Of a stretch of 64,000 nucleotides of DNA, positions 1 to 64,000 are shown in pieces. The translations under genes were made by a program, and so were the position numbers. Source of the stretch: Arcobacter sp. F2176 (GTDB lineage: Bacteria; Campylobacterota; Campylobacteria; Campylobacterales; Arcobacteraceae); the NCBI RefSeq assembly GCF_004116465.1, contig NZ_PDJV01000002.1, positions 1-64,000 of the forward strand. The letters run 5' to 3'. The stretch's first letter is position 1; each line of letters begins with the position of its first letter. The notes beneath the pieces are model-generated. The model was not told the DNA's origin. It saw only the letters and a list, made by a program, of their open reading frames with translations, and made no database searches.

Positions 1-612
1 GTTCATCGATATATTTATGCATAAATTTTTTGGTTAGTTGATTAGAACTAAATCTAAGTCATAATTCAAAACCTCCTGCATAGTTTAATTTTGTGTTAAT
101 GTATGAACCTACTTTTTCCCAAAGACTTCTTAACCATAGAGTAGACTTTGCTAAATAAATTCTTTTGGATAAAAAATTGTGAATATTTATTATGTGGAAA
201 AGATGGTTTAGTATGAGAAGTTTGACCTTCTTCATTAAAATATATATTTGCACCTATTATCCAGTTTACAGTAGGATTTTGCATGAAAATATTTGCAATA
301 TTAAAGAGTGCTTTATCATGATATTTATCATCGGAATTAAGCCATCACATTATATCTTCAGTAGATTTGTTAAATCCCTTTTGTATAGCTTCATACATTC
401 CTGAATCTTTTTCACTAATCCAATATGAGATATATTTTTCATATCTTTTAATAATTTCTATAGATTTATCATTGTTGCCCCATCTATTATTATGTATTCT
501 AGATTAGGGTAATTTTGATTTATAACACTTTTAATAGTCTCTTCTAAAAATTTATTGCAATTTGGAGTAATAATTGAGACTTTAGGATAATTATTTTTCC
601 TTAGTAATCTTT
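1..612 (-). pseudogene. family 2 glycosyltransferase, decayed, runs off left edge
   Basis: Read on the minus strand, the fragments join into a GT-A family 2 glycosyltransferase. The N-terminal strand PKVSIITPNCNKFLEETIKS is followed by NQNYPNLEYIIIDG. After a frameshift near 478-481 the reading continues with NDKSIEIIKRYEKYISYW, then WLNSDDKYHDKALFNIANIF with the metal-binding DD region, and finally KSTLWLRSLWEKVG and FEL-stop-LRF. I see a one-base loss in a G tract (four G where five keep the frame), an in-frame TGA before WLNSDD, a further frame change near 250, and a TGA where the family has Trp in FELW. No start codon lies in the expected place just after the 618-2237 gene. The sequence shows decay directly; the family call rests on motif order. 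The C-terminus lies outside the window. Confidence 0.85.
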
Positions 613-617
613 ATTTT

Positions 618-2237
618 TTATATCTTAAAAATATATAACTTTTTTTTGTGAATACCAATCTCTTTTGTAAGATAATTTTGTATTTCTTTTTCTCTTCCCA
701 TCACACTAATGATGATTTTATCATATATTAAGTTACTTAAAACTTTTGAATGATCTTTAGAATCATTAATATCAATAAATCCAACAATTTTATTAGTTAA
801 TAAAGCTTCTATTATTTTTTTTATTGTTCCATTACCATAAATAATATATTTTTTATTAGGTTTTTTATTTAGTTTCTCTATATTTAAGTAAAAACTATTT
901 ATTAATATTGAAAAGTTATAGTTATTAGTTGTTAAAGCATCAAAAACTAAATCTTTAATTTTGTCATTATTTTGATTCTTTTCAGTATGAAGTCTTTTTT
1001 GTATTACTTTTGCAGAGGATTTTTTGTTTATAATTCTTTCATATAATTTTTTATATTGAGCTGATATTACTATACTATCAAATTTTTCTTTTGCATTTTC
1101 TCTGGTCTTTAGACACAAATTATTATAATTTGTATTATTAATAACCCATTCAATTCCATTTGCAAGGTCTTTAGGAGAGTATGGTTTGGCTTTATATCCA
1201 TCTTTTTTATGTGAAATAATATCTTTTGGTCCTGTTGCATTAAAACATACGGCAGGAGTACCACTAAGCATTGATTCTACAATTGTTTTTCCAAATGCTT
1301 CTGTTATTGATGGTGCAACAAAAACATCAGATGCAGAGTATAACTTGTTTAGGTTTACACTATTTTTGACAAATCCGAATAGTTTATGGGGCATATTTAT
1401 TTGAATAAGTAAATCAGTAGTTATTTCTCCAAATATGCATAAAAAATAGTCATTTCTATTTAAATAAGAAATGGCTTTTATAAATTTAGAAAAACCTTTA
1501 TAAACGTCATCTAGACTCTGAGCTCCCACTAATATTATTTTTTTATCAAGGGGTAATAAAAGTTCTTTTTTAGATATTTCTTTATTAAGAGGAAGGAATG
1601 TTTTGCTATTAACATTATTAAATATTCTTTTTATATTAAAATTCTTAAAAAGAGAACTTTTTTTAGCATTATTTGTTACCCAATTACTAATACCAACAAT
1701 TTGTATATTTGAGTTGAAAGAATCTTTCTTAAGTTGAAGGATCTTATTTGATAAATCATATTGATCATTACTTGAAATTTGGGGACAAGCACCACATTTA
1801 TCAAAAAAATTTTTACAATCCATTGGGTAGTGGCAACCTCCTGTCATAGGCCATAAATCTCTAACTGTCCAAACTATTGGTTTCTTGAATTTTTTTATAT
1901 CTTCAATTTTAATAAAGGAGTCATTTATCCAATGAAGATGTATAACATCTGCTTTTTCAAATTCCTTTAATTTTGTTATGTCGAACCCAAATAATCCAGT
2001 AGAAAATATTTGTTTTGTTCTATTAGGATAATTTTTATCTAAGACTATTTGTTCTAATCTTCTCCTGTAATAGTTATCCTCTGACACATAAATAATATCA
2101 GTATCTTCAATTATTTTGGTACTAGTGGTAATAATTTTAGAGTTTATATGCAATTCTTTTAATGCAGTATGGAGCCAAAATGCACCTCTTGCTGCTCCAC
2201 CATCTAAATTACCAGAAATTACATGCAAAATATTCAA
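618..2237 (-). CDS. GT4-type glycosyltransferase with C-terminal Rossmann-like module
   Basis: This 539-residue protein starts MNILHVISGNLDGGAARGAF, the glycine-rich opening of GT-B glycosyltransferases. A four-Cys patch (GGCHYPMDCKNFFDKCGACP, about residues 130-150) is typical of a WcaC/GT4 subgroup. The donor-site EX7E motif is seen in SITEAFGKTIVESML near residue 320. It probably transfers an activated sugar to a lipid-linked or flagellar glycan in the cytosol. The last 85 residues form a separate module (KKYIIYGNGTIKKIIEALL, then IIISVMGREKEIQNYL) that looks like a small nucleotide-binding fold. The same module ends the 4481-5005 gene. The gene lies at the distal end of the glycan locus, just upstream of the GT2 relic. 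Substrate unknown. Confidence 0.85.
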   Translation of the reverse strand: MNILHVISGNLDGGAARGAFWLHTALKELHINSKIITTSTKIIEDTDIIYVSEDNYYRRRLEQIVLDKNYPNRTKQIFSTGLFGFDITKLKEFEKADVIHLHWINDSFIKIEDIKKFKKPIVWTVRDLWPMTGGCHYPMDCKNFFDKCGACPQISSNDQYDLSNKILQLKKDSFNSNIQIVGISNWVTNNAKKSSLFKNFNIKRIFNNVNSKTFLPLNKEISKKELLLPLDKKIILVGAQSLDDVYKGFSKFIKAISYLNRNDYFLCIFGEITTDLLIQINMPHKLFGFVKNSVNLNKLYSASDVFVAPSITEAFGKTIVESMLSGTPAVCFNATGPKDIISHKKDGYKAKPYSPKDLANGIEWVINNTNYNNLCLKTRENAKEKFDSIVISAQYKKLYERIINKKSSAKVIQKRLHTEKNQNNDKIKDLVFDALTTNNYNFSILINSFYLNIEKLNKKPNKKYIIYGNGTIKKIIEALLTNKIVGFIDINDSKDHSKVLSNLIYDKIIISVMGREKEIQNYLTKEIGIHKKKLYIFKI

Positions 2238-2260
2238 ATTACTTCCTTTACCTTAATATA

Positions 2261-3706
2261 TTATTTCGTACAAAAGTAAATTTCACCTGCTGAAGGGGTA
2301 ATTCTCATAAGTTCTATATCATCTTGAGTTAAAAAATCTTTTGGATATATAGTTTTTACTTTAAACCCTGATCCCTCTAATCTATCTTTATAATCTGTGC
2401 CATAATTTCTAATATGATCTGCTTGCCCGAAAATTTTTGTTCTTTGAATTGGATCAACAATAGAAAAATCTTCAAATGTTGGTTTGTCATTATAGACTAT
2501 AGGGACATTTAAAATAGCCCAGCCACTTTTTTTTAATACTCTATTTAATTCTTTCATAGCTTTTCTATCATCAACTACATGTTCGAGAACATGACTACAG
2601 TATATTGCATCAAAACTATCGTCATCAAATCTTATGTTTGTTATATCCATCTTAATCATGGCACTTTTATCATGTAAGTCTACTGATATATAATTATTTT
2701 TGAGTAACTTTTGAAATATTTTTTGAAATATTTTTTCTGGTGCGACATGAAGCATTTTTATATTTGGATTACTTGAAATATTAGTTTGCTTAATTAAATA
2801 TAACCAAACCAATCTATCCTTTTCAACTGATCTACATGTGGGACACATTGCATCTTCTCTCATGGCTACGCCATAAGGGCTAAACTTGTGTGTACTAGTA
2901 TTACAAATTGGACAATATCGTTTTGTTTTCATTCTTCCATTTTTATTTAAAAAATCAAATAGGTTATATTTATTAAACACTTGATTTATTTGTTTATTAT
3001 TACCATTTATTTCATCAATATTTAATAAACTCAAGCCATTTTCTTGTGTATTCTCAATATATTTTAAATCCATGTATTTTTTATTTTTTTGCGATATTAT
3101 TTTAGATTTAATACCATTTCTTAAGGTCATAGCTTTAAACCATATATCATCTCCATGTGGGGCTAACGTCATGAAAATATTTTTATTTGTTATCTCTTTA
3201 TCAAAACAGTCAGGAGGATATAGAATACCACCTGCGCCTGTGGGAAATATTTCAAACCCTTCTTTAAATACTTCAGAACAATGTTCCCATTGATTATATG
3301 AACGTACATTGTTATCCTTATCAAATCTTATTCTATGACCTCGCGCACAATGAACTACCATAGGTTCTTTTTTATACGCGTCCACTAATTTTTCAATAAT
3401 ATCCTTCTCATAAATAATATCATCATCAAAAGTTATAATTAAATCATTTGGATATTTCTCAAGTGTTGGTATTAGTTTTTTATAAGATTTTATGTCTTCA
3501 CAAAAATTGAGTTCTAAACCTTTATTTTGTAATTTTTTCAAACTCTCAGGAATAGATTTTTCTTGAAACTCATCTTCTGCAAGCCAAAGGATAACTTTAT
3601 TCGCTTTAAATGTTTGATTTAAAATAGTTTCAATTGCAATATGTACAGTATTTATTCTTGTCCCATAAGTTGTTAGTGATGCAATTATTCTATTTTTTGA
3701 AGTCAT
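2261..3706 (-). CDS. glycosyltransferase / zinc-ribbon / SAM methyltransferase fusion
   Basis: I chose the ATG at 3706 (MTSKNRIIASLTTYGTRIN): it overlaps the upstream stop as ATGA, whereas the longer frame upstream lies wholly inside the preceding gene. The 481-residue product joins two enzymes. The first 230 residues look like a GT-A glycosyltransferase (IIASLTTYGTRI; acidic metal site DLIITFDDDIIY). After a linker come paired Cys (CPICNTS, CPTCRS; around residues 295-330), then a class I methyltransferase with the HVLEHVVDDRKAMKELNRVL signature. The family knowledge suggests sugar transfer plus methylation of the same glycan, but the substrate is not readable. The N-terminal 40 bases are nearly repeated at the start of the 4481-5005 gene. 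Confidence 0.82.
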   Translation of the reverse strand: MTSKNRIIASLTTYGTRINTVHIAIETILNQTFKANKVILWLAEDEFQEKSIPESLKKLQNKGLELNFCEDIKSYKKLIPTLEKYPNDLIITFDDDIIYEKDIIEKLVDAYKKEPMVVHCARGHRIRFDKDNNVRSYNQWEHCSEVFKEGFEIFPTGAGGILYPPDCFDKEITNKNIFMTLAPHGDDIWFKAMTLRNGIKSKIISQKNKKYMDLKYIENTQENGLSLLNIDEINGNNKQINQVFNKYNLFDFLNKNGRMKTKRYCPICNTSTHKFSPYGVAMREDAMCPTCRSVEKDRLVWLYLIKQTNISSNPNIKMLHVAPEKIFQKIFQKLLKNNYISVDLHDKSAMIKMDITNIRFDDDSFDAIYCSHVLEHVVDDRKAMKELNRVLKKSGWAILNVPIVYNDKPTFEDFSIVDPIQRTKIFGQADHIRNYGTDYKDRLEGSGFKVKTIYPKDFLTQDDIELMRITPSAGEIYFCTK

Positions 3707-4404
3707 TTTTCTTTTTTCTTTGCAATTACAAAAAAACTTTGTGCCTCTAAAGACCAACCTCTATGCATATTATCAAGTTTAGGGGCAAGTTTTTGATTTA
3801 GCCACCAAATTGGCATTAATATACCTTTAATAACTTTTTTTCTTAGTTTTGAACCTTTTATTGCTCTTTGAGTAAAATAATTTATTTTTAATAGTATAGT
3901 TGTAAAAAAACCTGAGCTTGGTTGAATATGAATATCTAAAAATCCCGCATTATTCAAAAGATACCTTAGCCCATAAGGCGTATATCTAAAGTAATCATAT
4001 GGGTGTTCATGTATCCACCATTGAAATGGTATATGTAAAATTAAAGTTCCATCATTTTTTAAAAGTCTATGACATTCATTGAGAAAAACTTGTGGTTCAC
4101 AAAGATGTTCTAATACATTTAGAGAAACAATTGTATCTGCATAAGCATCTTCTAAATCAATCCTTTTATTTAGGTCTGAAACAATATCAGCTTTGTTATT
4201 ATGAATAGTGTTTGACCAATCTACGCCTATATATTCATCAACATATTGTCTAAAAAATTCTTCAAAAGGTTTGTCTGCACATCCTAAATCTAGCATTACA
4301 CCTTTATAAAAAGGTATATATTCAATCAAATACTTATCTGCTTGGTCATATAGTAGCCAATTATATGCTTTTCTATTTGTATGATTTTTAGATGGATTTA
4401 TCAT
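3703..4404 (-). CDS. class I SAM-dependent methyltransferase
   Basis: The 233-residue protein has the SAM-binding motif MLDLGCADKPFEEFF (about residues 37-51), an acidic ribose-binding strand (EYIGVDWSN) and the post-I motif VLEHLCEPQVFLNECHRLLK. The C-terminal HEHPYDYFRYTPYGLRYLL is common in methyltransferases of surface-polysaccharide loci. It overlaps genes on both sides by ATGA junctions, so it is probably translated as part of one long message. It is likely a sugar O- or C-methyltransferase acting on a nucleotide sugar or glycan; the exact position methylated cannot be told. Confidence 0.85.
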   Translation of the reverse strand: MINPSKNHTNRKAYNWLLYDQADKYLIEYIPFYKGVMLDLGCADKPFEEFFRQYVDEYIGVDWSNTIHNNKADIVSDLNKRIDLEDAYADTIVSLNVLEHLCEPQVFLNECHRLLKNDGTLILHIPFQWWIHEHPYDYFRYTPYGLRYLLNNAGFLDIHIQPSSGFFTTILLKINYFTQRAIKGSKLRKKVIKGILMPIWWLNQKLAPKLDNMHRGWSLEAQSFFVIAKKKEK

Positions 4405-4481
4405 TGCTTTTTCTCAAAAATGTAAAAATCTGCAAAAGTTGTTTCTGTAGGATTCTTAGAATCATATTTATTTTTGTTCAT
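4401..4481 (-). CDS. 26-residue coupled ORF, probable methyltransferase tail remnant
   Basis: The ATG at 4481 shares a base with the TAA of the upstream gene (TAATG), and its TGA overlaps the next ATG (ATGA). The peptide contains NPTETTFADFYIFEKK, which resembles the C-terminus of a class I methyltransferase rather than a start. I infer a gene remnant kept because it hands ribosomes from one gene to the next. No independent function is claimed. Confidence 0.35.
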   Translation of the reverse strand: MNKNKYDSKNPTETTFADFYIFEKKQ

Positions 4482-5005
4482 TAAGATAACCTCTTATTTA
4501 TTAAATTGTAGTCTCTAATTAATTCATCTATTATTTCTTCTTCTCTTCCCAATACAGAAATAACAACATAATCAAACTCTAATTGCTTTATTTTTTCTAA
4601 TCCAAAAATATCTAATTTATATTGATTCCTTAATACTTTATAGATTTTATCAATTATTGCTATGACTTGATTATTGAAATTATTGTAAATATTAATCCCA
4701 ATATTACCATAACCATATAGAATAAATTTTTTATTTTCAATTAATTGATTTAAATTTATATTTAGTTTATTTAATAGCTTAGTAAGTAATATCTGATTGT
4801 TCGGATTATTAGAAATAAAATTATTAGTTACTCTTGTATTATATATATTTTTGTGATTTTTTTCAAACTTAGTTTGAGCAAACATGGATTCAATATGTGA
4901 TAAAATTATATTCTTTTGAGATACCCCATTTCCAAAATTTATTCTTGTATCATAAGTTGTTAGAGATGCAATTATTTGTTTACACTTTAAAAGATTATTT
5001 ATCAT
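4481..5005 (-). CDS. mosaic short protein: GT stub plus Rossmann-like C-module
   Basis: The 174-residue product begins with KQIIASLTTYDTRIN, almost the same as the start of the 2261-3706 glycosyltransferase, and then loses that similarity after about 25 residues. Its second half (KKFILYGYGNIGINIYNN, then FDYVVISVLGREEEIIDEL) matches the C-terminal module of the 618-2237 glycosyltransferase. The catalytic middle of a glycosyltransferase is absent. I infer an internal deletion or recombination product that kept an open frame. It could be inactive, or the C-module could work alone as a nucleotide-binding or partner domain. Confidence 0.6.
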   Translation of the reverse strand: MINNLLKCKQIIASLTTYDTRINFGNGVSQKNIILSHIESMFAQTKFEKNHKNIYNTRVTNNFISNNPNNQILLTKLLNKLNINLNQLIENKKFILYGYGNIGINIYNNFNNQVIAIIDKIYKVLRNQYKLDIFGLEKIKQLEFDYVVISVLGREEEIIDELIRDYNLINKRLS

Positions 5006-5019
5006 TTAAGACTCAAAAT

Positions 5020-6198
5020 TTATAATTTATCTAATGTTTTTAATAGTGAATTAATATTATTGTCAAGACAGTAATACTTTTCATAGGCACTTAGTGAATT
5101 TTTTGAATATTCATCGTAATGAGCTAAGATTTCTGTTATCGCTCTGTTTATATTTTGAAATTCATCTATTCCAATTCCAAATTTTACTTTTCCATAAATA
5201 TTTATATAATTACTATAGTCAAAACTTATTATTGGAAGACCTGCTCTAGTATATGAGGCTATTTTATCTGATGACATAATAGTTAACAGTTCATTTACAT
5301 CATCTTCTACATAAAATGCTAAACCAATATCTGCAGTACAAAATAAATTATGTCTTTCTTCTGGACTATGCAAAATAGTATCAATAAATATTTGACCTTT
5401 TTTATCTAATATTTTGATTATTCTAAGTAATTCAGAATCACCATTATGTAGGCCACTTAATACTACTACAACTTCTTCTGGCATTTTTTGTGCTGCTATT
5501 ACTATATCAATAATAAATCTTTTATGGACAGAAATCAATCCATTGTATAAAATAATTTTCTTTTGTTTCTCTAGATTAAATAGATTATGATATGATTTAT
5601 TTGGAGAATTTGATATTTTTTCTCGTTTAAGTGAAATAGGAAAATATAATTTTTTTGTAAAAAATTCTTTTTGACAAATTCTAAAAAATTCCTTTTCTCT
5701 ATTTTCATCAGCATGTATTATCAAATCTATTGAGTTTATAACTTTTCTTTCATAATCAAGTTGAATAGGCAGCCTATGATGAGAGTCAGCATGGCTTTCC
5801 ATAGTATATAATTCTGTAGGCCAATAAATAATTTTAGTGTTTTTTTGCATAAATTCTTTTGCTATAACTAACGAGCTTTTTTCATTAGCAATACAATAGT
5901 CGTAGTTGTTTTTTTGTATAGAATTATATAGATATTGAATATTTCCAGATGTTAAGCTTTCAATAAGGTATGGTTTAATATCACTAAAATCTTGTTTTAC
6001 ATAGTGCTCTAAAATTCCATAGCTAATTACATTAATATTTTCATGAAGTTTAAGTGTACTACCTTGGAAATGATTTTCTTTTTGTCCCCAATATAAATCA
6101 ATGAAAAAATAATTTGCTAATATATTAAGAAAATCTTGTGGCCAAATCATTCTATTTAAAGGAAATCCTGCAGGCCAAATAAATGCAATTTTTTTCAT
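5020..6198 (-). CDS. GT-B glycosyltransferase
   Basis: I placed the start at the ATG at 6198 (MKKIAFIWPAGFPLNRMIWP), which overlaps the upstream TGA as ATGA; the longer frame adds only eight residues inside the preceding gene. About 392 residues. The N-terminal Rossmann strand, the mid-protein IILYNGLISVHKRF and a C-terminal region around SSDKIASYTRAGLPIISFDY fit a GT4/GT1-like glycosyltransferase, with weaker donor motifs than the other GT4 genes here. It lies between a mosaic gene and a methyltransferase in the glycan operon. The sugar is unknown. Confidence 0.7.
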   Translation of the reverse strand: MKKIAFIWPAGFPLNRMIWPQDFLNILANYFFIDLYWGQKENHFQGSTLKLHENINVISYGILEHYVKQDFSDIKPYLIESLTSGNIQYLYNSIQKNNYDYCIANEKSSLVIAKEFMQKNTKIIYWPTELYTMESHADSHHRLPIQLDYERKVINSIDLIIHADENREKEFFRICQKEFFTKKLYFPISLKREKISNSPNKSYHNLFNLEKQKKIILYNGLISVHKRFIIDIVIAAQKMPEEVVVVLSGLHNGDSELLRIIKILDKKGQIFIDTILHSPEERHNLFCTADIGLAFYVEDDVNELLTIMSSDKIASYTRAGLPIISFDYSNYINIYGKVKFGIGIDEFQNINRAITEILAHYDEYSKNSLSAYEKYYCLDNNINSLLKTLDKL

Positions 6199-6950
6199 TT
6201 TAGAATCCATACAACATTCCAACTATTAAAATTTGGATTTTTAGAATCCAACCATTCTCTTTTTTCTTCAATATTGAATCCTTCTTTTTCACAAATAAGT
6301 TCAAGTTCTGTGTCAAAAAAATATCTCATTTGATGTAATTCATTTTTTTGTATAATATTTTTAGATAATTTATTTTCAATAAATATATTGTAGCTAACAT
6401 TAACTAAGTTCTTTTGACATTCTAATGTTGGTTCTGCAATTCTCGTAACATTAATATGTTCATTTTTTAATCTTTTTATTCTAGTCGTTGGTAAATCAGT
6501 TAATACAGCTGGTCCATACCAAAAATCAAATATAAAAACCCCATTTGTATTTAAGTGAGTTTTAGCAACCTCAAAAGCTTTTATAAGTTCTTCATTAGAG
6601 TTTTGATAACTCATTACATGAAATAATGAAATTACAACATCAAATTTTTTACGTAAATTCAAATCTTGAATTTTTGACTGGCTAAAAGATAATCTATCTT
6701 CTTTGTTCCTTGCTCTTTCATGTGCAATTTTAAGCATATCTTCACTTAAATCAATTCCATGAACTTTGTATCCCTTATTGCAAAAAAGTTCAGCATGCTT
6801 TCCTGTTCCGCAGCCCATATCAAGAATAGTTTTTGCTTGTGGAAGGTTTGATTTAATTAATCTTTCTACATAATCAACTTCTTTTTCATAATCTTTATCA
6901 CTATAAAGTAAATCGTAATATTGTGAATATAAATCTCCAAACTGATTCAT
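6195..6950 (-). CDS. class I SAM-dependent methyltransferase
   Basis: The 251-residue protein shows motif I TILDMGCGTGKHAELFCNKG (about residues 41-60), the acidic motif VHGIDLSEDMLKIA and a post-II strand KFDVVISLFHVMSY. This is the Methyltransf_25/11 pattern of small-molecule and sugar methyltransferases. It starts MNQFGDLYSQYYDLLY, typical for the subgroup. It overlaps the upstream aminotransferase and downstream glycosyltransferase by four bases each, so the three are probably co-translated. An N- or C-methylation of an amino sugar made by the neighbouring aminotransferase is a reasonable inference. Confidence 0.85.
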   Translation of the reverse strand: MNQFGDLYSQYYDLLYSDKDYEKEVDYVERLIKSNLPQAKTILDMGCGTGKHAELFCNKGYKVHGIDLSEDMLKIAHERARNKEDRLSFSQSKIQDLNLRKKFDVVISLFHVMSYQNSNEELIKAFEVAKTHLNTNGVFIFDFWYGPAVLTDLPTTRIKRLKNEHINVTRIAEPTLECQKNLVNVSYNIFIENKLSKNIIQKNELHQMRYFFDTELELICEKEGFNIEEKREWLDSKNPNFNSWNVVWILK

Positions 6951-8056
6951 TTTAAAACCTTATGTAATACTTCTGATACTTCTTCTATTTGCTCTTTAGT
7001 TAAAGCTAACCCACTTGGTATGTAAAAACCTTTTTCATAAAGTTTTTCACTATATGGCAAGTTATCGTTTAAAAACAATCCCATTTTATTAAACACTGGT
7101 TGCTTGTGCATTGGATAAAAAAATGGTCTGCTACCTATTTTATATTCTCCAAGTTCTGAGATAATATCTTTTGCATTTTTTGTACATGTATCTTTTAGTG
7201 TAATCGCATATACCCAATAAATATTTTCACAATAATTTGTATTTGGTATAGGTAAATTAATTGATTCAATATCTTTTAATAAATCATTATATGTATTTCC
7301 TATCCATCTTTTTTTCTCAATTATTGTGTCAATTTGTTCAAGTTGTGCAACACCAAGTGCTGCTTGCATATTTGTCATTCGATAATTCCATCCAAGTTCT
7401 TCATGAATAAATCTATTTGTAGAAAAACAAAGATTTCTTAAGCTCTTGGCTCTTTTATTAAGGTTTTCATTATTTGTAAGAACCATCCCACCTTCACCTG
7501 TAGTTATATGCTTATTAGGATAAAAACTAAATATACTTATGTCTCCAAAACTACCACATTTTTTGCCTTTATACTCTTGTCCATGTACTTCTGCTGCATC
7601 TTCTATAATTTTAAGGTCATATTTTTTTGCAAGTTCTAAAATAGGATCAATATCAACTGCAAGTCCAAATATATGTACAATCATAATAGCTTTTGTTTTA
7701 TTTGTTATTTTTGATTCAATATCTTCAACTATCATATTAAATGTATCAAAATGGCTATCTATAAGTACTGGCTTGATTCCTTGGGTTACAAGTGACTGTG
7801 CACATGAAATAATAGTAAATGAGGGTATTATTACTTCATCATCTTTTTTCAGTTCTAATACTTTGACTGCGATATCTAATGCTGCACTTCCATTTGCACA
7901 AGCTGTAGCATATTTTCGTCCTACATAAAATGCCATTTCTTTTTCAAATCTTTGGATAAATGGACCTTCACTACTTATCCATCCTGTATCTATACATTCA
8001 TTTAGATATTTTTTTTCATTACCATTAAAGATTGGAGTATTTACAGGTATCATCAT
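6947..8056 (-). CDS. DegT/DnrJ/EryC1/StrS sugar aminotransferase
   Basis: The 369-residue protein is a PLP-dependent aminotransferase that would convert a keto nucleotide sugar to an amino sugar. Visible motifs are ACANGSAALDIA (about residues 52-63), EDAAEVHG with the PLP-ring Asp153, and the Schiff-base lysine Lys182 in FSFYPNKHITTGEGG. Length is normal for the family. It is a second such enzyme in this locus; the other, at 13201-14607, carries CBS domains. It overlaps genes on both sides by ATGA-type junctions. The sugar product cannot be assigned from sequence alone. Confidence 0.9.
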   Translation of the reverse strand: MMIPVNTPIFNGNEKKYLNECIDTGWISSEGPFIQRFEKEMAFYVGRKYATACANGSAALDIAVKVLELKKDDEVIIPSFTIISCAQSLVTQGIKPVLIDSHFDTFNMIVEDIESKITNKTKAIMIVHIFGLAVDIDPILELAKKYDLKIIEDAAEVHGQEYKGKKCGSFGDISIFSFYPNKHITTGEGGMVLTNNENLNKRAKSLRNLCFSTNRFIHEELGWNYRMTNMQAALGVAQLEQIDTIIEKKRWIGNTYNDLLKDIESINLPIPNTNYCENIYWVYAITLKDTCTKNAKDIISELGEYKIGSRPFFYPMHKQPVFNKMGLFLNDNLPYSEKLYEKGFYIPSGLALTKEQIEEVSEVLHKVLK

Positions 8057-9060
8057 AAGTACTTTTGGCTAACTTTAGCATATTTTTCTTGTGCTATATT
8101 TAAAATATTATTTTTATCATTTAAAAAATTGGTATATTGAATAGAAGAAATTGTATTCCAATAGCTATTATTGGTATTTATTATCTCACTATTTGAATCT
8201 TTTTTACATACTATACTAAATGCAGCTCCCTTAATTATTATTTGTTTAATTCTAAATCCTACTTTATTTATTAATTTTTCGATTGTAATTGGATTAAAAT
8301 ACCATAAATGTCCAATATGAAAGAATTTTTGGAGTGAAATATCTGAATAGCTGTACATGTATTCTAAATTTGGTATATCAATAATTATATAATTATTATT
8401 TATTTCAAGTCTTTTGGATAAGTTATTTAAGAAAATCGTGGGATCATTTAAATGTTCCAATATATTACTTAATAAAATAATATTGTATTGAGAAAATATC
8501 TTATTATCTAATTCTAAAGCATCTGCAAACTCAATTTCTTCTACAAAAGATTTTCCATAATTAATTTTTTGAGAATCAATGTCATATCCTTTTACTGAGT
8601 TTGCTCCCCATTCTTTAAAAGCTTTTAATATCCCTCCTGAACCACAACCTATTTCTAAAATATTTGTTTCATTTGCTTCAAGGTCTAAGTTATTTAAAAT
8701 ATCTATAAAATATAAACTCATTATTTCATATTCTAATGCAAAGTGGGTTTTATCATCTAAATTTCCCATACATATTGCTTGATATTCACCAGATGTATAA
8801 AACTCATTTATATTATTTTTACCTAATCTATGAAATATTTGTAACAGTCCGCAAGATTTACATATACCCCATTTAAAACCTTCATCTGCTTCTGCAACGG
8901 TTGTAAAATCAGATGTGTTACAAATAGTACAAGAGTATTCACTTATGGAATAATCTTTATTTTTCAATTTTCTTTTGAAATTAGATATATGTTTACTATT
9001 CTTATCTGCATATTGAAAAATATCATTTCTAAAATTATGAGTTTTATATAAGTTATTCAT
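8053..9060 (-). CDS. zinc-ribbon class I methyltransferase
   Basis: The 335-residue protein starts with a Cys-rich segment (CTICNTSDF and CKSCGLLQ, about residues 44-75). A SAM motif follows (ILEIGCGSGGILKAF), then ILLSNILEHLNDPTIFL. N-terminal zinc binding plus a Methyltransf_23-type core is the arrangement of sugar C-methyltransferases and related enzymes, but the classic C-terminal C-methyltransferase domain is not evident. The ATG overlaps the end of the upstream cupin gene by eight bases and is preceded by AAGGGAG. Confidence 0.8.
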   Translation of the reverse strand: MNNLYKTHNFRNDIFQYADKNSKHISNFKRKLKNKDYSISEYSCTICNTSDFTTVAEADEGFKWGICKSCGLLQIFHRLGKNNINEFYTSGEYQAICMGNLDDKTHFALEYEIMSLYFIDILNNLDLEANETNILEIGCGSGGILKAFKEWGANSVKGYDIDSQKINYGKSFVEEIEFADALELDNKIFSQYNIILLSNILEHLNDPTIFLNNLSKRLEINNNYIIIDIPNLEYMYSYSDISLQKFFHIGHLWYFNPITIEKLINKVGFRIKQIIIKGAAFSIVCKKDSNSEIINTNNSYWNTISSIQYTNFLNDKNNILNIAQEKYAKVSQKYL

Positions 9061-9493
9061 TTGCTCCCTTAATTTTTATATTTTCTTTTAAAATATGGGT
9101 AAATCTTGTTTTATCTTCATCTCCTAGGTATGGACCTTGCTTTATTTCAATCATTTCAATGTCTTCCAATACTTCAAATCCATGTCCACCACTAGCAAGT
9201 AGTATTACATCTCCTTTTTCAAGAATTCTACTTTCTAAGTATTCTTTTTCCTGTGTGTAAAAATCTATACGAAGTTTGCCTTCTCTTATTACTAAAACTT
9301 CTTGAGTCATATGAACATCTCGAGTTACTTTATTATGTATATGTGCATCAATTTTTTTACCTTTTTTATGCGACATATAGGCAAGTTGTTGAGAGTAATC
9401 ATTTGGCGTGAAAAACTCTACACCTTCTTTTTTGTAATTATTTTTAATAATAATAGCTATTTGTTGATTATCATGAATGATTGTTCTAATCAT
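9053..9493 (-). CDS. cupin-fold protein
   Basis: The 146-residue protein has the two cupin motifs. The first is AHIHNKVTRDVHMTQEVLVIREGKLRIDF, shown here only by its ends (AHIH at the metal site, then EVLVIREG). The second is KGDVILLASGGHGFEVLED. The metal-binding His and Glu positions are present. It resembles WxcM-like or unassigned cupins in polysaccharide loci, where they may act as sugar isomerases or epimerases. The flanking genes are a GT4 transferase and a methyltransferase, both overlapping it. The reaction is not determinable. Confidence 0.75.
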   Translation of the reverse strand: MIRTIIHDNQQIAIIIKNNYKKEGVEFFTPNDYSQQLAYMSHKKGKKIDAHIHNKVTRDVHMTQEVLVIREGKLRIDFYTQEKEYLESRILEKGDVILLASGGHGFEVLEDIEMIEIKQGPYLGDEDKTRFTHILKENIKIKGANE

Positions 9494-10631
9494 TTATTAA
9501 ACCTAAGTATTTGCAAATTGCTTTTCCTTGTTGTGCAAGATTATCAATATCATATTGTTCTTTAACTAAATTATATCCATTTTTGGCAAGTTTATTTTTT
9601 GTTAGTTTATTTTCAATTAAATCAACAACTTTTTGATAAAAAATATTAGGTTCATCAGCTATTAATATATTTTCATTATCTGTTACAGGTATTCCTTCTG
9701 CACCTAATGTCGTAGATACTATTGCCTTTTTACAAGCCATTGCCTCTAAAATCTTAAACCTTGTTCCTGATTCGAAACGTAAAGGAACCAATACTACATC
9801 AACATGCTTTAAATATGGTAATACACTTTCAACTTTACCTACTACAAGTATATTTTGATTACTTAAATCACCTACTATTTCAGTAGATTTCTTCCCTAAT
9901 ATATATAACTTTAAATTTGGGTATTTAATTATTAAGTTTGAAAATACTTTATCTACAAGCCAACGAGTAGCATCTTCCATTGGAGAATTTTTCCAAAAAG
10001 TTCCTGCTAAATATAAAGAAGGAGATGTTATGTTATAAATATTTTCTATACAATTTTGGTATGATGATAAATCAATTACATTAGAAAAAAGATGGATTTT
10101 ATTTTTATCTTTTGTTAATGACTTATAATATTCCATATCAATTTCAGAAACAGCAGTTGTTACATCACAAAAATCAACCCAACTTTCTTCTTCATTTTCC
10201 TTGATTTTACCTGCATCTAGGATTTCTATTTTTCTTTTCTCATTATTTTCTACATCTAGTTCTCTAAGAATAAATTTAGACCAAACACTATCAGTATCAC
10301 AGACTAAAGGTATATTTGTTATTGACTTCAAGTATTTCATTAGAACATATGATATATTCCCATATCCAAACCAAATTAAATCAGGTTTTTCATTTTCTAA
10401 AATTTGTGGCCAAAAGACATCTTTAGGAATATGTGGGTCTAAATAATAAACTTCCTCAGATAAATCATTTAAAAAATTATCAGATTCACTAGTTAGCCTT
10501 AATTTTGGCAGTCTAATATAGCATACAAGATTACTAATTTTAGATAATGCTTTAATTGATGTTTCAATTCTTAATTCGGGTCCTCCTATTGATGGAAAGC
10601 GAAATATTGGTGTTGTAAATAGTATTTTCAT
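9486..10631 (-). CDS. GT4-type glycosyltransferase
   Basis: The 381-residue protein opens MKILFTTPIFRFPSIGGPEL, with the loop typical of GT-B enzymes. Its C-terminal half holds LYLAGTFWKNSPMEDATRWL, VVGKVESVLPYLKHVDVVLV and the donor site RFESGTRFKILEAMACKKAIVS. Here the usual EX7E reads E-SGTRFKIL-E with an eight-residue gap, a common variant. It has the layout of glycosyltransferases that extend lipid-linked or O-linked glycans. Its ATG overlaps the stop of a tiny upstream ORF; its end overlaps the cupin gene. Confidence 0.85.
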   Translation of the reverse strand: MKILFTTPIFRFPSIGGPELRIETSIKALSKISNLVCYIRLPKLRLTSESDNFLNDLSEEVYYLDPHIPKDVFWPQILENEKPDLIWFGYGNISYVLMKYLKSITNIPLVCDTDSVWSKFILRELDVENNEKRKIEILDAGKIKENEEESWVDFCDVTTAVSEIDMEYYKSLTKDKNKIHLFSNVIDLSSYQNCIENIYNITSPSLYLAGTFWKNSPMEDATRWLVDKVFSNLIIKYPNLKLYILGKKSTEIVGDLSNQNILVVGKVESVLPYLKHVDVVLVPLRFESGTRFKILEAMACKKAIVSTTLGAEGIPVTDNENILIADEPNIFYQKVVDLIENKLTKNKLAKNGYNLVKEQYDIDNLAQQGKAICKYLGLIND

Positions 10632-10696
10632 TTAATTACCTTTATGGATGTAGTTATATTGGGAAAATTGAACAATTTAATTAGTATATTCTCCAT
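10628..10696 (-). CDS. 22-residue ORF coupled to downstream glycosyltransferase
   Basis: A short frame MENILIKLFNFPN... ends in a TGA that overlaps the ATG of the 9486-10631 gene (ATGA). It fills most of the 80-base gap after the FkbM gene. It may be a leader or a remnant; there is no similarity I recognise, and its own ribosome site is weak. Confidence 0.2.
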   Translation of the reverse strand: MENILIKLFNFPNITTSIKVIK

Positions 10697-10711
10697 CTTA
10701 GCCTTAATATT

Positions 10712-11518
10712 TTACCATGCAAATAACATATATGGTCTAGGAGGTTCAAAATAACAATATTCACCTCTAAACTCTATATTATATGAAGGATTAGCTTTTA
10801 ATATAATTTCTCTACAAAGCGTGGCATTTTCATATTCATGATAGACTGCAATTGCTAATTTAGGTTTATATGTTTTCAAGAGTTGTGTTGCTCCTGATAA
10901 TGCATCCATCTCCGCTCCTTCTATGTCCATCTTTATCATTCCATTTTTAGTAATATTTTGTTGTTTACTTACAAGATCAATAGTTGTGACTTCTACATCA
11001 TATGAATGATCATTTTTTTGAGTATCTAAACAAATTTTAGAGTCACATAAATGTGTATCTCCACTAAAAAACTTTAGTTTTCCAGTCTCTTTTCCTAATG
11101 CTTTATTAATCAGAATCATATTTTTAGATTTTAGTTCTTTTGAAAATGTATTTACTAGTGCCTCTTCCATTTCTATTAATGGTTCAAAAGCAATAACTTT
11201 ACAATTTGAGTTTTTTTGAAATGCAAATAATGGAAAATATCCTTCACAGCAACCAGCATCAATAATCCAATCTACCTTATCAATTTCCATACATGGATGA
11301 TTATATGAAGAGGGGTTATTTTCAAAGGAGTCAAATATTTCATGATGAAGCCAGGGTAGAGCAGTATCTGAAATATTTGAAGGCCAAAAAACTTCATTTG
11401 TTGTAATTTTGACTGTATTCAATGTTTTAGAATATTGCTTCACACTTTTTTCTTGCATTTTTAATGATTGTTCTACTTTATAAAGATTGTTGTCTTTTTC
11501 TGTAAATATATAATTCAT
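10712..11518 (-). CDS. FkbM-family SAM methyltransferase
   Basis: I chose the ATG at 11518 (MNYIFTEKDNNLYKVEQSL), which overlaps the upstream stop as TGATG; the longer frame adds six residues inside the preceding gene. About 268 residues. The FkbM pattern is seen in WIIDAGCCEGYFPLFAFQ (SAM site), KVIAFEPLIEMEEAL and the closing KMDIEGAEMDALSGATQLL. The family O-methylates sugars, often late in glycan assembly. It follows directly on the capsule-type transferase, which suggests the two act on the same chain. Confidence 0.88.
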   Translation of the reverse strand: MNYIFTEKDNNLYKVEQSLKMQEKSVKQYSKTLNTVKITTNEVFWPSNISDTALPWLHHEIFDSFENNPSSYNHPCMEIDKVDWIIDAGCCEGYFPLFAFQKNSNCKVIAFEPLIEMEEALVNTFSKELKSKNMILINKALGKETGKLKFFSGDTHLCDSKICLDTQKNDHSYDVEVTTIDLVSKQQNITKNGMIKMDIEGAEMDALSGATQLLKTYKPKLAIAVYHEYENATLCREIILKANPSYNIEFRGEYCYFEPPRPYMLFAW

Positions 11519-13107
11519 CAGCTTTCTTTTGGCCATTCTTTAGAATCTAGAATAGGTTCTCCTTTTTCTATTTTATCTATTATATAATCCCAATGTTGAT
11601 GATTACCTTTTTTTAAATCTTTTGAAGAAGAAATTAATATATTTATTGGTTTTTTCCATTCAAATTCAAATAAACCTATTTTAGAATAATAATGAAAGAA
11701 GTTAAATTTAATAAATTTTTTAGCAAGATTTATAGTTTCTTTTGAATCAGATTCATTTGGATCTTTTAGTATACTTTTTAATGAAGTGAAATACTCAGAA
11801 ATAGTACTAGGATCAATAGTAAATCCATACCCCCTATAGTGTGACTTTCCTGCCGTTATAATAGGAATACCTCTCGCCGCCATTTCCATAGCAACTGTTG
11901 TTGTATAAACAATACCTACAGTAGTTATTTTAAATAAATCATATACTGTAATAGAAGCTTTTGGTGATAAAAAGAAAATATTATTTGGTAATTTTACAAA
12001 TACTTTTTTTATAACAGATTCAATTGTTTCCTTTGTAGCTGGTATTGTTGGATTAGCTTCTGCTGGATGTGTTTTTATAATTAATTGAAATTCTTGATGT
12101 TCACTAAACCATTTTATCGTTTCGATTATCCACTCTGAAATATTTTTTGTAAAAATTTCTTTATTCAGTGCGGCTAAATCCCAAGCAACATTTGTAAAAA
12201 GTGTTGCAGTTGGTTTATTCTTGTGAAATTTAGAAAAATCAGCAGTTTCATTTTGATAATCCAACAATGTTGCTGTATTTAAAATCATGTCATTACCCAA
12301 AGTTCTATTTTGAAGCCATTGTTCTACTCTTTCATCTTCTTCTTTTGTAAGTGAGATAGATGAGTAAGTTTCCCATATTTTAGAAAAATCAAGATTCATA
12401 CTTGCATCGTTATATGCATAGCACCATCCTCCTTTTCTTGTTCCACTCCAATGAGAATAGAATGGTATGTTATTCTCTACTGCTAATAATTCCCACATTT
12501 TCCACATTCCATAGTAACTATCATTTGAGATTATTCTATTTGGTTTATTTACTTTTATAATTCTTTCATAGGCAATTTTTAGTAATAATAGATTTTTTAG
12601 ATGACTTCTTCCTAAAATCTCATGATTTTCTATAAGTTTATAATCAGCAACTACATAATTATTTACTAAGATATCTTTACTCCATAGTCCATAATTAAAA
12701 TCATCTTCATGATAATCTTTCCATTTATTATATGGAACAGCTATTAGCTTATTCTCAATATCTATATAGTCTTGTTTTTCTAAATAAGAAGAATATTTAT
12801 ATATATTTTCTTCATCTAAAATTGACCATAAATCTTGTGATTTTTCTTGGCAAGTTTGACAGTTCTTATTGAAAGTCTCACCTCCCCCCCATACTCCACC
12901 ATAGACATTACATTCATTCTCTTGGATACCATCACAGAACGTTGCATAAATATCAAAACCTCTTAACATTAAAGAATATGCCATCAATCTATCATGCACA
13001 AAACAGGGTTCATATATACTAAATGATTGAGTAAATAAGACTTTCCCTCTGTTGGTTTGTTTAGGAATATTTTTATTTATTGAATTTAAAATTTCAGCTG
13101 TTTTCAT
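11518..13107 (-). CDS. capsule/CDP-glycerol-transferase-like protein with G7 tract
   Basis: The ATG at 13107 (MKTAEILNSINKNI) has AGGA nine bases upstream, better supported than a start 11 codons earlier. The 529-residue protein resembles Capsule_synth and CDP-glycerol glycerophosphotransferase-type GT-B proteins. Conserved features in the second half are FQLIIKTHPAEANP, FLSPKASITVYDLFKIT and VYTTTVAMEMAARGIPIITAGKSHYRG (the serine/threonine-rich donor loop, given by its parts). The first half has a Cys/Gly-rich stretch (GGVWGGGETFNKNCQTCQEK). It is encoded across a run of seven G residues (12884-12890 on the minus strand), a candidate slippage site. Donor and acceptor are unknown. Confidence 0.7.
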   Translation of the reverse strand: MKTAEILNSINKNIPKQTNRGKVLFTQSFSIYEPCFVHDRLMAYSLMLRGFDIYATFCDGIQENECNVYGGVWGGGETFNKNCQTCQEKSQDLWSILDEENIYKYSSYLEKQDYIDIENKLIAVPYNKWKDYHEDDFNYGLWSKDILVNNYVVADYKLIENHEILGRSHLKNLLLLKIAYERIIKVNKPNRIISNDSYYGMWKMWELLAVENNIPFYSHWSGTRKGGWCYAYNDASMNLDFSKIWETYSSISLTKEEDERVEQWLQNRTLGNDMILNTATLLDYQNETADFSKFHKNKPTATLFTNVAWDLAALNKEIFTKNISEWIIETIKWFSEHQEFQLIIKTHPAEANPTIPATKETIESVIKKVFVKLPNNIFFLSPKASITVYDLFKITTVGIVYTTTVAMEMAARGIPIITAGKSHYRGYGFTIDPSTISEYFTSLKSILKDPNESDSKETINLAKKFIKFNFFHYYSKIGLFEFEWKKPINILISSSKDLKKGNHQHWDYIIDKIEKGEPILDSKEWPKES

Positions 13108-13200
13108 TAGTATTATTCCTGTATTTGAGTATTTTGGCATAATCCATTTTAAATACCATGTATTGTTTTATTCTATTACTTTTATAGTTTCTAAAATTCA

Positions 13201-14607
13201 TTAAATATCTCTCAAAATATTTCTAATCTCATCCATACTTTTCAAACTCTCATAAGTAGGTAGATTTAGTCCAACTTTTGAAAGCTTATGAGTAACTGGT
13301 GTTTTATTTTTACAATACTGCTTATATATATCCATATCACTAAGTGGATAAAAAAATGGTCGTACATCTATCCCTTTTTCTTTTAGTTTAGTAATATATA
13401 CTTCTCTATCTATACTTTTCGCAAGTAGCACACTTACAAGCCATGTGATTCTTCTTCGATTTTCTATATCTTGTTGAAATGCAAACTTATCTTTGGGTAG
13501 TAGTTTTTTGTAGTTTTTTTCATATTCTTTTCTGTTTTTGTGTATTTCTTCTATTCTTTCCAATTGTGCTAGTCCTATAGCAGCTTGAAGGTTTGTCATA
13601 CGGTAGTTGTAACCAATTACATCATGCCAGTATTTTTTGGTCTTACTCATACCGTGATCTCTTAGTACTCTCATTTTTTCATCTAATAGGACGCTGTTTG
13701 TTACACACATACCACCTTCACCAGTTGTAATTACTTTATTTCCAAAAAATGAAAAACACCCTATATCTCCAAAACTTCCAACTTTTTTACCACCATACAT
13801 AGCACCATGAGCTTCTGCACAATCTTCTATTACTTTTAAGTTATATTTTGTAGCTATTTTCATAATAGTACTCATATCACAACTTTGCCCATAGATATGT
13901 ACAGGGATGATAGCTTTAGTTTTTGGAGTAATGGCTTTTTCTATCTCTTTTGGGTCTATACACCAGCTATTTTCTTCAACATCAACTATCACTGGAGTTG
14001 CTTTTGAATGAAGTACGGTGTTTATAGTAGCTGGAAAAGTGAGATCTGGTACTATCACTTCATCCCCCTCACTAATTCCTAAAGCAATAAGTGCTAAATG
14101 AATCGCAACAGTTCCGTTTGAACAAGTAACACCATATTTGCAGTCTGAATATTTAGAAAATTCATTTTCAAATCGTTCTATATATTCACCACTACTAGAT
14201 ATCCATGTGCTCATAAAAGCATCCGTGAGGTATTTAAACTCATTTCCATTGAGATTTGGAATAGCTACAGGGAAATAAACATTTTGCTTATATTCAAAAA
14301 AATCCACTACTTCCTTCTGTTTATTTACCAAAGGTATAATTTTGATTCTATGGTCGATTCTTTTTTGCAAACTTTCATAGCTATCAGTGATATATCCAAA
14401 AGTAAACTCTTTTAAGATGATATTTTTGACTTTATCCTGCAGACCTATATCTTTAAGCAGTGCTCTTCGGATATCTCCATCTGTCACTGTGCCACATAGT
14501 TTATTAGATTCATCGACAACAAATGCTATTCCCATAGCATTTTCATTGATGATTTTCATCACTTCTATTAGACTGTCATTTGCTTTACATATCATTTTAT
14601 TTATCAC
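13201..14607 (-). CDS. CBS-domain / DegT sugar aminotransferase fusion
   Basis: The GTG at 14607 is preceded by AGAGG and overlaps the upstream TGA (GTGA). Residues 1-110 are a CBS pair (MGIAFVVDESNKLCGTVTDG, RRALL). Residues 115-468 are a DegT/DnrJ/EryC1/StrS aminotransferase with TCSNGTVAIHLAL, PLP-site Asp262 in EDCAEAHG and lysine Lys291 in FSFFGNKVITTGEGG. In Campylobacterota, CBS domains are better known on the sugar nucleotidyltransferase PtmE of the legionaminic acid route; here they sit on the aminotransferase. The reaction is probably transamination of a 4-keto nucleotide sugar, possibly feeding the synthase at 17164-18207 (inference). The CBS pair suggests adenylate or nucleotide-sugar control. 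Confidence 0.88.
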   Translation of the reverse strand: MINKMICKANDSLIEVMKIINENAMGIAFVVDESNKLCGTVTDGDIRRALLKDIGLQDKVKNIILKEFTFGYITDSYESLQKRIDHRIKIIPLVNKQKEVVDFFEYKQNVYFPVAIPNLNGNEFKYLTDAFMSTWISSSGEYIERFENEFSKYSDCKYGVTCSNGTVAIHLALIALGISEGDEVIVPDLTFPATINTVLHSKATPVIVDVEENSWCIDPKEIEKAITPKTKAIIPVHIYGQSCDMSTIMKIATKYNLKVIEDCAEAHGAMYGGKKVGSFGDIGCFSFFGNKVITTGEGGMCVTNSVLLDEKMRVLRDHGMSKTKKYWHDVIGYNYRMTNLQAAIGLAQLERIEEIHKNRKEYEKNYKKLLPKDKFAFQQDIENRRRITWLVSVLLAKSIDREVYITKLKEKGIDVRPFFYPLSDMDIYKQYCKNKTPVTHKLSKVGLNLPTYESLKSMDEIRNILRDI

Positions 14608-15470
14608 TGTATTACCTCTTTTAAAAGTTTATTTTGTTCTATTATTTCGTTAGGTTCAATTTTATAAACTTCTAGTATCAAATATCTATCTTTAAGCTTT
14701 TTTATATATTTTAAAATATCACTATTTAATGTTAGTTTTTCATTTGTGTCTCTTTTCCCATTATTATCACTTATGTGCAGTCCTATTATCTTTTTATCAA
14801 ACTTCTCTATTAAATGGTCAATATTTAATCCAAGTGTATTTATATTAACTTTTGCATGTGCTAAATCAAGCAAAAGATGTAAGTTTTTATCATTTACAAT
14901 ATGAAATATTTTTTCTAATCCTTCAATATCTGCACCTAAACATATTTCATTTTTTCCATCTATAAGTCCAAAATCAGCTATTACATTGTTTTCTATAGCT
15001 AGTTTTACATTTTTAGACTTTGCATACTTATTGAGCTCTTTAATATTCCTTATATAGTTACTATAAGCATTTTGCATTGATAGCTTTGGTAAATCCATTT
15101 GAGAAGCATTACCTAAATGTGAACCATTTGAATCAAATGTAAATCCACAATGTACTGCATAAAACTCAGCATTTACTATCGCAGATATATCTATAGCTTG
15201 TTTAGCTAAACTCATAGATGATTCTATAGTCGTATCATTTTCAGAAGCAAAATTAAGTAAAAAAGAGTCTTTTGGTGTTGGGAAATAGTTATGCACTAAA
15301 AAGTTAAAATCTTTTTCAGCTTCAGATATTTTTGAAATAATATCTTCATCATAATCCATTCCAGCACTTAGTTCAATATTCATTATATTGTGTCTTTTTG
15401 CTATTTCTAATATTTCATCAAAATTTTTAGTTTTAAATGCACCTGTGCTTATATAAATATTATTTTCCAA
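14604..15470 (-). CDS. TIM-barrel sugar isomerase/epimerase-like protein
   Basis: I chose the TTG at 15470 because AAAGGA lies six bases upstream; a TTG five codons earlier has no such site. The 288-residue protein fits the xylose isomerase-like/AP endonuclease 2 fold. It has NIYISTGAFKTKNFDEIL, paired metal-ligand regions EFYAVHCGF, KLAIENNV, LLLDLAHAKVN, IGLHISDNNG and a closing RYLILEVYKIE. These are the usual Glu/His/Asp metal ligands on successive strands. It overlaps the formyltransferase-like gene and the CBS aminotransferase gene. It may epimerise or isomerise an intermediate of the glycan sugar. Confidence 0.75.
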   Translation of the reverse strand: MENNIYISTGAFKTKNFDEILEIAKRHNIMNIELSAGMDYDEDIISKISEAEKDFNFLVHNYFPTPKDSFLLNFASENDTTIESSMSLAKQAIDISAIVNAEFYAVHCGFTFDSNGSHLGNASQMDLPKLSMQNAYSNYIRNIKELNKYAKSKNVKLAIENNVIADFGLIDGKNEICLGADIEGLEKIFHIVNDKNLHLLLDLAHAKVNINTLGLNIDHLIEKFDKKIIGLHISDNNGKRDTNEKLTLNSDILKYIKKLKDRYLILEVYKIEPNEIIEQNKLLKEVIQ

Positions 15471-16119
15471 AATAAATCCTTTCAAAGCATTTTAAAATAT
15501 TTCGTTCAATTGATGGATTAAAAAGTATTTCATTAAAATATATTTCTCTATGTTCTGCTTCTTGATTATTTAACTCAGCTAACGATTGAACGATCATACA
15601 ATCTTGAATAAATCTATATATCTTCAAGATTAAATCAAATTTTTCTATTCCATAGTTTAAAAATACTGCTTGAGTTAGTTTTATACCTGTATCCACTCCA
15701 TTATCTACAAAATGCAATGTTGCTCCTAAAAATTTATCATCACTCTCTACCAACTTTTCTTTTTTAAATAATCCTGGATGAGCTGGCAGTAGAGAATGAT
15801 GAGAATTAATGATTTTATTTATGTTAGTTTCTACAAGTTTTGAAGGTATTAGCCAATCAAAGCCAGATAAAACAATATAGTCATATTCTATTTTTGCAAG
15901 TAAATCTTGTACATTATCAAAAAATTGCACTCGACTTTCATTATCTTGTTTACAATAGAAGTTATCACTAATGATTTTATAGTCATTCATTGCTTTAGAT
16001 AATGATGAATTAGAAATTATGTAAACAATTTCAATATTTTGAAGTAGCCCTTTTTCTATTGCTCTTTTTACAGCGAAATAATCACCACCCCTTTTACCTA
16101 CGATAAATACAATTTTCAT
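15460..16119 (-). CDS. formyltransferase-like protein (PurN/Fmt N-domain fold)
   Basis: The 219-residue protein carries the formyl-transfer triad at PurN-like spacing: Asn105 and His107 in INSHHSLLPAHPG, and Asp143 in VDNGVDTGIKLTQ. In the known family, 10-formyltetrahydrofolate donates a formyl group to an amine. A housekeeping PurN role is unlikely inside this locus; formylation of an amino sugar (as in known N-formyl sugar pathways) is the natural inference. It overlaps the FemAB-like gene by 26 bases and the isomerase gene at its end. Confidence 0.82.
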   Translation of the reverse strand: MKIVFIVGKRGGDYFAVKRAIEKGLLQNIEIVYIISNSSLSKAMNDYKIISDNFYCKQDNESRVQFFDNVQDLLAKIEYDYIVLSGFDWLIPSKLVETNINKIINSHHSLLPAHPGLFKKEKLVESDDKFLGATLHFVDNGVDTGIKLTQAVFLNYGIEKFDLILKIYRFIQDCMIVQSLAELNNQEAEHREIYFNEILFNPSIERNILKCFERIYFGK

Positions 16120-17164
16120 TTATAAACCTATATTTTAAAAAAAAATTTTTGTATTTACTCACCACATCGGAATAATTTACTTCCCATTGTTTACATATAT
16201 TTTTATATATATTTTCATTATGGACTTTTTTCCCTATATAAACATCTCTTAAATTATCTCCAAATCTATTTTTATACTTAAACAATTTATCCTCTGGATT
16301 ATCAGTTGTCCCTCCACCTAAACTAAGTAATGAATTGTTTATCTTTTTACTTTCATTAATCATTGCTTGCATAAGGAGTTCATTTGGATATAATTTTTTA
16401 TACTTAAAATCAGATCCACTTAGATGATAAATCGTTTTTTTAAAACCATAATAGAACATAGAACTTGATATGATTTTATCTTCAAAAAGAATATTTATAA
16501 TTTTTGTATTAGCTATAAAATATTTTTTATGATTATTAAAATAATTATCGTTGAATAAGTAACTTTTATCCATATCTAATCTTTTAGCTGTCATATTATA
16601 TAATTTAGTAAAACTATCTATGGTTTCTAGATTTTCATCAATTTGAATACTTAGATTATTTTTTATTGCCTGCTTAATATAATTTCTTCTACTTTTACTA
16701 GGAATTTTATAATTATCTGTTGATTTTAAAAAAACATTGGTTCTCACTTTCAAATATTCAGCATCTCTTATGAAGTTATCTAATTTATTTATAGATGGGT
16801 TTTCTCGTATAAATTCAGCAATGATATTATTGTTTTTGCACCATCTATTAAACTCATAATTAAATATTTTTCTATCAGTCTTCTCTTTTACATCAGACAC
16901 TACTCCTCCATATCCATACGCACTAAAAATATCATAATATTTTGCATCAAGTTCATATCGTTTAATCTCTTTTTTAAAAAATGGATATAAAAATTTACTA
17001 TTATTTATTTCACAATAGATACAAATGGGTTCTGCTTTTTCATGTTCTATCCACGTTTGATAGTATTCTGGTAAATAGTAAATATCTAATTTTTCATCAT
17101 CAAATGAAGAAATTCTCTCATCCCATTTGAGCTTATCTGAAATAGTATAAACTTCAAACAGCAT
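16094..17164 (-). CDS. FemAB/GNAT-like acyltransferase
   Basis: The 356-residue protein resembles the lipid II:glycine transferase/GNAT_6 group. It has an N-terminal YYLPEYYQTWIEHE, a central KSRRNYIKQAIKNNLSIQI and a second GNAT-like half with IISSSMFYYGFKKTIYHLSG and KLYPNELLMQAMINESKK. This pattern is common in polysaccharide and nonulosonic-acid loci, where it is thought to acylate an amino sugar. The ATG shares a base with the NeuB-like stop (TAATG). Assigned by overall pattern, not by a catalytic residue. Confidence 0.6.
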   Translation of the reverse strand: MLFEVYTISDKLKWDERISSFDDEKLDIYYLPEYYQTWIEHEKAEPICIYCEINNSKFLYPFFKKEIKRYELDAKYYDIFSAYGYGGVVSDVKEKTDRKIFNYEFNRWCKNNNIIAEFIRENPSINKLDNFIRDAEYLKVRTNVFLKSTDNYKIPSKSRRNYIKQAIKNNLSIQIDENLETIDSFTKLYNMTAKRLDMDKSYLFNDNYFNNHKKYFIANTKIINILFEDKIISSSMFYYGFKKTIYHLSGSDFKYKKLYPNELLMQAMINESKKINNSLLSLGGGTTDNPEDKLFKYKNRFGDNLRDVYIGKKVHNENIYKNICKQWEVNYSDVVSKYKNFFLKYRFINENCIYRR

Positions 17165-18207
17165 TAAAACATTTCCTTTGTAATGTATTCATCCTCATCT
17201 ATATCTACTTTTGCCACTTTTCCTAAGATTGAGTCTATCTCTATGGGTAGAATGCCACCTCCTGGTCTTTTTGAACCAATATTTTTGAGACTAAAAATAT
17301 CACCTTTTTTTATAGAGCTTAAACTAAATAATGATTTTCTCATAGTTTTTAAGTGCTCTTTTTCACTCTCTTTTATCTCTTTTAGTCCATCACCTAACGC
17401 ATCTTCAATCTCTCTTATTTTTAAAACCATCTCTTTTAACTCATGCGGTTCAATCGAAGCGATATGATCTACTCCTGGTAGATTTCTACTTAACGTAAAG
17501 TGTTTTTCAATAATTTTTGCACCCATTCCAATAGAAGCATAAGGTACATGTAATCCTTGCGAATGATCAGAAAGTCCAACTGGTACATCAAACTCTTTTT
17601 TATATTCATTCATTACATTTAGATTGATATCTTTAAAGGGTGCTGGATACTGTGAAGTACATTGCAAAATCGATAAATCTTCAACACCTGAATTATAGAG
17701 ATAATCAACTCCCATTCGTACATTTTCAAGTGTCGAAATACCTGTAGAGTAAATTATCGGAAGTTTCGATTCTCCCATGAGTTTAAAAAGAGGAAAATTA
17801 AGTGTATCTGATGAACCAATTTTGATAGCAGGACATCCTATATCAAGGAGTATCTCAAATGATGGATAATCAGCTGCCATAGATAAGAACATTATCCCTT
17901 TTTCATCACAATATTGTTTTAGGTCTTTAAATTGTATCTTATTAAATTCTAAAGATTTTGAAAAATCTTTTTTATTAAATTCTCCATCTCTTCCTTTAAA
18001 ATACTCTGGTTTTAATGCATATTTACTCTCACACATCTCTGTATTGAATGTTTGAAATTTTATACAATCTGCACCTGCCTTTTTCGCTTCATCTATTAAT
18101 TTAAAAGCTAAATTCATGCTACCATTATGATTCACTCCTGCTTCTGCAATAATAAAGCTTGGTGCTTGATCTGAAATCTCTCGACCTTGTATAATCTGTT
18201 TTTTCAT
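17164..18207 (-). CDS. neuB: nonulosonic acid synthase (NeuB/LegI type)
   Basis: The 347-residue protein condenses an amino-hexose with phosphoenolpyruvate to make a nine-carbon sialic-acid-like sugar. The TIM barrel shows IIAEAGVNHNG, CIKFQTFNTEMC, KIGSSDTLNFPLF and GAKIIEKHFTLSRNLPGVDH; a C-terminal SAF (antifreeze-like) domain follows (SLSSIKKGDIFSLKNIGSKR). The stretch GVDHIAS after IEKHFTL is like NeuB/LegI enzymes; PseI proteins usually read DSAFS there. So N-acetylneuraminate or legionaminate-type product is more likely than pseudaminate (inference). It overlaps the CMP-sugar synthetase gene by ATGA. Confidence 0.9.
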   Translation of the reverse strand: MKKQIIQGREISDQAPSFIIAEAGVNHNGSMNLAFKLIDEAKKAGADCIKFQTFNTEMCESKYALKPEYFKGRDGEFNKKDFSKSLEFNKIQFKDLKQYCDEKGIMFLSMAADYPSFEILLDIGCPAIKIGSSDTLNFPLFKLMGESKLPIIYSTGISTLENVRMGVDYLYNSGVEDLSILQCTSQYPAPFKDINLNVMNEYKKEFDVPVGLSDHSQGLHVPYASIGMGAKIIEKHFTLSRNLPGVDHIASIEPHELKEMVLKIREIEDALGDGLKEIKESEKEHLKTMRKSLFSLSSIKKGDIFSLKNIGSKRPGGGILPIEIDSILGKVAKVDIDEDEYITKEMF

Positions 18208-18908
18208 ATTAGCTCTTTTTCTATCATAAACTCACACAACATAAATTCAAATTCTGTATCTATGTCAATCGCTCTTTCTTCATCTATTTCAATATATCCT
18301 ATAGCGTTACCATATATATTTTGGTATTTTTTTAGAGTATTTACTCTTGTTATATCCACAACACCATTTAACCTAAAGCATTCTGGTAAAAGCTGACTTT
18401 GGTAAAACTTTTCTACTTTTAAATCATCTACAAAAGTATTTAAAAAACCATTTTTTTGTTTATACATCCAATAAGGGTGAAATACTCCTTCAGATTTTGT
18501 AACACTTCTTATAGCTGAATATTTTTTATCTTCTATCTGTTTTAATGCTTCTTCTATCATTTGGGTACTTTTAAATGGAGTTGTTGGTCTAATATAAATT
18601 AGATTATCAAAGGTGTAATTTTCATTTTTTTTCAACCAGTCTGTTAAATGTAACATAACTTCTCTATCTCCAACTTTGTCTTTTGCAAGATATTTAGGTC
18701 TTATAAATGGAACTTCTGCACCATATTCTTTCGCAACTCTTGCAATATTCTCATCATCAGTAGATACAATAACTCTACTAATATTTCTAGATGCCAAACA
18801 AGTTTCTATACTATAGGCAATAAGTGGTTTACCATTTAGTTTTTTTATATTTTTTCCTGGAAGTCTTTTACTTTCACCTCTTGCAGGAATTAGAGCTATA
18901 TTTTTCAT
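18204..18908 (-). CDS. neuA: CMP-nonulosonate cytidylyltransferase (NeuA/LegF type)
   Basis: The 234-residue protein opens with IALIPARGESKRLPGKNIKK, the nucleotide-binding motif of acylneuraminate cytidylyltransferases. It continues with KPLIAYSIE, VIVSTDDENIARVAKEYGAE, IYIRPTTPFK and AIDIDTEFEF (the metal-binding Asp pair). It would activate the product of the next gene as CMP-sugar, the donor for flagellin or LPS glycosylation. It is the first clear gene of the glycan operon. No good ribosome site is seen before its ATG; a tiny ORF (18911-19003) ends three bases upstream of it. Confidence 0.9.
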   Translation of the reverse strand: MKNIALIPARGESKRLPGKNIKKLNGKPLIAYSIETCLASRNISRVIVSTDDENIARVAKEYGAEVPFIRPKYLAKDKVGDREVMLHLTDWLKKNENYTFDNLIYIRPTTPFKSTQMIEEALKQIEDKKYSAIRSVTKSEGVFHPYWMYKQKNGFLNTFVDDLKVEKFYQSQLLPECFRLNGVVDITRVNTLKKYQNIYGNAIGYIEIDEERAIDIDTEFEFMLCEFMIEKELI

Positions 18909-18910
18909 AT

Positions 18911-19003
18911 TTATATATTGTGAAATAATTTTCTAATAAAGGTAATATAGCTTTTACTCTCAACTGCACGATATATTTTAGAATCTCTTTGAAGTGAATA
19001 CAT
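18911..19003 (-). CDS. 30-residue ORF upstream of neuA
   Basis: MYSLQRDSKIYRAVESKSYI... is preceded by AGAGGA seven bases before the ATG, a good ribosome site, and ends in TAA just before the neuA ATG, which lacks one. It could be a leader peptide for coupled translation or the stub of a lost gene. I do not recognise the sequence. Confidence 0.25.
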   Translation of the reverse strand: MYSLQRDSKIYRAVESKSYITFIRKLFHNI

Positions 19004-19220
19004 AGAGTAATCCTCTTTTAAATTATTACTTGATTTTATGATAAACTTACTTAAAATTAAATTATATTTTTATTTAATTTAAAGAATTGGATAATATTAA
19101 TCTTGATACGCTTTTACAACTCCTTTTTTAATACTTTGTAAATTGTAAAACTCTAACTAATTCGCTTGATTATTATTTTGAAATGATGGTGTAAGCTTTT
19201 CTCTCCCCACCCAATATTGG

Positions 19221-19783
19221 ACAAAATAAAGAACCAAAGAGATAAATAGAATATTGGAAAAGGTTTGAAACGATTAGAAAAAAGAGTTAAATCAGGAAAG
19301 CTCTCAAAAAATCAAATCAAGAGTAGAGGATACAATAAATATATTTATTAAAAAATAGCTGATAATATTGATTATGATAAATTTCATTAAGATGAGCTTT
19401 GGGATGGACTTAAGGGGTATATTACAAATACAAAGCTTTGTCCAAATGAAATAGTAGAAAATTACTCTAATCTTTGGCATATTGAGAAAGCTTTTAGAAT
19501 ATCTTAAACAGATTTAAATATAAAATCAATTCATCATTAAAGTAAGTATAGGGTAGAAGTCGATACATTAATATTATTTATTGCATATACAATTTACAAA
19601 GGACTTGAAGAATTATCAAACTGCATACTAAAGATATTTTTATATTACATGCAATAAAGAGATTAAAACTATCTATGGATTAGAATATACTAATCCTCTT
19701 AGAATAAGAAAATTTTTGTGGTATTACAACTTAATAAAATTCAATTAAAAATTCAAGATATTATTGAGTTTGAACTTGGGTGA
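19221..19783 (+). pseudogene. IS1634-like (IS4 superfamily) transposase remnant
   Basis: Read on the plus strand, with in-frame stops, the region gives KGLKRLEKRVKSGKLSKNQI, RGYNKYIY, then DELWDGLKGYITNTKLCPNE, IVENYSNLWHIEKAFRIS, TDLNIKSIHH and VDTLILFIAYTIYKGLEEL. This order matches the C-terminal half of IS1634-type DDE transposases, including the YREK-like IEKAFRIS segment around the catalytic Glu. At least four TAA/TAG stops (for example just before KIADNIDYD and after FRIS) make it inactive. The N-terminal half and terminal inverted repeats are not recognisable. It marks an old insertion between the glycan operon and the Maf gene. Confidence 0.85.
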
Positions 19784-20025
19784 CCCATTTGATGAAGTCA
19801 GGAATAATTATCTATTACCATTTGAGTTTGAAGAAAATGTTACATTTAGAAAAGCTTGCTTAGAATATAGACTTATTTGTCTGATTTAGGGTTGATATAC
19901 TATACTTCTTGCTACAGCAACAAGTACCAAAAAAGAGGATGAACTAACAGTTCTTTATATCTGCTCATTTTTATTATAGATAGCATTCTTAAATAACTCT
20001 TCATTACTTACAATTAAATGTAGTA
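19784..20025. other. gene-free remnant stretch between IS relic and Maf gene
   Basis: No intact gene. On the plus strand a broken frame (DPFDEVRNNYLLPFEFEE, then RKACLEYRLICLI, stop) looks like coding remnant, but I cannot name its family. The stretch 18909-19220 on the other side of the relic likewise holds only the 30-residue ORF and AT-rich sequence. I see no RNA gene in either. Confidence 0.4.
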
Positions 20026-23000
20026 TTATTCCCCACTAGATTTAAAAAGACCTGGTAAATGAAGTTTTCTTAATTTATTAATCTTTTGTATAAAAGAATT
20101 GTTCTGTAGTGCAAATTCAATATATATATAATGAACAATATGTGCTAATGTTGTATTATTACCAATTTGTAAATTATTTGAATTCTCTTCTAAGAAATAA
20201 TTAGTAAGAATTATGTGATAGTTATTATTAAATTTTTTAAAAATATTTGGATCGATACCAATTTCTTTTAATGAATTTAGAAAAAAATTGTCTTTATCAA
20301 GTACAAAGTCAGATAATTTTCTTGTAGATAACGCTCTATCATAGATAGAATAATATATATTTTTGTTAAATGGTAACATTTTTTGTTCGATGTCTTGATA
20401 AAAAATAGAATTCTTATTATTTATAAAAATCTTTAAATTATTAAAAAAATTGTCTTTAGTAAATTTCAATATTGAAAAATTTGTATTATGAAGCTTTTCT
20501 TTTACCAATGTACTATCTGAATCATTAAAATAGTACGCATTAATACTTACTGAAGGATGGGCTTTCTTTAAACTTAACAAGTACCTAATAAACTCATCAT
20601 CATAAATATTATCATTAGTTGCTAAAAATGCTATATTATTTTCAGGCATTGTATTTTGCAATCTTTCTATATTTAGGTTTCTATTCAGTTGTTTTACAAA
20701 GATAGTTTCATCATAATTTTCAACTAAATTATCTAAATAATTACTTGAATCTTCTTGTATAATAAAATCTTCATTTAAAACTAATGGATATAAATAAACA
20801 CTATCATTGATTAGTTTATATATTTTATCAAATAAAAAACTTTGATTAGGAATCTTAGCTTGCACCCAAACTTCAGTATTATCTGCAATTTCATAAATAT
20901 TTTTAGGACAAATAAGTTTGAATCTATTTATTACAGGACTAAAGATACTAATATACTCTTTTAGCACTTCTTCATCAAAATAAAAAGCAGAGAATTTTAT
21001 ATTTGGGAATTTATTAGAAATCTCTACGATCTTATTTACAAATTCCTGTTGAAGATTCTCTTTTATAGCAAAGAATCCTATGTGTTCTTTTAGATACTTT
21101 TCATTGAATAAATCTTTATCAATATCTTCTTTTAGACTATTTGCAAATTCAAAATAGCTAGTATTTGAAAGAGTGAAGTTTTCTTTTAAATTATTTGCAA
21201 GGGTGAACTTTTTTGGTACAATTAATTCAGTTTCTAGCTCTTTTAATGCTTTTTCTTTATTGTCAAACATTACACCATAGATATTTTCATAGTTATTTAA
21301 AATAATGTCATCTATTCTTTTTACATTTATTGTATTATCATATGTTTCAAGCCATAGTTCTACACTTGAAGTTATATTTGAAATATTATTTGGGATTGAA
21401 AGTTCGATTCTATTTAACTCTTGTTTAAATACAAATTGTGCTTGAATTTTTTGAAACTCAAAAAAGTAGAAAAGTTTTAATTCTACTTCTGGAAATCTTT
21501 TAAGTACTTCTTTTACATAGTTTACAAAATCTTTATTTGTAAGATTATCTTCTATTGCAAAAAAGCCAATTGAGTTTGGCTTGAAATCATATTGATAGCC
21601 TCTTTTTGAAGTTTCAACTAGTTCTTTAAAGAATGGTTCAGAGTAGATACTATTTTTTATAGAGTACTCTTTTAAATATTTGTTTAATTTTTTTAGTAAA
21701 ATACTATTTTCATCACTTGAATATGATATTGAGATTACATAAGTATCAATTATCTTATTTAGTTGAGTAAGTAGATTCTTATTTATCTCATAAATATACT
21801 TTTTCTTATCATTCTCACTATCTAAATCAAATAGATAAAAGATATAGTGTAGATTGTGTGAAGAGTAGTTTAACAATATAGATTGCAAATCTTCGCAATG
21901 TTGTTTTTCAAATAGAACACTTTGAACAACATTTATTAGGGTATTTTGATATTCATCAAAATTGTTATATTTTTTTATTTTTTGAAATTGCTCAAGGTGT
22001 TTTTTCATTTTTTTAACACCACTAAGCTTTAAGTTTATTTTTTCTAAATCTTTTTCATTGTATCCAATTTCACTAATACCTTCTAATGCTTTAAAAATCT
22101 CATTTTTGTATGATTCTTGATCTTTCTTTGGGAAAGTTGAAAAATCTATATCTTCAATTCTTAAAGGAACTGCACCAGAAAGATATGCTCCATTTGATAG
22201 GTTATATACTTTTTGACTTTCATCTTTGTAGAATTCTGTGAATTGAGCAAAGGTATCAATATTTGTTTTAAATACAGGTATTGATTTAACTTCAGGCAAA
22301 AAGTTACCTTTTACAATAATTGTATTTTTTCTAAATGAGTAATTCTTATCTGATGAATCTTCTAACTCTTTTATTTTATTAAATGCACCAGCTCCTGAGT
22401 GACCTTCAATATGAGTTGCTCCTGATTCAACATCCATCGCAAAATCTAGACCTAAAAGATAAAGTTCTTTTGTTTGGAAAAGAAGTAATAACGCGTAGGT
22501 CAATTCACCAATACTCGGGCTTGTCAATATCCCAAAGTTTTCTTTTACTTCAAACATTGCTTGGAAGATAAAGATATTTTCTTTTGGAAAACTATTCATT
22601 AGTTTTGCATTTACATGTGAGGCAAAGATAAAAATTGTATCTTTGAAATAGTTTATATCATTTAGTTTATCCAAGGTATTAAGTACTTGAATATCTTGTT
22701 CATCATACTGTGTTACGATATCTGGTTTTATACCATTTTTTTCCAAAATAGGTAAGGTTGCATAGATAGCAACTATAGTAAATTTGTCTTGATTCTCTTT
22801 TACAAAATTAATATTATGTTGTAAAGAAGGACCAGCTGCAAGAAAAAGAATAGGTTTCTCAAAAGGTTTGAGGCTTTGTTTATATTTTACATTCAATAAT
22901 TTAAAATTTTGAGTAATATATGAGTTTGTTCTACTTATACTTAAAAATGTTCTATCATAAGAATACAACAAATGTGCTTGTGAGACTAAGTAGTTTTGGA

Positions 23001-23721
23001 TCACCTTCATATACATATCTGACCCAGAAGATATATTTACAAATTTTAAATAATGATTATAAATAAAAATTTCACCATAAAAACTATCAAATGTCTTTCT
23101 AAATTCATACTCATTTTGTGCTATTGAAAAATATAATTTTGTTTTTGTTGCCAGATTTGCATAATTTGTCACAAACAAAGATAATCTAAAAAACTCTAGA
23201 TTAGGTTCAACTATTAAATATACATCTGAATTGAGTTTCTCATGTATCAAAGGTATATGAATTCCAAGTAAAACTCCAAAAATTATAAATTTGTGGAACT
23301 CTTTTACATTTTGTGGATTTGATACATTTTTATTTACAAAATTTATAACAGGAGCATTTCCTATAGAATATGAAGCTAAAATGTCTTGTTCAAGAGCTCT
23401 TTTTGCCATTTTGTCATTATAGGATAATTCATAATAAGTTTTAAAACTATTAACCGTAGCATCATAACTTATGTCATCAGCTATCTTTTGTGATATCTCA
23501 TTTGAGTTTTGTGTGTATAAAAACTCTTTTGTTGTAGGATTTACTATGTCAAAGTGTGTGTTTAAGTATTGAAGTTCAAATTCTGGTTTTACTTGACCTA
23601 ATTCAATTGCTGTTGCATAAAGTTCTAGCGTTTTATATAAATCAGGGTGATTTTGTTTAAAAAACTCTAAATTTTCATTATAAGTTTGTAATGCTAATTG
23701 CTGAACTTGATCCAATGACAT
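20026..23721 (-). CDS. Maf-type flagellin glycosylation factor, very long
   Basis: The 1231-residue protein is of the motility accessory factor group (DUF115/MptE-like core), which in Campylobacterota and Aeromonas transfers nonulosonic acid to flagellin. Near residues 280-300 lies KPILFLAAGPSLQHN, followed by FTIVAIYATLPILEKNGIKP and DIVTQYDEQ, the nucleotide-binding core. SPSIGELTYALLLLFQTKEL and LLGLDFAMD follow. The C-terminal 500 residues hold three diverged copies of one domain, starting IGFFAIEDNL (about 713), IGFFAIKENL (about 879) and IAFLATNDNI (about 1027). Most Maf proteins are around 600-700 residues, so this one is about twice as long. It lies just after the two flagellin genes and before the CMP-sugar genes. 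Confidence 0.85.
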   Translation of the reverse strand: MSLDQVQQLALQTYNENLEFFKQNHPDLYKTLELYATAIELGQVKPEFELQYLNTHFDIVNPTTKEFLYTQNSNEISQKIADDISYDATVNSFKTYYELSYNDKMAKRALEQDILASYSIGNAPVINFVNKNVSNPQNVKEFHKFIIFGVLLGIHIPLIHEKLNSDVYLIVEPNLEFFRLSLFVTNYANLATKTKLYFSIAQNEYEFRKTFDSFYGEIFIYNHYLKFVNISSGSDMYMKVIQNYLVSQAHLLYSYDRTFLSISRTNSYITQNFKLLNVKYKQSLKPFEKPILFLAAGPSLQHNINFVKENQDKFTIVAIYATLPILEKNGIKPDIVTQYDEQDIQVLNTLDKLNDINYFKDTIFIFASHVNAKLMNSFPKENIFIFQAMFEVKENFGILTSPSIGELTYALLLLFQTKELYLLGLDFAMDVESGATHIEGHSGAGAFNKIKELEDSSDKNYSFRKNTIIVKGNFLPEVKSIPVFKTNIDTFAQFTEFYKDESQKVYNLSNGAYLSGAVPLRIEDIDFSTFPKKDQESYKNEIFKALEGISEIGYNEKDLEKINLKLSGVKKMKKHLEQFQKIKKYNNFDEYQNTLINVVQSVLFEKQHCEDLQSILLNYSSHNLHYIFYLFDLDSENDKKKYIYEINKNLLTQLNKIIDTYVISISYSSDENSILLKKLNKYLKEYSIKNSIYSEPFFKELVETSKRGYQYDFKPNSIGFFAIEDNLTNKDFVNYVKEVLKRFPEVELKLFYFFEFQKIQAQFVFKQELNRIELSIPNNISNITSSVELWLETYDNTINVKRIDDIILNNYENIYGVMFDNKEKALKELETELIVPKKFTLANNLKENFTLSNTSYFEFANSLKEDIDKDLFNEKYLKEHIGFFAIKENLQQEFVNKIVEISNKFPNIKFSAFYFDEEVLKEYISIFSPVINRFKLICPKNIYEIADNTEVWVQAKIPNQSFLFDKIYKLINDSVYLYPLVLNEDFIIQEDSSNYLDNLVENYDETIFVKQLNRNLNIERLQNTMPENNIAFLATNDNIYDDEFIRYLLSLKKAHPSVSINAYYFNDSDSTLVKEKLHNTNFSILKFTKDNFFNNLKIFINNKNSIFYQDIEQKMLPFNKNIYYSIYDRALSTRKLSDFVLDKDNFFLNSLKEIGIDPNIFKKFNNNYHIILTNYFLEENSNNLQIGNNTTLAHIVHYIYIEFALQNNSFIQKINKLRKLHLPGLFKSSGE

Positions 23722-23831
23722 TTTATACCTTATATAAATCTTTTTACTTAAGTAAAAAAAGTATTATTTAATAAATATTTTATCATAATAGCTCTAAAGA
23801 TAGCTGAATTTTAGAAGATTTTTTTTATTTT

Positions 23832-23870
23832 TAACTAAAAAAAAGTAGTACCCAAAGAGCACTACTTTTT
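23832..23870 (-). terminator. intrinsic terminator after distal flagellin gene
   Basis: On the minus strand AAAAAGTAGT and ACTACTTTTT form a ten-pair stem around an 11-base loop, followed by a T run. It lies about 20 bases after the stop of the 23890-25380 flagellin gene and so separates it from the Maf gene. Confidence 0.85.
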
Positions 23871-23889
23871 AGATGTTTAAGATTAATTA

Positions 23890-25380
23890 CTATTGTAATA
23901 ATCTTAATACATTTTGTTGGATTGAGTTTGCTTGACTCATAGCATACGATCCAGCTTGAGATATAATATTTTGTTTGTTGAAGTTTGCAGATTCTTGTGC
24001 ATAATCAACATCTCTAATAATAGATTCTGCTGCTTTAACATTTGTTTGTTGAGTCATTAAGTTTCTAACCCCAGATTCAATTTGATTTTGAGATGACCCT
24101 AAATCTGCTCTAAATGTATTAAGTTGAGTAATAGCAGCATCAACTACACCTTGGAATTTATCCGTTTGAGCCACTGTTAACTGACCAGCTTGTAAAGATT
24201 TCAATGCAGAAAGAGTTAATCCACCTCTCATACCTTTATTTTCATCTGTTTCAGTATCTGCAACACCATCAGTGATTTTTAATTCTTTATTGCTTCCTGT
24301 CTCTTCATTGTAAATAGACAAATTAGCTGCATTAGCACTGAATGTCACACTTCCAGAAGTATCTGTTTGCTCTATTTTCATAGACCCAATATTATAAGTA
24401 GCTAGTGCACTACTTGCTGTATTTGCAGTATCTGTTGTTTGTCCGCCAAAGCTAATTACAGTTCCAGATGCAATAGTATATGAAGCTGCTTTAACTTCTA
24501 CACCATTAACGATAGTTGCAGCTACTTTTACAATACCACTAGCACCATTAGTTGCACTAAATGTACCTAAACTATTTCCATTTATGTCTTTTACTTCTAC
24601 TGATGCACCACTATTAGATGATAATTTATCTAAAATAAGTTGTGTATTAGAATCTAATTCACTAAGTGTACTTTGTTTACCAAAAGTAATATCTCCAGTA
24701 ACCCCTGAAATACTTACTTTACCTACAGCACCACCTGATGCAAAACTTTCAAGTTTAAGTGCATTTGTTCCATCAGCTGTTACTCTGATTGAAGTTTCAG
24801 CTGAAATAGTATTACCTTTTGAACCAGTAGTATCTTGCATGATTCTTTCAGTTCCACCACCTAAACCTACAGTATTAGATTGAATTGATGCAGATTGGAT
24901 GATATCATCTTTATTTTCACCAATTTGGAATCTTAATTGATCTGAACCTCTAGTATTATCATAACCACTTTGTAATAAAGTTGTACCATTATAGTTAGTT
25001 TGTGCAGCGATATTATCTAATTGCTCAAGTAATTTATTAATATCTTTTCTAATAGCTTCTCTACCATCATCAGAAGTAGTATCAGTATTAGCTTGAATTA
25101 ATTTAGCTTTAACAGTATCTAAGATATTTGATTGTTCAGACATAGATTTATCAGCAATTTGGATTAATGAAACAGCTGAGTTACCATTGTCAATACCTTG
25201 ACCAATAGAATTAGCTTGAGTTCTTAGTTTATCAGCAATTGCTAAACCAGATGCATCATCAGATGCTTTATTGATTTTTAATCCAGTAGAAAGTTTTTCT
25301 AATGAACTTGAAATTTTGTTACTTGTATTTTTTGCTGCTTCTTGTGCAGTAAGCGAAGCAACGTTAGTATTAATTCTCAT
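23890..25380 (-). CDS. fla: flagellin (second tandem copy)
   Basis: The 496-residue filament subunit has the conserved N-terminal D0/D1 (MRINTNVASLTAQEAAKN, then SSLEKLSTGLKINKASDDAS) and C-terminal D1/D0 (IESGVRNLMTQQTNVKAAES, ending NVLRLLQ). A variable Ser/Thr/Gly-rich middle lies at about residues 170-400, the probable glycan-bearing surface. The D1 loop around residues 85-95 reads ILDTVKAKLIQ, not the LQRVRELAVQ of TLR5-activating flagellins. AGGA lies eight bases before the ATG. Ends are nearly the same as in the 25599-27101 copy; the middles differ strongly. A terminator follows. Confidence 0.97.
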   Translation of the reverse strand: MRINTNVASLTAQEAAKNTSNKISSSLEKLSTGLKINKASDDASGLAIADKLRTQANSIGQGIDNGNSAVSLIQIADKSMSEQSNILDTVKAKLIQANTDTTSDDGREAIRKDINKLLEQLDNIAAQTNYNGTTLLQSGYDNTRGSDQLRFQIGENKDDIIQSASIQSNTVGLGGGTERIMQDTTGSKGNTISAETSIRVTADGTNALKLESFASGGAVGKVSISGVTGDITFGKQSTLSELDSNTQLILDKLSSNSGASVEVKDINGNSLGTFSATNGASGIVKVAATIVNGVEVKAASYTIASGTVISFGGQTTDTANTASSALATYNIGSMKIEQTDTSGSVTFSANAANLSIYNEETGSNKELKITDGVADTETDENKGMRGGLTLSALKSLQAGQLTVAQTDKFQGVVDAAITQLNTFRADLGSSQNQIESGVRNLMTQQTNVKAAESIIRDVDYAQESANFNKQNIISQAGSYAMSQANSIQQNVLRLLQ

Positions 25381-25406
25381 AATAAATCCTTTAAATTATG
25401 ACACAT

Positions 25407-25420
25407 TGTGATAAATCACA
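25407..25420. promoter_or_regulatory. TGTGAT-AA-ATCACA palindrome in flagellin leader
   Basis: A perfect 14-base palindrome lies 27 bases upstream of the 25380 flagellin ATG. It looks like a CRP/FNR-family half-site pair (TGTGA-N4-TCACA), but could equally be a small RNA hairpin. No clear sigma-28 or sigma-54 promoter was found in this 218-base gap. Confidence 0.4.
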
Positions 25421-25540
25421 CCGAATACATTCTCAGGTGAATGAGCATAGAGTAAAACAACTCTTTGGAATCAATCGATCCCTACTTTGTAAAAAGAATT
25501 ATTACATACCAATTCTTAAAAGTAGATTAAAATAAAATTT

Positions 25541-25574
25541 GACAATAAAAAAAGAGAGCTTTTATACTCTCTTT
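25541..25574 (-). terminator. intrinsic terminator after proximal flagellin gene
   Basis: On the minus strand AAAGAGAG and CTCTCTTT pair over eight bases with an eight-base loop, followed by TTTTTTATT. It lies 25 bases after the stop of the 25599-27101 flagellin gene, so the two flagellins probably have separate messages. Confidence 0.85.
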
Positions 25575-25598
25575 AAATTTGTTATTTAAAAGTGCTAT

Positions 25599-27101
25599 TT
25601 ATTGAAGTAGTCTAAGAACATTCTGTTGCACAGAATTAGATTGGCTCATAGCATAGTTTCCTGCTTGAGAGATGATATTTTGTTTATTGAAATTTGCAGA
25701 TTCTTCAGCATAATCAACATCTCTAATTACAGATTCTGCTGCTTTTACATTTGTTTTTTGAGTCATTAAGTTTCTAACTGCTGATTCGATTTGATTTTGA
25801 GTAGAACCTAAATCAGACCGGTAAATATTCATTTGACTTAATGCAGCATCAACTATTGCTTGATACTTATCTGCTTGTACTTTTGTTAATTGACCTGTTG
25901 CTAAAGCTTTTAATCCAGCTAATGTACCGCCACCAATAATACTTCCTGATGCTGTAGTCACTTTTAATTCTTCACCATTTGCACTATTTAAGTTTTGAAT
26001 ATTAAGATTTTGAGCACTTGCATCAAAGGTAATACTTCCTGATGCTGAAGTTTGAGTAAGTGTCATTGCTCCAATTGTAAAAGTATTTAGAGGTTTGCCA
26101 GCAACTTCAACTGTATTTACTGTTTGTCCACCCATTCCAAGTGTTGTACCTGATGCAAGTGTAAATGTTATAGTTGGTTCTGCTCCATTTACTCCTGGTG
26201 TTGAATGTCTAATTAAAGCATCTTCTATTGTAGTAGGACTAGTTGGTGTTAGTGTAAAAGTTCCAATAGTTCTATTGTTTATGTCTTTTACTTCTACTGA
26301 GGCAGGATTTCCATTTACCCCACTTGTTGCATTTGCTAAAGCTTCTAATACAAATTGAGTAGTTGAATCTACATCACTAATCTCTGTTGTACCTGGTCCA
26401 TTTGCAGTTATATCTCCAGGTATTCCTGTAATATTTACTTTTAAAGCAGTTCCTGTAGCATATCCATCTAATGTAATAGGATTTGTTCCATCTCCACTTA
26501 TAACAGTTGATAAACCTTGAGAAATAACATTATTTCTTGTACTTGAACCAGAAACTTGGTCAAGAGCTTTGTCTCCTCCGCCTAATCCAACTGTATTTGA
26601 CTGTACGAACGAACTTTGCATAACATCATCTTTATTTCCACCAATTTGAAATTTCAATTCAATTGAACTTGACATGCTGTCATAGCTATCTTGTAAAAGT
26701 GTAATACCATTATAACTTGTCTGTTGAGCGATATTATCTAATTGTTCTAATAGTTTAACAATATCTTTTCTAATAGCTTCTCTACCATCATCAGAAGTAG
26801 TATCAGTATTAGCTTGAATTAGCTTAGCTTTTACAGTATCTAAGATATTTGATTGTTCAGCCATAGACTTATCAGCAATTTGGATTAAAGAAATAGCTGA
26901 ATTACCGTTATCTATACCTTGGCTAATTGATGAAGCTTGAGTTCTTAGTTTATCAGCAATCGCCAAACCAGAAGCATCATCACTAGCTTTGTTAACTTTC
27001 AATCCAGTAGAAAGTCTTTCTAATGAAGTTGCAATCTTCTTATTAGTATTGCTTGCCGCTTCTTGTGCAGTAAGCGAAGCTATGTTTGTATTTATTCTCA
27101 T
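25599..27101 (-). CDS. fla: flagellin (first tandem copy)
   Basis: The 500-residue filament subunit has the same framework as the next gene: MRINTNIASLTAQEAASN at the start, IESAVRNLMTQKTNVKAAES and NVLRLLQ at the end. The central 220 residues are unlike those of the neighbour and rich in Thr, Ser, Pro and Gly (for example FTLTPTSPTTIEDAL). It is secreted by the flagellar type III system without signal cleavage. The probable Maf protein and CMP-sugar genes downstream suggest the central domain is glycosylated. AAGG lies just upstream of the ATG. Only 34 bases separate it from trmA, so its promoter must lie there or inside trmA. Confidence 0.97.
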   Translation of the reverse strand: MRINTNIASLTAQEAASNTNKKIATSLERLSTGLKVNKASDDASGLAIADKLRTQASSISQGIDNGNSAISLIQIADKSMAEQSNILDTVKAKLIQANTDTTSDDGREAIRKDIVKLLEQLDNIAQQTSYNGITLLQDSYDSMSSSIELKFQIGGNKDDVMQSSFVQSNTVGLGGGDKALDQVSGSSTRNNVISQGLSTVISGDGTNPITLDGYATGTALKVNITGIPGDITANGPGTTEISDVDSTTQFVLEALANATSGVNGNPASVEVKDINNRTIGTFTLTPTSPTTIEDALIRHSTPGVNGAEPTITFTLASGTTLGMGGQTVNTVEVAGKPLNTFTIGAMTLTQTSASGSITFDASAQNLNIQNLNSANGEELKVTTASGSIIGGGTLAGLKALATGQLTKVQADKYQAIVDAALSQMNIYRSDLGSTQNQIESAVRNLMTQKTNVKAAESVIRDVDYAEESANFNKQNIISQAGNYAMSQSNSVQQNVLRLLQ

Positions 27102-27135
27102 GTTTTTTACCTTGTTACAGCTTTTATACTAAATT

Positions 27136-28260
27136 TTAACAAGTTTTTTTGAGAATTACTCCTGTTTCGATGTGCCCAGAATAGGAAAATTGGTCAAATA
27201 AAGAAAATTTTAAGATTTGGTGAGATTTGATTAATCCTTTTAAATCTCTATGCAAAGTTTCTGGATTACATGAGATATATATAATTTGCTCGAAATTTTT
27301 AACTAATTCTCTAGTTGTATCATCAAGTCCAGATCTTGGAGGATCTACAAATATAGTTGAAAAGTTGTATTCACTTAAATTTATGTCTTTTAACCTTCTA
27401 AACTCTCTTACACTATTTAAAGCTTCCACAAACTCTTGCGCACTCATTCTTATAAAGTCAATATTTGTTATGTCATTTAACTCACAATTTAGAAGTGCAG
27501 AGTTGATTGAAGTTTTTGAAATCTCTGTAGCTAAGACCTTATTAAATTTAGTAGATAAAGGGATAGTAAAATTTCCACCTCCACAATAAAGTTCACATAA
27601 ATCATCTTTTGTTTCAATATTATTTAAAACCCACTCTATCATTTTAATATTTACTTTTGTATTTGGTTGGGTAAATCCACCTTCTTTATAATGAAATTTA
27701 AAAGTATAATTATTTATATTTAGTTCTTCTTTAATAAAATCCTCTTTTAAAACAAGCTTTTGTTTACGGCTTCTTCCTATGATTTTGATATTTAGTTTCT
27801 CTTGTACTTCTCTTGCAACTTTTTCCCAAGTAGTATCTAATTTTTTGTGATAGATTAAAGTAACAAGTATATCATTTGTAGTTGAACCTAAAAATTCTAC
27901 TGAATAGATTTTATAGTTTAATATTTCACTTTGTGAAATTTCAGTCAATAGTTTTGGCATAAGCTGGCTTATTTCTTTTGAGACAATTGAACAATTATTT
28001 ATTTCAATAATATTTTTTTCAAAGCTTGTCATTCCATAAGATAGGGTTGGATTTTCTTCATCATCATAATTTTTCCAAAATCTAAATTCTGCTCTATTTC
28101 TAAAGTGCTCTTCATCACTTCTTATAACTTCAAAGTCCATCGTAGTAATATCTTGAAATCTCTGTTTTTCCCTAGATAGTTTATAATTTAATTGTTCTTC
28201 ATAATTCATATCGTAAAAAGTACAACTACCACATTTTCCAAAATATTCACATGTCATCAA
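27136..28260 (-). CDS. trmA: tRNA (uracil-5-)-methyltransferase
   Basis: The 374-residue enzyme uses SAM to make m5U54 in the T-loop of tRNA. Motifs seen are the N-terminal CEYFGKCGSCTFYDMNYEEQ, SAM site DLCELYCGGGNFTIPL, VDPPRSGLDDTTRELV and the catalytic-Cys motif IIYISCNPETLHRDLKG. Length matches TrmA (about 365). The N-terminal Cys group resembles the Fe-S cluster Cys of the related RlmD/RumA enzymes, but one Cys is short of the usual four, so the rRNA enzymes are less likely. AAGGGA precedes the first of two adjacent ATGs. It is divergent from the helicase gene. Confidence 0.9.
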   Translation of the reverse strand: MMTCEYFGKCGSCTFYDMNYEEQLNYKLSREKQRFQDITTMDFEVIRSDEEHFRNRAEFRFWKNYDDEENPTLSYGMTSFEKNIIEINNCSIVSKEISQLMPKLLTEISQSEILNYKIYSVEFLGSTTNDILVTLIYHKKLDTTWEKVAREVQEKLNIKIIGRSRKQKLVLKEDFIKEELNINNYTFKFHYKEGGFTQPNTKVNIKMIEWVLNNIETKDDLCELYCGGGNFTIPLSTKFNKVLATEISKTSINSALLNCELNDITNIDFIRMSAQEFVEALNSVREFRRLKDINLSEYNFSTIFVDPPRSGLDDTTRELVKNFEQIIYISCNPETLHRDLKGLIKSHQILKFSLFDQFSYSGHIETGVILKKTC

Positions 28261-28340
28261 AATCCCTTAAAATCTTTTATTATAATATTATTATTTTATG
28301 ATAAAATGAATTTAATACTTATAAAATTAAAAAGAATAAT

Positions 28341-29879
28341 ATGAAAACAAATTGGCAAGAACAATTAAAAGAACTTTTAAATTGTGATATAAAATCACTT
28401 TATCCCTTAGCAAGAACAATAAAAAGAGAACTGCACTTTTTTGTGGGACCAACAAACTCTGGTAAAACATATAAAGCAATGACGGAGCTTAAAAAAGCAG
28501 ATTGTGGACTTTACTTAGCACCTTTGCGACTTTTAGCTTTAGAAGGGTATGAAGATTTGACTAAAGAGGGAATTCCAGCTTCTCTAATCACAGGTGAAGA
28601 GCAAAACTTAAACGAAGATGCAGCACATGTTTGCTCAACTATAGAGATGATTGATTTTAATATGGATGTTGATGTTGCAATTATTGATGAAGTTCAAATG
28701 CTCGATGATGATGACAGAGGTTGGGCTTGGGTAAATGCAATTATTGGCTGTCCTGCCAAAAAGATAATTATGACAGGAAGTGTAAATGCTCTTGATGCTG
28801 TTAAAAAAATAGCTGCATATTTAGATGAAGATTTGATAATTGAAAAGTTTAAAAGAAAAAATGAATTACAACTTTTAGATAAACATACAGCTTTAGGAAA
28901 CTTAGAAAGTGGAACAGCTTTGATTGCATTTTCAAGAAGTGATGTTTTAAAATTAAAACAAAAACTTCAAAAAAAACATAAAATCTCAATCATCTATGGA
29001 AACTTATCTCCTGAAGTAAGACGGGATGAAGCAAGAAGGTTTAGAAATAAAGAGACAGATATCCTAATAGCAACAGACGCTATTGCAATGGGACTGAATC
29101 TTCCTATTAAAACAATACTTTTTACAACTCATATGAAATTTGATGGTATCTCAAGAAGAGGAATAAGCGTAAATGAAATAGTTCAAATAGCAGGAAGAGC
29201 AGGGCGATATGGACACCATGAAAAAGGTTTTATTGGAGCTACAACAAAAGATAGTTTAAAATATATAAAAGAAGAGTATTCTCAACCAATCAAAACTATT
29301 AAACCTCCATTTAAAGTGAAAATAAACAATGAGCAACTAACAAGTTTAGCAATGCATCTAAAAACAACCTCTTTGACAAAGGTATTGAAGTTCTTTTCTA
29401 CAAATATGGTATTTGAGGGACCTTTTATTGCTGCAAATATTGGCTCAATGATTAGTGCGTCAACTATTGTTGACCAAAAGTTTAATTTAAAACTTGAAGA
29501 TAAATATATGCTTGCTCAAGCACCTATTTCTGTAAAATCAAAGATTATTTTACAGGCATATGATATATATATTTCTGCAGTTTTAAAAAACAGAGTAATA
29601 CGATACAAACCTTCAATAACTTTACCTAAAGTTGCACGAACACAGAAGGATTTATTGTTAGTTGAAGATGAGATTAAAAAAATATCCCTTTATTTATGGC
29701 TATCTTATAAATTACCAGAACAGTTCCCAGATGGTATAAAAGCTACGATAGCTAGAACTTCTTTTAATCAATTTATGGAAAACTCATTGAAAAAAGATAT
29801 CAAATTATCAGCTGATGAACACAAAAGAGTTTTTCCACCAAGAGAAAAAAAAGAGTTTAGAGCAAGGAGAAGATTTTAA
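28341..29879 (+). CDS. Suv3-like DExH RNA helicase
   Basis: The 512-residue protein has Walker A GPTNSGKT (residues 36-43), motif II DEVQ (about 116-119) in AIIDEVQMLDDDDRGWAWVN, a motif III-like MTGSVNALDAV and motif VI VQIAGRAGRYG. This is the signature of Suv3, the RNA helicase of the mitochondrial degradosome, whose relatives occur in Campylobacterota and alphaproteobacteria. It probably unwinds structured RNA for decay or ribosome work. The C-terminus is basic (REKKEFRARRRF). It is transcribed away from trmA. Confidence 0.85.
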   Translation: MKTNWQEQLKELLNCDIKSLYPLARTIKRELHFFVGPTNSGKTYKAMTELKKADCGLYLAPLRLLALEGYEDLTKEGIPASLITGEEQNLNEDAAHVCSTIEMIDFNMDVDVAIIDEVQMLDDDDRGWAWVNAIIGCPAKKIIMTGSVNALDAVKKIAAYLDEDLIIEKFKRKNELQLLDKHTALGNLESGTALIAFSRSDVLKLKQKLQKKHKISIIYGNLSPEVRRDEARRFRNKETDILIATDAIAMGLNLPIKTILFTTHMKFDGISRRGISVNEIVQIAGRAGRYGHHEKGFIGATTKDSLKYIKEEYSQPIKTIKPPFKVKINNEQLTSLAMHLKTTSLTKVLKFFSTNMVFEGPFIAANIGSMISASTIVDQKFNLKLEDKYMLAQAPISVKSKIILQAYDIYISAVLKNRVIRYKPSITLPKVARTQKDLLLVEDEIKKISLYLWLSYKLPEQFPDGIKATIARTSFNQFMENSLKKDIKLSADEHKRVFPPREKKEFRARRRF

Positions 29880-29930
29880 TCTTCCCTTAGATATAATTGC
29901 GTATTATTGAAGTACTGTACAGGAGAATTA

Positions 29931-31874
29931 ATGCTTAATCTATTTCGTTCAGATGATAGTACAACTTTACAAAAAGAGTTGATGAAAGACTATGTAAATG
30001 AAGAAAAAATACAAAAACTTATTGATAGTGGATTAAATATTAATGTAAGTGATGAAAAAGGTAGAACTCTTCTTTTTGAACTTGTACAAAAACGAAGAAT
30101 AGAGGGAATGAAAATCCTAATTGAAAATGGTGCAAATATTGACCATGAAGATAAATTAGGAAAAACAATATTATCAATTGCAGCTTCAAATGCTGATGGT
30201 ATGATGATAAGATTTTTACTCGATAAAAAAGCCTCTCTAAACTATGTAAACTCTTCTGGTAGGATTCTTATTCAAGATATAGCCTTAGAAGGAAACTTAA
30301 AAGTATTTCAACTTTTACTTGCACATGGAGCAGATTTAACTTTCAAAGATAGTTATGGAAGAACCGTACTTTTTGATGCAATTGAAGGTGGAAATATAAG
30401 GATTGTAAGAGAGATTTTAAATAATATTGACGATATAAATGTATCTGACAATGAAGGTGAAAGCGCTTTATTTTTGGCTAGCTTAAAAGATGATCAGACA
30501 ATTATGAAATATTTAATAGAATTTGGATTAGATATAAATCATTTGAACAAAAATAAAAGAAATGTACTTTTTAAAATAGTTTTAAAAGGTGCTAAACACC
30601 TTGATACTATTGATGCTTTATTACAAAGAGATATAAATATAAATCAAAGAGATATTGAAGGTAAAACTGTTTTAGATGAGATATTAAAAATATTTAATAT
30701 TGTAAGAGAAAATAATTTAGATAAGTACAGACAAACAGATTATAAATATGTAAAAAAAGAGAATGATTATCAAAAGCTTTTGACAGTATTAATTGAAAAT
30801 GGTTTAGATATTGATAAAAAAGATGAAGAAGGTAAAAGTGCACTTTTTTATGCTATAGACAATAAAGATTTTGAGTTAATTGAGTTCTTTTTAAATGCAG
30901 GTGCAGATATCAGTACACAAGATAGAGATGGGAAAACAGTACTTTTTCAAGAGTGTTTAAAAGGCTATTCAAATTATGAAATGATTGATTACCTATTTGA
31001 TAAAGGTATAGATGTAGACCATCAAGATTTTGATGAAAGAACTATTGTTGATGATTTAGCAGAGATGATTCTAATCCAAGAAAATGGCAAAAGAGCTCAT
31101 TCAAGAAGATTTTTAGATATTGCTGAAAACGGAGATTATTTTAAACTTTTAAAAAGAATAATTATAAAAAGACCAAAATTAAATCAAGCCAGAAGCGATG
31201 GGAAAACTATTCTTTTTGATGTAATAAATTATAATAATATTGAGCTAATAAAAGCTCTTTTAAATAATGGTGCAGATATTAATAAAGTTGATAATGAAGG
31301 AAACACAGCATTTTCTTGTATGATAGATTTTGGGTTAAAAGCAAAAACAAAAAATGAAAGAAAGCAATTTTTAGAGAGAATTGTTTTTATGCTTAAATTT
31401 AGAGTTGATGTAAATAGTGTAGATAAAGATGGAAGAACTATTTTTCATAAAGCAGTTATTGCAGATGATTATGAACTTGTAGAGAAACTTTTATCTAAGA
31501 AAACAGATTTAAATATCAAAGACAAACAAGGTAGAACTGTCTTACATCATACACAATGGAAAGGTAATTATAAAATTGCAAGACTTTTAATAGCAGCAGG
31601 TGCAGATATGAATGAACCTGATTTTGCAGGGTTTACAATTTTGAATTATGCGGCAATATTAGGACATGCAAAACTTGTGATGGTACTTATTGCTTCTGGA
31701 GTTTTGATGTACAATAGAGCTAAAAAGAGTAAAGCAGTAGCTACTTTTTTTAAAGAAAAAGAAGCTAATCTAACAAAATTAGTTGAGAGCAATATCACTG
31801 ATGAGAAGATGAGAAGTTCACTTCAACAAGTTGCAGATAATTTAAGAAAAGAAATATCAGAAGCGTTAAGGTAA
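29931..31874 (+). CDS. ankyrin-repeat protein
   Basis: The ATG at 29931 (MLNLFRSDDSTTLQKE) has AGGAGA five bases upstream and is preferred over an earlier TTG. About 647 residues are built almost entirely from ankyrin repeats: DEKGRTLLFELVQKRRIEGM, DKLGKTILSIAAS, DSYGRTVLFDAIEGGNIRIV, DKDGRTIFHKAVIADDYELV and others, each with the turn and paired helices. There is no signal peptide or membrane segment, so a cytosolic binding protein is likely. A basic, helical C-terminus ends the protein. The partner is unknown. It lies just before glmU. Confidence 0.85.
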   Translation: MLNLFRSDDSTTLQKELMKDYVNEEKIQKLIDSGLNINVSDEKGRTLLFELVQKRRIEGMKILIENGANIDHEDKLGKTILSIAASNADGMMIRFLLDKKASLNYVNSSGRILIQDIALEGNLKVFQLLLAHGADLTFKDSYGRTVLFDAIEGGNIRIVREILNNIDDINVSDNEGESALFLASLKDDQTIMKYLIEFGLDINHLNKNKRNVLFKIVLKGAKHLDTIDALLQRDININQRDIEGKTVLDEILKIFNIVRENNLDKYRQTDYKYVKKENDYQKLLTVLIENGLDIDKKDEEGKSALFYAIDNKDFELIEFFLNAGADISTQDRDGKTVLFQECLKGYSNYEMIDYLFDKGIDVDHQDFDERTIVDDLAEMILIQENGKRAHSRRFLDIAENGDYFKLLKRIIIKRPKLNQARSDGKTILFDVINYNNIELIKALLNNGADINKVDNEGNTAFSCMIDFGLKAKTKNERKQFLERIVFMLKFRVDVNSVDKDGRTIFHKAVIADDYELVEKLLSKKTDLNIKDKQGRTVLHHTQWKGNYKIARLLIAAGADMNEPDFAGFTILNYAAILGHAKLVMVLIASGVLMYNRAKKSKAVATFFKEKEANLTKLVESNITDEKMRSSLQQVADNLRKEISEALR

Positions 31875-31881
31875 GGTATAA

Positions 31882-33183
31882 ATGTTTAATAAATCAATTA
31901 TTATTCTAGCAGCTGGTGCTGGGACTAGAATGAAATCAGAGACTCCAAAGGTATTACATAAAATTTCTGGTAAACCTATGTTGTACTATAGTATTAAAGA
32001 AGCTTTAGAAATAAGTGATGATATTACAGTTGTATTATATCATCAAGCTGATTTAGTAAAACAAACAATGCAAGAGTATTTTTCTGACAAAGTTAATTTT
32101 GTAATACAAGACCATATAAATTTCCCAGGAACTGGTGGGGCTGTTATGGGAATAAAACCAAAGTATGAAAAAACTTTGGTTTTAAACGGTGATATGCCAC
32201 TAATCCAAGCAAGTGAACTTGAAAGATTTGATATAGATGCAACTATTGTAATGTCAGTTTTAGAGTTGAAAAGTGCTGATGGATATGGAAGAGTAGTTAT
32301 CCAAAACGGTGAAGTAAAGAAAATTGTTGAACAAAAAGATGCAAGTGCTGAAGAGCTAAAAATCACAAGTGCAAATGCTGGTATTTATCAATTTTGTACA
32401 GAATTTTTATTAAATTCTTTACCTCTTTTATCAAATGATAATGCTCAAGAAGAGTATTACATCACTGATTTGGTAGAAATAGCAATTAATAGTCAAAAAA
32501 CATTAAAACCTTTAGTTGTAAATGAAGAAAACTTTAAAGGCGTTAATTCAAAATATGAACTTGCTTGTGCTGAGGTTATTCATCAAAATAGAATAAAAGA
32601 ATCTTTTATGAAAGCTGGAGTTATCATGAGATTGCCTGATACTATTTATATAGAGTCTGATGTTGAAATTATTGGCGAAAGCATTATTGAAAATGGAGTT
32701 ACTATTTTAGGAAATAGTAAAATAGAAAATTCTCATATAAAAACAAATACAGTAATTGAAGATGCAACTCTTATAAATAGTGATGCTGGTCCAATGGCAA
32801 GAATAAGACCAGGTTCAATTATAAAAGATACTCACATAGGAAACTTTGTAGAGACTAAGAAAGCAATATTAACAGGTGTAAAAGCTGGACATCTTTCTTA
32901 TCTAGGAGATTGTGAAATAGATGTTGGCACAAATATAGGCTGTGGAACAATTACTTGTAATTATGATGGGGTTAAAAAATATCAAACTAAAATAGGCAAA
33001 AATGTTTTTGTGGGAAGTGATACTCAGCTTGTAGCTCCTGTTACAATAGAAGATGATGTATTAATTGCAGCTGGAACTACTGTTACAAAAAATGTAAAAA
33101 AAGGTGATTTAGTTTTAACAAGGGCAGCTACAAAAGTAGTAAAAGGGTATTTTTATAAATTCTTTGGAAGAAAAAATGCTTAA
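31882..33183 (+). CDS. glmU: bifunctional UDP-GlcNAc pyrophosphorylase / GlcN-1-P acetyltransferase
   Basis: The 433-residue enzyme makes UDP-GlcNAc for peptidoglycan, LPS and the glycan locus. The N-domain shows IILAAGAGTRMKSETPKVLH, VLNGDMPLI and ADGYGRVV; the C-domain is a left-handed beta helix (IESDVEIIGESIIENGVTIL, NIGCGTITCNYDGVKKYQT, VGSDTQLVAPVTI). Length is normal for Campylobacterota. An AAGG site precedes the ATG. It overlaps coaBC by eight bases, the start of a chain of overlapping genes. Confidence 0.97.
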   Translation: MFNKSIIILAAGAGTRMKSETPKVLHKISGKPMLYYSIKEALEISDDITVVLYHQADLVKQTMQEYFSDKVNFVIQDHINFPGTGGAVMGIKPKYEKTLVLNGDMPLIQASELERFDIDATIVMSVLELKSADGYGRVVIQNGEVKKIVEQKDASAEELKITSANAGIYQFCTEFLLNSLPLLSNDNAQEEYYITDLVEIAINSQKTLKPLVVNEENFKGVNSKYELACAEVIHQNRIKESFMKAGVIMRLPDTIYIESDVEIIGESIIENGVTILGNSKIENSHIKTNTVIEDATLINSDAGPMARIRPGSIIKDTHIGNFVETKKAILTGVKAGHLSYLGDCEIDVGTNIGCGTITCNYDGVKKYQTKIGKNVFVGSDTQLVAPVTIEDDVLIAAGTTVTKNVKKGDLVLTRAATKVVKGYFYKFFGRKNA

Positions 33184-34438
33184 AAATAAAAATATATTAG
33201 TGGGAGTTACTGGCTCAATTGCTATTTATAAAACTTTAGAACTCATCAGATTGTATATAAAAGCAGAAGCAAATGTAAAAGTTATAATGACTGCTTCTGC
33301 TAAAAAATTTATAACACCTTTGACTTTTGAAACTATCTCTCAATCTCAAATTTTAGATGATACTAATGAGTCTTGGGACAAAGATTCTCACTATAATCAT
33401 ATAGCAATAGGTAAGTGGGCTGACATTTTTGTAATAGCCCCTGCTAGTGCTAATACTATAAATAAATTAAGCCATGGAATAGCTGATAATATCTTAACTC
33501 AAACAGCGTTAGCTTATCCTAGAGTAAAACTTCTGTGTCCAGCAGCAAATACAAATATGATACAAAATCCAATGACAAATGCAAGTATGAAGATGCTAAA
33601 ACTTTGTAATTACAAAATCTTAGAACCTGTATCAAAAGAACTAGCTTGTAGAGATATTGGTAATGGAGCTTTAAGTGAAGTAGATGATATTTATTATGCT
33701 ACATTAAAAGAGCTTTTAAAAGATGAGTATTGGGAAAATAGAAAAGTTATATTAAGTGGTGGTGGAACAGTTGAAAAAATAGATGATGTTAGATATATCT
33801 CAAACTTTTCTTCAGGTAAGATGGCCTCTTCTTTAGCTTTAGCACTTTATTTAAAAGGTGCAGATGTATGTTTGATAAGTTCAAGAGGACATGAAGATTT
33901 ACCAAAAGGCATACATATAATAAATGCTCAAAGTTCTCAAGAGATGTTTGAATATCTGCAAGAATCAATTGATGTTGCAAAAAAAGGAATAATTAGTTCT
34001 ACTACTTTAATGGATAACTCAAATCCAAGTTTGATACAAAAAAAGCCATACCTTTTTATGGTAGCAGCTGTGAGTGACTATCTTCCTTCTTTTGCTCAAA
34101 AAGGAAAACTAAAAAAATCTATACTTGGTGAAAAGTGGAACTTAGAGTTAAAACAAAATATAGATATTTTATCAAGTTTAAATAGAAGTGATATTTATAC
34201 AATAGGCTTCAAAGCTGAGCTGGATAAAAAAGTTGCTTTTGAAAATGCAAAAAATATGGCAATTGAAAAAAATGTTGATGCTGTTTGTCTAAATATAATT
34301 GATGAAAAGAATTCATTTGGGTCTAGTTCAAATAATATTGACTTGATTATAAAAGATAAGACAATAAATCTTACTGGAGATAAGTTTGATATTTCATTTA
34401 ATATTTTAGATATGCTTTCTTCGGAGTTTTATGAATAA
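33176..34438 (+). CDS. coaBC: phosphopantothenoylcysteine synthetase/decarboxylase
   Basis: I chose the ATG at 33176; GGAAG nine bases upstream is the ribosome site, which rules out the in-frame TTG at 33164. About 420 residues. The CoaC flavoprotein half has ILVGVTGSIAIYKTLELIRL, the His in DSHYNHIAIGKWADIFVIAP and LLCPAANTNMIQNPM. The CoaB half has VILSGGGTVEKIDDVRYISN and FMVAAVSDYLP, then KIKK-like KLKKSILGEKW. Both steps belong to coenzyme A synthesis. Note that the usual Cys before the CoaB half is present (ELACRDIGNGAL). It overlaps glmU and uppS. Confidence 0.95.
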   Translation: MLKNKNILVGVTGSIAIYKTLELIRLYIKAEANVKVIMTASAKKFITPLTFETISQSQILDDTNESWDKDSHYNHIAIGKWADIFVIAPASANTINKLSHGIADNILTQTALAYPRVKLLCPAANTNMIQNPMTNASMKMLKLCNYKILEPVSKELACRDIGNGALSEVDDIYYATLKELLKDEYWENRKVILSGGGTVEKIDDVRYISNFSSGKMASSLALALYLKGADVCLISSRGHEDLPKGIHIINAQSSQEMFEYLQESIDVAKKGIISSTTLMDNSNPSLIQKKPYLFMVAAVSDYLPSFAQKGKLKKSILGEKWNLELKQNIDILSSLNRSDIYTIGFKAELDKKVAFENAKNMAIEKNVDAVCLNIIDEKNSFGSSSNNIDLIIKDKTINLTGDKFDISFNILDMLSSEFYE

Positions 34439-35111
34439 TTTACCGCAACATGTGGCCATTATTATGGATGGTAATGGAAGATGGGCAAAAGAGCAAGGAC
34501 TAAATAGAACAGCTGGACATGAAGAGGGTGCTAAAACTGTAAGAGAGATTACCACTCATGCAAATAATTTAGGTATAAAATACTTAACTTTATATGCTTT
34601 CTCCACTGAAAATTGGACGAGACCAAAATTAGAAGTTGAGTTTTTAATGAAACTTTTAGAGAGATATTTAAAAAATGAGTTATTAATTTATTTAGAAAAT
34701 AATGTTAAATTTAAAGCAATCGGTGATTTGTCAAAGTTTTCAAAATCTTTACAAAAAGTTATAAGTGAAACTCAAGAAAAAACAAAAAACTGTAAAGGCT
34801 TAACTCAAATATTAGCTTTAAATTATGGTTCAAGAGATGAAATTACAAGGGCTGTTAAAAAATTAGTTGATAAAAAGCTTGAAATAAATCAAGAAAATAT
34901 AGAATCATGTTTGGATACAGCTGGTATTCCTGATGTGGATATGTTAATACGAACAAGTGGTGAGATTAGAATTTCAAATTATCTTTTGTGGCAGTGTGCT
35001 TATGCAGAAATGTTTTTTACAAAAACTTATTGGCCAGAATTTTCTAGAAATGATTTTGATGATTTATTAAGTGATTATACAAATAGAGAGAGAAGATTTG
35101 GATCTGTTTAA
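34431..35111 (+). CDS. uppS: undecaprenyl diphosphate synthase
   Basis: The 226-residue cis-prenyltransferase makes the C55 lipid carrier for wall and surface polymers. It shows HVAIIMDGNGRWAKEQGLNR (catalytic Asp13), GHEEGAKTVREI, YAFSTENWTRPK and the closing DMLIRTSGEIRISNYLLWQ and YTNRERRFGSV. The usual length is about 220-250. It overlaps coaBC by eight bases and probably shares its message. Confidence 0.96.
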   Translation: MNNLPQHVAIIMDGNGRWAKEQGLNRTAGHEEGAKTVREITTHANNLGIKYLTLYAFSTENWTRPKLEVEFLMKLLERYLKNELLIYLENNVKFKAIGDLSKFSKSLQKVISETQEKTKNCKGLTQILALNYGSRDEITRAVKKLVDKKLEINQENIESCLDTAGIPDVDMLIRTSGEIRISNYLLWQCAYAEMFFTKTYWPEFSRNDFDDLLSDYTNRERRFGSV

Positions 35112-35868
35112 TATTTTTGTATTTATTTTTGGTGCAATAATAGGTTCATTTTTAAATGTAGTGATTTATAGAGTTCCTAGGGGTGAGTCTATTGTTACTC
35201 CAAGAAGTCATTGTACAAAATGTGGAAAAACAATATCTTGGTATCATAATATTCCTATTATTTCATATATTATTCTTGGTGGAAAATGTAAATATTGTGA
35301 TGAGAAATATTCTATAAACTATTTTTTTGTGGAGATGTTATCTGCTCTTATTGCTTTGAGTCTTTTTGTAAAAATTGGTTTTTCATTGGAATATTTTTTA
35401 ATATTAGCACTATTTTATACTTTACTTGTATTATCATTTATTGATTTAGAGTATAAAGCTGTTCCCGATTGGATTTTGTTACTTGTGGTTATTTTAGGTT
35501 TTTCTTGTGTTTATAATAATTTTTTAGACTCTATTAAAGATGGATTTATTTTTGTTGGAGCTTTTGTTATGCTAGATTTTTTTGTAACTTTTTATATTCA
35601 AAATATAAAATCAAAGATATTAAAAGATGAAACTTTAAAAACACAAAGAGCTTTGGGAGAGGGTGATTTACCAATTATTGCTGTTATTGGGGCACTTTTA
35701 GGTTTGGCTTCAGGAATGATAGCTATATTTTTAGCAGCACTTTTTGCTATAATTCCATCAATTTATAATAATATCAAAAACAGTGAAAAACAAACAGCCT
35801 TTATTCCTTATTTGTCTTTAGGTTTTTTTGTTGAGTATATATTTCAAATTTCAAAGGTTATTTTGTGA
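35098..35868 (+). CDS. pilD: prepilin peptidase
   Basis: I placed the start at the TTG at 35098 (MDLFNIFVFIFGAIIGSFLN), preceded by a purine-rich GAGAGAGAAG; a GTG nine codons earlier lies deeper in uppS. About 256 residues, an inner-membrane aspartic protease that cleaves and N-methylates type IV prepilins. It has the four zinc Cys (CTKCGKT and CKYCDEK), VIYRVPRGES, a first Asp region FIDLEYKAVPD and a second GEGDLPIIAVIGALLG. The second motif lacks the common Lys (GxGDxK) but keeps the Asp. Seven to eight membrane segments are visible. Confidence 0.9.
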   Translation: MDLFNIFVFIFGAIIGSFLNVVIYRVPRGESIVTPRSHCTKCGKTISWYHNIPIISYIILGGKCKYCDEKYSINYFFVEMLSALIALSLFVKIGFSLEYFLILALFYTLLVLSFIDLEYKAVPDWILLLVVILGFSCVYNNFLDSIKDGFIFVGAFVMLDFFVTFYIQNIKSKILKDETLKTQRALGEGDLPIIAVIGALLGLASGMIAIFLAALFAIIPSIYNNIKNSEKQTAFIPYLSLGFFVEYIFQISKVIL

Positions 35869-36884
35869 AGCTAAAACAATATTTATTATCACAATTTTCA
35901 AATACATTTTTTCCCATATTTTTAGTACTTTTTTTTATTACTTCAATTATATTTTTAGTAAGAATAGCCTCAATTACTTCGGTTATTACCCTAAATATCT
36001 TAGAACTTGGTACTTTATATGCATATAATTTACCTAATATTGTTTTTTATACTATGCCCATATCTTTTTTTGTAGCTATGGTAATTACTTTGTCTAAATT
36101 ATCAAGTGAATATGAGCTTATTGTTATAACTTCTTTTGGTTTAAATCCCTCAAATATTTTAAAAGTATTTTTACCTATTACTTTTTTTATATCTTTGTCT
36201 TTATTGATTATTTCAATAGGATTAATTCCCAAAACAAAATATCTATCTCATGAATTGATTAATCAAAAAACAAAAGAAGCAAACTTTAATATAAAAGCAT
36301 CAGAATTTGGGCAAAAGTTTGGTGATTGGCTTATATACATAAGTAAAAAAGATGATAAACTTTATGAAGAAGTTAAACTTTTCAAAACACAAGATAATGG
36401 TACCGATCAATTTATTATAGCTAAAAATGCAAAGCTAAATAATGACTTAGGAAATTTGAGTTTTGTTTTAAAAGATGGAAAAGCTTTTTATTTTGAAAAA
36501 AATAAGATTAATCAAATAGATTACAATGTTATGCATATAAATGACACTTTAAGCGAATCAAAATCAACTTCTTTTACAAATGCTTATGCCTATTGGAAAG
36601 AAAAAATTGGAAGTGATGGGGATGTAGCAAAGTTCTCTTTTTATGTATTAACTTCAATTTTTCCGTTTATCTCTATTTATTTGGTAGTTGCTTTTGGTTA
36701 TTTCAATCCAAGATATGAAAAAAATAGATCGGTTGCTTATGCAATTATTAGTGTTGTTGGGTATTATTTGATTTCTGATCCTTTAACTAAGACAATAGGT
36801 CTTTTTTCTATCCCATTAATAATTGTTTTTTGGACGATATTATCATACTTTGTTTATAAGTTAAATGTAAAAAAAGTATATTAA
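35865..36884 (+). CDS. LPS export permease, LptF/LptG family
   Basis: The 339-residue membrane protein starts with GTG overlapping the pilD stop (GTGA). It has the YjgP/YjgQ layout: membrane segments near residues 15-35, 50-75 and 95-120 (NLPNIVFYTMPISFFVAMVI), a periplasmic jelly-roll-like stretch (about 130-250) and three more segments at the end. With LptB it moves lipopolysaccharide out of the inner membrane. LptF and LptG cannot be told apart here. Confidence 0.88.
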   Translation: MKLKQYLLSQFSNTFFPIFLVLFFITSIIFLVRIASITSVITLNILELGTLYAYNLPNIVFYTMPISFFVAMVITLSKLSSEYELIVITSFGLNPSNILKVFLPITFFISLSLLIISIGLIPKTKYLSHELINQKTKEANFNIKASEFGQKFGDWLIYISKKDDKLYEEVKLFKTQDNGTDQFIIAKNAKLNNDLGNLSFVLKDGKAFYFEKNKINQIDYNVMHINDTLSESKSTSFTNAYAYWKEKIGSDGDVAKFSFYVLTSIFPFISIYLVVAFGYFNPRYEKNRSVAYAIISVVGYYLISDPLTKTIGLFSIPLIIVFWTILSYFVYKLNVKKVY

Positions 36885-37606
36885 TGAATGTAAAAATGAC
36901 AATCTCTTATGATGGTTTTTCTTATCAAGGTTCACAAAGACAAAGTAATAAAAAAAGTGTGGAAGATAAACTTATAGAAGTATTTAAATTGTTAAATATT
37001 GAACCTAAAATAACATTAAGTGGAAGAACTGATAAACAAGTACATGCTACCGGACAAGTTTTTAATATACTTATTCCTGCTTACTGGTCAAACTTCTCAA
37101 AGCTAAAGCAAGTTATGAATTATAAGCTACCAAGTTCTATAAGAGTTAGAAATATTCAAAAAGTAAGTGATGAATTTCATGCAAGATTTCATGCTAAAAA
37201 AAGAGTATATAGATATGTTATTTCTACAAAAGAAGTAACACCTTTTTTGGCAAATTATGTTACTTTTGTAAAACAAATAAATGAAGAGAAAATAAAAGAG
37301 GCAATAAAACTTTTTATTGGAGTGCATGATTTCGAATATTTTCACAAAAGTGGTAGTGAAAAAGAGAATAAAGTAAGAGAAATTTTTGATGCAAAATTTT
37401 ACAAATATAAAGATTTTTATATCTTTAGATTTGAAGCAAATTCATATTTGAGATCTCAGATTAGAATTATGGTTGGTTTTTTATTAAAAATTTCAGAAGG
37501 AAAATTTTCAAAAAATGATTTAAAATCTCAACTTTCCAGAGAAAAATATATCTATAAAACCCCCGCTATTCCTAATGGTTTGTACTTATCACAAGTTAAG
37601 TACTAA
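36884..37606 (+). CDS. truA: tRNA pseudouridine synthase A
   Basis: The 240-residue enzyme makes pseudouridine at positions 38-40 of tRNA. It has YDGFSYQGSQRQ, the catalytic Asp in LSGRTDKQVHATGQV, FHARFHAKKRVYRYVIS and the closing YLRSQIRIMVGFLL. The ATG shares a base with the previous TAA (TAATG), so it ends the overlapping chain that began with glmU. Confidence 0.96.
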   Translation: MNVKMTISYDGFSYQGSQRQSNKKSVEDKLIEVFKLLNIEPKITLSGRTDKQVHATGQVFNILIPAYWSNFSKLKQVMNYKLPSSIRVRNIQKVSDEFHARFHAKKRVYRYVISTKEVTPFLANYVTFVKQINEEKIKEAIKLFIGVHDFEYFHKSGSEKENKVREIFDAKFYKYKDFYIFRFEANSYLRSQIRIMVGFLLKISEGKFSKNDLKSQLSREKYIYKTPAIPNGLYLSQVKY

Positions 37607-37671
37607 ATATAAATATAAATTAAATTATTTTTTATAATTTTTATGTTAAAAGAAAAATAGAAAAAAGATGG

Positions 37672-37677
37672 TATAAT
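37672..37677 (+). promoter_or_regulatory. TATAAT box upstream of response regulator
   Basis: A perfect -10 hexamer lies 47 bases before the ATG at 37724. The -35 region is weak (TTAAAA about 20 bases upstream). AGGAG precedes the ATG. Confidence 0.5.
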
Positions 37678-37723
37678 AGAAAGAATAATCAATAATAATT
37701 ATAAAAAAATATAGGAGCTCTGT

Positions 37724-38440
37724 ATGAGTATATATACAACTAGAGTTTTGCTAGTAGAAGATGAAGAAGTTGCTAGGAAAACATTATCTTTTTATTTAAA
37801 CACAATCTTCGATGAAGTAGTCGTAGCAAGTGATGGTCAAGAAGGAATTAATTTTTATAAAGAAAGCTTTAATAATGATAAGTGTTTTGATTTAGTTTTA
37901 ACTGATATTAAAATGCCAAATAAAGATGGTATTGAAATGATTGATGAAATTTTGGAAATTGTTCCAGATCAAAAGTTTATAATAGTTTCTGCACATAAAA
38001 ATGAAGAAGATTTATTAAAACTTATCAATTTAAAAGTTTTAGGGTATTTTGTTAAACCATTAAATGTAGATGATATGATGGATATGTTACAAAAAGCAAA
38101 TGATGAATTAATTAGTGCTAAAAAAGACAGCAAAGAAGATGATTCTCCATTAGTTTTAAATAATACATATACCTATAATAGAAGTAGAAGTTTATTATAC
38201 AAAGATGGGTTGAGTGTAAAACTATCTAAAAAAGAGTCTCAAATTTTAGAAGTTTTAATTAAGAACTTAGGTGAAGTTGTTTCTGTAGAAAAATTCAAAG
38301 AAGATGTTTGGGGTGATTTGACTACAAATGATTCTGCATTTAGAACAGTAATGAAAAGATTAAAAGATAAAGTTATTGATGATGATTTTATTATTTCACA
38401 AAAAGGTTATGGTTATATTATAGAATTACCATATATGTAA
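37724..38440 (+). CDS. OmpR-family response regulator
   Basis: The 238-residue protein has a receiver domain (acid pocket Glu12/Asp13 in LLVEDEEVARKT, phosphorylation site Asp61 in LVLTDIKMPNKDGI, Lys in YFVKPL) and a C-terminal winged helix (LSKKESQILEVLIKNLGEVV, VWGDLTTNDSAFRTVMKRLK). It has no adjacent histidine kinase, so it is probably controlled by a kinase encoded elsewhere. It has its own promoter box and a terminator. Confidence 0.93.
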   Translation: MSIYTTRVLLVEDEEVARKTLSFYLNTIFDEVVVASDGQEGINFYKESFNNDKCFDLVLTDIKMPNKDGIEMIDEILEIVPDQKFIIVSAHKNEEDLLKLINLKVLGYFVKPLNVDDMMDMLQKANDELISAKKDSKEDDSPLVLNNTYTYNRSRSLLYKDGLSVKLSKKESQILEVLIKNLGEVVSVEKFKEDVWGDLTTNDSAFRTVMKRLKDKVIDDDFIISQKGYGYIIELPYM

Positions 38441-38458
38441 TTTATTGATATTTAACTT

Positions 38459-38493
38459 TTAAAAAGGTGGGAATTTTTTCTCACCTTTTTTTA
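38459..38493 (+). terminator. intrinsic terminator after response regulator
   Basis: AAAAAGGTG and CACCTTTTT pair around a 12-base loop, followed by more T. It also shows that the long MFS frame beginning at 38467 cannot be real at its start. Confidence 0.88.
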
Positions 38494-38514
38494 TTTCTTT
38501 TAAATCGGACAAAT

Positions 38515-39663
38515 TTGAAAACAAAAGAACTTTCTATAATTATATACAACATAGTAGTTGTATTATCTGTAATGTATGCAACTCAGCCACTTCAACCCTT
38601 ACTTGCAAAAGAGTTTGAAGTATCAATTGTAAAATCTTCACAATTTACAGCAGTTATCATGTTATTTTTAGCAATTGCACCTATTATTTATGGATATATA
38701 TTAGAACGAGTAAATGCAAAAAGGGTTTTATTGACAGCTTCACTTATTTTAGCCGTTACAAATACTTTTTTATCTTTTTCAACATCATACGAGATGTTTT
38801 TAACTATAAGAACAATAGAAGCCATAGTAATACCAGCGATTTTAACTTCATCTATGAGTATCTTAGCAAACATAGATAAAGTAAATGTGAAACTAAATAT
38901 GTCAATATATGTGGCTTCAACAGTTTTTGGTGGTTTAGTAGGAAGGGTATTTTCAGGATATATTGCCACATATTTTTCTTGGCAAATGGTTTTCTTATCT
39001 CTATCTTTTGCTTCAATTATTGGATTGTTTTTAGTTACAAGATTAAACTATGATGCCCAAGCTCACTTAACAAAAGCTACAATAAAAGATATCACACATA
39101 TATTAAAAGATAAAAGATTTTTTGTAATATATCTTTTGATGTTTTCTATATTTTTTGTATTTGCAGGAGTTTTAAATATCTTGCCATTTAGACTTAAAGA
39201 GTTAGATCCAAGTACAAGTGAGAGCCAGATAGGACTTTTATATTTAGGATATGGGGTTGGAATAGTTGTCTCACTTTTTATTCATAAGATTATAAAATTC
39301 TTTGATAAAGAGATGAAAACTATACTTTTTGGAATAATAATCTTTTTAATCTCAACAGCACTATATATAGTAGAAAATCCACTTATTATATTTCTAAATG
39401 TATTTTTATTTTGTTTAGGAATGTTTACAGTTCATACGGTTAGTACTAGAATGGCAAACTCCCTAAAAGAGTCACAAAAATCATTAACCTCAGGTATGTA
39501 CCTAAGTTTCTATTACATAGGTGGAACAGTTGGTTCAATTATCCCTCCAATGTTTTATTCTCTTTATGGTTGGGATAAAACTATATACTTATGTATGTTT
39601 TTACTTTTTGTAATCTTTATTTTTGTATATTCAAATAGAAAAATATTTAAGGCGTATAATTGA
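38515..39663 (+). CDS. MFS transporter (YnfM-like)
   Basis: I chose the TTG at 38515 (MKTKELSIIIYNIVVVLSVM) with GGA six bases upstream; an earlier GTG lies inside the terminator hairpin of the previous gene. About 382 residues with 12 membrane segments. The first is followed by YATQPLQPLLAKEFEVSIVK, and the motif A-like loop YILERVNAKRVLL lies between segments 2 and 3. This matches the drug-efflux-like YnfM/YbcL group. Substrate unknown. Its stop overlaps the next start (TTGA). Confidence 0.85.
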   Translation: MKTKELSIIIYNIVVVLSVMYATQPLQPLLAKEFEVSIVKSSQFTAVIMLFLAIAPIIYGYILERVNAKRVLLTASLILAVTNTFLSFSTSYEMFLTIRTIEAIVIPAILTSSMSILANIDKVNVKLNMSIYVASTVFGGLVGRVFSGYIATYFSWQMVFLSLSFASIIGLFLVTRLNYDAQAHLTKATIKDITHILKDKRFFVIYLLMFSIFFVFAGVLNILPFRLKELDPSTSESQIGLLYLGYGVGIVVSLFIHKIIKFFDKEMKTILFGIIIFLISTALYIVENPLIIFLNVFLFCLGMFTVHTVSTRMANSLKESQKSLTSGMYLSFYYIGGTVGSIIPPMFYSLYGWDKTIYLCMFLLFVIFIFVYSNRKIFKAYN

Positions 39664-40016
39664 TTTTAGGAAAATGTCCTTATTGTAAAGATGGACAAAT
39701 AGAAGTAAGAAAAAAAGAGGTTAATGGCAAAAAAATAGAGCTTTATGCTTGTTCTAATGCCAAATGGTACAGCGAAGATGGAGAACTCTTCGAACTCACC
39801 CCTGAGGCAACTTGTGATTTTAAGATATGGCAAAATTCTTTGAGGAAGTATGGGAAGTATTTGAAACAAAGAGAAGTGAGAGCTTTACTTTTAGGAGAAG
39901 ATGTTGTTGTTACTTTTCATTCTAAGAAGTATAAAGAGAAGGTTACTTATCAGAAGTATATAATGCTAAGTCAAGAGTATGGAGTGTCAGTCATCTGGGA
40001 CATCGACATAGAATAA
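39660..40016 (+). CDS. topoisomerase-type zinc-ribbon protein
   Basis: The 118-residue protein starts with TTG overlapping the MFS stop. It has CPYCKDGQIEVRKKEVNGKK, YACSNAKW and CDFKIWQ, which look like one four-Cys ribbon of the kind at the C-terminus of DNA topoisomerases. This is followed by KYGKYLKQREVRALLLGEDV, similar to the Toprim_Crpt repeat. No catalytic domain is present. It may be a stand-alone nucleic-acid-binding protein. Confidence 0.55.
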   Translation: MILGKCPYCKDGQIEVRKKEVNGKKIELYACSNAKWYSEDGELFELTPEATCDFKIWQNSLRKYGKYLKQREVRALLLGEDVVVTFHSKKYKEKVTYQKYIMLSQEYGVSVIWDIDIE

Positions 40017-40138
40017 AAAAGCCATCTTTTTACAAATTTCTGCGTCAGAACAATAAATTTACTCAGTCACATACTGCTTGTATGTTCCTTCCCAAATTGA
40101 TTCCTCTTCCTTGAACTTACTAAAAATATGGCTTTTTT
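40015..40138 (+). repeat. nested hairpin element, possible dispersed repeat and terminator
   Basis: AAAAAAGCCAT (40015-40025) and ATGGCTTTTTT (40128-40138) are a perfect 11-base inverted pair enclosing 102 bases. Inside, AATAAATTT (40052-40060) pairs with AAATTGATT (40094-40102, one mismatch), and ACATAC-TGCTT-GTATGT (40069-40085) forms the tip. The outer stem ends in T residues and could stop transcription of the zinc-ribbon gene. The rest has no coding frame. Confidence 0.6.
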
Positions 40139-40222
40139 GTATTTTATTTAAAGTGTCGAAATGCTAATTTTTAAATAATATTCTTGTAACATACTTATAA
40201 ATATTTTATTTAAAGAGTTATT

Positions 40223-41860
40223 ATGGAATTGGTTTATTTGTGGGTTGAGGATTATAAGAATATAAAGAAGCAGGGGTTTAATTTTTCTCCTAGGTTTAAG
40301 TGTGAGTTAAAAGATGAGTATGATGAGAAAGGAAAATTAAAAGATAATTGCGAATTAATTATTGATAAAAATGAAGATTATGTGAGTATTTTCCCTGAGA
40401 ACATAAATATTACTGCTATTGTTGGGGAGAATGGGAGTGGGAAGAGTAATCTTATTAAATGTATTGATTTTGTGTTTACTAGTTGTCAATATAACATTTA
40501 TTTTTCGAATAATATTCTTTATTCTGATTTTCCATTAAAACAAATTATTAATAAAACAAATTATGAATTAAAAGAAAAAGAAGAACATAATGAAATAATA
40601 TTTTTGAACAGAAATTTTTTTATGGAAGTTCCTTTAAATGGTGCATTATCTCCTTTATTTTTAGATAATAAAAATTTATATTCAAAATATTTTAAATTAG
40701 ACAAAAAAAACTCTACAATAAATATAAATAATTTTCATAAAGAGATTCTAAGAACTTTGTTATTTAGTAAAAGTAATATTAAAAATACATTCTTTAATCC
40801 CAAAAAAATAAGAATTAAATTTAATCAATTACATAAAGATTTCATTGAATCTAAAAAAATAAGAGAAATACGAATTTATAATAATTTATATAATTATAAA
40901 GAAATATATAAAATTTATTTAAAATCTAACGATTTGATTTCATCTCAAAATAAGGGGATTGATGTTGAAAGCGAAATGATTGATTTTTTAAACGATAAAG
41001 ATAAAATATTAAACTTTAATATTTATGATGAATCCTTTATATTAAAAGGAGATGATGATATTTTTAAGTTTTTGGAGAAGTTTATCGTAAATAATCCTAG
41101 CTTGCTTTTTTCAAAAGATTTTATATTTCGAGAATTAAAAAGAATTGAATTCTTAAAAGATAATAATTTTGAAATATTTCTTTATTTAAATAAAATAGGA
41201 TTTTTAGAGTATGACTTTATAGATGAACAAAAAACTTTTTCGTCTTTAAGTAGTGGAGAAAAATCTTTTTTCAGTGAATTCTTATTTTTAAATAAAGAGA
41301 TATTTTATAATCGAGAAAATAAAACTTTTTTATTAATTTTTGATGAACCTGAAACTACTTTACATCCACAATGGCAAAAAAAATATATAAATGAGGTTGT
41401 AACTTTTTTAAAGAATTATACAACAAAAGATATTCAATTCCATGTACTCATCACATCTCATTCTCCATTTATTTTGTCAGATTTACCAAAAAAGAATATA
41501 ATATTTTTAGAAAAAGGAAAACAAGTTTATCCGTTTGAAGATAATCAACAAACTTTTGGAGCAAATATTCATACTTTACTTTCTCATGGATTTTTTATGA
41601 AAGATGGACTTATGGGTGAATTTGCAAAAGATAAAATTGATATAGCAATCAAATATTTAAATCAAACAAAATTAAGTGATGATGAGATTAGTTATTGTGA
41701 AAACATTATCTCAATTATTGGTGAGCCAATAATTAAAAGAGAATTGCAAAGAAAATTAGATAGTAAAAGATTATCAAAATTAGACAAAATTGATGAAATT
41801 GAAGAACAAATGAGATTGCTTGAACATCGTTTAGAAATGATAAGGAAAAATCAGAAATGA
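40223..41860 (+). CDS. ptuA: Septu-like PtuA ATPase
   Basis: The 545-residue AAA-type ATPase has Walker A GENGSGKS (residues 68-75), an ABC-like signature FSSLSSGEKSFFSEFLFL, Walker B with catalytic Glu in LLIFDEPETTLHPQW (about residue 370) and an H-loop ITSHSPFILSDLP. The 250 residues between are low in similarity to anything I recognise. There is no TOPRIM domain, which argues against an OLD nuclease. With the HNH gene that overlaps it by ATGA, it fits the Septu anti-phage pair (PtuA ATPase, PtuB HNH nuclease). The very AT-rich codon use and position next to repeats are consistent with transfer. The pairing is seen; the function is inferred. Confidence 0.78.
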   Translation: MELVYLWVEDYKNIKKQGFNFSPRFKCELKDEYDEKGKLKDNCELIIDKNEDYVSIFPENINITAIVGENGSGKSNLIKCIDFVFTSCQYNIYFSNNILYSDFPLKQIINKTNYELKEKEEHNEIIFLNRNFFMEVPLNGALSPLFLDNKNLYSKYFKLDKKNSTININNFHKEILRTLLFSKSNIKNTFFNPKKIRIKFNQLHKDFIESKKIREIRIYNNLYNYKEIYKIYLKSNDLISSQNKGIDVESEMIDFLNDKDKILNFNIYDESFILKGDDDIFKFLEKFIVNNPSLLFSKDFIFRELKRIEFLKDNNFEIFLYLNKIGFLEYDFIDEQKTFSSLSSGEKSFFSEFLFLNKEIFYNRENKTFLLIFDEPETTLHPQWQKKYINEVVTFLKNYTTKDIQFHVLITSHSPFILSDLPKKNIIFLEKGKQVYPFEDNQQTFGANIHTLLSHGFFMKDGLMGEFAKDKIDIAIKYLNQTKLSDDEISYCENIISIIGEPIIKRELQRKLDSKRLSKLDKIDEIEEQMRLLEHRLEMIRKNQK

Positions 41861-42762
41861 TTAAAATTGATACTTCTAAAATAGATAGTTCGAAATATTA
41901 TAAATATATAGAAAATTATATAAATCAAAAAGATACTAAGTATTCTCTAGAAAATATTAATTACGATTTATTAATGATTTTTGATAAAGATTTAGAACAA
42001 ATAGTTACGGCAAAACCTAATGAAGTAAGAGAATTGATAAAAATAGCTCCTAAAGATTTTACAAAAGATATTACTCAATTAAAAGATTTATATGAAGTTT
42101 TTAGAAATAAGTGGGCGGTTGAATTTATAGAAGATTTAAATATAAAAGTTTGCCCTTTTTGCAATAGAGAATATATATTTAAATTTGAGGATAAAATAAA
42201 AGGAGAACCACGAATAATTGCTTCTTTAGATCATTATTATGATAAAAATACTTATCCTTTTTTATCTGTAAGTATCTTTAATTTCATACCTTGTTGTCAT
42301 ATTTGTAATAGTAAATTTAAACATACAAAGAATTTTTACAATAGAAAACATCTTCACCCATATGAAGATAGTTTTAACGGAAAAGCAAAATTTACGAAAT
42401 TTTTTAATAATGTAAATTATGAAAATAAAAAATTTGATTTGTTATCCAAAGAGAGAATATCATTAACTCTAAAACCTTTAGATACTAATGATATTGCAAC
42501 ACAAAATACAATAAATACATTTAGATTAGAAACTTTATACCAAGAGCACAAAGATATAGTTCTAGAACTCATCCAAAAAGCACAAGTTTATAATGAAAGT
42601 TATATTGATGAACTTTTTCAAAAATATGAGGGAACTTTATTTAAAAATCGTGAGGATGTTTTACGGCATATAACTGGTGGATATATAGAAGATAAAGATA
42701 TAAACAAACGACCTCTTTCAAAGTTGATAAAAGATATTAGTGAAGAGTTGGATTTAATATAA
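41857..42762 (+). CDS. ptuB: Septu-like PtuB HNH endonuclease
   Basis: The 301-residue protein has an HNH/zinc site in order: CPFCNREY (about residue 98), LDHYYDKNTYPFLSVSIFNF with the catalytic Asp-His (about 123) and CCHICNSKFK (about 146). This is the layout of PtuB and related HNH nucleases that cut DNA once licensed by an ATPase partner. It starts inside the end of ptuA, so the two are co-translated. The N-terminal 90 residues are helical and unassigned. The gene-free inverted element begins right after its stop. Confidence 0.78.
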   Translation: MIKIDTSKIDSSKYYKYIENYINQKDTKYSLENINYDLLMIFDKDLEQIVTAKPNEVRELIKIAPKDFTKDITQLKDLYEVFRNKWAVEFIEDLNIKVCPFCNREYIFKFEDKIKGEPRIIASLDHYYDKNTYPFLSVSIFNFIPCCHICNSKFKHTKNFYNRKHLHPYEDSFNGKAKFTKFFNNVNYENKKFDLLSKERISLTLKPLDTNDIATQNTINTFRLETLYQEHKDIVLELIQKAQVYNESYIDELFQKYEGTLFKNREDVLRHITGGYIEDKDINKRPLSKLIKDISEELDLI

Positions 42763-42766
42763 TATT

Positions 42767-43316
42767 TTCTCTTGAAGAGGTAAACCTCTTCGCTTCTCTT
42801 ACTTTGTGTGGACAAAGTAAGCAAAACCACCAACGGTTTCAAAGCCCTTTAGGTTCCCTCATTTATTATTTATCTTTTCTAAGTTACAAAACTCATAAAT
42901 AAATGTGCATTTAGCACATTTATTTACTCAAACAGTTGTAACTCTTTTCCGAAAAGAGAAATAAACATTCGGCTTTTGCAAATGTTGGAATAAAAGGTGG
43001 GATAAGGACATTTGCATTTTTGATTTGTTTAGACTTCTAACTTCTCTTTTCTAAATTTACAAATGATAGTTTGAACTGTAGGGATTTTTTCTGCCTTTGA
43101 TGAAGCTGGAAGTTAGATGTTTATTTTCGGTAAAGCCCGAAACTGTTTGAGCGTAAAGAAGAGTGCTAAATGCACTCTTTAGTGAGTTTTGCAGGGCAGA
43201 AAATAAATATATAGCTGAAAGGGAGCTTTGCCTTCATCAATTCGGCAGTCTTTTTTGCTTACTTTTTCGAGACCAAAAAGTAAGAGAAGCGAAGACTGCT
43301 AAGTCTTCAAGAGAGC
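42767..43316. repeat. 550-bp inverted pair of a hairpin-rich element
   Basis: No gene is seen from 42763 to 43519. The left arm (42767-42967) and the reverse complement of the right arm (43117-43316) align along most of their 200 bases. In each arm, hairpins occupy the same places but with different, still paired stems. First: GAAGAGG/CCTCTTC on the left and GAAGACT/AGTCTTC on the right. Second: CTTACTTTG/CAAAGTAAG and CTTACTTTTT/AAAAAGTAAG. Third: GTGC-ATTTA-GCAC with a long A/T stem on the left and GAGTGC-TAAAT-GCACTC on the right. A central 150 bases contains one more pair (GCAAATGT 42978-42985, ACATTTGC 43008-43015). It could be a non-autonomous mobile element or two structured RNAs. Confidence 0.75.
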
Positions 43317-43405
43317 AAAAATTTATTTTTGATATATAAATTTATTCCAAATTTACTTAAAATTAAGTTTGCATAAATCCCACAAATTCAGGCTTAAACA
43401 ACAAA

Positions 43406-43432
43406 TTAGCACTTTTATTTATTAATTGCTAA
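43406..43432 (+). promoter_or_regulatory. CIRCE-like HrcA operator, upstream copy
   Basis: TTAGCACTT-N9-AATTGCTAA matches the CIRCE consensus (TTAGCACTC-N9-GAGTGCTAA) with three changes and the exact spacing. It lies just before the -35 box of the hrcA promoter. Confidence 0.75.
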
Positions 43433-43439
43433 AAAATAC

Positions 43440-43469
43440 TTGACAAATAAACACTCAATTGAGTATAAT
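43440..43469 (+). promoter_or_regulatory. sigma-70 promoter of hrcA-grpE-dnaK
   Basis: TTGACA (43440-43445) and TATAAT (43464-43469) are both perfect and 18 bases apart. The promoter is bracketed by two HrcA operators. Confidence 0.88.
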
Positions 43470-43472
43470 TAT

Positions 43473-43499
43473 TTAGCAGTTTAAGATTATGAGTGCTAA
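43473..43499 (+). promoter_or_regulatory. CIRCE HrcA operator, downstream copy
   Basis: TTAGCAGTT-N9-GAGTGCTAA has a perfect right half and two changes in the left. It covers the expected transcription start, so bound HrcA would block initiation. Confidence 0.85.
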
Positions 43500-43519
43500 A
43501 TAAACAAAATTGGTTGAAA

Positions 43520-44311
43520 ATGATTGACAAAAAAGAGTTTTTACTACAATCTATTATCAAAGCATATATTGAGCATCTAGAACCTATAGGTTCTTCACAG
43601 CTTAAAAGTATGTATGATATCACATATTCACCAGCAACTATTAGGGGATACTTTAAAAAGTTAGGTGATGAGGGCTATTTGGCTCAAGAACATGTAAGTA
43701 GTGGAAGAACTCCTACAACTGAAGCATTACGACAATATTGGAGTTCAAAGTTAAACTTTAAACTCAATTTCGTAGATGAAAAAGCAGTTGATTATTATTC
43801 TTCTCAAGTTGGATTGACAGCATTTGTCTTAGAACAAACTAGCGATGTTTTAAAAAATATACTTAATGTAGAAAATCGATATATGATTTTAGAGTTTTCA
43901 ACTTTTAATGTAACAGTAAAGTTTACAGATGCTCTTTATAGATTTTTAAGTGATATGATAGGTTTAGACTTGATTCATATTGTAAATATTTCTAAGCAAG
44001 TTGGCGCTTTCGAAGTATATGAATCAGTAAACCAATTTTTAAAAAATAGAGACTTTAGAATTTTTAATACTAAAGAATTTTTTTCATTGGTATTAAGATT
44101 TAATTATGATGAAGATACTATTGAAAAGTTTCTAAAAGGAACTATTTTTGAGAGCATTGAAAATGCTATATATTTTGACACAATAGTCCCAGAAGGGTAC
44201 ATCGGTATTTGTCATGATTGTATAATTAACAGCAAAGAATCTAAACTTTTGGTGGTTGGAGAACTATCAAAAGATTATGAATTCTTTTATAATAAAATAA
44301 GTATGAATTAG
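43520..44311 (+). CDS. hrcA: heat-inducible transcription repressor HrcA
   Basis: I chose the ATG at 43520 ([20 protein letters not shown]); an in-frame GTG at 43493 lies inside the CIRCE operator. About 263 residues, as in other Campylobacterota. The winged helix is [20 protein letters not shown], then [20 protein letters not shown] and SGRTPT, the classic HrcA signature. It represses its own operon through CIRCE and is kept active by GroEL in known cases. grpE follows after ten bases. Confidence 0.93.
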
Positions 44312-44321
44312 GAGAGTTATT

Positions 44322-44921
44322 TTGAGTAAAGATACAGAAAATACAAATAATGAAGAAATAATACAAGAAGTTGAGACAAAAGAAGAGTGTTGTAAAGATG
44401 AATCTTCATGTTGTAATGAAAAAGATACAACGGAAGAAGTAAAAGAAGCAACAACAGAAGACAAAATTGCTGAACTTGAAGCTAAGTTAAAAGAGACAGA
44501 AGAAAAATATTTAAGAGTTCATGCGGATTTTGAAAATATCAAAAAAAGATTGGAAAAAGAAAAATATCAAGCAATTGATTATGCAAGTGAAAAATTTGCA
44601 AAAGATTTATTATCTCCAATTGATACATTAGAAATGGCATTAGCAGCTGAAGAAGCAGCAACAAATCTTAGTACTGAAGATTTACTTGCAAAACTAAAAG
44701 AGGGTGTAGAACTTACAATTAAAAACTTCTATACAGCTTTTGAAAAACATAATATTACAGTTGTAGAAACAGATGGAGAGTTTGATCCAAACTTTCACAA
44801 TGCAATTATGCAAGTGGATAGTGAAGATAAACAAACAGGTGAAATTGTGCAAGTTATGCAAAAAGGTTATATGTTGAAAGAAAGATTGCTAAGACCAGCA
44901 ATGGTAAGTATAGCAAACTAG
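44322..44921 (+). CDS. grpE: nucleotide exchange factor GrpE
   Basis: The 199-residue protein uses a TTG start with AGGAGAG upstream. The core has the long coiled coil ([32 protein letters not shown]) and the C-terminal beta domain ([40 protein letters not shown]). It releases ADP from DnaK. The acidic N-terminal tail is odd: it holds two vicinal Cys pairs ([10 protein letters not shown]), which most GrpE proteins lack. Confidence 0.96.
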
Positions 44922-44976
44922 AATAAGAGAAGTGTTAGTGAGAAAATTTTTAATTTTTCACTATTCATTTTTCATT

Positions 44977-45006
44977 TGATGCAAAGCATCATTGACCGCA
45001 ATGTCA
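44977..45006. other. two small hairpins between grpE and dnaK
   Basis: TGATGC-AAA-GCATCA (44977-44991) is a six-pair hairpin, followed at once by TGAC...GTCA. They lie in a 139-base gap before dnaK and have no T run, so they are more likely an RNA-processing or stabilising site than a terminator. Confidence 0.35.
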
Positions 45007-45060
45007 GAAAACTATTAATTGAATTTAAAATTTAATAATAAAAAATGATAAGGATATAAA

Positions 45061-46944
45061 ATGGGAAAAGTTATTGGAATAGATTTAGGAACTACAAACT
45101 CTTGTATGGCAGTTTATGAAAATGGTGAAGCAAAAATTATCTCTAACAAAGAAGGGAAAAATACAACTCCATCAATTGTTGCATTTACAGATAAAGGTGA
45201 AGTTTTAGTTGGTGATCCAGCAAAAAGACAAGCGATTACAAATCCAGAAAAAACTATTTATTCTATTAAAAGAATTATGGGTCTTATGATGGATGAAGAA
45301 AATGCTAAAGAAGCACAAGAAAAAGTTGGATATAAAATTGTAAATAGAAGTGGAGCTGCTGCTGTTGAAATTGGTGGAAAAGTTTATACTCCACAAGAAA
45401 TCTCAGCTAAAATTCTTGGTAAATTAAAAGCTGATGCTGAAGAGTATTTAGGACAAGCTGTAACTGATGCAGTTATTACTGTACCTGCATACTTCAATGA
45501 TGCACAGAGAAAAGCAACTCAAGAAGCTGGAACAATCGCAGGACTAAATGTTCTTAGAATTATCAATGAGCCAACAGCTGCATCATTAGCTTATGGTTTA
45601 GACAAAAAAGGTGAAGAAAAAGTTCTTGTATACGATTTAGGTGGTGGTACATTTGATGTTACTGTATTAGAAATCGGTGATGGTACATTTGAAGTACTTT
45701 CAACTGATGGTAATGCATTCTTAGGTGGAGATGACTTCGATAATAGAATTATTGATTGGTTAGCAAAAGAGTTCAAAGACGAAAATGGGTTTGATATCAA
45801 AACTGATAAAATGGCATTACAAAGATTAAAAGATGCAGCTGAAAATGCTAAAAAAGAGCTTTCATCTGCTGAATCAACAGAAATCAACTTACCATTTATC
45901 TCTATGGGAAATGCAGGACCAGTTCACTTAGTTAAATCATTAACAAGAGCAAAATTTGAGTCTATGACTGAAGATTTAATCAAAGAAACTCTAGACCATA
46001 TTAAAACTGCTCTTAAAGATGCTGGTTTAGAAAAAGGTGAAATCCAAGAAATCATCATGGTTGGTGGATCTACAAGATTACCAAAAGCAAATTCAGTTGT
46101 TAAAGAATTCTTTGGAAAAGATTTAAATAAAGGTGTTAACCCTGATGAAGTAGTTGCTGCTGGTGCTGCTGTTCAAGCTGGTGTATTAAAAGGTGATGTT
46201 AAAGATGTATTATTACTAGATGTTACTCCTTTATCACTTGGAATTGAAACTTTAGGTGGAGTTATGACTAAACTTATTGAAAAAGGTACAACAATTCCTG
46301 TTAAAAAATCTCAAGTGTTCTCAACAGCTGATGATAATCAACCTGCTGTTTCTATTCATGTAGGACAAGGTGAGAGAGAATTTGCAAGAGATAACAAATC
46401 TTTAGGTATGTTTGAATTATCTGACATCCCAGCAGCTCCAAGAGGTGTACCTCAAATTGAAGTAACATTTGATATTGATGCAAATGGTGTTTTAAATGTA
46501 AGTGCTAAAGATAAAGGAACTGGTAAAGAAAACAAAATTACTATTTCTGGTTCATCTGGATTATCTGATGAAGAAATCGAAAAAATGGTACAAGAAGCAG
46601 AAGCAAATAAAGAGACTGATGCTAAGAAAAAAGAAGTAATTGAAATCAGAAATCAAGCTGATGCTCTATTACATAGTACAAGAAAAACTTTAGAAGAAAA
46701 TGGTGATGCCGTTTCTGAAGAAGAGAGCAAAAAAATTGTTGACGCAGCAGCTGCATTAGAAGAAATATTAAAAGATGAAAATGCAACAAAAGAGCAAATT
46801 GAAGAAAAAGTTAAAGCTTTAACTGAAGTTTCTCATAAATTAGCAGAAGCAATGTATAAAAAAGAAGGTGATCAAGCTGGAGCAAAACCAGATGCAAAAG
46901 CTAAAAAAGATGACGATGATGTTATCGATGCTGAAGTAGAGTAA
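45061..46944 (+). CDS. dnaK: chaperone DnaK (Hsp70)
   Basis: The 627-residue chaperone has the N-terminal ATPase ([59 protein letters not shown]), the interdomain linker [14 protein letters not shown] and the peptide-binding domain, ending in the acidic tail [11 protein letters not shown]. An AAGGA site precedes the ATG. No dnaJ follows, as is usual in Campylobacterota. Confidence 0.99.
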
Positions 46945-46955
46945 ATCTCTGCTTC

Positions 46956-47237
46956 ATGCAAACTATTCTTTTCCTTTTTTTACTATTTTTAATAGTATCT
47001 TTCTCTATTTTACTTTACTTAAAAACTAAGACTTCAAGATTAGATAAATTAAATAAAGGAGAATGTCCTTCTTGTCACCAAAAAACTAAAGAGTTTTTTG
47101 ATACTAAAACAAATACAAAGTTTAAATATGAAATTATCACAACAAGATTATTAAAAGATCACGGATGCTCTGGGGTAAAAGAGATTGAGTATGTTTGTAA
47201 ATCTTGTGGTTTAAAAGAAGTTCACTCAATCAACTAA
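46956..47237 (+). CDS. small membrane-anchored zinc-ribbon protein
   Basis: The 93-residue protein has one N-terminal membrane segment (ILFLFLLFLIVSFSILLYL) and a soluble tail with CPSCHQK and CKSCGLK, likely one zinc site. It starts 11 bases after dnaK and could be read from the heat-shock message. I do not know a function. Confidence 0.6.
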   Translation: MQTILFLFLLFLIVSFSILLYLKTKTSRLDKLNKGECPSCHQKTKEFFDTKTNTKFKYEIITTRLLKDHGCSGVKEIEYVCKSCGLKEVHSIN

Positions 47238-47300
47238 ATATTTTAATTAAATTACTATTAACTAAAAAGTGCTAAAATCCCATGACAGGAGTTAAAACTT

Positions 47301-48389
47301 ATGAAAAACCTTATATTTATTACTATTTTAATCGCCATTTTTTCAGGATGTGCTCCAAAATTTGAAAAAATTGATAATTCAAAAGCAAACTTGGAAAAGG
47401 TCTCTTTTTCTGAAATAAAAGATTTTGATAAAGATGATTTATCTTTGGCCTTAGATGTTTTTAAAAAAGCTTGTACAAAAAGTTCTAGAAAAGAGACTTT
47501 TGAAGAGGTTTGTTTGAAAGCAAATGATACAACTAATCCAAAAGCATTTTTTCAAAAAAACTTTACTCCATATAAATTGTATAATAAAAATGGAACTGAT
47601 AAAGGAACAATTACGGGTTACTATGAACCTTTGTTACATGGAAGTTTTACAAAAACGAATAAGTACAAATATCCCATTTATAAAGTACCAGATGATTTGA
47701 TAACTGTGGATTTAAAAAGTGTTTATCCCCAACTTAAAAAATATACTTTAAGGGGTAAAATAGAAGGGAATAGACTTATTCCTTATGAAGCTAGAAAAAA
47801 TATAAGTAAAAATAAAAATCAAGATGTATTATTATATGTTGATAACAATATAGAACTATATTTTTTACATATACAAGGTTCTGGAAAAGTAGAATTGCCA
47901 AATGGTGATTTGATTAATATAGGTTATGCAAATCAAAATGGACAACAATATACCTCTATTGGGAAATATATGATAAGTAAGGGTTATATTGGTGGGAAAA
48001 GTGATTATAGTGCTTCAGTTCAAGGCATGAAAAAATGGTTTTATGATAACCCTGATAAAATAAATGAAGTTATGAATAAAAATCCTAGTTATATCTTTTT
48101 TGAAAAAAGATCTCAAGGAGCAACGGGAAGTTTAGGGGTAGAATTAGTTCCCCAAAGGAATTTAGCAGTTGATACAAGATATATTCCTTTAGGAATGCCT
48201 GTATTTATAAATACAAAGAATCCAGTTACAAATAAAGAGATAAATCAATTAATGGTAGCAGCAGATACAGGTGGAGCGATAAAAGGTGATATTAGAGCTG
48301 ACTTTTTTTGGGGTTTTGCAAAAGATGCTGAGAAATATGCTGGTAGGATGAAGGAAGCGGGGGAACTATATATTTTAGTTCCCAACTAA
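47301..48389 (+). CDS. mltA: MltA-type lytic murein transglycosylase lipoprotein
   Basis: The 362-residue protein has a lipoprotein signal (MKNLIFITILIAIFSGC, lipid on Cys17), the MltA domain (GTITGYYEPLLHGS, YPIYKVPDDL, YFLHIQGSGKVELPNGDLIN, VQGMKKWF) and a C-terminal 3D domain with conserved Asp (LMVAADTGGAIKGDIRADFF). It cleaves peptidoglycan to 1,6-anhydro products at the outer membrane. TGACAGGAG lies before the ATG. The gene ends in two hairpins shared with the convergent gene. Confidence 0.93.
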   Translation: MKNLIFITILIAIFSGCAPKFEKIDNSKANLEKVSFSEIKDFDKDDLSLALDVFKKACTKSSRKETFEEVCLKANDTTNPKAFFQKNFTPYKLYNKNGTDKGTITGYYEPLLHGSFTKTNKYKYPIYKVPDDLITVDLKSVYPQLKKYTLRGKIEGNRLIPYEARKNISKNKNQDVLLYVDNNIELYFLHIQGSGKVELPNGDLINIGYANQNGQQYTSIGKYMISKGYIGGKSDYSASVQGMKKWFYDNPDKINEVMNKNPSYIFFEKRSQGATGSLGVELVPQRNLAVDTRYIPLGMPVFINTKNPVTNKEINQLMVAADTGGAIKGDIRADFFWGFAKDAEKYAGRMKEAGELYILVPN

Positions 48390-48405
48390 AGGTTAAAGCC
48401 TTTAG
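48361..48405. terminator. tandem hairpins at convergent gene ends
   Basis: GGGAACTA/TAGTTCCC (48361-48383, eight pairs) lies within the end of mltA. CTAAAGG/CCTTTAG (48386-48405, seven pairs) spans its stop and the stop of the opposite gene. There is no T run, so termination is possible but not certain. Confidence 0.45.
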
Positions 48406-48656
48406 TGTGAACCACATCCACCACCACAGCATCCGCTTGTAGTATTTGTTGGAGCTTCTTGCTTGAAAGAAATTACAAAATTATTGTTATCTTCAACTAA
48501 TTGAAAATCGTGTTTACCACAGAAATCTTCATTCATAGTTGTTGTCATTTCCATAGCTTTTGTTAAAGCATCATCTTTATTCTCTAATTGTAAATTGTTT
48601 TCTAAATCACTTCTTTTAAAACAACCACAAACATGTTCAACTTGTATAGTATGCAT
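48402..48656 (-). CDS. small Cys-rich protein, metal-binding tail
   Basis: The 84-residue protein has Cys pairs at its start (HVCGCFKRSD), an internal MNEDFCGKHDFQLVED and a tail GCCGGGCGSH, which would suit metal or Fe-S binding. No family is recognised. It has its own message, convergent with mltA and divergent from psd. Confidence 0.65.
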   Translation of the reverse strand: MHTIQVEHVCGCFKRSDLENNLQLENKDDALTKAMEMTTTMNEDFCGKHDFQLVEDNNNFVISFKQEAPTNTTSGCCGGGCGSH

Positions 48657-48788
48657 ATTATTATCCTTTTATATTAATAATGGAAGATTATCAAATTAAT
48701 ATTTTTTTATTCTTAGGAACTTAAGTTAAATAGTAATTTTAAAAATCAAGTGATAATTAGGTAGAATACATTTTTTATAAGGATTAAA

Positions 48789-49598
48789 ATGCATATTACA
48801 AATTTGATTTCACAGTATTTTGGTAAGTTTGCAAAAAAAGAGTTTCCCTCTTTTATTCAAAGTACCATAAATAGTCTTTATGTGAAAAGTTTCCATTTAG
48901 ATATGAGTGAGTTTAGAAACCCTAAATATTATAAGTCTTTAAATGATTTATTTACAAGAGAATTAGCAATTCAAAGGGAAATAGAGTTGGATGATGATTT
49001 AGTTATTTCACCAACTGATTCTTTAATAACAGAGTGTGGAGCTTTGAAAAAAGATACTTTATTACAAATAAAAGGTATGGAATATAATGTTGAAGAGTTA
49101 TTAACATATCATATAAAAAAAGATAATTTAGAAAAAGTTATTGATGGAAGTTTTATGAACTTTTATCTTTCTCCAAAAGATTATCATAGATACCATGCCC
49201 CATGTGATTTTAGTGTAACTAAACTTATTCATGTTCCTGGGAAACTCTATCCAGTAAATTTAAAATATCTAAATAAAGAGATAGATCTATTTTGTCAAAA
49301 TGAAAGAGTTATTTTAGAATGTATTGATAAAAACAAGAAACTTTTTTATATGGTATTTGTTGGGGCTTTAAATGTGGGACAAATGGTATTTGAATTTGAA
49401 AGTGCAGTTGAAACTAATGTTGATGCAAAAGAGATAAAAGTTTATGAATATGAAGATTTAAATATTAAAAAAGGTGAATGTTTAGGTTACTTTAAAATGG
49501 GCTCAACAGTAGTAATGATTTGGGAAAAAGATAGTATCAAACTAAAAAATTTAACAAATCAAAAAATCCTATTTGGTTCAGTTATTAGTAAAAAATAA
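48789..49598 (+). CDS. psd: phosphatidylserine decarboxylase
   Basis: The 269-residue enzyme makes phosphatidylethanolamine. It has NLISQYFGKFAKKEFP, SLNDLFTRELAIQR, the His-rich YLSPKDYHRYHAPCD and the self-cleavage site FKMGSTVVMIW (about residue 238), where the Ser becomes the pyruvoyl group. The site reads MGST rather than the LGST of E. coli. Length matches the shorter bacterial enzymes. Confidence 0.94.
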   Translation: MHITNLISQYFGKFAKKEFPSFIQSTINSLYVKSFHLDMSEFRNPKYYKSLNDLFTRELAIQREIELDDDLVISPTDSLITECGALKKDTLLQIKGMEYNVEELLTYHIKKDNLEKVIDGSFMNFYLSPKDYHRYHAPCDFSVTKLIHVPGKLYPVNLKYLNKEIDLFCQNERVILECIDKNKKLFYMVFVGALNVGQMVFEFESAVETNVDAKEIKVYEYEDLNIKKGECLGYFKMGSTVVMIWEKDSIKLKNLTNQKILFGSVISKK

Positions 49599-49680
49599 AA
49601 AACTAAGTTATAATAACTAAGTTTAACATTATAAAAGTTTATTTTTGTAAAATGTTATAAATCAAATAAAAGGAAAAGAT

Positions 49681-49896
49681 ATGTCTACAACTACAGAATT
49701 GGCTGAAATTCAATTAGCAGGAACAAAAAAAGGTAAGATATTTATCTCTAATATTACTGAGCCTTACGGAAAAGGTACTGATGATGTTGTTAGTATTGGT
49801 ATTTCACTAAATGGTGAAAATGTTGAGTGGAAATCTCATATTCCTTATGCAAACTTAGAAGAAGTAATCGAAGTTTTACAAAAAGCTAAAAAATAA
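49681..49896 (+). CDS. small conserved-looking protein, function unknown
   Basis: The 71-residue protein (MSTTTELAEIQLAGTKKGKI..., ending VIEVLQKAKK) has an AAGGAAAAG site before its ATG and its own terminator, so it is probably real. It looks like a small alpha/beta fold without Cys, signal or membrane segment. No family recognised. Confidence 0.6.
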   Translation: MSTTTELAEIQLAGTKKGKIFISNITEPYGKGTDDVVSIGISLNGENVEWKSHIPYANLEEVIEVLQKAKK

Positions 49897-49902
49897 TAAA
49901 AG

Positions 49903-49926
49903 AAGCCAAAATCTTTGGCTTTTTTT
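49903..49926 (+). terminator. intrinsic terminator
   Basis: AAGCCAAA-ATC-TTTGGCTT with a T run. It follows the 71-residue gene and, having A residues on its other side, may also serve the convergent rhodanese gene. Confidence 0.88.
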
Positions 49927-50284
49927 AAAAAACTACTTCTTTCCCTTGTTCTATCCATAAAGCCATACCACCTTCAAGATGATAAGCATTTTCATAAGAT
50001 AATTTGTTTGCTAAAAAATCACCAACAACTCTAGTTCTATTTGCATGGGCACATACTAAAATAAAGTTTTCACTTTTATTTTTCACAATCTTTTTAAACT
50101 CTTTTAGCCAAGTATCTAAATCATGTTGTCCATATTCATTAAAAAAAGTTAATTTATATGCGCCTTTTATTATTCCAGTTGCTTTAAATTCATCTTCTCT
50201 TCTAATATCTATTATGGGTGTATTTTTATTTATAAACGGTTCTATGTCCTTAGGAAGGACATTTTTTAAAGTATTATTCATCAT
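49925..50284 (-). CDS. rhodanese-domain protein
   Basis: The 119-residue single-domain protein has the substrate loop with the catalytic Cys in LVCAHANRTRVVGDFL and the paired TPIIDIRREDEFKATGIIKG. It would carry sulfane sulfur as a persulfide in the cytosol. The YHLEGGMALWIEQG end is typical. It is separate from the thioredoxin gene that diverges from it. Confidence 0.85.
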   Translation of the reverse strand: MMNNTLKNVLPKDIEPFINKNTPIIDIRREDEFKATGIIKGAYKLTFFNEYGQHDLDTWLKEFKKIVKNKSENFILVCAHANRTRVVGDFLANKLSYENAYHLEGGMALWIEQGKEVVF

Positions 50285-50406
50285 AAATCCTAATAAAATT
50301 TCCCAATCTTACATAAAGAATTCTTATAATAAAGTATAGAATTAAAGTTAATTGACTAAACAATATTTACACACTTTTTAACTATAATGTTGCAAAAGGA
50401 ATTTAT

Positions 50407-50772
50407 ATGAAAAAATTTATAATTGTATTATCTCTATTTGTTACTAGTTTATTTGCATATGAACATTTAACAGTAGATAATATGGCAGAAAAGATAAAGG
50501 GTAAGAAAGTCATTGTGGACTTTTATGCGTCTTGGTGTCCACCTTGTAAAATAATTGGGAAAAATTTAAATGAATATAATGATACTAAACCTGATGAAGT
50601 AACTATTTATAAAGTAGATATTGATGATCAAAGAGAGCTTGTAAGTAAATATGGAGTTGAAAGTATTCCTACTGTTTTATACATCAAAGATGGAAAGATA
50701 ATTAAATCTATCATTGGTATACAAAGTGTTAGCGATATAAATAACAATGTTAATAACTATTTATTAAAATAA
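50407..50772 (+). CDS. periplasmic thioredoxin-fold protein
   Basis: The 121-residue protein has a signal peptide (MKKFIIVLSLFVTSLFA) and the active site FYASWCPPCKII, then the cis-Pro in VESIPTVLYIKDGK. It probably reduces periplasmic disulfides, with electrons from the DsbD-type protein encoded 11 bases downstream. Confidence 0.88.
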   Translation: MKKFIIVLSLFVTSLFAYEHLTVDNMAEKIKGKKVIVDFYASWCPPCKIIGKNLNEYNDTKPDEVTIYKVDIDDQRELVSKYGVESIPTVLYIKDGKIIKSIIGIQSVSDINNNVNNYLLK

Positions 50773-50783
50773 TAGGATAAAAA

Positions 50784-52541
50784 ATGAAAAAATTAGTTCT
50801 TTTATTTTTAAGTTTTATTTTTCTTTTTGGACTTGAACAAGATTTTTTATCTCCAAAAGAAGCATTTAAAGAGAGTTTTGAAACTAAAAACAGTAGTTTA
50901 ATCATAAATCTTGATTTAGGAAAAGATATTTATTTATATGCTGATAAAGTAAGTGTAAAAATCAAAAAACCTCAAGAAATTGATATAACAAAAGAATTAG
51001 TTTTGCCAAAATCAATGCCTTATGAAGAGTATATAATTTATTTGTATAATTTAAATATTGAGGTTCCATTTTCCCTATTAAAATCTAAAGTTGATGCAAA
51101 AGAGTATGAAATTGAATTAAATTTTCAAGGTTGTTCAAAAGCTGGACTTTGTTATGCACCTATGAGTAAAACAACTCTCGTGAAAATACCAGATGATTTT
51201 GTAACCCAAAGTACTACTAATTCAACTAGTTCTACAAAAAGTAGTAATGATTTAAATGAAACAGATACTATTGCAAATAGTTTAAAAGATGGTAATTTCT
51301 TTATTATTTTGCTTACATTTTTTGGATTTGGGCTTTTATTATCTTTGACACCTTGTGTTTTCCCTATGATTCCTATTTTGTCTTCTATTATTGTAAAAGC
51401 TGGACAAAATGAACAATTAAGTATGAAAAGAGGCTTCTTTTTATCATTGGTTTATGTAATTTCTATGTCTTTAGCTTATACGATTGCTGGAATAATTGCA
51501 GGACTTTTTGGGGCAAACTTACAAGTTGCACTCCAAAATCCTTATGTTTTAAGTGCTTTTGCAGCTATTTTTGTAGCTTTAGCATTTTCAATGTTTGGAT
51601 ATTATAAATTAGAACTGCCACAAAGTGTTCAAAATAAGATAAATAAAACAACAGAAGGAAAAGAGAAACAAGGAATCTTTGGAATAGCAATAATGGGATT
51701 TTTATCAGCTCTTATTGTAGGTCCTTGTGTTGCTCCACCACTTGCTGGTGCTTTAGTTTATATTGGACAAACTGGAAATGCCTTTTTAGGTGGTGCTGCT
51801 TTATTTGTACTAAGTTTAGGAATGGGAGTACCACTTCTTTTAATTGGACTTGGAGCTGGAAAGTTTATGCCAAAACCTGGTGGCTGGATGGAAAATATTA
51901 CAAGAATCTTTGGAATAGTAATGTTAGCTATTGCTATTTGGATGTTAGATAGAGTACTTGAACCAATTATTGTTATGTATTTATGGTCACTACTGTTTTT
52001 AGGAACGACACTTTATTTAAAACTGTATGAACATATTTTAATGAGACTTATTACTTTAGTTATTTTGATATATGGAGTTTTGACTTTCGTTGGTGCTGTA
52101 AGTGGAGCAACAAATGTGTTAAATCCTTTGGAAAAATTCACTTCAAGTAAAGTTGTTTCTACAAGTGAGGCTGGAATTACATTTAAAAGAATTAAAAACT
52201 TAACAGAGTTAGAAGCTGAGATAAAAAAATCAGATAAACCAGTTATGTTAGATTTTTATGCTGATTGGTGCGTGGCTTGTAAAGAGTTTGAAAACATTAC
52301 TTTTAAAGATGACAGAGTAATAGAAAAATTAAAAGGCTTTACACTTTTACAAGCTGATGTTACAGCTAATAACCAAGATGACAAAGAGTTACAAAAAAGA
52401 TTTAACATCATTGGCCCTCCTGGAATAATTTTTTGGGACAAAGACAATAATGAGATAAATGCTTCAAAAATAGTTGGATATAAAAATCCAAAAGAGTTTT
52501 TGGAGATACTTAATAAACATTTTAGTAGTAGCGACATTTAG
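50784..52541 (+). CDS. dsbD: thiol:disulfide interchange protein DsbD
   Basis: The 585-residue protein has three parts. A signal peptide and periplasmic alpha domain carry the Cys pair in FQGCSKAGLCYAPMSKT. Eight membrane segments include GFGLLLSLTPCVFPMIPIL and ALIVGPCVAPPLAGAL, with the two redox Cys. A C-terminal thioredoxin domain has DFYADWCVACKEFEN. It moves electrons from cytosolic thioredoxin to the periplasm. The upstream thioredoxin is its likely partner. It ends tail-to-tail with glnD, overlapping by four bases. Confidence 0.95.
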   Translation: MKKLVLLFLSFIFLFGLEQDFLSPKEAFKESFETKNSSLIINLDLGKDIYLYADKVSVKIKKPQEIDITKELVLPKSMPYEEYIIYLYNLNIEVPFSLLKSKVDAKEYEIELNFQGCSKAGLCYAPMSKTTLVKIPDDFVTQSTTNSTSSTKSSNDLNETDTIANSLKDGNFFIILLTFFGFGLLLSLTPCVFPMIPILSSIIVKAGQNEQLSMKRGFFLSLVYVISMSLAYTIAGIIAGLFGANLQVALQNPYVLSAFAAIFVALAFSMFGYYKLELPQSVQNKINKTTEGKEKQGIFGIAIMGFLSALIVGPCVAPPLAGALVYIGQTGNAFLGGAALFVLSLGMGVPLLLIGLGAGKFMPKPGGWMENITRIFGIVMLAIAIWMLDRVLEPIIVMYLWSLLFLGTTLYLKLYEHILMRLITLVILIYGVLTFVGAVSGATNVLNPLEKFTSSKVVSTSEAGITFKRIKNLTELEAEIKKSDKPVMLDFYADWCVACKEFENITFKDDRVIEKLKGFTLLQADVTANNQDDKELQKRFNIIGPPGIIFWDKDNNEINASKIVGYKNPKEFLEILNKHFSSSDI

Positions 52542-55072
52542 TCGTTACTACAAATCATTTCTACAATTTTTTCTGAATTAACACTAAAATTACCATTTTT
52601 CTCAATTAAAAATAAATCTCTTACTCTTTTTTTATTTAATGAAAGTTTTGCACTTTCTATTTCTACTCCAAAGTCATCGAAAATTTTAGTAATATATGCT
52701 AATAATCCTTTTTGATTTATAGCATGGATTCTCATACTTGCAAGATATGAAGTATGATTACAATTTACTTCAACTTCATTTTTTAGAATAATAGGTTGTT
52801 TTAGATTTAATTTTTTGCTCATATCAAAAGAAGCATTTATTATTTCTTCAATATGTAATAAATCACCATCTTCAACTTTTTCTGTAAATTGGATTTCAAA
52901 ACATTTTTTATCATCAAATAATTTAAAAATATTCATAACTGAAATATCTAAAAATTCTAATTTACCAAGTAGATATCCTAAGTTCAAAGGAATCTTTCTT
53001 ATTATTCTTATTGTTAGGGCTTTGTCATTTAATATCTTATAAGTATAAGTTTCTACTTCTTTTGCTTTTAATACTAAGTCTAATATATCAGCAGCCTTAA
53101 GTTGTAAGAAGATTTGGTTTGAGGCAATATATGTTATTTTTTTCTTTAGTATTTGAGGTAAGTCATTATATTGTTTTAGTTTTTTGATACTATTTATTTT
53201 TGCAATTCTTCTTGAACTTTCAGTTAAAAGAGTAGTATTTTCAAAGGCATATAATGTTTGATGGTATAATTCTCTTAATAGGGTTGAAGTTGAACTTTTA
53301 TAAATATTTTTGCCAACAGCAGAAATATCCCCATAAGTTAAAACAAATAACATATCTAAAAATTTTTTATTTTGAACTAATCCTGAAAAATTTCTAATAA
53401 TTTTTTCAGAATATATATCTTCACTTGTAGCAACTTTACTCATCATATTGTGATATCTTATTAGTTTTGCTATAACTTGTGTATGTTCAGCCTTAAAACT
53501 AAGTCCTTTTGCCATATTTCTAAATAGTTTTTCACCTGCAATATGATGATCCGTAAGTCTTCCTTTTCCTACATCATGAAAAAATGTTGCAATTTTGACT
53601 AATGATTGTTCTGTTTTATCAAAATTTTCATATAACTCTTTTACAAATTCATCTTTTATATCACTTAAGTGTTTTAATGTTTTTATAGAATGTACATCAA
53701 CTGGAAGTTCATGGTATCCATCAAATTGTGGTTGATTTATTATCTTTTTAGTAATAGGGAATATTGATTCAAATATTCTTGCATTGTAAAGAAGTTTTAT
53801 TATTGGATATAAAGATTCTTTAAATAATAATCTTCTTAATAATAGTTTATGCTCTTTTGTTTGTTTTTGTGGCAAGATAGTTTTACTTGCATAATAAACA
53901 TATGATTGGTCAAATCTTTCTACACTTATTGGTAAAGATATGAGCTCTTTGAGAAAGGCAGTTAGTGTTTTTGGTTTATTGAAGTATGAAGTATATATTT
54001 TACCTTCATAAATATAAAGATTTTTTTTGAATCTATTTTTTCTAACTAAATCATAATTTTGATTTTTAAATTCTAATTCTCTTGTGAATTTTTTGCTTAA
54101 AATATTTGTGAAGAAGTGAATATTATGCAAAGACTCAAAAATTTTGTTCATAGCCTGAGTCTCTTTTGTCTTTCTTGGCGTATGTTTAAATCCAAGTTTA
54201 GTACTTAACTCTGGTAGAATATCAAAATTTACAGTATCAAGTTTTTTCTTTGCAATATTATGTAAGTGATTTCTTACTTGAAAAATATACTCTAAAGATA
54301 TTCTATATTTCTTGTACTCTTCTTCCGTAAATTCTTTATCCATAAGATGTCTTAGTCTTGTAACTCCAAAAACTACATTTGCGATCCAAAATACCATATT
54401 TGCTTCTCTCATACCACCATAACCATCTTTTATATTAGGTTCCATTTTTAAAGGGTATTTTAAAAGTCTATCTTTGTGTTCTTGCTTTTTTTCTAGAATA
54501 AATTCTAATTGGTTAGTTTTTCTTATTCTATTTAATACATTTTCATAACCAAACCATAAATATTTTGAACCATAAATTAGTCTTGATTCTATGATTGCAG
54601 TTTTGATTGTAATATCTTCTTTAACAGATTCTGCTACATCATTAAGTTCATGAACCCTAGAACCTAACTTTAGTCCACAATCCCAAGCTAAAGTAATAAA
54701 TTCTTGAATTATATCTTTGATATTATAACCCTTAACATCTTCATATAAAAGTAGTAAATCGATATCTGAATAAATACAAAGTTGTTCTCTTCCATAAGAG
54801 CCTAGAGCGATTATTGAAATAGGAATAGAAGTGCTCATTGGTTGATATGAACCAAAATTTTTTCTAAGAATATATTTATAAAGTGAGATTAAAAACTTAT
54901 CAGTAACTTTTGTGTGTTGAACAAAAAAATCTTTCCCACCATTTGTATCTATACTTGTATCAATAGAGTTTACATAGCTTTGGATATATTTTTTAAATAC
55001 TTTTGATATTTGAAAATCATTAGCATTTTTTTCTATAAGTTCTTCAACTTCTAGATTCATCTCATTAATCAT
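52538..55072 (-). CDS. glnD: PII uridylyltransferase / uridylyl-removing enzyme
   Basis: The 844-residue sensor of glutamine adds UMP to PII when nitrogen is short and removes it when glutamine is high. It has the nucleotidyltransferase motif GSYGREQLCIYSDIDLLLLY (about residues 92-110), the HD hydrolase site FFHDVGKGRLTDHHIAGE (about 499) and C-terminal ACT-type region MRIHAINQKGLLAYITKIFD. The ATG overlaps the stop of the regulator gene. Its PII partners are the two GlnK proteins encoded nearby. Confidence 0.93.
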   Translation of the reverse strand: MINEMNLEVEELIEKNANDFQISKVFKKYIQSYVNSIDTSIDTNGGKDFFVQHTKVTDKFLISLYKYILRKNFGSYQPMSTSIPISIIALGSYGREQLCIYSDIDLLLLYEDVKGYNIKDIIQEFITLAWDCGLKLGSRVHELNDVAESVKEDITIKTAIIESRLIYGSKYLWFGYENVLNRIRKTNQLEFILEKKQEHKDRLLKYPLKMEPNIKDGYGGMREANMVFWIANVVFGVTRLRHLMDKEFTEEEYKKYRISLEYIFQVRNHLHNIAKKKLDTVNFDILPELSTKLGFKHTPRKTKETQAMNKIFESLHNIHFFTNILSKKFTRELEFKNQNYDLVRKNRFKKNLYIYEGKIYTSYFNKPKTLTAFLKELISLPISVERFDQSYVYYASKTILPQKQTKEHKLLLRRLLFKESLYPIIKLLYNARIFESIFPITKKIINQPQFDGYHELPVDVHSIKTLKHLSDIKDEFVKELYENFDKTEQSLVKIATFFHDVGKGRLTDHHIAGEKLFRNMAKGLSFKAEHTQVIAKLIRYHNMMSKVATSEDIYSEKIIRNFSGLVQNKKFLDMLFVLTYGDISAVGKNIYKSSTSTLLRELYHQTLYAFENTTLLTESSRRIAKINSIKKLKQYNDLPQILKKKITYIASNQIFLQLKAADILDLVLKAKEVETYTYKILNDKALTIRIIRKIPLNLGYLLGKLEFLDISVMNIFKLFDDKKCFEIQFTEKVEDGDLLHIEEIINASFDMSKKLNLKQPIILKNEVEVNCNHTSYLASMRIHAINQKGLLAYITKIFDDFGVEIESAKLSLNKKRVRDLFLIEKNGNFSVNSEKIVEMICSND

Positions 55073-55818
55073 ATTAGTTCTTTATGCATCTCTAGTTTTT
55101 TTCTTAGGGTTATTCTGTTTAATCCTAGATTTTTTGCCATTTGTACTTGAGATTTATATTTCTTTTGTGAAGCACGAAGAAGGGGTGCTTCAAATAGATA
55201 TACAAAATCTCTATACCCATTTTCTCCATCCATATTATCAAGTATATAGTTTTCTAAAAGCATCATAATCTCATTTTCACCAATTGATTCAAAAAGATAA
55301 GAGAAAAATATTGATTTTCTTAAACTGTAGGCATTTTCATGGGTATTTACTATTAATTTAGAAGGTTTTTCCTCTATCCCTAAAATCTCACCTGCTTCTT
55401 TAGCAAATTTATTTGCTAATGGTTTTATATCCTCTTTTCTTGTATCTAAAGGTGGAATATTTATTGTTATAGAAAATATATCTGAGAGTTTTTCATTTAA
55501 TTCATCTTTTTTTGATGTTGCTATAACTTTAATAGAGTTATTTTCAACCCAATTTATAAATAAATCAATATTTGTAATCTCATCAATATTTTCAATTATT
55601 ACAGTACAGTTAGAAATAGAAATTACATTATCACTTATGTCATCTTGTAGAGTTTTCGCACTATAAATATTTGAATCTTGTGTAATATATTTAGCTAAAC
55701 TTTTTTTCCCTACACCTTTTTGTCCAGTTATTAACGCATTGATATCTAAAGACTTCAGTAACTCTGCTGAGTTTTTTATTTCTCTAGATATCTCTGAAAA
55801 AGCTATAAATTCTTGCAT
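55069..55818 (-). CDS. Fis-type regulator with degenerate NtrC-like AAA+ domain
   Basis: The 249-residue protein has a Walker A-like TGQKGVGKKSLAKYI (residues 31-45), a Walker B-like region CTVIIENIDEI, an arginine-containing PPLDTRKEDIKPLANKF typical of NtrC-class proteins and a C-terminal Fis helix-turn-helix (SQVQMAKNLGLNRITLRKKL). There is no receiver or GAF domain and no GAFTGA loop between Walker A and B, so classical sigma-54 activation looks impossible. It may be a DNA-binding repressor or activator of the nitrogen genes. The palindrome right before it (55835-55853) recurs before both amtB genes. It is coupled to glnD by ATGA. Confidence 0.72.
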   Translation of the reverse strand: MQEFIAFSEISREIKNSAELLKSLDINALITGQKGVGKKSLAKYITQDSNIYSAKTLQDDISDNVISISNCTVIIENIDEITNIDLFINWVENNSIKVIATSKKDELNEKLSDIFSITINIPPLDTRKEDIKPLANKFAKEAGEILGIEEKPSKLIVNTHENAYSLRKSIFFSYLFESIGENEIMMLLENYILDNMDGENGYRDFVYLFEAPLLRASQKKYKSQVQMAKNLGLNRITLRKKLEMHKELI

Positions 55819-55834
55819 AATTATCCTCTTAATT

Positions 55835-55853
55835 TTGTATATATAGTATACAA
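55835..55853. promoter_or_regulatory. nitrogen-cluster palindrome, site A
   Basis: TTGTATA-TATAG-TATACAA, a perfect seven-plus-seven inverted repeat with a five-base spacer. It fills half of the 35-base gap before the regulator gene, immediately after the stop of the membrane protein gene. Confidence 0.75.
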
Positions 55854-56717
55854 TTATTTAGATTTTTTTGAAGTTAAATAAATGAAAATTGATAAGGCAA
55901 TGATGATAAAAGATATACCTGTTATCAAATAAAGTGCATTTATCATTTGAGTGTAGTTTTCTATTGCGATTTTAAAAACTACCATTAGTCCTTCAATTGA
56001 TAATGCAATTATTATAGTAATTAAGAATTTAGTTATCATTTTTGTATCTACTTTAGAATTTCTCGAATAAGATTTAAAATATACTTCTTGTTCTAATATA
56101 GTTTTTGCTAAATCAAATATTGCTATTCCAAGTGTAAGTGCAATGATAGGTTTAAAAATTGCATCAAGAGTAAAATCACCATGAAAAACCATGCTTGTCA
56201 AAAAAGTACCAAGTGAATATATAATAAGAAATAAAGCAAGTAATGCTAACGAAAACCCTGCTATACCATAGAATATCTTTGTAAGTGTATGAAATGGTTT
56301 ATTTAATTCTATTAATTCTAATCTCTCAAGTAAAGTCTCTATTTTAAAGTCTAAAAAAATAATAATATCATCTTCTTTTATTGTAAGAGTTATACAATTA
56401 CTTCTTGTAGCACTACTTATATATGGTGAAGAAAAGGCTGTATTATTATCTTTAAAATGTAATTTATCTAGGATATAAGTACGACTTTCATTAGTAGCAC
56501 TTTTGTCTATTCTCTTTTTAAAATAGTTTGGAGAATTTTGTATTTTTGTGTCTTTATTTACTGTATAAACTAATTCCAATGATGGAAAAATTGAAAATAA
56601 ATTAGAAAAATTATTTTTCTCATAATCTTTAATATTTCCTAAATTATGAATACTATTTAAAATAAAGTCTTCTACTTTGTCTTTGTTTACATCATATATT
56701 GTTAAAAACTCTTCCAT
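55854..56717 (-). CDS. membrane protein with N-terminal sensor-like domain
   Basis: The 287-residue protein starts with about 135 soluble residues (MEEFLTIYDVNKDKVEDFIL, then SSPYISSATRSNCITLTIKE) that resemble a PDC-type sensor fold. Four or so membrane segments follow (FYGIAGFSLALLALFLIIYS, IFKPIIALTLGIAIFDLAK, ITKFLITIIIALSIEGLMVV, MINALYLITGISFIIIALSI). There is no kinase or cyclase domain and no first membrane segment before the sensor part. It is divergent from amtB with site B between them, so a role in ammonium sensing is possible (inference). Confidence 0.6.
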   Translation of the reverse strand: MEEFLTIYDVNKDKVEDFILNSIHNLGNIKDYEKNNFSNLFSIFPSLELVYTVNKDTKIQNSPNYFKKRIDKSATNESRTYILDKLHFKDNNTAFSSPYISSATRSNCITLTIKEDDIIIFLDFKIETLLERLELIELNKPFHTLTKIFYGIAGFSLALLALFLIIYSLGTFLTSMVFHGDFTLDAIFKPIIALTLGIAIFDLAKTILEQEVYFKSYSRNSKVDTKMITKFLITIIIALSIEGLMVVFKIAIENYTQMINALYLITGISFIIIALSIFIYLTSKKSK

Positions 56718-56782
56718 TTATATTTTCCTTGTTTAATCTGTTTATATTATATCATCTTAAGTAAAAGTAGAAAAAACGATAA

Positions 56783-56801
56783 TTGTATACTAATTATACA
56801 G
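56783..56801. promoter_or_regulatory. nitrogen-cluster palindrome, site B
   Basis: TTGTATA-CTAAT-TATACAG, 13 of 14 positions matching TTGTATA-N5-TATACAA. It lies between the divergent membrane-protein and amtB genes, covering the weak -35 region of the amtB promoter. Confidence 0.72.
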
Positions 56802-56820
56802 ATTAAGTCTAGGCAAAGTT

Positions 56821-56826
56821 TATAAT
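56821..56826 (+). promoter_or_regulatory. TATAAT box of first amtB
   Basis: A perfect -10 hexamer 40 bases before the ATG, with no good -35 at the proper distance. The palindrome at 56783-56801 overlaps the -35 position, as expected for an activator or repressor site. Confidence 0.55.
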
Positions 56827-56866
56827 TTATTTTATACTTTCTTATATCAATTCGAAAAGGAAAAAA

Positions 56867-58081
56867 ATGGAAAATTTTGCTGATGTAAAATATGTTCTTG
56901 ATGGGTTCTTATTTATTGTAATGGGAGTTCTAGTAATGTGGATGGCAGCTGGGTTTGCTATGTTAGAATCTGGTTTAACAAGATCAAAGAATAATGCTAC
57001 AGTATTAACAAAGAATCTTGCTTTATTTGCAATTTCTTGCATGATGTATTATTTCGTTGGATACAACTTAATGTATGGAGATGGTGGATCTATAATGGGT
57101 AGCTTCTCAACAATTAGTATGGTAACTGCTGCTGATGCTGCATATCCTGCTGCTGCTGATTTCTTCTTCCAAGTTGTTTTCGTTGCTACTGCTGCATCTG
57201 TTGTTTCAGGTTCAATTGCAGAGAGAATGAAATTATGGCCTTTCTTAATCTTTACAGTGGTTTTAAGTGGTGTTATTTATCCAATACAAGGACATTGGTC
57301 TTGGGGAGGAAGTGAATTAGGTGGTGTTATGGCTGGATTCTCTGACTTCGCAGGTTCTACTATTGTTCACTCTGTTGGTGGATGGGCTGCTTTAGCTGGT
57401 GTTCTTATTTTAGGAGCTAGAAAAGGTAAATATGGTAAAGATGGAACAGTGAGACCAATTCCTGGTTCAAATTTAACATTAGCTACTCTTGGTACATTTA
57501 TTTTATGGATGGGATGGTTTGGATTTAATGGTGGTTCTCAATTAGCACTAGGTTCAAAAGCTGATATTGATGGTATTGCTTTAGTTGTTGCTGATACAAA
57601 TATGGCTGCTTGTGCAGGAGCTATTATGGCTGCAATTTTAACTCAACTTATTTACAAAAAAGTTGATTTAACTATGGTATTAAATGGTGCTTTAGCAGGA
57701 CTTGTATCTTGTACTGCAGGACCAGACTTAGGTATGATGGTTGCATTTATTGAAGGTATTGTTGGTGGTGCTTTAGTTGTATTTGCTGTTCCTATGTTTG
57801 ATAAATTAAGAATTGATGATCCAGTTGGTGCATTATCTGTTCACTTAGTTGCTGGTATTTGGGGAACTTTAGCTGTAGGTATTTTCAATCCAGAAGTTAC
57901 AATTATGGCTCAAGTAAAAGGTATCGTTATTGTTGGTGCATTTGTTTTCATAGCTTCATTTGTAGTATGGAAAATTTTAGATCTAATTGTTGGATTAAGA
58001 GTAAGTGAAGAGATTGAGGTTCAAGGTTTAGATATTCATGAAACTGGACTTGAAACTTACCCTGAGTTTAAAAGAGCATAA
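56867..58081 (+). CDS. amtB: ammonium transporter (first copy)
   Basis: The 404-residue inner-membrane channel has AAGGAAAAA before its ATG. It shows AGFAMLESGLTRSKNNATVL, the twin His region (TIVHSVGGWAAL and SVHLVAGIWGTL), GTFILWMGWFGFNGGSQLA and the closing GLETYPEFKRA. Eleven membrane segments. It imports ammonium and is blocked by GlnK, encoded next. A terminator-like hairpin lies between the two. Confidence 0.96.
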   Translation: MENFADVKYVLDGFLFIVMGVLVMWMAAGFAMLESGLTRSKNNATVLTKNLALFAISCMMYYFVGYNLMYGDGGSIMGSFSTISMVTAADAAYPAAADFFFQVVFVATAASVVSGSIAERMKLWPFLIFTVVLSGVIYPIQGHWSWGGSELGGVMAGFSDFAGSTIVHSVGGWAALAGVLILGARKGKYGKDGTVRPIPGSNLTLATLGTFILWMGWFGFNGGSQLALGSKADIDGIALVVADTNMAACAGAIMAAILTQLIYKKVDLTMVLNGALAGLVSCTAGPDLGMMVAFIEGIVGGALVVFAVPMFDKLRIDDPVGALSVHLVAGIWGTLAVGIFNPEVTIMAQVKGIVIVGAFVFIASFVVWKILDLIVGLRVSEEIEVQGLDIHETGLETYPEFKRA

Positions 58082-58092
58082 GTGCTTATAAG

Positions 58093-58115
58093 AAGGTAAG
58101 AAATCTTACCTTTTT
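58093..58115 (+). terminator. hairpin between amtB and glnK (first pair)
   Basis: AAGGTAAG-AAAT-CTTACCTT followed by TTT. It may let amtB and glnK be expressed at different levels. Confidence 0.75.
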
Positions 58116-58146
58116 AGAAAAGATGAATTTTTTGAAAAAATATTAA

Positions 58147-58497
<351 letters not shown>

Positions 58498-58539
58498 TTT
58501 TTAAAAAAAAGTAAAGTAACAAATTACTTTTGCAAGATA

Positions 58540-58572
58540 CAAAGAGTGTTAACTTTAACACTTCTTTGTTTT
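58540..58572 (+). terminator. intrinsic terminator after first glnK
   Basis: CAAAGAGTGTTAA pairs with TTAACACTTCTTTG (one bulge), followed by a T stretch. The T stretch runs into palindrome site C. Confidence 0.8.
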
Positions 58573-58589
58573 GTATATAAATTATACAA
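58571..58589. promoter_or_regulatory. nitrogen-cluster palindrome, site C
   Basis: TTGTATA-TAAAT-TATACAA, a perfect inverted repeat of the same form as site A, flanked by further T and A that extend the symmetry by two pairs. It lies about 126 bases upstream of the second amtB gene. Confidence 0.75.
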
Positions 58590-58714
58590 AAAAATTTCCA
58601 CTTGACTCAATATCTAAAATAATCACTTTAATTTGTGTATAAAAAACACCCACTTAAATAAACAAAAAATTAATTACATAATATATAATTTGTTAAAATA
58701 TTAAAAGGATAATA

Positions 58715-59899
58715 ATGGATGCAAATATTGCTTATGTGATTGACACCTTTTTTGCTCTTTTTGCAATGACTTTAATCATTTTTATGGTTCCTGGTTTTGC
58801 TATGTTGGAAGCGGGACTTGTGCGTACTAAAAATGTGAGTGCTGTCTTGATGGTAAATACAATGATTTATGCAGTGGCTTCACTGGCTTTTTTATTGCTT
58901 GGTTATTCTGTGGCATTTGGTGATTTTGGAAGTGATAGTATGAGTAAATGGGCTGCATTTTTATTTCAAATGGCATTTGTTGGTAAGGTTATCAATATTA
59001 TGTCAGGGGGAGTTAGTGAAAGAGCAAAAGTTTTACCACTTGGATTATTTACAATTGTTATGGGTGCATTAATTTATCCTATAATTGTAAATTGGTCTTG
59101 GGGAAATGATATGTTAAAAAGTACAATATTAGATTTAAATATGTACGATTTAGCTGGTTCAACTGTAATTCATAGTACTGGTGGTTGGGCACTATTAGCT
59201 GCAATAATAATAATTGGTGCAAGAAGGGGAAGATATCCTAAAGAAGGAGGAGTAAGAGTTATACCAGCTTCTAATATTCCCCTTGTAACTTTAGGCGCTT
59301 TTCTTTTATGGATTGGATGGTTTGGTTTTAATGGTGGAAGTATTGGTTCAATTGCATCTAAACAGAGTGCTGATGCTGTTGCTTTGACTATTATGAACAC
59401 AAATACAGCTGGTCTTTCAGGGGCAATTCTTGTAGGTATTTATATGTACTTTAGATATCATAGACTTGATATTACAATGGTATTAAATGGGGCACTTGGT
59501 GGTTTAGTTGCTATTACAGCAGGCCCAAATTTATATGATATTTATACTCCAATATTAATAGGTGCAATAGGTGGAGTTTTGGTAATCTTTGGAGTTAGTT
59601 TTTTTGATAAATTAAAACTTGATGACCCAGTTGGAGCATTATCTGTTCACTTATTAAATGGTATTTGGGGAACTTTAGCTGTTGGTATTTTTGCCTCAAA
59701 CGGGAATGATATAACACTTTTAGGACAATTAAAAGGTATTGTTGTTGTAGGAGTATTTGCTTTTATTTCATCTTTTATCGTATTATATGTAATTAATAAG
59801 TTTGTGCCACTAAGAGCAGAAAAAGATGAAGAGATGCAAGGATTAGATGTAGATGAGTGTGGACTAGAAGCATACCCAGAGTTTAAACGAGCTTTCTAA
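58715..59899 (+). CDS. amtB: ammonium transporter (second copy)
   Basis: The 394-residue transporter has PGFAMLEAGLVRTKNVSAVL, STVIHSTGGWALL, GAFLLWIGWFGFNGGSIGS, SVHLLNGIWGTL and GLEAYPEFKRAF. It is clearly a paralog of the first amtB but diverged along the whole length, so the duplication is not recent. AAGGATAA precedes the ATG. Site C and a TATAAT box at 58683-58688 lie upstream. Confidence 0.96.
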   Translation: MDANIAYVIDTFFALFAMTLIIFMVPGFAMLEAGLVRTKNVSAVLMVNTMIYAVASLAFLLLGYSVAFGDFGSDSMSKWAAFLFQMAFVGKVINIMSGGVSERAKVLPLGLFTIVMGALIYPIIVNWSWGNDMLKSTILDLNMYDLAGSTVIHSTGGWALLAAIIIIGARRGRYPKEGGVRVIPASNIPLVTLGAFLLWIGWFGFNGGSIGSIASKQSADAVALTIMNTNTAGLSGAILVGIYMYFRYHRLDITMVLNGALGGLVAITAGPNLYDIYTPILIGAIGGVLVIFGVSFFDKLKLDDPVGALSVHLLNGIWGTLAVGIFASNGNDITLLGQLKGIVVVGVFAFISSFIVLYVINKFVPLRAEKDEEMQGLDVDECGLEAYPEFKRAF

Positions 59900-59968
59900 G
59901 TCTGTATAAAAGCTAGTAAATTAAGCTTGATTTAAAAAGATTAGGTTTATTTAAAATTATTTTGTTAA

Positions 59969-60333
<365 letters not shown>

Positions 60334-60334
<1 letters not shown>

Positions 60335-61347
60335 TGAGTAAAGAAATAACTCTTAATTCACCTTTAGATATGCATCTTCATTTAAGAGATGAACAGATGC
60401 TAAAATTAGTTGGTCCTCTTACTTCAAAAACTTTTGCAGGTGCTTTAGTTATGCCAAACCTTGTACCTCCTATTACAACTAAAGAGGCTTTATTATCTTA
60501 CAAGTCTAGAATACTTGAAGCATGTAAAGGTGATACTTTTGAGCCTTTTATGACTCTATTTTTCCAAGAATATTCAAGAGAATTCTTGGAAGAAGTAAAA
60601 GATGAAATAATAGGTATAAAACTATATCCTGCTGGAATTACTACAAATTCTGAAAATGGAGTAGCAGCTATAGATGCAGAGAGTTTAAGACCTACTTTAG
60701 AGACTATGAGTGATTTGGGTATTCCTTTATGTGTTCATGGTGAAACTAATGGTTTTGTAATGGATAGAGAAAAAGAGTTTATGCCAATATATGAAGGTTT
60801 GGCAAAAAACTTTCCTAAATTAAAGATTATTATGGAACACATTACAACTAAAGATGCTGTTGATTTATTGGATAAATATGATAATTTATATGCGACAATT
60901 ACTTTGCATCATTTAATAATAACTTTAGATGATGTAGCAGGGGGAATGCTTCAACCGCACCTATTTTGTAAACCAATAGCAAAAAGATATGAAGATAGAG
61001 ATGCTTTATTAAATGCAGCAATTACTGGTAATCCAAAGGTTATGTTTGGTTCTGATTCTGCTCCTCATCCTAAGCATAAAAAAGAGTCTTGTGGTTGTGC
61101 AGCTGGTGTCTTTACATCTCCTATTGCCTTGCAAGTTTTAGTTGAACTTTTTGAGAAACATGATAGTTTAGATAATCTAAATGGTTTTTTAAGTCTAAAT
61201 GCTCAAAAGATATATGATTTTAAAGCTTTAAAAAAAGATATTACATTGGTAAAAGAAGAGTTTACTGTACCTAATATCTATGAAGAGTTTGGTGAAAATG
61301 TTGTGCCTATGTACAATAATCAAAAACTAGCTTGGAGTTTGAAGTAA
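60334..61347 (+). CDS. pyrC: dihydroorotase
   Basis: The 337-residue zinc enzyme closes N-carbamoyl-aspartate to dihydroorotate. It has metal ligands in DMHLHLRDEQM (His14, His16), the carbamylated Lys96 in IGIKLYPAGITT, His in PLCVHGET and MEHITTKDAV, and the catalytic Asp in MFGSDSAPHPKHKKE. This is the short PyrC type. The GTG start is coupled to glnK. Confidence 0.95.
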
Positions 61348-61352
61348 GAGAC

Positions 61353-62447
61353 TTAATCGTCTCTTTCTGATAATAATTGAGCAATCTTATCTTGAGTCTC
61401 TTTGGCTTTTATAATTCGTTCTTCTCTCATTCCTCTTAAGGTTTCAAGTGTTTCCATTTTTTCATGATCAATATTAGCTTTTATTTGAACAGCTTTTCTA
61501 TTATTTGATAATCCACTAATTGCTAAGAATTTCTCTTTTTTGTTTATATAAATTTTAGATGTAGCAGATGTTGAATTTTTGTTAAATACTATTACATCTC
61601 CTTCTTTTAAATCTAATATTTCTGAAGTTTTTAAAACGGTTTCAGCCATAATCGCTTCTATATTCATTTTTGCACCAGAAATTAAAGTTGTAATGTCTTT
61701 CTTTCTACTTGCTTTTTTATTTCTACCTTCTGCAAAGATTTTTGTTACAATTTTATTTAATAGAGTTTCTATGTAAGAAATTGGATAACAAATAGATAAA
61801 AATCCAGATTCTTCATCAATTGTAAATTCTAAAACAACAAGTAAAACAATCTCATGATCTGAAATAATTTGAATGGCATTTGCATTTGTATCTCTTGATT
61901 CTATTTTAAAATTTAAAGTTGTAATTTCATCCCAAGCTCTGTACAAATGTGAAACAATTAGTTTATAAAAGTGATCAAAAATCTCAACTTCAATTTCAGT
62001 TAATTCCCTATCTAAATTATCCCCTGATGCAACAGACCCACTACCTAATAACTCAGCAATTATCTTATGTGAAATTCCAGGATTACACTCAATTACTATT
62101 CTTCCATCTAGTGGTTTGATAGATAAAGTATTTAATGAAGTTAATTGTGGAATTGACAAAATAAACTCACCATAAGTCATCTGTTCAATTGAATATAGTT
62201 TTATATCAACAATTTTTCTAAGCATTGCAGAAAGGTCAGTAATAAGATCCCTAAGCATTTTATCATGTAATGTTGAGAATGCTTTAAATTGTTCATTTGA
62301 GATACGATTTGGTTTTTTAAAGTCATAAATAGAATAATTTTTTTCTTTTGATATAATAGGTTCATCAGCCGTCTTGTCAATATCTTCACCTTGTTCGGCT
62401 ATGTCTAAAAGAGCATCTATTTCATCTTGACTTAAAAATTCTGCCAT
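61353..62447 (-). CDS. fliM: flagellar motor switch protein FliM
   Basis: The 364-residue C-ring protein starts MAEFLSQDEIDALLDIAEQG, the CheY-P-binding peptide, and continues with the CheC-like middle domain (LDREL...; LLGSGSVASGDN) and the C-terminal SpoA domain (LKEGDVIVFNKNSTSATSKI). The linking segment FKAFSTLHDKMLRDLITDLS is normal. The C-terminal tail (GMREERIIKAKETQDKIAQL) is longer than in E. coli FliM. It follows flgI by three bases. Confidence 0.93.
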   Translation of the reverse strand: MAEFLSQDEIDALLDIAEQGEDIDKTADEPIISKEKNYSIYDFKKPNRISNEQFKAFSTLHDKMLRDLITDLSAMLRKIVDIKLYSIEQMTYGEFILSIPQLTSLNTLSIKPLDGRIVIECNPGISHKIIAELLGSGSVASGDNLDRELTEIEVEIFDHFYKLIVSHLYRAWDEITTLNFKIESRDTNANAIQIISDHEIVLLVVLEFTIDEESGFLSICYPISYIETLLNKIVTKIFAEGRNKKASRKKDITTLISGAKMNIEAIMAETVLKTSEILDLKEGDVIVFNKNSTSATSKIYINKKEKFLAISGLSNNRKAVQIKANIDHEKMETLETLRGMREERIIKAKETQDKIAQLLSERDD

Positions 62448-62450
62448 CTC

Positions 62451-63500
62451 TTATCCTCTTATCTCAAGTTCTGCATCAAGAGCACCTAACTCTTTTATTA
62501 ATTTCAATGTATCTATTATATCATTCATTGGTAATTTCATAACTTTCATAGCTCGTACTAAATCAGAAACTTTAGGTTGTCCTTTAGTATTTACCATAGT
62601 ATTATCTAAATCAACAATAGGCTTATCAGCAATTACTATATCATCACCAATATTCATTCCTTTATTTACTTCTATATTATCCCATTGTTCGTTATTTAAA
62701 TCTGATTTTTTAATTCTTATAATGAAATTATCTTTTGAAACGGTAACAGGACCAATAGGAACTTCATTTCCTGATATTATCATTTGTCTATTTAAATCAA
62801 TTATAATTCTTTTTTTGAATGATGAATCTAAGTTTATAGTTTGAACTTGGGCGATAAATCTAACCATAGAAATATTAGCTGGTTTTTTTACAGTTACAGT
62901 TCTTGTATCTTCTGCAAAAGCAATTTTATCACCAAATTTTTCATTTATCTTTCTTTGAATCATATCTGCATCAGTAGCAGATGCTTTTATTAAACTTAGT
63001 GTTAAATCTTTTTCATTTCTTAGTGTAAAAGGAACTTCATTTTCAATCATGGCTCCCTCATAAATCATACCTGTAGTTTCATTATCCCTATCAGCTATAA
63101 TTGTTCCTTGTGCAAGGCCATATACATTACCGTCTACACCTTTTAATTGAGTTAATAAAAGTTCTCCATTATTGATTGATTTTGCATCCCCAATGGCAGA
63201 AATTTTTATTTTTATTTTATCGCCTTGCCTTGCAAAAGGTGGAAGCATAGCTGTAACCATAACAGCTGCTATATTTTTTGATTTAATAGATGAAGTTGGT
63301 ATTTTTATGTATGAATTTCTAAGTAAATTTTGCAAACTTTGCATAGTAAAAGTTGACTTGTCACCAGTCCCCGCAAGTCCTACAACTAGGCCATATCCTA
63401 AGAGTTGATTTTCTCTAATTCCCACAATATTTGTTATATCTTTTATTGTTTGAGCGTAAATTGATGTAAAAAATAAAAATAATAAAAAAATGAATTTCAA
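62451..63500 (-). CDS. flgI: flagellar P-ring protein FlgI
   Basis: The 349-residue periplasmic protein forms the P ring around the rod in peptidoglycan. It has a signal peptide (MKFIFLLFLFFTSIYA) and the family start IKDITNIVGIRENQLLGYGL, then VVGLAGTGDKSTFTMQSLQN, AAVMVTAMLPPFARQGDKI and the closing LVRAMKVMKLPMNDIIDTLK. Length is normal. It shares a message with fliM. Confidence 0.95.
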   Translation of the reverse strand: MKFIFLLFLFFTSIYAQTIKDITNIVGIRENQLLGYGLVVGLAGTGDKSTFTMQSLQNLLRNSYIKIPTSSIKSKNIAAVMVTAMLPPFARQGDKIKIKISAIGDAKSINNGELLLTQLKGVDGNVYGLAQGTIIADRDNETTGMIYEGAMIENEVPFTLRNEKDLTLSLIKASATDADMIQRKINEKFGDKIAFAEDTRTVTVKKPANISMVRFIAQVQTINLDSSFKKRIIIDLNRQMIISGNEVPIGPVTVSKDNFIIRIKKSDLNNEQWDNIEVNKGMNIGDDIVIADKPIVDLDNTMVNTKGQPKVSDLVRAMKVMKLPMNDIIDTLKLIKELGALDAELEIRG

Positions 63501-63590
63501 ATAGTTTACCTCGTATAAATATTGATTTATTTTATCTAAATTTATATAAATTTTAGATATTATAAATGAAAAAATAAATTAGGAATATCT

Positions 63591-64000
63591 TTGAATATTT
63601 ATATTTATGGCAATCAAAACTTTAAAAAAGATATTAAAGGTGAATTAAGTAGAACTTTAATTGATTATAAATTAGAAGGAAAAGGATTGATTCAAGAAGT
63701 TCAATCTTTGAGTACATTAAAAGAACTAATTGAAGATAATAGTGATGATATTTTTTTAATAGATGATGCTAAAATAATAAAAGAAAATTTGATTAATTCA
63801 AAAATAAAGTTTTTAAAACCTAAAGATGGTATTGAACAAGAATATCTTAAAAATAAGGGAATTGAAGATTTTAGTGTTGATTCAATAAGTGATATTTCTA
63901 AATATATTTTAAAAAAAATGAAAGATTTAAATTTAGATGATGAATCTGATGAGGGGACACAAATTCATGACTCAATTACAAACATTGTAAATGATGCTTA
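63591..64000 (+). CDS. partial protein with receiver-like features, cut at right edge
   Basis: The TTG at 63591 has AGGA six bases upstream, and the frame stays open to the window end (136 codons). The first 100 residues (MNIYIYGNQNFKKDIKGELS, DDIFLIDDAKIIKENLINSK, KFLKPKDGIEQEYL, SDISKYILKKM) look like a small alpha/beta domain somewhat like a response-regulator receiver, but without a clear phosphorylation site. It is divergent from flgI, so a flagellar role is possible. Function unknown. Confidence 0.6.
   Translation, partial: MNIYIYGNQNFKKDIKGELSRTLIDYKLEGKGLIQEVQSLSTLKELIEDNSDDIFLIDDAKIIKENLINSKIKFLKPKDGIEQEYLKNKGIEDFSVDSISDISKYILKKMKDLNLDDESDEGTQIHDSITNIVNDA

What the first reader, a model, noticed from the sequence alone, without database searches (positions are those of the whole stretch)
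42767..43316. Diverged inverted element with paired changes in hairpin stems
A gene-free stretch consists of two 200-base arms in opposite orientation around a 150-base centre. The arms have drifted apart, but hairpins at matching places keep their pairing through two-sided changes: GAAGAGG/CCTCTTC against GAAGACT/AGTCTTC, CTTACTTTG/CAAAGTAAG against CTTACTTTTT/AAAAAGTAAG, and a GTGC/GCAC stem against GAGTGC/GCACTC. Unpaired linkers such as CGCTTCT and CAAACAGTT are conserved instead. This is what selection for structure looks like, in RNA or in single-stranded DNA. The arms could be two structured RNAs, or the ends of a non-autonomous mobile element. It abuts a defence gene pair.
Basis: partly seen in the sequence, partly recalled or inferred. 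Interest (0 to 1): 0.75.

Follow-up and report, generated by a model that had tools for sequence, protein, structure and literature searches.

The report
Folded repeat element beside defence genes
This gene-free stretch is one of a family of about 550-base DNA repeats, present at about 18 places in this bacterium and also in related Arcobacter-type bacteria, whose two mirror-image halves keep the same fold while their letters change and which sit where genes, often anti-virus genes, are swapped in and out.

Summary
Window 42767-43316 is one copy of a repeat present at about 18 loci in its own genome and in ten or so other genomes, nearly all Arcobacteraceae-type. A complete copy is two ~230-nt arms in inverted orientation (most pairs 500-607 bp). 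Each arm holds two terminal hairpins and a long multi-helix domain. Twenty-six of 44 tested base pairs show two-sided compensatory change, far above shuffled and slid controls. G·U, not A·C, departures dominate on the outward-reading strand, so one strand is selected to fold. No Rfam family matches. Arms of copies at the same site are replaced wholesale while flanks stay mostly 90-97% identical. Copies lie just 3' of genes and repeatedly at edges of variable, defence-rich loci: upstream of hrcA, three sister genomes carry three different defence cargos ending 4-6 bp from the element. No target duplications, no simple empty sites among 12 tested, no consistent RAYT or integron integrase. Best reading: a REPIN/BIME-like family with unusually large structured arms that spreads by an unidentified route, exchanges modules by recombination, and serves as shared homology for swapping accessory genes. 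The spreading enzyme and RNA-versus-ssDNA remain open.

The parts
42767..43316 (.). Whole element: two inverted folded arms around a short spacer
   Evidence: One of ~18 loci in the genome; sharp ends shared by full copies
42767..42996 (-). Left arm; the folded (outward-reading) strand is the minus strand
   Evidence: Covariance model match 251 bits; G.U over A.C bias on the outward strand; fold -71.2 kcal/mol
43082..43315 (+). Right arm, of a different sequence type; the folded (outward-reading) strand is the plus strand
   Evidence: Covariance model match 215 bits; outward strand folds at -72.9 against -57.8 kcal/mol for its complement
42774..42791 (.). HP1 of left arm, GAAGAGG-TAAA-CCTCTTC
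   Evidence: Sequence; compensatory columns 263, 265, 266
43291..43308 (.). HP1 of right arm, GAAGACT-GCTA-AGTCTTC
   Evidence: Sequence; same helix
42798..42821 (.). HP2 of left arm, CTTACTTTG...CAAAGTAAG
   Evidence: Pattern match; helices 7 and 8
43258..43284 (.). HP2 of right arm, CTTACTTTTT...AAAAAGTAAG
   Evidence: Pattern match
42896..42926 (.). Apical hairpin P3e of left arm, flanked by the conserved internal loop AAACTC (42889-42894) / CTCAAACAGT (42927-42936)
   Evidence: Perfect inverted repeat I8; P3e chimera test z about -20
43158..43180 (.). Apical hairpin P3e of right arm (GAGTGC/GCACTC)
   Evidence: Sequence; all four P3e pairs covary
42997..43081 (.). Spacer between the arms
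   Evidence: Interval between the two covariance-model matches; differs between copies
40223..41860 (+). Neighbouring cargo gene 1: AAA ATPase, PADLOC candidate PDC-M62A (Septu PtuA-like); not part of the element
   Evidence: PADLOC E 1.5e-108, Pfam AAA_21
41857..42762 (+). Neighbouring cargo gene 2: PDC-M62B (HNH-type, PtuB-like); stop codon 4 bp before the element
   Evidence: PADLOC E 9e-74; distance
43493..44311 (+). hrcA, the conserved gene on the other side
   Evidence: Found next to the element in G000, G001 and G002

Best explanation
It is a member of a dispersed, non-coding, BIME/REPIN-like family of Arcobacteraceae: two inverted ~230-nt arms, each a module that folds on one strand. 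Shown: multicopy, sharp ends, covarying fold, strand bias, arm replacement at fixed sites, placement just after stop codons and at edges of variable gene sets. Inferred: (1) copies spread non-autonomously through an unidentified enzyme that recognises the folded outward strand, as single-stranded DNA or as RNA; (2) once dispersed, copies recombine with each other and with incoming DNA, so that they act as portable homology through which defence and other accessory genes are exchanged next to conserved genes.
For: About 18 loci in the genome and many copies in relatives. Covariation. Strand bias G.U over A.C. At orthologous sites one arm is replaced while the other arm and the flanks stay ~90-100% identical; HP1, HP2 and P3 types reassort. 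Outer ends within 25 bp of a stop codon in 29 of 67 cases against 1 of 41 for gene starts. Three different cargos at the hrcA site and at the TctC site in three sister genomes. An AraC gene followed by an element in G000 is, in G020, followed by one element shared with the M62B gene. A SIR2-HerA island lies between two copies in G016.
Against: No enzyme identified; no empty site shows a clean insertion. Many copies follow ordinary genes, so exclusive ties to defence are not shown and enrichment was not formally tested. Arm exchange could be ordinary gene conversion between repeats with no role in cargo exchange; cargo breakpoints were not mapped inside arms.
Confidence: 0.55

Rival explanations
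1. Each arm encodes a structured non-coding RNA transcribed outward from the centre; the element is a divergent pair of RNA genes, and dispersal is secondary.
For: Strand-specific G.U pattern, conserved unpaired motifs such as CTCAAACAGT, large multi-helix fold, fold kept in solo arms (scores of 155-182 bits).
Against: The inner side of solo arms is variable DNA, so no common promoter is evident; no Rfam match; no transcript evidence held. Inverted pairing and many copies per genome are unusual for an RNA gene.
Confidence: 0.2
2. It is an ordinary MITE: a deleted DNA transposon mobilised by a DDE transposase through its terminal inverted repeats.
For: Inverted arms, sharp ends (YTCTCTTGAA), AT-rich surroundings, narrow length distribution.
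Against: No direct repeat of 4-12 bp at the ends (27 copies; shorter ones not tested); no simple empty site; compensatory change in internal stems is not expected of passive terminal repeats.
Confidence: 0.09
3. It is a REPIN proper, mobilised by a RAYT (Y1) transposase.
For: Doublet of inverted folded units; RAYT-like genes in five of twelve element-bearing genomes; in G016 one lies 112 bp from a solo arm.
Against: None in G000, G010, G014, G018, G027, G033 or G030. The RAYT-like gene of G020 sits among different palindromes (GGGGACAGAATACC). Arms are far larger than REPs.
Confidence: 0.07
4. It is a recombination site of an integron-like cassette system (a giant attC).
For: Cargo gene followed within a few bases by a folded element, with a different cargo at the same place in sister genomes.
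Against: Intact integron integrase is absent from element-rich G001 and G002 and present in genomes without elements (G024, G031, G032). Copies also follow housekeeping genes, in both orientations.
Confidence: 0.04

Closest known systems
REPIN / BIME (REP doublets; PMC3116915, PMC2817692, PMC3733652)
   Same: Intergenic, dispersed, two inverted folded units, mosaic, solo units also present, predicted to fold in ssDNA or RNA, used as an IS insertion target
   Different: Arms ~230 nt with about six helices instead of 20-40 bp REPs; about 18 loci here; no RAYT in many carriers; long conserved internal-loop motifs; association with swapped cargo
MITEs of prokaryotes (reviewed in PMC10969869)
   Same: Short, non-coding, inverted ends, multicopy
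   Different: No target duplication found; internal compensatory structure; arm-by-arm exchange
IS110 / IS1111 non-coding ends (bridge RNA or seekRNA; PMC11208160, PMC11187229)
   Same: Structured non-coding sequence with internal loops in a mobile context; one copy contains an IS110
   Different: The IS110 interrupts an arm, so it is a visitor and not the parent; loops are conserved across copies; flanks share no extra words with the element
Integron attC cassettes
   Same: Folded site directly after an accessory gene, cargo variable between strains
   Different: Size, inverted doublet, both orientations, housekeeping neighbours, no matching integrase distribution

Membership tests
REPIN/BIME | Two units in inverted orientation that can fold as hairpins | tested here: met
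   44 of 69 merged places are +/- pairs
REPIN/BIME | Unit is a short 20-40 bp palindrome with a GTAG or CGTC tag | tested here: not met
   Unit is ~230 nt with several helices; ends are YTCTCTTGAA
REPIN/BIME | Cognate RAYT in the genome, flanked by the same repeat | tested here: not met
   No Y1 gene in 7 of 12 element-bearing genomes; RAYT-like gene of G020 has other repeats beside it; one arm beside a RAYT-like gene in G016
MITE | Terminal inverted repeats with sharp ends | tested here: met
MITE | Target-site duplication | tested here: not met
   4-12 bp, 27 copies, equal to shuffled partners; shorter lengths not tested
MITE | Empty sites in relatives | tested here: not met
   None among 12 flank joins in three sister genomes
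MITE | Parent transposon with the same ends | not tested
   Only Y1, IntI and an interrupting IS110 were looked at
Integron attC | Integron integrase in carriers | tested here: not met
Structured non-coding RNA family | Significant covariation beyond controls | tested here: met
   not corrected for phylogeny
Structured non-coding RNA family | Match to a known family | tested here: not met
   Rfam scan
Structured non-coding RNA family | Transcript of the outward strand | not testable with these tools
   No expression data held
IS110 non-autonomous element | IS110 recombinase as parent, loops matching ends or target | tested here: not met
   IS110 in L064 interrupts an arm; no excess of shared words between flank and element

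The most novel reading that the evidence does not exclude
The arms are a new kind of strand-specific structured nucleic acid (RNA or single-stranded DNA) that, with an unidentified protein, actively drives exchange of accessory and defence genes at element-marked sockets: a cassette-swapping system unrelated to integrons, RAYTs or IS elements.
Probability: 0.15. Interest if true: 0.92.

Novelty: new variant of a known kind. Interest (0 to 1): 0.62.

Why it matters
Why defence genes cluster and turn over at fixed chromosomal places is only partly explained by phages, integrons and transposons. Here a non-coding, strongly structure-selected repeat marks such places in a group of related bacteria, replaces its own arms between sister strains, and borders different defence systems at the same site. 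That gives a concrete, searchable marker for cargo swapping and a testable question: what enzyme reads the fold. The family is absent from Rfam, and a few literature searches of open-access papers found no description of it.

Tried and rejected
Plasmid and phage collections and viral contigs: no match. Rfam: nothing above chance. DNA-uptake-sequence idea: all HP2 palindromes in the genome lie in known element loci. Integron attC: integrase distribution does not fit. RAYT. Target duplications. Empty sites: 12 flank joins in three sister genomes, none simple. Near-identical copies in G030 looked like recent mobility, but they lie beside 5S rRNA, so gene conversion among rRNA operons is the likelier cause. 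Guide-RNA idea: no excess of flank-matching words (8.98 against 8.75 +/- 0.15). MAFFT plus RNAalifold on 86 mixed arms gave a poor consensus; the 28-arm outward alignment worked better. Formal enrichment of defence genes: PADLOC on 75 immediate and 74 second neighbours gave 240 against 103 matched families, but one protein can match many families, so this is not a test.

Full report
WHAT IS THERE. The window lies in an Arcobacteraceae-type genome (G000, 3.27 Mb, 98 contigs). The 550-bp stretch has no convincing gene and recurs at about 18 loci in G000 (46 HSPs). Among 60 searched genomes BLAST found it in 13, its own included: plentiful in the same genus (G001, G002) and in G010, G011, G016 and G020, sparse or weak in others, absent from most of the family. 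Exact-word hits in named genomes are the MAGs Arcobacter sp. BM504 and Epsilonproteobacteria bacterium UBA4036. A covariance model of the arm, run on 200 genomes of the order, brings out one more genus clearly and two weak single hits in other families. No copies in plasmids, phages or viral contigs.

ANATOMY. A profile of the arm finds 117 arms in the held loci; 44 of 69 merged places are +/- inverted pairs, most of them 500-607 bp long, and 23 are solo arms. Ends are sharp: YTCTCTTGAA at both outer ends. Reading an arm from its inner to its outer end: a long domain closed by P3a (CCAAC/GTTGG, CTGCC/GGCAG or CCAGAC/GTCTGG in different copies), then P3b and P3c, an internal loop with nearly fixed letters (CTCAAACAGT opposite AAACTC), an apical hairpin P3e, then HP2, a GAAGCG linker, HP1 and the end. 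A piece of about 60-75 nt with only HP2 and HP1 also occurs alone (L018, L040, and a remnant in G010 at the hrcA site).

SELECTION FOR STRUCTURE. On 28 arms aligned in the outward orientation, for 44 pairs in nine helices: 94.2% of cells pair (shuffled 81.1 +/- 0.6), 26 pairs have two-sided changes (16.8 +/- 1.9), covariation score 0.39 (0.177 +/- 0.009); sliding partners by 1-3 columns gives 40-54% paired. With little reliance on column alignment, true 5'/3' partners pair better than chimeras between copies for all six helix segments tested (z -8 to -22). Caveats: copies are related and mosaic, so counts are not independent events, and the structure was derived from the same sequences.

WHICH STRAND. 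In the inward orientation A.C mismatches outnumber G.T 98:45 over six helix segments; leaving out the P3a+b segment (G.T 36, A.C 9), where the ungapped method probably mis-registers because the 5' strand is itself palindromic, it is 89:9. That exclusion was made after seeing the result. On the 28-arm outward alignment, all helices included, G.U:A.C is 68:23. The outward strand of the window's right arm folds at -72.9 against -57.8 kcal/mol for its complement; the left arm differs less (-71.2 against -66.8). So the strand running from centre to end of each arm is probably the one selected to fold. This favours RNA or strand-specific ssDNA over a dsDNA cruciform, and cannot tell the first two apart.

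EXCHANGE OF ARMS. At orthologous sites one arm can be kept and the other replaced while flanks stay similar: at the hrcA site in G000/G001 the left flank is 90-97% and the left arm 93-100% identical (90% in one window), the inner right half 37-73%, and the last ~30 bp and much of the right flank are again 73-97%; the leuA and Rha sites behave likewise. HP1, HP2 and P3 types reassort among copies. This is evidence of conversion or double crossover between copies.

WHERE IT SITS. Outer ends lie a median 37 bp from gene 3' ends (29 of 67 within 25 bp) and 131 bp from 5' ends (1 of 41 within 25 bp). In flank comparisons many copies have one conserved and one different flank. hrcA site: a conserved 118-aa gene and ~200 bp, then cargo, then the element 4-6 bp after the cargo stop, then hrcA. 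The cargo is a PDC-M62 (Septu-like) pair in G000; in G001 a KilA-N-like gene, ATPase fragments, MNT-HEPN-like genes and a divergent M62B; in G002 a KAP NTPase (PDC-S20) (KilA-N and MNT-HEPN are my reading of the sequences). TctC site: a solo arm, then a KAP NTPase, a CAP12/PCTIR-TIR protein or an OLD-like ATPase in G000, G001 and G002, then a shared 318-aa gene. In G020 the M62B end abuts an element whose other side is an AraC gene; in G000 that AraC gene has its own element 19 bp downstream, as if two element-bearing places had recombined. In G016 a SIR2-HerA pair with further genes lies between two copies. In G001 a copy stands where G000 has a 657-aa gene next to the valyl-tRNA-synthetase-like gene; G002 has a similar-sized gene there too. 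A DRT (UG36), an OLD/AriA-like ATPase, a type I specificity subunit and an AbiZ-like protein also lie next to copies. Other copies follow ordinary genes, so the association with defence is repeated but not exclusive, and its enrichment was not formally tested.

HOW IT SPREADS. Not shown. No target duplications of 4-12 bp, no simple empty sites in 12 joins, no RAYT in seven of twelve element-bearing genomes and different palindromes beside a RAYT-like gene of G020, although one solo arm does lie 112 bp from a RAYT-like gene in G016; no integron-integrase correlation. An IS110 has inserted into one arm (L064), as IS elements do into REPs (PMC1525189). The best-supported view is a REPIN/BIME-like family that exchanges modules by recombination and offers homology for swapping accessory genes; its original dispersal enzyme is unknown.

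MEMBERSHIP. It works like a REPIN (inverted folded doublet, dispersed, mosaic; PMC3116915) but fails the size and cognate-RAYT features; it fails the target-duplication and empty-site features of a MITE and the integrase feature of an integron cassette site. It is filed as a new variant of the broad kind 'dispersed palindromic intergenic elements', with the structure-selected ~230-nt arm as its distinguishing feature.

Noticed in passing
L064 3428-4685 (G010:C17): An IS110-family element (transposase 3679-4665) has inserted into an arm near the apical hairpin, splitting it.
   Followed up: partly
L017 4113-4387, L018 3293-3489, L041 3596-3786, L045 3669-3929, L054 2753-3013: A second repeat of up to ~260 bp lies directly beside several elements; in L045 a phage-type integrase gene lies ~350 bp from the element.
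   Followed up: partly
L158 9289-15028 (G016:C2): A 1629-aa and a 285-aa gene without PADLOC match lie with SIR2-HerA between two element copies: candidate defence genes.
   Followed up: no
L161 5398-9009 (G016:C1): An 810-aa and 389-aa gene pair without PADLOC match lies between two element copies.
   Followed up: no
L135-L141 (G030): Near-identical arm copies lie beside 5S rRNA genes, and three lie in a tandem array with a 559-bp period (L136).
   Followed up: partly
L153 4450-5700 (G020:C39): A RAYT-like gene is surrounded by its own short repeats (GGGGACAGAATACC); similar CTGGG..ATACCAATTAATT sequence lies beside the two elements of L038 in G001.
   Followed up: partly
G000:C24:35791-36705: The genome carries an intact integron integrase; its cassette array was not examined.
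   Followed up: no
G000 contigs C22, C29, C33, C38, C40, C18: Several contigs end within ~100-450 bp of an element; L022 and L023 are the two sides of one G001 copy (L043), so the repeats appear to break the assembly.
   Followed up: partly
window 39660-43493 and the same place in G001, G002, G010, G027: The gap between a conserved 118-aa gene and hrcA is a variable site holding different accessory genes in each genome.
   Followed up: yes
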